A stretch of DNA of 33,327 nucleotides from an uncultured Paraprevotella sp. GTDB taxonomy: Bacteria > Bacteroidota > Bacteroidia > Bacteroidales > Bacteroidaceae. The position numbers and the translations under genes were made by a program. The notes beneath the pieces are model-generated. The model did not search any database and had not been told where the DNA came from. It was given only the letters and a program-made list of their open reading frames with translations. The stretch is from assembly GCA_944319925.1 (NCBI GenBank), contig CALUFQ010000034.1, positions 1-33,327 of the forward strand. Reading direction: 5' to 3'. This document shows, piece after piece, positions 1 to 33,327 of this stretch. Positions within the stretch are counted from its first letter, which is position 1, and every line of letters begins with the position of its first letter.

Positions 1-297
1 ATGACGGACAAGGAACGCCGCGCCTACGACGAGCACCTGAATGCCGTCATGATTCAAAACGACGTGTTGAACACGGCAAAGATGGAAGGACTTGAGGAAG
101 GTCGTGCGGAAGGACGTGCAGAAGGTCGTGCGGAAGGACGTGCAGAAGGACGTGCAGAAGGACGTGCAGAAGGACGTGCAGAAGGACAGCAGGAAGAACG
201 TTTGAAGAATGCAGCCAATTTTAAGGCGTTAGGCATATCACCCGACATCATAGCCAAAGCCACAGGACTTAGTTTGGAGGAGATTGCCAAACTCTGA
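1..297 (+). CDS. Rpn family recombination-promoting nuclease / PD-(D/E)XK putative transposase, C-terminal fragment
   Basis: The reading frame is open from the first base, so only the last ~98 residues of a longer protein are visible and the true start lies outside the window. The visible part has a helical lead-in, seven GRAE repeats, and a C-terminal segment ending in SLEEIAKL, preceded by GISPDIIAKATGLS. This layout (variable charged GRAEGRAE linker, then a short helix-turn-helix-like tail with 'I..ATGLS.EEI..L') is typical of the C-terminus of Rpn/PD-(D/E)XK transposase-like nucleases that are common in Bacteroidota. The nuclease domain itself is not in view, so the family call rests on the tail alone. 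The stop is TGA at 295-297. The following 270 bp hold no gene. Confidence 0.7.
   Translation: MTDKERRAYDEHLNAVMIQNDVLNTAKMEGLEEGRAEGRAEGRAEGRAEGRAEGRAEGRAEGQQEERLKNAANFKALGISPDIIAKATGLSLEEIAKL
100..183 (+). repeat. 12-bp tandem repeat encoding GRAE
   Basis: Seven in-frame copies of a 12-bp unit (GGACGTGCAGAA, alternating early on with GGTCGTGCGGAA), followed by a degenerate eighth (GGACAGCAGGAA). Copy-number change would lengthen or shorten the linker without breaking the frame. Confidence 0.9.
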
Positions 298-531
298 TGC
301 ATACCGTGCGAAACTGCGATATTTCTCTCCGCCTGTTCGCCAGCAAATAGGCGATACTAAGAAAATGCCATTTTAGCGAAAGAACATCCGGTCATCCTCA
401 AAGGAGAATACCGCCCTCACCTGCCAAATAATATTCAAACGCAGACTCCCCTCGCCGATAAAAATTCACACACACAAAGGGCTGCAACAAAAAAATAATC
501 GCGCCCGCACCCGTTTTCCACAAAAAAAGCT

Positions 532-539
532 TAACTTTG
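532..539 (+). promoter_or_regulatory. Bacteroides-type -7 element for purA
   Basis: TAACTTTG matches TAnnTTTG exactly, 32 bp upstream of the purA ATG. No good -33 TTTG is seen at the expected 19-21 bp spacing, so the call rests on the -7 box and position. Confidence 0.6.
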
Positions 540-571
540 TGCGGTTTGGAAAACAATATTTGAAATATAAT

Positions 572-1846
572 ATGGAAAAAGGAAAAGTTGACGCCCTCTT
601 GGGAATCGTCTTTGGAGACGAAGGCAAAGGGAAAGTAGTAGATGTGTTTACCCCCAAATATGACGTGGTGGCACGCTTCGCCGGCGGCCCGAACGCCGGA
701 CACACCATCATCTTCGATGGCAAGAAATTCGTGCTGCGCTCCATCCCGTCGGGCATTTTCGGCACAGACAAGGTGAATATCATCGGCAACGGTTGTGTGC
801 TGGCCCCGGACTTGTTCATGGCAGAAGCAAAAGAATTGGAAGCCGCTGGATATAATTTGAAAAGTCGGTTGCACATCAGCAAACGGGCACACCTGATTTT
901 GCCCACCCACCGCGTACTAGACCGAGCCTACGAAGCCGCCAAAGGCAAAGCCAAAGTAGGCACCACCGGCAAGGGCATCGGTCCCACTTACAGCGACAAG
1001 GCCGCACGTATCGGGTTGCGCGTGGGTGACATCCTTGACGGGTTTGACGCAAAATATGCCGCCCTCAAAGCGCGCCACGAACAAATTCTGAAAGACTTGC
1101 ACTACACGGACTATGACATCACGGAAGAGGAAAAGGCATGGCTTGAAGGCGTGGAATACATGCGCGGATTCCAACTGACCGACACCGAAGTAGAAATCAA
1201 CCGCTACTTGAAGGAAGGCAAGCGCGTCCTAGCCGAAGGCGCACAAGGTACCATGCTGGATATTGACCACGGCACCTATCCCTTTGTCAGCTCCTCCAAC
1301 ACGACAAGCGGCGGTGTATGCACGGGCTTGGGCGTAGGTCCCGGCGACATCGGCGAAGTGTTCGGCATCTTCAAGGCTTACAGCACCCGCGTAGGTTCCG
1401 GACCGTTCCCAGTGGAACTATTTGACGAGACTGGAGACAAAATCCGCGAAATCGGACATGAATACGGTGCGGTGACGGGACGTAACCGCCGTTGCGGATG
1501 GGTGGACTTGGTCGCCCTGAAATATGCCATCATGATTAACGGCGTGACACAACTTGTCATGATGAAAAGCGACGTACTTGACGGTTTCGACACCATCAAG
1601 GCTTGCGTGGCTTACAAAAAAAACGGCATAATCATGGAAGACATGCCGTTCGAGACAGAAGGTTGCGAGGCCGTATATAAGGAACTTCCGGGATGGAAAG
1701 AAGACTTGACGCACGTCACCGACGAAGCGCAGTTCCCACAAGCTTTCCAGGACTACATTCGCTTCCTCGAAACGGAACTGGAAACTCCAATCACCATCCT
1801 GTCCGTAGGCCCCGACCGCGCACAGACCATCGTACGGAAGAAATAA
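572..1846 (+). CDS. purA: Adenylosuccinate synthetase
   Basis: Joins IMP and aspartate using GTP to make adenylosuccinate, the first committed step from IMP to AMP; cytosolic. The 424-residue product has the usual length. It starts MEKGKVDALLGI and carries the glycine-rich GDEGKGK loop at about residues 15-21, the catalytic-His region AGHT, the IMP-binding segment GTTGKGIGPTYSDK, and a SVGPDR segment at the C-terminus. The frame extends back to a GTG at 539, but that codon overlaps the -7 promoter box, so the ATG at 572 is chosen. The gene stands alone and converges on recQ across a shared terminator. Confidence 0.97.
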   Translation: MEKGKVDALLGIVFGDEGKGKVVDVFTPKYDVVARFAGGPNAGHTIIFDGKKFVLRSIPSGIFGTDKVNIIGNGCVLAPDLFMAEAKELEAAGYNLKSRLHISKRAHLILPTHRVLDRAYEAAKGKAKVGTTGKGIGPTYSDKAARIGLRVGDILDGFDAKYAALKARHEQILKDLHYTDYDITEEEKAWLEGVEYMRGFQLTDTEVEINRYLKEGKRVLAEGAQGTMLDIDHGTYPFVSSSNTTSGGVCTGLGVGPGDIGEVFGIFKAYSTRVGSGPFPVELFDETGDKIREIGHEYGAVTGRNRRCGWVDLVALKYAIMINGVTQLVMMKSDVLDGFDTIKACVAYKKNGIIMEDMPFETEGCEAVYKELPGWKEDLTHVTDEAQFPQAFQDYIRFLETELETPITILSVGPDRAQTIVRKK

Positions 1847-1880
1847 GAAGTTTATCGGGCATTGACAAAAACAAGAAATA

Positions 1881-1931
1881 TGCCGAAACAAACGCTCCTT
1901 CTAAAACAAGACGGAGCAGTTTGTTTCGGCA
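1881..1931. terminator. Bidirectional terminator between purA and recQ
   Basis: A long inverted repeat: TGCCGAAACAAACGCTCC at 1881-1898 pairs with 1913-1931 with a single bulged base, around a ~14-nt loop. T-rich sequence follows on the + strand (CACACTTTTATC) and on the - strand (the complement of the A-rich 1865-1880). It lies between two convergent stop codons. Confidence 0.85.
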
Positions 1932-1958
1932 CACTTTTATCATTCTTCCCGTTCCAAG

Positions 1959-4139
1959 TCAATTCGCCATCTCGGAAATGAACTTGATGCGCACCAGCCG
2001 CACATCCTCCTCCGTGTAGTCGCCGCCCAACTCGTCCATGGCCACGGAAAGGCTGTCCGTTTCCGAAGTCCGGAAATAGTCATAAATGTCCGCCACATGG
2101 TCTTCGTCCATCACATCGTCCAAAAAATAGTCGATGTTGAGTTTTGTGCCGGAATAGACGATTGCCTCTATCTCGTCCAACAACTCGCAAAAGTCAAGCC
2201 CCTTTGCCGAGGCAAGGTCATCAAGTGCCACCTTACGGTCTATGCTTTGAATGATGCTCACCTTCAGTTTGGACTTGTTCGCCACTGTGCGCACCCTAGA
2301 ATCTTCAGGCCGTTCAATCTCGTTTTCTTCACAATACTGACGTATCATATCGCAAAATTCCTTTCCGTAGCGTTTGGCCTTTCCGGCACCCACGCCCGGG
2401 ATATTCTGTAATTCTTCAATCGAAATAGGATAGACCGTGGCCATCGCCTCCAAAGAAGGATCTTGGAAAATGACATACGGGGGTACATCCAATTTCTTGG
2501 ACATCTTTTTACGCAAGTCCTTGAGAGCGTTGAAAAGCACCAAATCGGCAGCTCCCGTACCGCTTCCCGGGTGTGTCCCGTCATCTTCCTCTTCTTCGAA
2601 CTCGTTATCTTCGGAAACTTTGAAAGACTCGGGATTCTTCATGAACTTACGTCCTTTGGCTGTCAGTTTCAGAATGCCATAATTCTCAATCTCCTTTTCC
2701 AAATAACCGGCTATCAAAGCTTGACGCACCACGGCATTCCAAAACCTTGCATCATGTTCAAGCCCGCATCCGAAACAATCCAGCACGTTATGCTTATGAG
2801 CCACGACTTCGTCCGTCTCCCGCCCCGTCAGCACGTCTATCACATAATCGGCCTTGAAATGTTCCTTGATTGTCCCCACGACCTCCAAGAGCAGACCCAA
2901 CTCGTCCCTAGCCTCCACTTTTGCCTTGGGATGCAGGCAGTTGTCACAATTCCCGCAATTATCTTCCGGGTATTCCTCACCGAAATAATGCAGCAATACT
3001 TTACGGCGGCACACCGATGTCTCGGCGTATGCCGCTGTTTCGGAAAGGAGCTGCCGCCCGATGTCTTGTTCTGCCACGGGCTTTCCTTCCATGAACTTTT
3101 CCAGTTTTTGGAGGTCTTTGTAAGTGTAAAATGTGATGCACAGCCCCTCCCCTCCGTCGCGCCCGGCCCGGCCCGTCTCTTGATAGTAGCCTTCGAGGCT
3201 CTTGGGTATATCATAATGAATGACGAAACGTACATCCGGTTTGTCGATACCCATGCCGAATGCGATTGTTGCCACAATGACATCGATGCGTTCCATGATA
3301 AAATCGTCCTGCGTCTGGGAACGTGTCACGGAGTCCATTCCCGCATGGTAAGCCCGCGCGTTGATGTTGTTGGCCCGCAGGATTTCGGCCAATTCTTCCA
3401 CCTTCTTGCGGCTCAGGCAATAAATGATGCCGCTCTTCCCCGGATGCTGCCGGATGAACTTGATAATGTCGCGATCCACATTGCAGGTCTTGTTCCGCAC
3501 CTCGTAGTATAGGTTCGGACGGTTGAAGGAACTTTTGAATTCCGCCACCCTTGTCATTGCCAAACTTTTTTGTATGTCACCCCGCACCTTGTCCGTAGCC
3601 GTGGCAGTCAAAGCTATCACAGGAGCTTTTCCTATCACATTGATAATAGGACGTATCTTCCGGTATTCGGGCCGGAAGTCATGCCCCCATTCGGAAATGC
3701 AATGCGCCTCATCCACGGCATAGAAAGAAATTTTGACTTGATGGAGGAAATCCACATACTCGTCCTTCGTCAATGACTCCGGAGCGACATACAACAGTTT
3801 TGTCCGTCCCTCCAATATATCCTTTTTGACGGCTTCCACCGCCCCCTTGGTCAACGAAGAATTGATGAAATGGGCCACACCGTCATCGCCACATATTGCC
3901 CGGATGGCATCCACTTGGTTTTTCATCAAGGCAATCAGGGGAGATATGACAATGGCCATACCTTCCATCAGGAGAGCCGGCAACTGATAGCACAAAGACT
4001 TCCCCCCTCCTGTGGGCATCAATACGAACGTGTCTCTCCCCGCAAGCACACTTCGTATTATGGCTTCCTGATCGCCCTTGAAGGTGTCAAAGCCAAAATA
4101 CCGTTTCAGAGGTTCTACCAGATTCAGTGTTGCATCCAT
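1959..4139 (-). CDS. recQ: ATP-dependent DNA helicase RecQ
   Basis: 3'-5' DNA helicase for recombination and repair. The 726-residue product shows helicase motif I MPTGGGKS at residues 41-48, the DEAH box at 143-146, motif III LTATAT, and motif VI YQETGRAGRDG. A zinc-binding cysteine cluster (CRRKVLLHYFGEEYP then CGNCDNC) is followed by an RQC winged helix around 410-520. An acidic linker (EFEEEEDDG) leads to an HRDC domain beginning near LVLFNALKDLRKKMSK, and a ~110-residue extra tail follows. That longer form is common in Bacteroidota. It is a single gene facing purA. Its promoter is bracketed by an 18-bp perfect inverted repeat, one arm of which lies just before the start codon. Confidence 0.95.
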   Translation of the reverse strand: MDATLNLVEPLKRYFGFDTFKGDQEAIIRSVLAGRDTFVLMPTGGGKSLCYQLPALLMEGMAIVISPLIALMKNQVDAIRAICGDDGVAHFINSSLTKGAVEAVKKDILEGRTKLLYVAPESLTKDEYVDFLHQVKISFYAVDEAHCISEWGHDFRPEYRKIRPIINVIGKAPVIALTATATDKVRGDIQKSLAMTRVAEFKSSFNRPNLYYEVRNKTCNVDRDIIKFIRQHPGKSGIIYCLSRKKVEELAEILRANNINARAYHAGMDSVTRSQTQDDFIMERIDVIVATIAFGMGIDKPDVRFVIHYDIPKSLEGYYQETGRAGRDGGEGLCITFYTYKDLQKLEKFMEGKPVAEQDIGRQLLSETAAYAETSVCRRKVLLHYFGEEYPEDNCGNCDNCLHPKAKVEARDELGLLLEVVGTIKEHFKADYVIDVLTGRETDEVVAHKHNVLDCFGCGLEHDARFWNAVVRQALIAGYLEKEIENYGILKLTAKGRKFMKNPESFKVSEDNEFEEEEDDGTHPGSGTGAADLVLFNALKDLRKKMSKKLDVPPYVIFQDPSLEAMATVYPISIEELQNIPGVGAGKAKRYGKEFCDMIRQYCEENEIERPEDSRVRTVANKSKLKVSIIQSIDRKVALDDLASAKGLDFCELLDEIEAIVYSGTKLNIDYFLDDVMDEDHVADIYDYFRTSETDSLSVAMDELGGDYTEEDVRLVRIKFISEMAN

Positions 4140-4141
4140 AT

Positions 4142-4243
4142 AAAATAGTTTCCCGATAAAATCAAATCTAAGTTTAACCTTGTTGTTCCTAACAAAGTTA
4201 TAAACAAATACCTCATATTTGCAAATTATCGGGAAACTATTTT
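4142..4243. repeat. 18-bp perfect inverted repeat bracketing the recQ promoter
   Basis: AAAATAGTTTCCCGATAA at 4142-4159 is repeated exactly in inverse at 4226-4243, leaving 66 bp between the arms. The enclosed DNA holds the whole recQ promoter: the upstream arm abuts the -33 box and the downstream arm ends 2 bp before the ATG. Possible roles are an invertible promoter or a pair of operator sites; the sequence alone does not decide. Confidence 0.85.
4193..4225 (-). promoter_or_regulatory. recQ promoter (-33 TTTG / -7 TAACTTTG)
   Basis: On the minus strand, TTTG (4225-4222) is followed after 21 bp by TAACTTTG (4200-4193), an exact TAnnTTTG box. Transcription would start near 4186 and give a ~47-nt leader to recQ. 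Confidence 0.75.
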
Positions 4244-4291
4244 CCGGATTTCAGCATTTCTTAACGTATGGACATGGCAGGAGCATTTGGT

Positions 4292-5521
4292 TTAGCTTAC
4301 ATTCAACTCAGAGAAATTAGCTTTCTCCAACTGCTTCTTCGCGTAATCCAACGTCACTTTGAATGTCTTCACCTTTTTCGAAGGAATCTCGAACATCGCG
4401 TCCATCATGATGGTCTCCATGATGGAGCGCAAGCCACGCGCACCTAATTTGTACTCTACAGCCTTGTCCACGATGTATTCCAACGTGTCCTCACCGAAAG
4501 ACAATTTAATGCCGTCCATTTCGAAGAGCTTGATTTGCTGTTTCACAATAGAGTTTTTCGGATCTGTCAGGATACGGCGCAAAGCATCGCGATCCAAGGG
4601 GTTCAGATAAGTCAACACCGGCAAGCGGCCAATAATCTCGGGAATCAGCCCGAAAGACTTCAGGTCTTGCGGAAGAATGTATTTCATCAGGTTGCCTTTG
4701 TCAATGTGCTGGCGGTTCTGCACAGAATTGTATCCCACCACATGCGTGTTCATGCGCTGGGCGATTTTTTTCTCTATGCCATCGAACGCCCCGCCACAAA
4801 TGAACAAGATATTGCGTGTATCCACGTGGATGTAATCCTGGTCGGGATGCTTGCGCCCGCCTTTGGGCGGCACATTCACCATCGAGCCTTCCAGCAGTTT
4901 CAACAATCCTTGTTGCACACCCTCTCCGCTCACGTCACGGGTGATAGACGGATTGTCGCTCTTGCGGGCAATCTTGTCTATTTCGTCAATGAACACGATG
5001 CCGCGCTGCGCCGCCTCCACATTGTAATCGGCCACCTGCAGCAAGCGTGAAAGGATGCTCTCCACATCTTCGCCGACATAACCGGCCTCCGTGAACACCG
5101 TAGCATCCACAATGGTGAAAGGCACATGCAGCAGTTTGGCAATCGTGCGCGCCAGCAAGGTTTTTCCCGTCCCCGTGCTGCCCACCATGATGATGTTCGA
5201 CTTTTCAATTTCCACACCATCGTCCGTGGCCTGTTGCGCCAACCGCTTGTAATGGTTATAGACCGAAACGGCCAGGTAACGCTTTGCATCGTCCTGCCCA
5301 ATCACGTACTGGTCCAAATAGTCCTTGATTTCCTTGGGCTTGGGCAACTCCGAAAGCTTAAAGCCCAAATCGTCTTTTCCTTTCCGGTCTTCAGGAAGCG
5401 CGTCATTCACTATCTGGTAGGCCTGCCGTGCACAATCGCTGCAAATAAAACCGCTCATGCCGGTAATCAACAAGGGCACTTCTCGCTCCGACCGGCCACA
5501 AAACGAACAAACTTTCTTCAT
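4292..5521 (-). CDS. clpX: ClpX, ATP-dependent unfoldase subunit of ClpXP
   Basis: AAA+ ring that recognises, unfolds and feeds proteins into ClpP. The 409-residue product has the N-terminal zinc-binding domain (cysteines 5, 8, 27 and 30), Walker A GSTGTGKT at about 114-121, Walker B VFIDEIDK, and the sensor-2 region [10 protein letters not shown] near the C-terminus. The ATG at 5521 is preferred. It starts 2 nt after the clpP stop, although a GTG at 5527 in the same frame would overlap that stop (GTGA). It is the last gene of tig-clpP-clpX, translationally coupled to clpP. Confidence 0.97.
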
Positions 5522-5523
5522 GC

Positions 5524-6189
5524 TCACTGTTTACGCATTAAGATTTCATCAATCATACCATAGTCCTTGGCTTCCTGGGCAGTCATCCAATAATCACGGT
5601 CCGAATCGGCCCACACCTTGTCAAACGGGGTATGCGAATGGTCGGCGATAATCGTGTAAAGTTCCTTTTTCAACTTCTGAATCTCGCGGGCCGTGATTTC
5701 AATGTCCGAGGCTTGCCCCTGCGCGCCTCCCATGGGTTGATGAATCATCACACGGCTATGCGTGAGTGCCGAACGCTTTCCTTCCGCGCCGGCTACCAGC
5801 AACACGGCTGCCATAGACGCGGCCATGCCGGTGCAAATGGTCGCCACCGGACTGCCGATGAACTGCATCGTGTCATAAATGCCCAAGCCCGCATACACGG
5901 AACCGCCGGGGGAATTGATATAAATGGAAATGTCTTTCCCGGAATCCACGGAGTCCAAATAAAGCAGCTGGGCCTGTAATGTGTTGGCCGTGTAGTCGTC
6001 AATTTGTGTCCCCAAGAAAATGATACGGTCCATCATCAGGCGCGAGAACACATCCATCTGCGTGACATTCAACTGGCGTTCCTCCAAGATGTAAGGATTC
6101 AGATATTGATTTTGCATGCTGACCACGTCATCCAACGCCTGTCCGTTCATGCCCAAATGCTTGACAGCATATTTCCTAAAATCGTTCAT
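5524..6189 (-). CDS. clpP: ClpP, ATP-dependent Clp protease proteolytic subunit
   Basis: Serine protease that forms the barrel of ClpXP. The start chosen is [13 protein letters not shown] at 6189, giving 221 residues. The open frame runs 57 bp further upstream to 6246, but that extension is arginine-rich and unlike the family. The catalytic triad is visible: Ser125 in GMAASMAA, His150 in MIHQPMGG, and Asp199 in SDRDYWMT, with the same Ser-His and His-Asp spacing as E. coli ClpP. The oxyanion loop [11 protein letters not shown] is intact. It lies between tig and clpX. Confidence 0.97.
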
Positions 6190-6314
6190 ACGTCTTATTC
6201 TCCTATTCAAACGGAAAGAAACTCCTGAACGTTCATCTTCCGCCATGTGTGGGACAAATGCGTTCGGGAGTTCCCTTCCTTGTGGTTATTTCACAAATTT
6301 AATCCTATCTGCTA

Positions 6315-7670
6315 TCAAGAGAACAATTTGTTAAATTCCTCCACGCTGATTTCCTTGTGGTTCAACGTGACTACGTCCTTCAACGCAGCCGAAAGCTTGT
6401 TTTCCACGCTGCGGTTCAGCAAGGATTCCACTTGGTCCTTCTTCTGCAACATTTCGTTGGCATAATTATTCAGCACCTCGTCAGGGATATTAATCATCCC
6501 ATACTGCGCAAACTGGATTTTGGTGATATTCTTAGCGGTTTCCAGCATGTCTTCCTTCTCCACCTTTATATTATATGCCTTCACCAATTGCTCCTTGATC
6601 AGATGCCAAGTCAACTCCTGGATGCTCTGCGCGTAGTTGTCCTCCACCCATTTCTCATCCTTGTCTTTATTGGTGACTTTCATGAAACGTTTCAGGAAAG
6701 CATCGGGATATTCCAACTTGCCCACCTTGTCCGTCAAGTAAGTGCGCACGTCAAGGATGAACTTATAATCGCTGTCAGCCTTGAACTGCTCACTCAAAAT
6801 CTCCCGGATTTTGCCACGGAATTCCTCTTCCGTCTTCACCGTGCCCTTCTCAAACACTTGGTCGAACAATTCCGGTGTCAGATCGGCTTCTTTGAAGCGC
6901 GTGATTTCCTGAACCTGGAAGCTGAAGTCCGAAGTCATCGCCGGCACTTCCTCTTTCTTAATCTTCAGCAATGATGCGATTTCCACATCGTGGCCTTCAT
7001 ACGCCTTGTTGGGATTGAACACCAGCACGTCGTTCACCTTGCAACCATTGAAGATTGCCTTCTGCTCGTCGTTCTTCATATATTCAGGCAACAGCACGGC
7101 ATTTTCCACCTGTATGCCGCCTTCCTTCGTGTTGCCATTCTCGTCCAGCTCGGCCAACAAGCCTTTCACCATGTCCTTCGGCTCGTAAGCATCCACCTGC
7201 GCATAACTTCCCGCACGCTGGGTGTACATCTTCACTTGGCCGTCAATCATCTTGTCGTCCACGAGGATATCGTAATAGTCCACCTTGTCGTCCGCCGTCA
7301 ATTCAGCCTTGAACTCAGGTGCCAAAGCGATGTCGAAAGCAAACGAGAACTCGTCCATCGTGTCGAAGTCGATATCCTGCTGGCGATCCTCGCTCGGAAG
7401 CGGCTCGCCCAATATGTTCAGATTGTTTTCCTTGATATAACCATAGAGTTTCTCACCCAACAGTTTGTTCACTTCGTCAGCCGTCACATCCTTGCCCATG
7501 CGCTTTCTCAGCAGCCCCATAGGCACCTGTCCGGGACGGAATCCCGGCAAATTTGCAGTCTTACGGAGTTTTTTCAACGCGGCTTCCACTTTCTCAGCAT
7601 AGTCCGCCTTCTCCACCTTAATGGTAAGCACGGCACTCACCTTGTCGAGGTTTTCTAATGAAATATTCAT
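6315..7670 (-). CDS. tig: Trigger factor, ribosome-associated chaperone
   Basis: First chaperone met by nascent chains. The 451-residue product opens with MNISLENLDKVSAVLTIKVEK and has the ribosome-docking loop GFRPGQVPMGLLRKRMG at about residues 43-59. A diverged PPIase-like middle and a long helical C-terminal chaperone domain rich in Lys/Glu follow. Like other Bacteroidota trigger factors, the middle domain lacks a clear FKBP signature. It is the first gene of tig-clpP-clpX, with 125 bp to clpP and its own promoter upstream. Confidence 0.93.
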   Translation of the reverse strand: MNISLENLDKVSAVLTIKVEKADYAEKVEAALKKLRKTANLPGFRPGQVPMGLLRKRMGKDVTADEVNKLLGEKLYGYIKENNLNILGEPLPSEDRQQDIDFDTMDEFSFAFDIALAPEFKAELTADDKVDYYDILVDDKMIDGQVKMYTQRAGSYAQVDAYEPKDMVKGLLAELDENGNTKEGGIQVENAVLLPEYMKNDEQKAIFNGCKVNDVLVFNPNKAYEGHDVEIASLLKIKKEEVPAMTSDFSFQVQEITRFKEADLTPELFDQVFEKGTVKTEEEFRGKIREILSEQFKADSDYKFILDVRTYLTDKVGKLEYPDAFLKRFMKVTNKDKDEKWVEDNYAQSIQELTWHLIKEQLVKAYNIKVEKEDMLETAKNITKIQFAQYGMINIPDEVLNNYANEMLQKKDQVESLLNRSVENKLSAALKDVVTLNHKEISVEEFNKLFS

Positions 7671-7739
7671 TTTTCGGAATCAGATTGTTATATTAATTAA
7701 TTCGTTGTTCTTCTTTTTCAGCCTTCCGGCAACAGGCTG

Positions 7740-7770
7740 CAAAGATAGCTTTTATCTTTCAAAAATCAAT
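7740..7770 (-). promoter_or_regulatory. Promoter of the tig-clpP-clpX operon
   Basis: On the minus strand, TATCTTTG (7747-7740) is an exact -7 box. ATTG (7770-7767), three of four bases of the -33 TTTG, lies 19 bp upstream. The promoter touches the 3' end of lptB and gives a leader of roughly 60 nt to tig. Confidence 0.65.
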
Positions 7771-8575
7771 GTCCTTGCGCATTTTTTTCTTCATCTATCT
7801 TTTGGAAATCCTTCAGGCGGAGCACGAAACTGTTCGTCAGGTATTTGGCCCTCACCACTTCGTTTTCAGACAATTCCTTAGGCGAGCCTTGGAACAGGAT
7901 TTGCCCCTCGAAAAGCAGGTAGGCGCGGTCGGTGATACACAAAGTCTCCTCCACGTTGTGATCCGTAATCAGCACACCGATATTGCGTTTCTTAAGCTTC
8001 CACACGATATACTGTATGTCTTCCACCGCAATGGGATCCACGCCCGCAAACGGCTCGTCCAGCATGATGAACTTGGGGTCAATGGCCAGGCAACGGGCTA
8101 TTTCCGTCCGCCGACGCTCGCCACCCGAAAGGCGGTCGCCCAGGTTCTTGCGCACTTTCTGCAGGCTGAACTCCGCAATCAGGCTCTCCAGCTTCTCTTT
8201 TTGGTATTCCTTCGACCGTCCCGTCATCTCCAGCACGGAAGCAATATTGTCTTCCACCGTCATCTTGCGGAACACCGACGCCTCTTGCGCCAAGTAGCCG
8301 ATGCCGTTCCGTGCCCGCTTATATACGGGAAACTTCGTGATTTCCAAGTCGCCGATAAAAATGCGCCCCGCATTGGGTACCACCAATCCGGTCGTCATAT
8401 AGAAAGAAGTGGTTTTTCCTGCCCCGTTGGGTCCCAACAGGCCGACGATTTCCCCTTGCTTGACGTCAAACGACACATTGTTCACCACCGTGCGCTTGCC
8501 ATACGTCTTGACCAGACCCTCCGTGCGGAGCACCAAACCTTCATTACGTCCGTCCTGCGAAAGAGCTTCTGCCAT
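7766..8575 (-). CDS. lptB: LPS export ABC transporter ATP-binding protein LptB
   Basis: Cytoplasmic ATPase that powers extraction of lipopolysaccharide from the inner membrane by LptFG. The chosen start MAEALSQDGRN at 8575 gives 269 residues; the frame upstream to 8650 encodes a hydrophobic stretch overlapping the promoter and is not used. Motifs in order: Walker A GPNGAGKT, Q-loop YLAQEASVFRKMT, signature LSGGERRR, Walker B FIMLDEPFAGVDP, H-loop LITDHNV. LSGGERRR, GVDPIAVEDIQ and the H-loop context are characteristic of LptB rather than LivF-type proteins. It is divergent from mlaE. Confidence 0.92.
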   Translation of the reverse strand: MAEALSQDGRNEGLVLRTEGLVKTYGKRTVVNNVSFDVKQGEIVGLLGPNGAGKTTSFYMTTGLVVPNAGRIFIGDLEITKFPVYKRARNGIGYLAQEASVFRKMTVEDNIASVLEMTGRSKEYQKEKLESLIAEFSLQKVRKNLGDRLSGGERRRTEIARCLAIDPKFIMLDEPFAGVDPIAVEDIQYIVWKLKKRNIGVLITDHNVEETLCITDRAYLLFEGQILFQGSPKELSENEVVRAKYLTNSFVLRLKDFQKIDEEKNAQGH

Positions 8576-8593
8576 AGATTTGAATTTTGCGCA

Positions 8594-8601
8594 CAAAAAT
8601 A
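8594..8601 (-). promoter_or_regulatory. -7 element for lptB
   Basis: TATTTTTG on the minus strand matches TAnnTTTG, about 18 bp upstream of the lptB ATG. No clear -33 box is seen. Confidence 0.5.
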
Positions 8602-8676
8602 CGCAAAATGTATTAAAAAACAGCTCGCCAGCTAAAAGTATTTCCGTCACCTGCCCTTTTTTTAGGGGAAATTCAT

Positions 8677-8684
8677 TAATTTTG
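8677..8684 (+). promoter_or_regulatory. -7 element for mlaE-mlaF
   Basis: TAATTTTG matches TAnnTTTG, 22 bp before the mlaE ATG in the lptB/mlaE divergent gap. Upstream there is a T-tract rather than a TTTG box. Confidence 0.55.
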
Positions 8685-8706
8685 TGTGAAATAAAAAGGA
8701 CACTAT

Positions 8707-9453
8707 ATGCTATTCAATAAAAGCGTGGCCACTTTCGGCCGTTACCTGATGCTCATGCGCCGCACTTTCTCGCGCCCTGAGCGGATGCGCATGTTTTTCA
8801 AGCAATACATCAAAGAAATGAGCCAGCAGGGGGTGGACTCCATCGGCATCGTCCTCCTCATTTCCTTCTTCATAGGAGCTGTGATTTGTATCCAGATCAA
8901 GCTGAACATCGAAAGTCCCTGGATGCCGAAGTTCGTCACGGGCTACACCACGCGCGAAATCATGCTTCTGGAGTTTTCCTCGTCCATCATGTGCCTCATC
9001 CTGGCGGGAAAAGTAGGCTCCAACATCGCCTCTGAAATCGGCACCATGCGCGTCACCCAGCAAATCGACGCGCTGGAAATCATGGGAGTCAACTCAGCCA
9101 ACTACCTCATCCTGCCCAAAGTGCTCGGCATGATGACGATGATGCCCGTGTTGGTCTGCTTCAGCATCTTTTCGGGCTTCGTCGGCGCATACGCCACGGC
9201 TTTCATCGGGCATATCATCACCATCGACGACCTGACATTGGGCTTGCAGCATGAGTTCAACGAATGGTATGTGTGGATGGGGTTCATCAAGTCCATCTTC
9301 TTCGCCTTCGTCATCACCAGCGTGTCGGCGTTCTACGGCTACACGGTGGAAGGCGGATCCGTGGAAGTGGGCAAGGCCAGCACCGACTCCGTGGTCAGCA
9401 GCAGCGTGCTCATCCTTTTCTCCGACGTATTACTGACTCAATTGTTATCCTGA
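8707..9453 (+). CDS. mlaE: MlaE-family ABC transporter permease
   Basis: Inner-membrane permease of the Mla/MCE phospholipid transport system that maintains outer-membrane lipid asymmetry. The 248-residue product has about five hydrophobic segments and the family-typical stretch IGSEIGTMRVTQQIDALEIMG-like core (here ASEIGTMRVTQQIDAL) at about residues 110-125. MGFIKSIFFAFVIT and EGGSVEVGKAST follow near the C-terminus. Its TGA stop shares one base with the mlaF ATG (ATGA-type coupling). No MCE substrate-binding gene (mlaD) follows in the window. Confidence 0.93.
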   Translation: MLFNKSVATFGRYLMLMRRTFSRPERMRMFFKQYIKEMSQQGVDSIGIVLLISFFIGAVICIQIKLNIESPWMPKFVTGYTTREIMLLEFSSSIMCLILAGKVGSNIASEIGTMRVTQQIDALEIMGVNSANYLILPKVLGMMTMMPVLVCFSIFSGFVGAYATAFIGHIITIDDLTLGLQHEFNEWYVWMGFIKSIFFAFVITSVSAFYGYTVEGGSVEVGKASTDSVVSSSVLILFSDVLLTQLLS

Positions 9454-10208
9454 TGATAGAAGTAAAATCGCTATACAAGTCCTTTGAAGACAAAGACGTG
9501 CTCAACGACATCAACTGCGTGTTCGAAAACGGAAAGACCAACTTGATTATCGGGCAGAGCGGATCGGGAAAAACGGTGCTGATGAAATGCATCGTGGGCT
9601 TGTTCCGACCCACCAGCGGCGAAGTGCTCTACGACGGGCGCGACCTGGTGACCATGAACAAACAGGAATGGAAGATGTTGCGCCGCGAGATGGGCATGCT
9701 TTTCCAAAGCGCGGCCCTCTTCGACTCCATGACTGTCCTGGAAAACGTCATGTTCCCGCTCGACATGTTCTCGCGCGACAATTACGCCGACCGCGTGAAG
9801 CGGGCGCAATTCTGCCTCGATCGTGTCAACCTGCTCGAGGCGCAGCAGAAGTATCCGGATGAAATCAGTGGTGGTATGCAGAAACGCGCCGCGATAGCCC
9901 GCGCCATCGCGCTCAACCCCAAATACCTGTTCTGCGACGAGCCAAACTCGGGCCTTGACCCCAAGACCTCACTGGTCATCGACGACCTCATCCACGACAT
10001 CACCGTGGAGTTCAACATGACCACCATCATCAACACCCACGACATGAACTCCGTCATGGGCATCGGCGAGAACATCCTATATATATATGAAGGGCACAAG
10101 GAGTGGCAAGGCTCCAAGGACCAGATCATGTCGTCCACCAACGAACGCCTCAACAGCTTCATCTTCGCCTCGGACTTGTTCCGCAAGGTGAAGGAAGCCA
10201 ACAAGTGA
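9453..10208 (+). CDS. mlaF: MlaF-family ABC transporter ATP-binding protein
   Basis: ATPase partner of MlaE. The open frame reaches back to 9264, but the start is set at the ATG at 9453 (MIEVKSLYKSFEDKDVL), which overlaps the mlaE stop by one base. The 251-residue product has Walker A GQSGSGKT at residues 35-42, Q-loop LFQSAALFDSMTV, signature ISGGMQKR (the GGM form is typical of MlaF), Walker B YLFCDEPNSGLDP, and H-loop INTHDM. Downstream, convergent genes begin 41 bp away, so this ends the operon. Confidence 0.93.
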   Translation: MIEVKSLYKSFEDKDVLNDINCVFENGKTNLIIGQSGSGKTVLMKCIVGLFRPTSGEVLYDGRDLVTMNKQEWKMLRREMGMLFQSAALFDSMTVLENVMFPLDMFSRDNYADRVKRAQFCLDRVNLLEAQQKYPDEISGGMQKRAAIARAIALNPKYLFCDEPNSGLDPKTSLVIDDLIHDITVEFNMTTIINTHDMNSVMGIGENILYIYEGHKEWQGSKDQIMSSTNERLNSFIFASDLFRKVKEANK

Positions 10209-10249
10209 CCGCCGCCCGCCACGCGCCCGGAGCCACGGGCGTCCTCATT

Positions 10250-10906
10250 TCAATAGCGCAGCCTGACGGTCAGGTCGAAACCCGTAATCCGCATGAGATC
10301 CCCCCATGCCAGTTTCCGGCTATCCTTCAGTTCCCTGAAGTCTCGGCCAAGACATGCCTCCGCGCCAGGGTCGGCCGCAGCGGTGCGCGGGCGGTGCGGC
10401 TGCTCCCGCATGTTCCGGTCTTTCCCGTAATCGTCGACATACACGGTCCGGTACTGAACGCCCCAGAACAACAGATGCTGCCGGTCTTCGCCGCACAAGA
10501 CGCCCCACAGGTCCATCTCCTCGTCGGAATAGCCGTGGTCCGGAGTATCCTCCAGGTTGCCTATTTCCAAGTTCGCCAGGATGAAACCGGCAGCCATCCG
10601 GCCTTGCTCTTTCTTCCGCGCCTCTCGCATGGCCATCCGGTCCACGATTCCATCCATCCGCCGCACGGCTTCCAGATAGAGCCACTCCACCTCCTCCAGC
10701 CTCTGCCGGTTTTCTTCCGTGAAGGCGAAAAGGCCGTCCAGATGCCGCATCCTCTCCTTCTTATACCTTTCCATCACGAACTCCTTGTCTCCATCGTTCA
10801 GTTCCTTGTCCCAATAAAGCGACAACATCGCGCGTTCCAAGTCGTGCAAGGTCACGCCATTCTCCCCGACCACCATCGTCTGCGGGAAACCGTTACAGTA
10901 TTTCAT
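10250..10906 (-). CDS. Hypothetical protein, Bacteroidales
   Basis: Unrecognised 218-residue soluble protein, rich in charged residues, with no signal peptide. The middle (about residues 45-105) looks helical, with many Arg/Glu (ERYKKERMRHLDG, EENRQRLEEVEW). The C-terminus GDLMRITGFDLTVRL closely parallels ADILKIEGFNLEIEL at the end of the adjacent upstream ORF, suggesting the two are related tandem genes. The ATG overlaps the 3' end of the upstream ORF by 14 bp, implying coupled translation when the upstream gene was intact. No function can be proposed from the sequence. Confidence 0.6.
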   Translation of the reverse strand: MKYCNGFPQTMVVGENGVTLHDLERAMLSLYWDKELNDGDKEFVMERYKKERMRHLDGLFAFTEENRQRLEEVEWLYLEAVRRMDGIVDRMAMREARKKEQGRMAAGFILANLEIGNLEDTPDHGYSDEEMDLWGVLCGEDRQHLLFWGVQYRTVYVDDYGKDRNMREQPHRPRTAAADPGAEACLGRDFRELKDSRKLAWGDLMRITGFDLTVRLRY

Positions 10907-11243
10907 CAGTCAATTCAATTTCAAGGTTAAACCCCTCGATCTTCAAAATGTCCGCCATGGCAAACCCGCAATGCTCGAACAGCGTGTGGAAGGGCCAGAC
11001 GAAACATATGTCCTTAATCTTCCCCCGGTCCAAGCCGGCCATTCCCCACGGCGTCGGCTTCTCGTCGCCTTGGCAACCATATACGACCTCGCGGATGACG
11101 GCCTGCAAGTCGTATCTTTCGCTCCGTTGTAGAACGGGGTGGTCGTGTGCATCTGCGTGGTCACGGTGACCACCATCTCCGGAGTGAGGACGGTGCCGTT
11201 GATGCGCTTGGGAATGATTCTAAGTGGTGGTTCCTCTCAACAT
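10893..11243 (-). pseudogene. Frameshifted hypothetical gene related to its downstream neighbour
   Basis: A strong Shine-Dalgarno-like run (GGAAAGGAGG) precedes an ATG at 11243, but that frame stops after seven codons (MLRGTTT). Protein-like sequence then continues in a second frame (LRIIPKRINGTVLTPEM, on to THTTTPFYNGAKD-like text near 11120). After another shift near 11110 it continues in a third frame (LQAVIREVVYGCQGDEK to GFNLEIELTDEIL, stop at 10893). Each piece looks coding and together they make one ~115-residue protein, so two frame errors are needed. The C-terminal ADILKIEGFNLEIEL resembles the end of the 10250-10906 product. This is decay or sequencing error; function unknown. Confidence 0.55.
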
Positions 11244-11365
11244 AGTATTTTCCTCCTTTCCATACCAACAACACGGATTACAAGGCGGGGGTATGCCCGC
11301 CTCGGTTCACGTCTGTCGGAGGGCAGGCGCAGGGGCTTCCTATTATAACTGTTCTTCTGTGTCAT
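11237..11365 (-). CDS. Short basic ORF upstream of the frameshifted gene
   Basis: A 42-residue ORF (MTQKNSYNRKPLRLPSDRRE at the start, ending RRKILC) whose TGA overlaps the next ATG as ATGTTGA. It is preceded by a TAAATTTG -7 box 47 bp upstream. It is very Arg-rich with no recognised domain. It could be a leader peptide, the remnant of a longer coding region, or chance. The overlap and the promoter position are the only support. Confidence 0.25.
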   Translation of the reverse strand: MTQKNSYNRKPLRLPSDRREPRRAYPRLVIRVVGMERRKILC

Positions 11366-11411
11366 GGTATTCTTATTTTATCTGCCATACTGCACGGCTT
11401 TATTTTTTGCG

Positions 11412-11419
11412 CAAATTTA
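11412..11419 (-). promoter_or_regulatory. -7 element for the 11365-10250 gene group
   Basis: TAAATTTG on the minus strand matches TAnnTTTG. It is placed upstream of the short ORF and the two hypothetical genes. Confidence 0.45.
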
Positions 11420-11482
11420 ACGAAGAGGGCGACACGAATCAGTTCATAATGGTTTACTTTGCAATGTTTAACGCTTGAGGGC

Positions 11483-11578
11483 GGGGTCGTAACGACCCTT
11501 CTATTCGCCATGCGGGGGTCGTAACGACCCTTCCGTTCGCCATGCGGGGGTCGTAACGACCCTTCCGTTCGCCATGCG
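11483..11578. repeat. Three tandem 32-bp units with an internal perfect palindrome
   Basis: Units start at 11483, 11515 and 11547. Each contains the palindrome GGGTCGTAACGACCC followed by TTC(T/C)(A/G)TTCGCCATGCG. Units 2 and 3 are identical and unit 1 differs at two bases. Confidence 0.95.
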
Positions 11579-11831
11579 GGATGACAGCGTGGGTGGGAAT
11601 CCCCTCCGCCCCTTCGGGGCTCGTCCCCCTGCGAGGCGGGACAGTTCATTCCTGGCGGCTTTGACTGCCGACATTCAGAAGTTTGTAAAAGCAGGAATTC
11701 TGTATCACTCAATTCCCTCAATTCGTTTTTCCAAATGGTATCAAATCCCCAAGAATGCGGGCTGTTCCCATAATTTCTGCCGCGTGGGATTTGGACTCCA
11801 CGCGACAGAAACCACGGAAGCCAAAGCCCCG

Positions 11832-13787
11832 TCATTGTCCCGCCTGCCGTTTCAACTGCTCCACCTGCGCCTTGAACGACTCCGCCGTTTGGGCATAATG
11901 CAATCCCTGGCGCACGACGTTGCCTTCCGGGTCAAGCGTCTCATAATGCGGGATGCCCAGGAAGTGGAACAGTTCCATCAGCTTGTTGTAATCATCGCGG
12001 CTGATTTCCTGCACGTCCTCGCCCGCCAAATTTTCCGACACATATTTGCGGAACTTCTCCGCCGGGGCCTCGCCCTTGACGCTGACGAAGAGGAAGTCCA
12101 CCTCCTTGTCGTCACGCAACGCCTCGCGCATGGCCTTGGAACGCTCGATGCCCGAACGGCACGGGCCACACCCCATCCCCCAAAAGTCTATCAGCAGGTA
12201 CTTGCCTTTGTATTTGTCCGTCAGCCGCCGCAACACGTCCGCAGCCTCACCGTCTGGCAAGGCATAGACGGGTGACGACCAACGTTCCACCGCTTCCGCA
12301 TACACACGGTCGGCCTGCTGTTGCAGCGCGGGCAAAGCCAACAGCCCGCGCCTACGGGCAAAGACTTTCTCCAATTCTATCTTGCCACTATCCGGTATGG
12401 CCAAGTAACTGTCCATGTCGGTCGTCATCTCCCGCAACAAAGTCATCTGCCCGAACAACGATGGTGCCGCGCAACCGGAAAGTACCCTGTCCATAGCCAG
12501 CATCCGGCCGTCGGCCACGGCCAGGCTGTCTTCGAGCAAACAATTGTTGCGCCATGCATAACGCAAGGGCCAGACAAACTCATAGCGGTTGACAAACAAA
12601 TCACAATCAGCCAAAGCCAGGCACGACACATCGTCGAGCGGCAGCCGGCGCAAATAACGATAGTTGGGCAACGCGACAAGCTTATCCGTATTGGGCAGCG
12701 ATTCCCCTTCAGGAACGGCCCACTGTCCGTCCATCCCGTAATCCGCTACGCCTCTCCCATATTCCATTTTCGTATAGACTTCCGCCAAATGCCGCTCCCA
12801 TGGCGTAAATTCGTAACGCCAAGCCAAGTAGCCGGCCAACAGCAACGCCGCATCCATTTTCCGCATGGCACAATCCGCAAAGTCCCGCATGTCTTTCAGC
12901 GAGTCTTTATCGGCACGGTACTCCCAATAGGGATAGCAGCAAAGTTCCTGGTAACCGCACCTTAATGAATTCCGGAGGGTGAACACGCCGGGCGATTGGA
13001 CGGCACAATCCACCGACCCGTCCCGCCGCAGGGTGATGTCCGTGGTCTTTCCCGGTTCCGCGTAGAAACGTATCGCCTTGCCATTGTTCCCTTGTCTGGC
13101 AAACAACAAGCCCTCTTGCGGATGATATGCCAGGAAACGGAACTCGAACGTGCCGTCTTCATTGACGGGCACGGTCATGGGCACATCCTCCCCCGTCATG
13201 ACAATGCTGCGATTGTATTGCATGTTCTCAAAACCCCACTCGCGGGAATAGCCTTCTATCCGCCCGCGCACGCAGGCCGTGTCGGCACGGAAAAACTCCT
13301 GTTCCAACTCGTCCGTCATGCGGAACGGCTCGCCGCGGGGAATCTCCGGCATCTGCCCCGCCTCGTGGATGCCCAAGATACGGTAATACCCATTTTGGAA
13401 ACCTTCCACGAAGTCAAAGCAACGAGTGTCCTCCGGCATCGGTTCAAAGAACACCCTGAACCGGCTTTCGCCGCTCTCGGGCGTGACATAACGCTCGCCC
13501 AGCGTGATACCCTCGCCCCGGATGGCCTTGTATCGCCGCCTGCCCATGTCCTCCAGAAAAGCTTCCTTGGCTATCCGGATCCACCAACCCGGCTTATTCC
13601 GCTCGTGGAAACTCAAGATGGTAGCCGTGTCCGTAAATTCCACACCCGTAATTCGGATGATTTCCGTCGTGCTGCCCAGCCAAGCCGGGTGCTTAAAGCC
13701 TCCGGCCTGCGCCGTCAAAGCCATCATGAGACAAATAATGGTGGCCGACCACCACAAAGACCGTCCCCGCAAAGGTCTTTTTTCCAT
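11832..13787 (-). CDS. Secreted thioredoxin-fold (TlpA-like) thiol-disulfide protein
   Basis: Start chosen at MEKRPLRGRSLWW (13787), which gives 651 residues with a signal peptide (hydrophobic core IICLMMALTAQA). The upstream 19 codons overlap the promoter. About 520 N-terminal residues have no recognised domain. The C-terminal ~130 residues are a TlpA/AhpC-TSA-like thioredoxin fold: YLLIDFWGMGCGPCRSG with the redox pair in CGPC at about 540-543, and a cis-proline in GIPHYETLDPEG. Large extracytoplasmic proteins with this tail are frequent in Bacteroidota and probably act as periplasmic reductants or chaperones. The gene has its own promoter and is monocistronic as far as can be seen. Confidence 0.85.
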   Translation of the reverse strand: MEKRPLRGRSLWWSATIICLMMALTAQAGGFKHPAWLGSTTEIIRITGVEFTDTATILSFHERNKPGWWIRIAKEAFLEDMGRRRYKAIRGEGITLGERYVTPESGESRFRVFFEPMPEDTRCFDFVEGFQNGYYRILGIHEAGQMPEIPRGEPFRMTDELEQEFFRADTACVRGRIEGYSREWGFENMQYNRSIVMTGEDVPMTVPVNEDGTFEFRFLAYHPQEGLLFARQGNNGKAIRFYAEPGKTTDITLRRDGSVDCAVQSPGVFTLRNSLRCGYQELCCYPYWEYRADKDSLKDMRDFADCAMRKMDAALLLAGYLAWRYEFTPWERHLAEVYTKMEYGRGVADYGMDGQWAVPEGESLPNTDKLVALPNYRYLRRLPLDDVSCLALADCDLFVNRYEFVWPLRYAWRNNCLLEDSLAVADGRMLAMDRVLSGCAAPSLFGQMTLLREMTTDMDSYLAIPDSGKIELEKVFARRRGLLALPALQQQADRVYAEAVERWSSPVYALPDGEAADVLRRLTDKYKGKYLLIDFWGMGCGPCRSGIERSKAMREALRDDKEVDFLFVSVKGEAPAEKFRKYVSENLAGEDVQEISRDDYNKLMELFHFLGIPHYETLDPEGNVVRQGLHYAQTAESFKAQVEQLKRQAGQ

Positions 13788-13819
13788 TTGTTTTCGTATT
13801 TGGTGAGTAAAAGCGGGTA

Positions 13820-13850
13820 CAAAAATAAAAAAAATACACAACACAGCAAA
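13820..13850 (-). promoter_or_regulatory. Promoter of the TlpA-like gene
   Basis: On the minus strand, TTTG (13850-13847), a 19-bp spacer and TATTTTTG (13827-13820) together give a full match to the Bacteroides consensus, 33 bp before the ATG at 13787. Confidence 0.8.
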
Positions 13851-14005
13851 AGGAACGCCAAAAATTTACATTAAGAGGCCACAGCAAAAGAAACGAATCT
13901 TTTCGGATTGAAAATCCTGATACCCCATACGTAGAATTACAAATTCCACGCGGCAGGAAGTTCATTTCTACCGACTTTGACTGCGGACATTCATCTACGA
14001 AAAAA

Positions 14006-14042
14006 GACGGCTGCGCCGGAATTCCACCCGGCAGAGCCGCCT
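14006..14042 (-). terminator. Rho-independent terminator of the beta-galactosidase gene
   Basis: On the minus strand GGCGGCTCTGCCGG pairs with CCGGCGCAGCCGTC (two mismatches mid-stem) around a 9-nt loop, and a run of T follows. It lies 27 bp after the stop at 14069. Confidence 0.8.
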
Positions 14043-14068
14043 TTTATCGTTTTTGGGACTCGCCCGGT

Positions 14069-17293
<3,225 letters not shown>

Positions 17294-17317
17294 TTACGTT
17301 AATACCCCAAGATTTAC

Positions 17318-17325
17318 TAACTTTG
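17318..17325 (+). promoter_or_regulatory. -7 element for the 17364-23052 operon
   Basis: TAACTTTG is an exact TAnnTTTG box 38 bp before the first ATG, in the gap divergent from the beta-galactosidase gene. No clear -33 TTTG is present at standard spacing. Confidence 0.6.
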
Positions 17326-17363
17326 AATACAGGAAACCTATCTCTTTTAAAGAATTATAACTT

Positions 17364-19256
17364 ATGGTGACTCATACCCCGCAACCCGCCCACGTGAAAA
17401 AGACGGGGCAGCCGGCATCCGGAAACGCGGCACGACGCATCGCCCGCCTCCTGCCATGGGCATACGGCATCGTGCTCCCGCTCGTCATGGGACTGTGCCT
17501 CTACGGCTTCGAACAAGAAACGCTGTTCCGCATCCAGGAACTCAACCTGTTCCTCCCCGACCGCCTGTTCTACGAAACTTTCGCGGCTTTCCCCGGCGGC
17601 ACGTTGCAATGGGCGGCCTGTTTCTTCACCCAGTTCTTCTACCATCCCGCCGCAGGCGTGGCCTGGCTGACGGCCTTGTGGATAGCGGCCTGCCTGGTCA
17701 TGCGCTCCGCCTTCCGCCTTTCCGGCCCGTGGAGCCTGTTGCCGGCCCTCGTCCCTGCCGCCTTGCTGGCCGGCATCGTGCAAATGGGCTATTTCATCTA
17801 CTACATCAAGTTGCAGGGCTACTTTTTCGCGGGCACCCTCGGCATCCTGTCGTCGCTCGCGGCCGTGTGGGTGTTCAGCCGCCTGTTCTTACGCAACAAC
17901 TATGCGGGAATGGGCTGGATGGTGCTTTGGACGGTGGCCGGCTACCCGCTCTTCGGCGCGTATGCCCTGGCGGGCACGGCGTATATGGCCGTGTTGTGCT
18001 GGCGCATGCCGGAAATGTCCCGTCCCCGCCGCGTCACGACTACGGCGATTGGCGTGTTGCTTGGCATCGGAGTGCCCCTTCTGGCCTACCGTTTCTGCTA
18101 TTCACAGACGGCCATCGGCGCGGTTTACACCGCCGCGCTCCCGAGTTTCAACGCGGTGGGCGGAATGTACCCAGGCTACCGCATACCTTATTATGTCTTG
18201 CTGGCCGCCCCGATTGCGGGCGCACTCGCCTATGATTGCCGGGTGGCAGCCAAGGGCTGGATGACAGGTGCCGCACAACTTGCCGTGCTGGCGGCCATGG
18301 GGTTTTGGCTGAAAGCATCGTGGTATGTGGACGAAAACTTCCGCTGCGAGCTGCGGATGGCGCGCGCCATAGACCAATGCGAATGGGAGAAAATCCCCGC
18401 CCTGTTCGCGCAGACCACGGGAGAGCCTACCCGGCTGATGGTAATGAACAAAAACCTGGCGCTCTTCCGCCTGGGCAGGGCGGGCGACGAAATGTTCCAA
18501 TACCGCGAAGGAGGCGCAAGCCCCGATGCGCCGTTCCTCGTCCGCCTGGCGCAAGTGGGCGGGAAAGCCCTATACTACCACTACGGACAGGAAAACTATT
18601 GCTACCGCTGGTGCATGGAAGACGGCGTGACGTATGGATGGAAAGTGGAATACCTGAAATACATGGCCAAGACCTCCATCGCCGGAGGAGACTACACCGT
18701 GGCGCGAAAATACCTCGCCATGCTGAAACGCACACTCTTCCACAGGCACTGGGCCGAAAAATACGAAACCTACGTGAACCATCCCGAGACCATCCGCGAG
18801 AGCGAAGAGTTCCGCCCCATCCTCAGCCTGATGCCGGAAGAAGACCGGCTCAACACGGACATGAACGTCATCGAGATGTTCCTGCTCCGCACCTTCGCCT
18901 ACGGGAACAGCGACGACCCCGTCCACCAGGAACAGAACCTCATCGCCGCCCTGCAGATGAAAGACATCGGCCTGTTCTGGCCGCGCTTTTTCAAATATGC
19001 CACGTTGCACAACGGCGAGCACATGCCGCGCCACTACCAGGAGGCAGCCTACCTCTACGGCCATTTGGAAAACAACGTGGACATCAGCCACATGCCTTTC
19101 GACGCGGAAGTAAAGGACAGCTACGCGCGCTTCATGGCCCTCACGCAGCAATGCGCAGGCATGACGGAAGCCCAAATGGCCGAAGCCTTCCGCCCGCAAT
19201 TCGGCGGCACCTTCTATTATTTCTACTTCTTAGTCAACGGACTGCAAACTTATTGA
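17364..19256 (+). CDS. Multi-pass membrane protein, DUF6057-like
   Basis: A 630-residue protein. About the first 325 residues hold roughly nine or ten hydrophobic segments (for example WAYGIVLPLVMGLCLYGF, AAGVAWLTALWIAACLVM, ALLAGIVQMGYFIYYI). The C-terminal ~300 residues are soluble and tetratricopeptide-like in feel (YTVARKYLAMLKRTLFHRHWA), suggesting a large domain on one side of the membrane. From memory it resembles the uncharacterised DUF6057 family of Bacteroidota; function unknown. It is first in an operon: only 4 bp separate its stop from the next ATG. Its GC-rich, codon-biased sequence is shared across all three genes of the operon. Confidence 0.75.
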   Translation: MVTHTPQPAHVKKTGQPASGNAARRIARLLPWAYGIVLPLVMGLCLYGFEQETLFRIQELNLFLPDRLFYETFAAFPGGTLQWAACFFTQFFYHPAAGVAWLTALWIAACLVMRSAFRLSGPWSLLPALVPAALLAGIVQMGYFIYYIKLQGYFFAGTLGILSSLAAVWVFSRLFLRNNYAGMGWMVLWTVAGYPLFGAYALAGTAYMAVLCWRMPEMSRPRRVTTTAIGVLLGIGVPLLAYRFCYSQTAIGAVYTAALPSFNAVGGMYPGYRIPYYVLLAAPIAGALAYDCRVAAKGWMTGAAQLAVLAAMGFWLKASWYVDENFRCELRMARAIDQCEWEKIPALFAQTTGEPTRLMVMNKNLALFRLGRAGDEMFQYREGGASPDAPFLVRLAQVGGKALYYHYGQENYCYRWCMEDGVTYGWKVEYLKYMAKTSIAGGDYTVARKYLAMLKRTLFHRHWAEKYETYVNHPETIRESEEFRPILSLMPEEDRLNTDMNVIEMFLLRTFAYGNSDDPVHQEQNLIAALQMKDIGLFWPRFFKYATLHNGEHMPRHYQEAAYLYGHLENNVDISHMPFDAEVKDSYARFMALTQQCAGMTEAQMAEAFRPQFGGTFYYFYFLVNGLQTY

Positions 19257-19260
19257 CCTC

Positions 19261-20769
19261 ATGGAAAAGTTCTGGAAACTCCTCGCTGGCTGCCTCGCCG
19301 GCCTCGCCTGCCTCGCCTGCTTCAGCTGCGCCCCGCAAATGCCCGACAATTACACGGAAAGCACGGACGCCGCAGACATCTATCCGGATTACCGCGACGT
19401 GACCGTCCCCCCAAACATCGCGCCCCTGCGCTTCATCGTGGACGAAGAGGCCGACGCCTACGCCGTGCGCATCAGCGGGCCGGACGGGGAATGGACTACG
19501 GACAAACGGGAAGTGACACCCGGCGTGGACGAATGGCACGACATGACGGCACGGGCGCGCGGACGCGCACTCGACGTGGAAGTATTCGTCAAGCACGGCG
19601 ACGGATGGACGCGCCGCAAGCCGTTCCGCATCCACGTGGCCGAGGAAGACATCGACCCTTACCTGTCCTACCGCCTCATCAGCCCGTCTTACGTCACCTA
19701 CCACGACCTGACCATCAACCAGCGCGACCTGACCAACTTCGACGAACATGTCATCTACGGCAACCTGCAGGGCATGGGCGTGAACGATGCCCACTGCATC
19801 AACTGCCACTCCTATCAGAACTATGACCCCGCCCGCATGCAGTTCCACGTCAGGGAATCCTACGGGGGCACCATCATCGCCTACGACGGGAAAGTCACCA
19901 AAGTGAACCTCAAGACCGACTCTTTGATTTCGGCGGGCGTGTATCCGGCATGGCATCCGCGGGAAAAACTCATCGCCTACTCCGTGAACCAGACGGGGCA
20001 GACGTTCCACACGCGCGACTTGCAGAAAATCGAAGTGCAGGACATGCGCAGCGACCTGATTCTCTATGACGTAGAGCGGAACGAGGTGACCCGCATCAAG
20101 GGCGACCCGGACGAAATGGAAGTGTTCCCTTGGTGGAGCCCGGACGGCAAGTACCTCTACTACGCCTCCGCCCGCTTCGTACGCAAGGACACATCGGAAA
20201 ACCTCGACAATGAAACCATCCTGCGGTACAAGGAAATCAAATACAACCTCTACCGCCGCCGTTTCGATGCGGCGCGGCATGCCGTGGACTCCGCCGAGCT
20301 GGTGGTGGATGCCGCCGCCATCGGGAAAAGTGCCACCCGCCCGCGCATCTCGCCCGACGGACGCTACCTGATGTTCACCATGGGCGACTATGGCGTGTTC
20401 CACATCTGGCACAAAGATGCCGACCTCTACCTGACGGACTTGCGCACCCGGAAGACACGCGCCCTGACGGAAATCAACTCCGGCGAAGCCGAAAGCGGCT
20501 GTGCATGGAGCAGCAACGGCCGGTGGGTGGTGTTCTGCAGCCGCCGGAACGACGGGAACTACACCCGCCCCTTCATCGCCTACATCGACAAAGGCGGACA
20601 GGGGCGCAAACCGTTCGAACTGCCCCAGGAAATACCCGACAAGCACCGCCGCTTCATGCGCAGCTACAACGTCCCCGAGTTCATGAAAGGCCCGGTGGAC
20701 ATCGCGCCGCAAGAGTTCGCCTCCGCCATCAAAGAGCTGGAAGCACGGCCTGCCAAACAAATCAACTGA
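19261..20769 (+). CDS. TolB/PD40 beta-propeller lipoprotein with one c-type heme motif
   Basis: A 502-residue exported protein. The N-terminus has a Cys-rich signal (GLACLACFSC) typical of a lipoprotein, though the acylated cysteine could be C20 or C23. Residues ~50-130 look like an Ig-like domain. CINCH at 179-183 fits the CxxCH c-heme attachment site. After it come WD40/PD40-type blades (GVYPAWHPREKLIAYSVN, PWWSPDGKYLYYAS, PRISPDGRYLMFT, CAWSSNGRWVVFCSRRND). A propeller with a cytochrome-like motif suggests a redox or sensing role outside the cytoplasm, but none is established. It is 4 bp after the membrane-protein gene and 9 bp before the S9 peptidase gene. Confidence 0.8.
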   Translation: MEKFWKLLAGCLAGLACLACFSCAPQMPDNYTESTDAADIYPDYRDVTVPPNIAPLRFIVDEEADAYAVRISGPDGEWTTDKREVTPGVDEWHDMTARARGRALDVEVFVKHGDGWTRRKPFRIHVAEEDIDPYLSYRLISPSYVTYHDLTINQRDLTNFDEHVIYGNLQGMGVNDAHCINCHSYQNYDPARMQFHVRESYGGTIIAYDGKVTKVNLKTDSLISAGVYPAWHPREKLIAYSVNQTGQTFHTRDLQKIEVQDMRSDLILYDVERNEVTRIKGDPDEMEVFPWWSPDGKYLYYASARFVRKDTSENLDNETILRYKEIKYNLYRRRFDAARHAVDSAELVVDAAAIGKSATRPRISPDGRYLMFTMGDYGVFHIWHKDADLYLTDLRTRKTRALTEINSGEAESGCAWSSNGRWVVFCSRRNDGNYTRPFIAYIDKGGQGRKPFELPQEIPDKHRRFMRSYNVPEFMKGPVDIAPQEFASAIKELEARPAKQIN

Positions 20770-20778
20770 CATTGCAAC

Positions 20779-23052
20779 ATGGATATCAAGGACATCACCG
20801 CATGCCTGATTGCCCTGACCCTGGCAACCGGCGGGGCAACAGCCCAAGGCACATTGGAAGACTACCGGAGGGCTTATTCCCTCCACGACAAGTTCAACGC
20901 CACCCGCGTGTATGACGACCCGGCGGAAATCCGCTGGGACAACGACAGCGTGTTCCATTATTTCACATACACTGCAGAAGGAAGGGCATATCACATCGGC
21001 ACGGCGGACGGAAAAGCCGATGCCGCCAATGTCCGCGCCGTCCACATGGACGCGCTGGCCGCCCTGCTCGCCCGCGAGACGGGAAAGGAAGTGCGGCGGG
21101 ACGCCCTCGTGCTAGACCGCTTCGCCACTGATGCGACCCGCCCGGAAGGCATCGCTTTCCGCTACGGCGGATTCCGGTGGATTGTGGAACAGGCTTGCGG
21201 AGACAGCCTGCGGCTGGCCGAAAAGAAACCGTTGCCACCGGAAAGACCACGTGGGAACACACGCCACTGGATGGAAGTGGACGACGAGCGGGACGCGGCC
21301 CCCGTGCCCTCCCCCGACGGAAAACTGCGGGCCTACATCAAGAATGACAACGTGTATGTCTGCGACGCGGATGGAAAAAACGAACGCGCATTGAGCAACG
21401 ACGGCACGGCAGGAAACTATTATTCCAGTTGGATCAAGTGGAGCCCGGACGGCAAGAAAGTATGTACCAACAAAATCCGACCGGCCGCCAAACGGTATGT
21501 CCATTACGTGGAAAGCTCGCCTGCAAGCCAGCTGCAACCCATACTCCACCGGCAGGAATATGCCAAGCCGGGCGACGAACTGCGATTCAAGGTGCCATGC
21601 GTGTTCTATGTCGAAAGCGGGAAAGCCGTCATTCCCTCCACGGAACTCTTCAACCGCCAATATGACCTCTACGGCCCCGAATGGAGCGAAGACAGCCGGA
21701 CGCTGACCTTCGAGTACAACGAACGCGGGCACCAGACGTACCGCATGCTGGAGCTCAACGCCGAAACAGGCGACGTGCGGACACTGGTGGAGGAAACCAG
21801 CCCCACCTTTGTCGTCTATAACCGCATCTTCCGCCACAAGCTGAAGGACGGGAAACGGATGCTGTGGACAAGCGAGCGGGACAATTGGAACCACCTCTAC
21901 ATGATTGACTTGGAAAAAGGTTCTGTTGACCGCCAAATCACACGGGGCGAATGGGTCGTGCGCCAAGTGCTCAAGGTGGACGAAGACCGGCAGGCCATCT
22001 ACTTCGCGGCCAGTGGCGTGAATCCCGGCGAAGACCCCTACCATATACATTATTATAGGATAGGCATGGACGGCAAAGACATGGTGTGCCTCACGCCCGA
22101 GCCGGGCAACCACACCGCCGTGTTCAACAAAGACTTCACGCTGCTTATTGACAAATACTCCACCGTGGACCGCGCACCCGTCACCCTCCTGCGCGGCACG
22201 GTAAACCCGGAGGATTGCCGGACGCTGGCCCGGGCGGACATCAGCCTGCTCGAAAAAGACGGCTGGACGCCCCCGGAAGTGTTCGCCGCCCCGGGGCGCG
22301 ACGGCAAGACCCCGATGTGGGGCATCATCCAGCGGCCCACGAATTTCGACCCGCAAAAGACCTATCCCGTCATTGAGTACATCTATGCCGGGCCGGGCGA
22401 TGCCTACACGCCGAAAAGCTTCGCCCCCTACAACTGGAACATGACGGCATTGGCCGAACTGGGCTTCATCGTCGTGCAGCTGGATGCCATGGGCACGTCC
22501 TACCGAGGCAAGAAGTTCGAGGATGTGTGCCACAAGAACCTGAAAGATGCCGGATTCCCCGACCGCATCGCATGGATCAAGGCCGCCGCCGAAAAATATC
22601 CTTGCATGGACACCGCCCGCGTGGGCATCTTCGGGGCTTCGGCAGGCGGACAGGAAGCCATGGCCGCCGTGCTCTTTCATCCGGAGTTCTACAAGGCGGC
22701 CTACTCCAGCTGCGGCTGCCACGACAACCGCATGGACAAAATCTGGTGGAACGAGCAATGGATGGGCTATCCCGTGGACAGCAGCTACGTGGCCTGCTCC
22801 AACGTGGAAAACGCCCACCGGCTGACGCGCCCGCTCATGCTCGTGGTGGGCGAAATGGACGACAACGTGGATCCCGCCTCCACCATGCAAGTCGTGAACG
22901 CGCTCATCAAGGCCGGCAAAGACTTCGAACTGGTCGTGCTGCCCGGAGTGAGGCACACGATGGGTGAACGCTACGGCGAACACAAACGTTTCGATTTCTT
23001 CGTGGAACACCTGCTAGGTGTCCGTTCCCCGGATTGGAACGAACTGCAATAG
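20779..23052 (+). CDS. S9 family peptidase (dipeptidyl-peptidase IV-like)
   Basis: Exported serine exopeptidase of the prolyl-oligopeptidase clan, 757 residues. A signal peptide (ITACLIALTLATGGATAQ) precedes an N-terminal DPP-IV-type beta-propeller (about 60-500; blades such as APVPSPDGKLRAYIKNDNVYV and WIKWSPDGKKV). The alpha/beta hydrolase domain follows (about 510-750). Catalytic Ser is in GIFGASAGGQ, a slightly unusual form of the more common G-W/G-S-Y-G-G. Asp is in VVGEMDDNVDP and His in LPGVRHTMG. It is third in the operon with the membrane protein and the heme-motif propeller, so it may process peptides in the same envelope pathway. Confidence 0.9.
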   Translation: MDIKDITACLIALTLATGGATAQGTLEDYRRAYSLHDKFNATRVYDDPAEIRWDNDSVFHYFTYTAEGRAYHIGTADGKADAANVRAVHMDALAALLARETGKEVRRDALVLDRFATDATRPEGIAFRYGGFRWIVEQACGDSLRLAEKKPLPPERPRGNTRHWMEVDDERDAAPVPSPDGKLRAYIKNDNVYVCDADGKNERALSNDGTAGNYYSSWIKWSPDGKKVCTNKIRPAAKRYVHYVESSPASQLQPILHRQEYAKPGDELRFKVPCVFYVESGKAVIPSTELFNRQYDLYGPEWSEDSRTLTFEYNERGHQTYRMLELNAETGDVRTLVEETSPTFVVYNRIFRHKLKDGKRMLWTSERDNWNHLYMIDLEKGSVDRQITRGEWVVRQVLKVDEDRQAIYFAASGVNPGEDPYHIHYYRIGMDGKDMVCLTPEPGNHTAVFNKDFTLLIDKYSTVDRAPVTLLRGTVNPEDCRTLARADISLLEKDGWTPPEVFAAPGRDGKTPMWGIIQRPTNFDPQKTYPVIEYIYAGPGDAYTPKSFAPYNWNMTALAELGFIVVQLDAMGTSYRGKKFEDVCHKNLKDAGFPDRIAWIKAAAEKYPCMDTARVGIFGASAGGQEAMAAVLFHPEFYKAAYSSCGCHDNRMDKIWWNEQWMGYPVDSSYVACSNVENAHRLTRPLMLVVGEMDDNVDPASTMQVVNALIKAGKDFELVVLPGVRHTMGERYGEHKRFDFFVEHLLGVRSPDWNELQ

Positions 23053-23083
23053 GAAATTCTTTTTTATGGATTGACGGGATTCA

Positions 23084-23248
23084 TCTCTAGGGAAGAGATA
23101 AATCCTTTGTGCAAAGATAAGCTTTATTTGACTTCCGGCAAAAGGAAACGTGAGAAAAGAAAAAATCCTCGCGTTTCTTTTAACATATATGCCCATTAAA
23201 CGTTGTCTGCCAACGAATGGCCTTCCCGGTTTATCTCTTCCCTAGAGA
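23084..23248. repeat. 19-bp perfect inverted repeat enclosing 127 bp: candidate invertible promoter
   Basis: TCTCTAGGGAAGAGATAAA at 23084-23102 occurs exactly inverted at 23230-23248. Each arm has its own dyad (TCTCT-AGGGA-AGAGA), as expected for recombinase half-sites around a short core. The enclosed 127 bp has a full consensus promoter facing left, away from the lipoprotein gene at 23285. No TAnnTTTG box faces right between 23053 and 23285. This is the structure of a phase-variable promoter in its OFF state. Confidence 0.85.
23112..23142 (-). promoter_or_regulatory. Consensus promoter inside the candidate invertible segment (facing left)
   Basis: On the minus strand TTTG (23142-23139), a 19-bp spacer and TATCTTTG (23119-23112) match -33/-7 perfectly. 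The only gene in that direction is the 3' end of the S9 peptidase, read antisense. If the segment flipped, the promoter would sit about 64 bp upstream of the lipoprotein ATG. Confidence 0.8.
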
Positions 23249-23284
23249 GCAACTATTTTTATTCACACAAAAGGCTAAATTGAT

Positions 23285-24280
23285 ATGAAAAAGATTTTCT
23301 GGTTTGCAGCTTGTTGCCTGTTGGCAACCGGGTTCACGGCATGTAATGACGATGACGACGAAAATGGAAACGGAAATGGAAATGGAAATGGAACCGAAAC
23401 TCCCGGCACGACGCCCCCGGACGTGACCACAGACTTGGGCATCCAGTTCCCTGTCACTTCCATCGGCGGGGATGAAGATGCCTTCTTCCAATACACGGAC
23501 GGAAGGCTGACTAGCGGACATACCGATGTCGACCTCAATTTCACCATCTCGCAAAACCCGCTCGTCATCAACTCGTCTTGGACTGACGAAGACGGCGGCT
23601 TCACCGAGACTTACAACAACATCCAAGTCAACGGCAGCGGCTTTATCACCTCGGCCAATTATACGGCCACGGACACATACGAGGGTGAAACAGATCATTA
23701 CACCGCCACTGCCACCGCCCAATATGACGCGGACGGGCACATCACGGAAAAGAAAGTAAACATGCGGGACGAGGAAAGCACGGACAATTGGACCATCACC
23801 TACACGTGGACGGACGGCAACCTGACGCGCATCTTCATCAACGAACAATACACGGAGTCGGGGTATGGAACCGAGAATTCCACGGAGACCTACGAATACA
23901 CCTATGACCCGGATCCCGCGAAGAACCCCAACACCGGCATTTACCTGTATGAAATGTGGTACCAAACTTACGATTTCATGTGGTATGCAGGCTTGCTGGG
24001 CAAGACCACCCGCAACATGCCCACGGGTATGACATGCGTTTATACGGAAGACGGGAGTGAAACATACCGTCAAACTTACACTTTCACCACAAGCTACAAC
24101 AGCGACAACGCCGTAGCCTCCTTGGAATACCGCACTCCCGGTGCCAGCTATCCATCCCGCATATATACCTATGGATACGACGGGACAAATCCGCAAACAA
24201 GCTACGCTTCCTGGCAAAAGAAAGGCATGGAGGCAAAGAAAGGATTCCGCGCCCGGCTGAAAGAGCGGATGGGGAAATAG
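23285..24280 (+). CDS. Surface-exposed lipoprotein, DUF4595-like
   Basis: A 331-residue lipoprotein. Signal peptide MKKIFWFAACCLLATGFTAC has the acylated Cys at 20. It is followed at once by NDDDDE, an acidic stretch like the Bacteroidota surface lipoprotein export signal, and by a GNGNGNGNG/Pro-Thr spacer. The rest is made of beta-strand repeats of the form YTATATAQYDADGHITEKK, ITYTWTDGNLTRIF, YEYTYDP, matching the DUF4595-type repeats found in Bacteroides lipoproteins; ligand unknown. A Lys/Arg-rich tail ends the protein. The gene lies behind the candidate invertible segment and ends at a strong terminator, so it is expressed as a single unit. Confidence 0.85.
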   Translation: MKKIFWFAACCLLATGFTACNDDDDENGNGNGNGNGTETPGTTPPDVTTDLGIQFPVTSIGGDEDAFFQYTDGRLTSGHTDVDLNFTISQNPLVINSSWTDEDGGFTETYNNIQVNGSGFITSANYTATDTYEGETDHYTATATAQYDADGHITEKKVNMRDEESTDNWTITYTWTDGNLTRIFINEQYTESGYGTENSTETYEYTYDPDPAKNPNTGIYLYEMWYQTYDFMWYAGLLGKTTRNMPTGMTCVYTEDGSETYRQTYTFTTSYNSDNAVASLEYRTPGASYPSRIYTYGYDGTNPQTSYASWQKKGMEAKKGFRARLKERMGK

Positions 24281-24343
24281 AACGGACATAGCTAAAACGG
24301 TAAAAACCTTTAGGGACTTCCAAAATTTATATCGCCAACATGC

Positions 24344-24378
24344 GCGGTGTGCCTGACTCCAAAGGCACACCGCTTTTT
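24344..24378 (+). terminator. Terminator of the surface lipoprotein gene
   Basis: An 11-bp perfect stem (GCGGTGTGCCT at 24344-24354 with AGGCACACCGC at 24363-24373), an 8-nt loop, then TTTTTAT. It lies 64 bp after the stop. Confidence 0.93.
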
Positions 24379-24396
24379 ATACTGTGCGCAGTGTTA

Positions 24397-24545
24397 TAGG
24401 AGGTGCAGCATTCCTGCAGCACACACGCAAGATAGGTCACTGACATACACAATAGTGGGGATATGAGGGTGTATCAAGACCTGCGAGAAGCAACTGCTCC
24501 GCGTTGTAGAGGGAGCTGGCCCAACGGGCCTGAGGGGTTTCACAC
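24397..24545 (+). repeat. Composite intergenic repeat, copy 1
   Basis: It begins with the hairpin GGTGCAGCATTCCTGCAGC, continues through GGTCACTGACATAC and ATATGAGGGTGTATCAA, and ends with the CTCCGC-TTGTAG-GGGAG/GGCCCAACGGGCC/TGAGGGGTTTCAC block. The same order of blocks is found at 30744-30879, and part of it in inverse at 30917-31000. The region to 24658 has no convincing gene. Confidence 0.8.
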
Positions 24546-24658
24546 TCGACCGCGCGGCGGAAAAGGTGAACAAGCGGATGCTGCTGGACGAGGAACGGGA
24601 GCGGATGAGAGGTGAGAGGGCGTTTTGGAACACACATAACGCAATATCCGTGAATATG

Positions 24659-24690
24659 TTAGGTTTTCTCGCCGAAAAGCCTTACATTTG
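24659..24690 (+). promoter_or_regulatory. Promoter of the GNAT toxin-antitoxin pair
   Basis: TACATTTG (24683-24690) is an exact -7 box, 26 bp before the antitoxin ATG. TTAG (24659-24662) lies 20 bp upstream as a near-match to the -33 TTTG. Confidence 0.6.
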
Positions 24691-24716
24691 CAGAAACAAT
24701 CATAATGTAACGTATC

Positions 24717-24887
24717 ATGGCAATAGAAATCAAACCCATCCCGGTGCTTCGCGGCAAGGCTGCGGCACGTTTCGTGGAGGAAGCGGACCGCAACGCCAAG
24801 GAACGGCGCGGCTCCATAGACTTCACGAAGCAAGTGGCGAAGATGCGGGCTATCCTGAAACGTTCCAAACTCTATCAGGAGGGATAA
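24717..24887 (+). CDS. Small antitoxin-like protein of a GNAT toxin-antitoxin pair
   Basis: A 56-residue ORF: MAIEIKPIPVLRGKAAARFV, then EEADRNAKERRGSIDFTKQVAKM, ending KLYQEG. It is charged and helical with no signal peptide. The next gene, a GNAT acetyltransferase, starts 6 bp after its stop. A small protein immediately before a GNAT-fold protein is the classic order of acetyltransferase toxin-antitoxin modules, and this short protein would be the antitoxin. It has its own -7 promoter box. The role is inferred from layout and size; no DNA-binding motif is obvious. Confidence 0.7.
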   Translation: MAIEIKPIPVLRGKAAARFVEEADRNAKERRGSIDFTKQVAKMRAILKRSKLYQEG

Positions 24888-24893
24888 GGCTGC

Positions 24894-25499
24894 ATGTTGG
24901 AGTGTTGCGAGTTCTGCGAACTGAATGAAGATTTGCTGCGTGAGTGCGGCGGCTTCTCCTGCAAGGATGAGGACATAACCGAGTTCTTCACGAAGGAGTA
25001 TGCCGATTACGCCTATCAGCTTCTGGGCAAGTCCTACTGCTTCGTGGAACAGGAGGAACGGCGCATCGTCGGCGCTTTCACCGTAGCCAATTCGAGCATC
25101 CGTGCCGACCTGCTCCCGAACAGCCGCCGCAACAAGATCAACCGCAACATACCCAACGAGAAACGCCGCCCGCAATACCCTGCGGTGTTGGTCGGGCAGC
25201 TTGCCGTCAGCGAGGACTATAAAGGGCTTCACGTGGGCGACGAGTTGCTGGACGCCATCAAGTCGTGGTTCATAGAGCCGCTGAACAAGACGGGATGCCG
25301 CTATGTGGTGGTGGACGCGCTGAACAACCCGAAGGTCTTTGACTTTTACCTGCGCAACGGCTTCAATTTCCTGTTCGCCACGGAGGAAGAGGAATGGACG
25401 TTCCTGCACGGCAGGCGGACGTCAAAGGAGGGAACAACCCTGCAGCCCATGCACACCCGGCTGATGTATTTCGACCTGATACTGCTGCGTACCGAATAG
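24894..25499 (+). CDS. GNAT-family N-acetyltransferase, probable toxin
   Basis: A 201-residue GNAT-fold protein. Early segment: EDITEFFTKEYADYAYQLLGKSYCFVE. The core beta-4/alpha-3 region with the acetyl-CoA loop is VLVGQLAVSEDYKGLHVGDELLDAI, where GLHVG stands in place of the usual Q/RxxGxG/A. Motif B is VVVDALNNPKVFDFYLRNGFNFL. This shape matches the TacT/AtaT-like branch that acetylates charged tRNA, as well as ordinary GNATs. The small upstream gene in the same operon favours the toxin reading; the substrate is unknown. A GC-rich hairpin follows the stop. Confidence 0.8.
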   Translation: MLECCEFCELNEDLLRECGGFSCKDEDITEFFTKEYADYAYQLLGKSYCFVEQEERRIVGAFTVANSSIRADLLPNSRRNKINRNIPNEKRRPQYPAVLVGQLAVSEDYKGLHVGDELLDAIKSWFIEPLNKTGCRYVVVDALNNPKVFDFYLRNGFNFLFATEEEEWTFLHGRRTSKEGTTLQPMHTRLMYFDLILLRTE

Positions 25500-25523
25500 C
25501 AAGACAAAAGCAACAGACAATAA

Positions 25524-25562
25524 ACCTCCCATGCGAGCCGAAAGGCAACCTACTTGGGAGGT
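25524..25562 (+). terminator. Probable terminator after the GNAT gene
   Basis: ACCTCCCA (25524-25531) pairs with TGGGAGGT (25555-25562) around a 23-nt loop, followed by a short T-rich stretch (GTTCTTCATT). A second possible hairpin with a T7 run lies at about 25586-25635. Confidence 0.45.
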
Positions 25563-25648
25563 GTTCTTCATTATAAGGGAAAATCCGTAACCCGGTCTGA
25601 AAAAAACAGCCGAGCTACGGACTTTCCTTTTTTTCGCCTATGGCGTTC

Positions 25649-26247
25649 TTACTTGTTCTGCAAGAGGTGTTGCAGTGGGTCAGTAGAAATTCAGTGGGGA
25701 AACGGTTTCATGCTACCCCGCTGATATGCTGCGACAGATTTGAGATCCATCGCAACAAAGGTTTGTCCGTCCGGAGGCAAAACTCCTCCGCCTTGTAGGG
25801 GAGGTGGCCCGCAGGGCCGGAGGGGTTTCCCATGCACAAGAGTGACTTTCCTCTTTTTCCGACCCGTTTATGTTATCCGCAGATGCGTCCGGTGTTGTTC
25901 ACGTGGGCGTAAGACCCCCTCCGCCCCTTCGGGGCTCGTCCCCCTGCGAGGCGGGACAGTTTTGGCATCCGCATGGAGAACAGAAGGGGCATTACGGCCC
26001 GTGCAGAATTTATTAACCCCCCACTAAAAATCTACTGAGCCGTTGCAGTTCCGGGTCAGACTGGATGTGCTGTAACTCGTCGGCTACGATTTACCGCACT
26101 TCTGCCTTGATGCGGTTGTAGTTCTCCGCAGGGGATTTTGTAATCCAGCGCAGCAAAAAAAGGGACGTTCGTCATTCCGTTGTAACGGAAAAACATGTTT
26201 TGCGGCATATCCCCGTTTTTTTCTTTGTTTTGACATGGCCTGTTCAT
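25649..26247 (-). pseudogene. Degraded gene split by a MITE insertion
   Basis: Removing the 365-bp element and one copy of its 8-bp duplication restores a minus-strand reading: AENYNRIKAEVR, an in-frame TAA, then IVADELQHIQSDPELQHLL and QNK with a stop at 25649-25651. Upstream pieces (NGMTNVPFFAALDYKIP near 26150-26190) lie in another frame, so at least one frameshift and one stop had accumulated as well. The protein family is not recognised. The upstream limit is uncertain. Confidence 0.5.
25677..26041. mobile_element. 365-bp MITE with ~23-bp terminal inverted repeats and an 8-bp target duplication
   Basis: The left end GGGTCAGTAGAAATTCAG... and the inverse of the right end GGCTCAGTAGATTTTTAG... 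agree at 19 of 23 positions. GTTGCAGT is found directly outside both ends (25669-25676 and 26042-26049), an 8-bp target-site duplication. The inside carries no transposase, only an inverted pair of the CTCCGCCTTGTAGGGGAG-type repeat. GG-starting ends and an 8-bp duplication fit IS1595-type elements, so mobilisation by such a transposase elsewhere is likely. A second copy starts at 33252. Confidence 0.85.
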
Positions 26248-26257
26248 GGCTTTTCCC

Positions 26258-26265
26258 TAAATTTG
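26258..26265 (+). promoter_or_regulatory. -7 element for the secreted two-domain protein gene
   Basis: TAAATTTG matches TAnnTTTG, 50 bp before the ATG at 26316. A TTTG at 26229-26232 is 25 bp upstream, longer than usual spacing. Confidence 0.5.
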
Positions 26266-26315
26266 TCCAGCGACGGTTGAAAAACAACCTATTGTTTAAT
26301 TAAAAACTTTTTATT

Positions 26316-28755
26316 ATGAGCTACTTTACAAAATTTAAATCGGGGGGGGGCGTTCTTAACGTTCTTTATCCTTTGGCTGTTCTCAAGTAGTGCTTGGGCG
26401 CAAGCTAATGTCATTAATGTGAAATTCAGCGATTATGATGAAGGTGTGCAGTATGCAGTAGATGAACCTCACGTGATAAATGAATCATTGACACTATACA
26501 CAACTCAATGCCATTTTACCACGCAATTGAGAGTCTATGATTCAAATGAGCATGATGGATATTTCTACTCTTCAATTCTTCTTGGAAACATTAAATCCAT
26601 TGCTTTCAATGCAGGTAATAATGCAGGAACGGTTGAAGTTTATGGTGGTGTAGATGGACAAGACTGGGCATTAGTAGAGAGTTTTCAAACAAAATCCGCT
26701 TATGCAGATTATGAAGTGAATTTTGCAAATGTCACATATAATTGCTTTAAAGTGGAAGTTACCGGAGGAAAACAAGTTCGGTTTCAATCTTTGGTTCTAA
26801 CACTTGATGAAAATAAGGTTGCTTCTCCAACATTTATCCCCTCCAATGGCACGACTTTCACGGAATCACTGACCGTCACGGCTTCTTGCGCCACAGAAGG
26901 TGCAACCATCTATTATACCACCAATGGCGACATTCCGACCACGGGATCATACGTTTTTCCCGAAAACGGTTTGACCATCACCGAAACCACGACCATCAAG
27001 GCCATGGCGACAAATGGCGAGTTGGAAAACAGCGAAGTGGTGGAAGCCACCTATACAAAAGTATCAGAACAAGGAGTAGTAGAGGTGGATTTGAGCTCAA
27101 AAGGGTATGGCAATGGAACAACTATAACAGAAGTAAAGGAAGGTGCTATAACCTTAAGTTTTGACAATAATGGAGGAACACCTTCTGCATATTATGATAC
27201 AGGTACAGCTGTACGACTTTATGGAAGAAACTCGTTAACTGTATCAGCTCCAAATGTAATTACGGAAGTGGCATTTACTTACTCTGGCGGAAATGAGAAC
27301 AAGCCGGAAAATAATCCTGCAACGATTGGTAGTTATGCCAATGACACATGGACAGGTTCAGCCCAAGGAAGTGTAGTGTTTACTAATCCTAATTCCAGTG
27401 GACATTGGCGCATACAAAAAGTACGTGTAACGTATGAAGTTTCTGCAACCCAAGTTTCCGCACCCAAATTCGAGCCTGCCAGCGGCACGACTTTCACGGA
27501 TTCACTGACCGTCACGGCTTCTTGCGCCACGGAAGGTGCAACCATCTATTATACCACCAATGGCGACATTCCGACCACGGGATCATACGTTTTTCCCGAA
27601 AACGGTTTGACCATCAACGAAACCACGACCATCAAGGCCATGGCGGCCATGGCAGACGGTCCTTTGGACCCGAGCACAGTCGTGGAAGCAACCTACACAA
27701 AGGGCACACAGCCGGAAGACACGGCATTCGTGGCCCAATACAATGGCTTGTATTATGCGATGGCCACTACCGAGAACGACGACGCGATGGATGCTTTGGT
27801 AGTAAATGTCGTAAACAACAAAGTCGTGGAAATGGCCAACCGGGCATCTATCTCTTGGTACGTAAATGAAGGCACTGGAAGAATTACCACAGCTGCAGGT
27901 TTGTATTTGACAGCCGCCACCAGTGGTACAGCCTTGAAGCTGTCTGACACTGCCACGGATGAAGGCATTTGGACTTGGGACGAGGCAAACACTGCATGGA
28001 CAAGACTTGACAAATCTACTACTCGCTCATTTATTTACAATGAATCTGTAAATGGATTTAAGAACTATGCGATAAGCAATATTGGGAAGGATGATTATGC
28101 CGTTACTTATTCCATCCCCATGCCCATCGTGAACGGTTACATCCGCGAAGGTTTGGTTGCCAACAATTACTACGGCACCATCTGCCTGCCCTACGCAGTA
28201 GAGGCCGAAGACTTTGCCGGAGCGGAGTTCTTCTCCATTGCCGGCAAGAAAGTGGGTAAAGACGGCCAGCCGACGGCCCTCGTGCTGAAAGAGGTAACGG
28301 AACTGGAAGCCGGTGTGCCCTATATCTTCAGCGCCACTTCCGAGAAACTGGTTGCGGCTTATAGCGGCGAGGCGGCAGAAACCGCCGGAAGCGCGAACGG
28401 GCTGGTAGGCTCTTTCAAAGGGATGAACGTGACCCAAGGCATGTACCTGATCAATGACGAAAACAAAGTGCAACAGTGCGGCACGGGATGCAGCATCAGC
28501 ACCAACCGCGCATACATCAACATGAAGCTTGTTTCGGTATATACGGAAGCAGCCGGGGCTAACGTGCGCATGCTGTGGTTCGACGGCGTGGAAACCGGCA
28601 TCGACGGCGTGACGGCCGAAGACGGCGACCAGCTGGTGGACGTTTACACGGTGGGCGGCGTGAAAGTGCGCGAACAAGTACGTGCGGCCGAGGCGACCCA
28701 AGGTCTGCAGGGCGGCATCTATATCGTCAACAGGAAGAAGGTAGCCGTAAAATAA
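26316..28755 (+). CDS. Secreted multi-domain protein with chitobiase-like repeats, out of frame at a G9 tract
   Basis: The ATG at 26316 starts MSYFTKFKS but stops at 26388 because of nine G at 26342-26350. With eight G the frame joins the long ORF and gives a clean signal peptide (GGAFLTFFILWLFSSSAWA, cleavage before QANVINVKF). The long frame has no usable start of its own except an internal GTG at 26419, which would lack the signal. The body (~810 residues in all) has a beta-rich N-terminal domain, two nearly identical ~54-residue chitobiase/Fn3-associated modules (SGTTFTDSLTVTASCATEGA...), an intervening beta domain, and a large C-terminal part. It ends in VDVYTVGGVKV then GGIYIVNRKKVAVK, like T9SS type A sorting tails. 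It is probably a surface or secreted binding protein. Confidence 0.8.
26342..26350 (+). repeat. G9 homopolymer in the signal-peptide coding region
   Basis: Nine consecutive G at the junction between the start codon frame (frame of 26316) and the body frame (frame of 26419). Loss of one G, or gain of two, restores one continuous frame. Confidence 0.9.
26848..27009 (+). repeat. 162-bp direct repeat, copy 1 (chitobiase-like module)
   Basis: Nearly identical to 27484-27645 (about three substitutions), offset exactly 636 bp, a multiple of three. It encodes the first of the twin modules. Confidence 0.9.
27484..27645 (+). repeat. 162-bp direct repeat, copy 2 (chitobiase-like module)
   Basis: Second copy of the 26848-27009 sequence. 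Recombination between the copies would remove 636 bp in frame and leave a single module. Confidence 0.9.
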
Positions 28756-28787
28756 CCAATAACAAACTATCATAAGAGCAAAACAGT

Positions 28788-28949
28788 ATGGAAAAGAAAA
28801 AATATGTGACACCGGCATGCACGGTGAACGAAGTGGAAATGCAAGGCATGATTGCAAGGAGCATAGGCGTGAAGAATGAAATCGGAAACGACATCGCGGG
28901 CCACTCGAACAAGAACAACTTCACCGACATTTGGGGCAATGAACTTTAG
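28788..28949 (+). CDS. Small Bacteroidales peptide, YxxP-type start
   Basis: A 53-residue ORF (MEKKKYVTPACTVNEVEMQG at the start, ending DIWGNEL), 32 bp after the large secreted protein gene and closed by a strong terminator. Short ORFs that begin with a few Lys, then Y-x-x-P, then E-rich text are common in Bacteroidales and are usually unannotated or hypothetical. No signal peptide or cleavage motif is clear. The ordered layout (gene, spacer, small ORF, terminator) suggests co-transcription with the upstream gene. Function unknown. Confidence 0.65.
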   Translation: MEKKKYVTPACTVNEVEMQGMIARSIGVKNEIGNDIAGHSNKNNFTDIWGNEL

Positions 28950-28979
28950 CCCGTAAGACCACTGGACATCAATGCGCAA

Positions 28980-29013
28980 GGCCGCTCCGGAGACATTCCG
29001 GGGCGGCCTTTTT
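28980..29013 (+). terminator. Terminator after the small peptide gene
   Basis: GGCCGCTCCGG (28980-28990) pairs with CCGGGGCGGCC (28998-29008) with one G-U pair and a 7-nt loop, followed by TTTTT. Confidence 0.93.
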
Positions 29014-29105
29014 CCATGGAGCAGCAAAGAGCAGCAAAATTACCTTTCATTTCCAACAGTTTGCATTATTCCTCCGAAACCTATCCGTATGTGACCGAGT
29101 TTCGC

Positions 29106-29113
29106 TATCTTTG
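29106..29113 (+). promoter_or_regulatory. -7 element for the thioredoxin-tag operon
   Basis: TATCTTTG matches TAnnTTTG, 47 bp upstream of the thioredoxin ATG. No -33 box at standard spacing. Confidence 0.6.
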
Positions 29114-29160
29114 CCCATATATAAACCCGACAGCAGGAACATCATAAAAAAATATACGGC

Positions 29161-29457
29161 ATGGAAACTTTCAACGATGTGATTTCAGGCGACAAGCTCG
29201 TGCTGGTGGACTTCTTCGCCACTTGGTGCCAGCCTTGCAAAATGATGCATCCCGTCTTGGAACAAGTCAAGACAGTCCTTGGCGACAAGATACGCATCAT
29301 CAAAGTGGATGTGGACAAACACCGACAGGCCGCCGGACAATACCAGGTGCAGTCCGTACCCACGCTGATGCTCATGCGCGGCGGGCAGGTGCTTTGGCGT
29401 CAAAGCGGCGCAATGCCCAAAGCCGACTTGCTGGCCGTGATCGACCCCTTCCTTTAA
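29161..29457 (+). CDS. Thioredoxin-family protein with a CQPC active site
   Basis: Small cytosolic thioredoxin-fold protein, 98 residues (shorter at the N-terminus than classical thioredoxin). Active-site segment VDFFATWCQPCKMMHPVLEQ has Cys-Gln-Pro-Cys in place of the usual Cys-Gly-Pro-Cys. The cis-proline is in VQSVPTLMLMRGGQ, and DVDKHRQAAGQYQV matches the fold. The middle dipeptide tunes redox potential in this family, so its activity may differ from TrxA. It is transcribed with tag, 5 bp apart. Confidence 0.88.
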   Translation: METFNDVISGDKLVLVDFFATWCQPCKMMHPVLEQVKTVLGDKIRIIKVDVDKHRQAAGQYQVQSVPTLMLMRGGQVLWRQSGAMPKADLLAVIDPFL

Positions 29458-29462
29458 CTGAA

Positions 29463-30038
29463 ATGGAAACGAACGGAAAAGACAAGCAACGGTGCCACTG
29501 GTGCAACACGGCAAATCCGGCATACGTGGACTATCACGACCGGGAATGGGGCGTACCGCAACACGATGACGGCAAGCTCTTCGAGATGCTTTTGCTTGAA
29601 TCCTTCCAGGCCGGACTTTCGTGGGAGTGCATCCTAAACAAACGCGAGGCGTTCCGCAAGGCATTCGACGGCTTCGACTTTGGGAAAATCGCCAGCTACG
29701 ATGCCCGGAAGCTCCAAGCATTGGGACAGGACAAAAGCATCGTGCGCAACCGCCTGAAAATCGCTGCCGCCGTGACCAACGCCCGCATCTTCATGGAGAT
29801 ACGCCATGAATATGGCTCGTTTGACCGCTACCTTTGGCATTTCACAGGCGGAGCCACCGTTTTCGAAACCGGACGTGCCACCTCCCCGCTGTCCGACACC
29901 GTCTCCCGCGACCTCCGCCGCAGAGGCATGAAATTCGTGGGCAGCACCATCGTCTATTCCTACCTGCAAGCCGTTGGCATCATCAATTCCCATGAGGACG
30001 GTTGCTGGCTGGCAAACCACGACACACCAGAGACATGA
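29463..30038 (+). CDS. tag: DNA-3-methyladenine glycosylase I
   Basis: Removes 3-methyladenine from alkylated DNA to start base-excision repair. The ATG at 29463 gives 191 residues; the frame extends back to 29223 through the thioredoxin gene and that part is not used. Zinc-site residues of the Tag family are seen: Cys11 with His25 near the N-terminus (CHWCNTANPAYVDYHDREWG), and His/Cys four apart near the C-terminus (NSHEDGC). The catalytic Glu lies in LLLESFQAGLSW. It is second gene after the thioredoxin-fold gene. Confidence 0.95.
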   Translation: METNGKDKQRCHWCNTANPAYVDYHDREWGVPQHDDGKLFEMLLLESFQAGLSWECILNKREAFRKAFDGFDFGKIASYDARKLQALGQDKSIVRNRLKIAAAVTNARIFMEIRHEYGSFDRYLWHFTGGATVFETGRATSPLSDTVSRDLRRRGMKFVGSTIVYSYLQAVGIINSHEDGCWLANHDTPET

Positions 30039-30118
30039 AAATTCGAAGCCGTAGAAATTTAGCGGGGATTTATACTGCGCGCGGCATGAATTTGTGCATT
30101 CAATAGGAATTGACAGGA

Positions 30119-30140
30119 GGTGCGGCATTCCTGCCGCACC
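30119..30140. repeat. Perfect hairpin, partial copy of the intergenic repeat
   Basis: GGTGCGGCA and TGCCGCACC are 9-bp inverted arms around TTCC. The same hairpin opens the composite repeats at 24397 (GCAGCATTCCTGC version) and 30744. Confidence 0.85.
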
Positions 30141-30494
30141 CCCTATATTGACAGAATGACACGTTCGGGTGCGCGTTGACAATTTGCTCATTTTCGGCTT
30201 CTGAGATTCGCGTATTCGGCCGCCGGGCCGGGACGGCGTGGAAAGAACGGAGCCACACGCGCCATGCGGAAATCAAAATGTCGCGGAATCCCCTCCAAAC
30301 CTGCCCTTTTGACGGCACACGGGACACTCCAGGCGCAGAAACCCGGCCGGCGGGAAAGCCCGCGGAGGATTCCGCCGACAAAATGACGCGGGAAACGTGT
30401 CCGGGAAAAGGTTCCAACGGGAAAGAAAAACGCCCCCGGGGCCGCCGCGAAAAAGTTTCTGTACCGGGATTTTTCCGTCCGAGCCCCGAAATAA

Positions 30495-30536
30495 AAATTC
30501 CAAGCCCCGAAAAAAGAATTCCGGGGCTCGGAATTT
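30495..30536. repeat. Imperfect palindrome in the gene-poor stretch
   Basis: AAATTCC-A-AGCCCCG is mirrored by CGGGGCT-C-GGAATTT with a ~12-nt loop and one mismatch. The surrounding DNA repeats the motif CCCCGAAA at 30484 and 30547. Confidence 0.7.
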
Positions 30537-30743
30537 CGCGTTCCGGCCCCGAAATTTCCCGTCAGACCGCCCAAAAAGTAAATTGCTCTGACAAAAACTT
30601 GCACAGAAGCCCCGTTTTGTGCAAAAAAATCGCGCAAGAATCCGCTATTTGGGCCGGATTGCGCAAAAGTCGCGTCACGAAAATCAGCCAAAACGGAACA
30701 ATTTGTCTGTTTTCACAAGCATTTCGTGACATTCTGATTCTTG

Positions 30744-30879
30744 TAGGAGGTGCGGCATTCCTGCCGCACAATCGCAAAATTGGTCACTGGCATACGCAAT
30801 AGTGCGAATATGAGGATGTAGCAAAATAAACTCCTCCGCCTTGTAGGGGAGGTGGCGCGAAGCGACGGAGGGGTCTCAC
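30744..30879 (+). repeat. Composite intergenic repeat, copy 2
   Basis: Same block order as 24397-24545: hairpin GGTGCGGCATTCCTGCC, GGTCACTGGCATACGCAATAG, ATATGAGGATGTA, then CTCCGCCTTGTAGGGGAG and GGAGGGGTCTCACG. Confidence 0.8.
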
Positions 30880-30916
30880 GTCCACAAAGACATACTTTAT
30901 GTGTGTGTCCGTGGGC

Positions 30917-31000
30917 GTGAAACCCCTCAGGCCCGTTGGGCCAGCTCCCCTACAAGGCGGAGCAGTTCCTTCTCGCTGGTTTTGATACACCCTCCTCCTA
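30917..31000 (-). repeat. Composite intergenic repeat, inverted partial copy
   Basis: On the minus strand GGGTGTATCAAAACCAGCGA, GGAACTGCTCCGCCTTG, GGGCCTGAGGGGTTTCACG follow the order of copy 1. It faces copy 2, making a large imperfect palindrome around 30880-30916. Confidence 0.75.
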
Positions 31001-31130
31001 TCCCATAAATTGTCATTTGGGAATACACAAATTTATTCCACGCTAAATATAGGTATTACAAAAGGCACCAAACGGATTGCTTCATCTATGAAAAAAGGCG
31101 AATCTGCACATTTCCCATAGGAGAAATGTG

Positions 31131-31138
31131 TATATTTG
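31131..31138 (+). promoter_or_regulatory. -7 element in the gene-poor stretch
   Basis: TATATTTG matches TAnnTTTG, 16 bp before an ATG at 31155 that begins a short ORF. Confidence 0.4.
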
Positions 31139-31154
31139 CACAAAAGCAATAGAT

Positions 31155-31280
31155 ATGGAAATAGCACGAACTATCTTCAATGATTTATAGCCGAACAAAA
31201 ATGGCCTGCGAAAAATAGTCCTGCTTGTCGGGAAAGGAAAAGCCGTGCGTTCGGGCAGGACATGCGTAGAGACGCGATGA
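31155..31280 (+). pseudogene. Possible remnant of an AAA-type ATPase gene
   Basis: The frame from the ATG reads MEIARTIFNDL, a TAG, then PNKNGLRKIVLLVGKGKAV with no shift, stopping inside a palindromic repeat. The start and the LLVGKG stretch vaguely recall the N-terminus of Bacteroidota DUF4143-type ATPases, whose P-loop would follow here. It is short, and the similarity is from memory only. Confidence 0.25.
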
Positions 31281-31293
31281 ATCGCGTCTCTAC
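31266..31293. repeat. Perfect palindrome with 13-bp arms, possible fucP terminator
   Basis: GTAGAGACGCGAT-GA-ATCGCGTCTCTAC. It is 38 bp beyond the fucP stop on the minus strand. As an RNA it would form a strong hairpin, though no T-run is attached. Confidence 0.85.
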
Positions 31294-31330
31294 AATTCGC
31301 AAATCAATCCTGTTTCACCATAAATCCCAT

Positions 31331-32647
31331 TCAAGACCAACCTTTCCTGTAAGAACGGTGGCCATAGACCACCACCACAAGGAAACAAATGAACGGCAAC
31401 ACGAACGAAAGGTTGACAGCCGGCATGCCCCACAACTCGTGCTGGTCGATGATGGCCGCCTGGAGCGGCGGCAATACCGAACCGCCCAGGATGGCCATAA
31501 TCAGCCCCGCAGCACCGAACTTGGCATCGTCGCCTAGCCCTTGGAGTGCGATACCATAAATTGTGGGAAACATGAGCGACATGCAGGCCGACACGCCCAC
31601 GACACAATACATGCCCCATATGTTTTGGAAAAACATCACCCCGAGGGTGAACAAAGCCGCAAAAACGGCCAACGTGCGCAGCAACAGCCCGGAATTGAAG
31701 AAACGCAGCAAGAACGTGCAGACGAAACGGCTCACGCAAAACAAAGCCATCGCTGCGATGTTGAACTGCTGCGAACGGACTTCGGCGGCCTGCTCAGGCA
31801 TGCCCATGTCCATGAACAGGCGTGTGCCATACTGGATGATAAACGTCCAGCACATGATTTGCGCGCCTACATAGAAGAACTGCGCCACCACGCCCTCGCG
31901 ATAGCGCGGCACCCTCACCAGACGTTTCAACGTGGGCAGGAAATCTATCTTGCCCGAAGCGTCGCCGTTCTTCGGCATCTTCATCAGCCGAACCAGGATG
32001 AGCACGGACAGCGTCACGATGCCTATCACCAGGTAAGGCGCAATCAGCGTGGCCAAGTCGGCATCGCGCACAGCCTCGAACTCGCTGTCGGACAGCAAAG
32101 CGCGTTCCGCCGTGTCCAGCGGGTGCAGGCGGCGCTGGATGAACTCCATGGCCACATACATGCCCAACAAGGCCCCCATGGGATTGAACGCCTGCGCCAG
32201 GTTGAGCCGCCGCGTGGCCGTCTCTTCAGGCCCCATGGACAAGATATAAGGATTGCAACTCGTCTCCAAGAAGGAAAGCCCGCACGTAAGGATGAAATAC
32301 GCCAACAGGAACGGGTAATAGTCGCCCGTCATCTTGGCCGGGAAAAATAGGAATGCCCCCAAGGCATACAAGCCCAGCCCCAGCATGACCCCCGCCTTGT
32401 AGGAATAACGGCGGATGAACATGGCAGCCGGAAAAGCCATGGCGAAATAACCGCCATAGAAAGCCACTTGCACAAGTGTGCCCTCCGTGACGCTCATGCG
32501 GAAAATCTTGGAAAAAGCCTTCACCAAAGGAGTGGTGACATCATTGGCAAAGCCCCACAGGGCAAAACAGCTCGTGACGAGCGCAAAGGGAATCACGGCT
32601 TTCCAAGAGCCATCGCCAATCACGGGAATCTTACGAGTGCTTTTCAT
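31331..32647 (-). CDS. fucP: L-fucose:H+ symporter (FucP family, MFS)
   Basis: Inner-membrane sugar:proton symporter of 438 residues with about 12 hydrophobic segments. FucP-like signatures include FALWGFANDVTTPLVKAF near residues 28-45 and SFLETSCNPYILSMGP at about 126-141. Middle-loop charged text and late helices around GLGDDAKFGAAGLIMAILGG agree with the sugar-binding fold. It is co-directed with the upstream mutarotase gene, 38 bp away. Both would serve uptake and anomer conversion of a deoxyhexose (fucose or rhamnose); the exact sugar is not set by sequence. Confidence 0.92.
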   Translation of the reverse strand: MKSTRKIPVIGDGSWKAVIPFALVTSCFALWGFANDVTTPLVKAFSKIFRMSVTEGTLVQVAFYGGYFAMAFPAAMFIRRYSYKAGVMLGLGLYALGAFLFFPAKMTGDYYPFLLAYFILTCGLSFLETSCNPYILSMGPEETATRRLNLAQAFNPMGALLGMYVAMEFIQRRLHPLDTAERALLSDSEFEAVRDADLATLIAPYLVIGIVTLSVLILVRLMKMPKNGDASGKIDFLPTLKRLVRVPRYREGVVAQFFYVGAQIMCWTFIIQYGTRLFMDMGMPEQAAEVRSQQFNIAAMALFCVSRFVCTFLLRFFNSGLLLRTLAVFAALFTLGVMFFQNIWGMYCVVGVSACMSLMFPTIYGIALQGLGDDAKFGAAGLIMAILGGSVLPPLQAAIIDQHELWGMPAVNLSFVLPFICFLVVVVYGHRSYRKGWS

Positions 32648-32685
32648 GTCTCGTCGGTTTTTATGTTTTTGTTTGACGTTAAAAA

Positions 32686-33066
32686 TTAATCTTCATACAA
32701 ATAGAACATGCGTTCCATAGGTTTCCATTTCTCCGCAGAGGACGCTCCCGGCGCAGCCTGCTGGAACACGGACATGTAGTCCTCCCATTCCTGCTGGCGG
32801 GGCAAGGTGGCCAACCGCGCCATGGCCGTGTCCCAATCGAAGTCCAACGGTGTCTCCACAATCATGAAAAGCTTCGTCCCCAAGATATAGATTTCCATTT
32901 CAAGGATGCCCACCTCGCGGATGCCGCGCCGGATTTCCGGCCAGGCCTTTTCGCGGCTGTGCCGCCTGCGGTACTCGGCAATCAGCTCCGGATTGTCGCG
33001 CAACTCCAATGTTTGGCAATAACGCTTGACGGGCACATCGTATTGCCTGACTTGATAACCTTCCAT
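32686..33066 (-). CDS. L-rhamnose/L-fucose mutarotase (RhaM family)
   Basis: Cytosolic enzyme interconverting alpha and beta anomers of L-rhamnose or L-fucose. The ATG at 33066 (MEGYQVRQYDVPVKRYCQ) gives 126 residues. The RhaM fold is recognised by VKRYCQTLELRDNPELIAEY, RRHSREKAWPEI, ILEMEIYILGTKLFMIVET, and a C-terminal ERMFYLYED. The frame runs open to 33246, including an ATG at 33153, but a -7 box at 33169-33176 sits just before that, and family members begin near VKRYCQ. It is operonic with fucP. Confidence 0.88.
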   Translation of the reverse strand: MEGYQVRQYDVPVKRYCQTLELRDNPELIAEYRRRHSREKAWPEIRRGIREVGILEMEIYILGTKLFMIVETPLDFDWDTAMARLATLPRQQEWEDYMSVFQQAAPGASSAEKWKPMERMFYLYED

Positions 33067-33168
33067 TGTTCTCCAAGATTTGCGTTCACCGCCAAAGCCC
33101 GAAGACAAGCCACAACCTTTCGCAGGCCTGCCGTGCACCTTGGCCGTCGTCATTCGTTTTTCTCTATG

Positions 33169-33176
33169 CAAAAATA
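33169..33176 (-). promoter_or_regulatory. -7 element for the mutarotase-fucP operon
   Basis: TATTTTTG on the minus strand matches TAnnTTTG; leader ~95 nt to the chosen start. No -33 at standard spacing. Confidence 0.45.
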
Positions 33177-33251
33177 GGAAAAACAAGCCCCACAAGCATA
33201 GAATAAAACCACAAAAAAATAGGATTATATCGCTTTCTATCCACAAGAAAG

Positions 33252-33327
33252 GGCTCAGTAGATTTTTAGTGGGGGGTTAATAAATTCTGCACGGGCCGTA
33301 ATGCCCCTTCTGTTCTCCATGCGGATG
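33252..33327 (-). mobile_element. Second MITE copy, end truncated by the window edge
   Basis: All 76 bases are identical, in inverse, to 25966-26041, the right end of the 365-bp element. The first bases (GGCTCAGTAGATTTTTAGTG) are the terminal repeat. The window ends inside the copy. Confidence 0.85.

Follow-up and report, generated by a model that had tools for sequence, protein, structure and literature searches.

An inverton survey by Jiang et al. 2019 reportedly describes the same architecture as the one considered here. This architecture is also described in two other inverton surveys (PMC11892184, PMC8748976), according to which tyrosine-type invertases are enriched beside the elements. 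The second of these lists Paraprevotella xylaniphila as the host of an invertible promoter, and it was the only source that looked relevant in a literature search for invertible promoters or phase variation in Paraprevotella. In Bacteroides fragilis, BF2766 (Tsr19) is described as a Tsr-type tyrosine recombinase that acts on a distant promoter (PMC4747536), and Mpi as the global invertase of the capsule promoters (PMC12632263). According to PMC13114119, a capsule promoter of Phocaeicola vulgatus inverts despite a defective neighbouring recombinase, which was attributed to a recombinase elsewhere in the genome. In Bacteroides thetaiotaomicron, the BT1927-type S-layer lipoprotein is described as phase-variable, and phage resistance has been reported for it (PMC12548429).

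The locus described here lies in a 33,327-nucleotide stretch of DNA from an uncultured Paraprevotella sp. (the window, meaning the whole stretch). Its positions 23084-23248 were interpreted, with a probability of nearly nine in ten, as an inverton, an invertible promoter through which the lipoprotein gene at 23285 undergoes phase variation. As described for BF2766/Tsr19 (PMC4747536), a promoter is placed between inverted repeats, the likeness being one of architecture. In contrast to that system, no element was found next to the candidate enzyme, and the site family is common to 11 promoters or more. The proposal of one enzyme working in trans on many surface-locus promoters resembles Mpi, and the inversion proposed for the window, by an enzyme encoded away from the locus, resembles the P. 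vulgatus case, although the target there is a capsule operon with UpxY and the target here is a lone lipoprotein gene. The likeness to BT1927, as described in PMC12548429, is that of a surface lipoprotein with a flipping, repeat-flanked promoter and concerns the arrangement of the switch.

Anatomy of the locus

A sequence-only reading of this stretch had proposed an invertible promoter, currently OFF, between perfect 19-bp inverted repeats around 127 bp. The repeats were confirmed, and the features of the locus are as follows, where G000 denotes the Paraprevotella genome carrying the window, G0xx the other genomes of the genus, and Cnn a contig.

23084-23102, plus strand: left arm, TCTCTAGGGAAGAGATAAA, a recombinase-site-like dyad TCTCT-AGGGA-AGAGA with the site-family pattern
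23103-23229, no strand: putative invertible segment of 127 bp, assembled OFF, from its sequence and its flipped alignment to G010
23112-23142, minus strand: promoter, TTTG-N19-TATCTTTG, leftward, towards the S9 peptidase gene (3' end)
23230-23248, minus strand: right arm, which reverse-complements the left one exactly
23285-24280, plus strand: target, a 331-aa lipoprotein gene with no Pfam or NCBIfam family match above cut-off
20779-23052, plus strand: upstream neighbour, an S9 (DPP IV-type) peptidase, assigned by Pfam
G000:C32:33120-34322: candidate tyrosine recombinase C32, 401 aa, uninterrupted frame

The 127-bp segment contains a single Bacteroidales-type promoter with its -33 element at 23142-23139 and its -7 box at 23119-23112 on the minus strand, and its leftward course into the end of the S9 gene was read correctly from the letters. 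The S9 peptidase gene ends to the left of the segment and has the same direction as the lipoprotein gene, which starts 36 bp past the right arm. From the S9 stop codon to the ATG of the lipoprotein gene, no TAnnTTTG box was found on the plus strand, in agreement with the earlier statement that no promoter box faces the lipoprotein gene, and the state as assembled is OFF. After a flip, the -7 box comes to lie at 23213-23220, 64 nt 5' of the ATG at 23285, the distance that had been estimated before as about 64 bp. The stretch 22900-23500 showed no terminator-like site, and since the S9 gene is co-directional, read-through could give basal expression of the lipoprotein, so that the OFF state is possibly leaky. 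An origin of the locus in a phage or virus was considered and rejected, as 22800-24400 had no match in the phage collection and the lipoprotein had no relative in viral contigs.

For arms 30 to 400 bp apart, the 19-bp pair is the longest perfect inverted repeat in the window; 100 first-order Markov shuffles of its sequence gave longest arms of 11.8 bp on average and of 15 bp at most. Two further inverted-repeat pairs of 18 bp are present in the window, at 4142-4243 and 30834-30962. Arm length alone therefore does not mark the 23084-23248 pair, which is marked by its membership in a site family.

The pair at 4142-4243 is perfect, has 66 bp between its arms, and surrounds a consensus promoter facing recQ (1959-4139, minus strand). 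The region matched in 17 of the 18 genus genomes (own genome included), the promoter was oriented alike in the window and in five relatives that were compared, and at least one relative (L259) had the same base change in both arms, CCCGATAA/TTATCGG to CCCAATAA/TTATTGG. This element could be a symmetrical control element with a fixed orientation, or else an inverton of another class. The pair at 30834-30962, CTCCGCCTTGTAGGGGAG, has an arm that recurs beside the lipoprotein locus of G000:C86 (L202) and is possibly a dispersed repeat.

Site family of the arms and candidate recombinase

The arms belong to the site family TCTCTTnnnAAGAGA, of which the TCTCT/AGAGA dyad already noticed in the letters is the signature. 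The 18 genus genomes were searched with TCTCTTnnnAAGAGATA, allowing one mismatch, and the window's genome gave 18 matches versus 2 for the reversed-pattern control. Pairs were then defined as two TCTCTnnnnnAGAGA sites 130 to 190 bp apart. This paired pattern was found in 51 of 301 genomes of the taxonomic family, which are a sample of a larger group, with nine pairs in the window's genome and no match to the reversed-pattern control. When the window's genome was read, 11 clear pairs were recognized (on C34, C42, C78, C12, C7, C61, C13, C17, and C86, and two on C18), and in a twelfth, on C14, the second arm was judged by eye to be degraded.

Conserved half-sites around a centre particular to each pair are the established trace of a site-specific recombinase for which the exchanged stretch must be identical. 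In 73 of the 74 pairs listed, the five centre bases were equal between the arms in the inverted register, compared with none in the direct register. There were 46 different centres among these 74, and random dealing of the right arms gave a mean of 2.1 agreements and a maximum of 8. The sole mismatch consisted of two sites of a three-site cluster, and 20 pairs listed in G275 and G316, one of which overlaps the 74, all had agreeing centres by eye. If the centre rule is applied here, the arms of the family look as expected for recombinase crossover sites. A full-text literature search by motif letters gave no related paper by title; the motif may nonetheless be published and may be among the repeat motifs of the published inverton surveys.

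The promoters inside these elements were mostly one-directional. In all 11 clear pairs of the window's genome, a -7 box was present in one direction only, and eight of them had the full TTTG-N17..22-TAnnTTTG. Among 59 elements from the window's genome and ten other genus genomes, the -7 box pointed one way only in 52 and both ways in 4, and 3 had none; roughly one in four shuffled segments contained any such box. A full promoter by the strict pattern was present in 28 of 62 pairs listed, a count made before overlaps were removed. One element of the site family, on G000:C18 (L108:3405-3593), lies between genes that look divergent, so that either orientation could drive a gene, and a two-way rather than an on/off switch is possible there.

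The absence of the recombinase from the window, also stated in the sequence-only reading, was borne out, with no tyrosine recombinase (PF00589) on the window's contig. The genome contains five Phage_integrase proteins, of which two are Xer-sized and the other three are C32, C81, and C3. Mpi is a serine recombinase; unlike the Mpi system, the window's genome (99.43% complete) gave no PF00239 match in a search that matched 10 of 14 control genomes, and an invertase of that type was rejected. In C32, Phage_int_SAM_5 and Phage_integrase were found above cut-off, and Arm-DNA-bind_5 scored 22.3 bits, just below its cut-off of 22.6.

A C32 relative (E<=1e-80) was present in 50 of the 51 genomes with pairs versus 51 of the 250 without (Fisher p=2e-27, uncorrected for relatedness), the latter 51 genomes having a relative but no pair. 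Among those listed, 19 of 73 pairs lay within 1 kb of a listed C32 relative, and all 19 were located 20 to 470 bp beyond its 3' end. Within the genus, the C32 clade was found in 8 of 18 genomes, and at least two pairs were present in 8/8 genomes with the clade versus 2/10 without (Fisher p=0.001, uncorrected for relatedness). The corresponding fractions, clade present versus absent, were 6/8 and 4/10 for C81 and 3/5 and 7/13 for C3. Mann-Whitney tests on pair counts gave p=0.003 for C32 and p=0.006 for C81, both uncorrected for relatedness. Of the ten genus genomes with at least two pairs, the C32 clade was missing from two (G006 and G017), in each of which pairs directly adjoin other relatives, the C81 clade from four (G005, G006, G010, and G016), and the C3 clade, which was present in G003 and G009 without pairs, from seven; these clades were taken from a tree of 61 of the 140 recombinase matches, and G005, G006, and G016 are only 79 to 85% complete.

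Because C81 also correlates with pair counts, the genus alone does not decide the enzyme. It is conceivable that C81 or C3, or several recombinases redundantly, act on these arms instead of C32, and for C81 this agrees with its membership in the same wider family and with the higher pair counts of the genomes carrying its clade. However, a different inverted repeat, ACAGTATGAAACGG, with 154 bp between its arms, lies 38 bp past the C81 stop codon (L116), which suggests that this genome has a second class of inverton and that this enzyme has another site, and the C81 and C3 clades are missing from more of the pair-bearing genus genomes than that of C32. C32 is further favoured because C81 has this other repeat beside it and because relatives of C32 adjoin pairs elsewhere. 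The alternative enzymes were considered less likely, and C32 was regarded as the more probable recombinase for these arms on the basis of its co-occurrence and adjacency patterns. No pair with up to two mismatches was found within 1.5 kb of C32, the downstream side being covered for the 603 bp to the contig end, and with no pair nearby C32 would act in trans, much as described for BF2766 (PMC4747536).

Orientation in related genomes and sibling elements

The sequence-only reading had also proposed comparing the orientation of the segment across related genomes, and had named a lack of related genomes with the reversed orientation as evidence against its claim; the comparison instead yielded two orthologous loci, in G010 and P. 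clara, with the promoter towards the lipoprotein. The S9 peptidase gene is directly upstream of the lipoprotein gene in the sister species G010 (84.5% identity to the window's peptidase) and in P. clara YIT 11840 (74.7%), and 2.9 kb upstream of it in G008 (73.3%); the lipoprotein relatives are 69, 54, and 47% identical to the window lipoprotein. There are no repeats in G010 (CALULT010000071.1), whose orthologous lipoprotein gene has a promoter with an identical TATCTTTG box directed at it. This promoter aligned to the inner segment of the window with a score of 46 when flipped and 17 as is; none of 1,000 shuffles reached 46, the shuffle maximum being 32. In P. clara (G013:C31), the starts of the repeats TCTCTCCGTAAGAGAGCG are at -205 and -53 (window, -201 and -55), and the promoter faces the gene. 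The inner segments of P. clara and the window have no detectable similarity (scores of 16 and 15), and the P. clara promoter is predicted to be ON from its motif and from synteny. The distance from the -7 box to the ATG is 64 nt in the flipped window, 66 in G010, and 63 in P. clara. In G008, neither repeats nor a strict consensus promoter was found within 450 bp upstream. Both orientations therefore occur among related genomes, OFF in the window, ON with repeats in P. clara by the above prediction, and ON-directed without repeats in G010, with promoter homology for G010 only.

The present orientation might also have a function of its own, in a two-sided switch making an antisense transcript against the S9 peptidase, so that either the peptidase is down or the lipoprotein is up. 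The promoter does face the 3' end of the S9 gene, which is 60 bp from the -7 box, but the homologous promoter of G010 faces the lipoprotein in a locus where the repeats are absent, and such a two-sided switch was judged improbable.

Sibling elements of the family were compared between genomes by their flanks and inner segments. Of 31 comparisons that passed the flank filter, 18 were judgeable, with inner scores differing by 25 or more, a cut-off chosen after seeing the scores. Five of these 18 were inverted relative to the flanks, in three of nine orthologous groups, and the other six groups were concordant in orientation. One of the three groups with inversion includes the element on G000:C78, from the window's own genome, which is reversed compared with the orthologous elements of G010, G005, and G002. 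The remaining 13 comparisons, among them that of the window with P. clara, had too little inner similarity to judge, and 8 of these were nominally inverted.

Two adjacent elements were also observed on pMMCAT-type plasmids (L302-L306), between an integrase gene and an upxY capsule operon. The integrase of pMMCAT is 51.7% identical to the C32 recombinase and is followed by the two pairs, which are diverged but of the same type. Of the 20 plasmid records that matched the pMMCAT stretch, 13 aligned unbroken over its full length at >=99.8%, and another did so at 87%; in three the main match lacked the first 12% (owing to an insertion, read in one of them), and two ended at record ends. NZ_CP072238.1 spans the full stretch in two pieces, and its second element was found to be inverted on direct reading. 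Against NZ_CP072253.1, it had one mismatch in 871 bp after flipping one element, versus 139 as is. Inversion of siblings in these alignments indicates that the site family to which the window element belongs does invert.

With these inversions at hand, a chance inverted repeat around a promoter, or paired regulator sites without recombination, was considered very improbable. The repeat-flanked recQ promoter at 4142-4243, with its one orientation in all six sequences read (the window and five relatives), speaks in favour of this reading. However, the family-wide pattern with pair-specific centres, the adjacency of recombinases, and the sibling inversions caught are contrary to it. Loss of invertibility, by which the promoter would now be locked, with the arms remaining and the lipoprotein silent in this lineage, was thought to have little likelihood. 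One orientation was seen in the single genome of the species, and the promoter of the repeat-free sister species G010 is fixed, both of which are compatible with locking. The arms, however, are perfect over 19 bp, when unused arms should drift, as one of the arms at G000:C14 apparently did. The frame of the candidate recombinase is likewise uninterrupted, and the C78 sibling in the same genome is inverted relative to three relatives.

The original claim of an invertible promoter that is currently OFF is thus well supported by the site family, the orientation in relatives, and the sibling inversion. The window segment itself probably inverts, and we infer that its orientation affects expression of the lipoprotein. 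In the proposed mechanism, a tyrosine recombinase, most likely the 401-aa C32 acting in trans on the window element and at least 10 other promoters of the genome, would pair the two TCTCTnnnnnAGAGA arms. Strand exchange in the centre common to both arms would then invert the segment. In the ON orientation, the promoter would lie 64 nt before the lipoprotein ATG; in the OFF orientation, as assembled, it would face the end of the S9 peptidase gene, possibly leaving the lipoprotein gene with leaky expression.

The target lipoprotein and its family

On inspection by eye, the predicted lipoprotein shows a lipobox whose last residue is Cys20, with NDDDDE after it. This acidic stretch resembles the signal for surface export that PMC12632263 describes in lipoproteins of the Bacteroidales, and from this likeness we infer a surface location. 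A profile search with the lipoprotein gave 24 matches in 10 of the 18 genus genomes, 21 of them with E below 1e-20. Elements of the site family were present within 450 bp upstream of 6 of these 21 members, namely the window, G013:C31, G013:C21, G015:C42, G000:C86, and G002:C4. Two of the six were ON (G013:C31 and G000:C86) and four OFF; they are not all independent, as G013:C21 and G015:C42 are orthologous. A weak match on G000:C61 (E 1.7e-6, N-terminal part only), with its own element OFF, was excluded from the secure members. One lipoprotein family therefore recurs behind such switches. By analogy with BT1927, the switch in the window may have an adaptive role, for example in phage resistance.

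We tentatively propose, at somewhat less than even odds, that an orphan tyrosine recombinase is the master invertase of Paraprevotella, acting in trans to produce a combinatorial surface from at least 11 promoters, which repeatedly include those of one lipoprotein family. The switch in the window may have been built around, or may have collapsed into, an ordinary fixed promoter like that of G010. Invertible promoters are already known in the Bacteroidales, and what is added here is the trans-acting enzyme as proposed, the recurrent lipoprotein family, and the comparison of three states. The results describe a probable case of phase variation through inversion of a promoter at one defined lipoprotein locus of Paraprevotella. 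They also point to a recombinase that may act there in trans and give the sites a signature that can be searched for. With the same locus found as invertible-OFF, as apparently invertible-ON, and as repeat-free in related species, the gain and loss of invertible promoters becomes testable.
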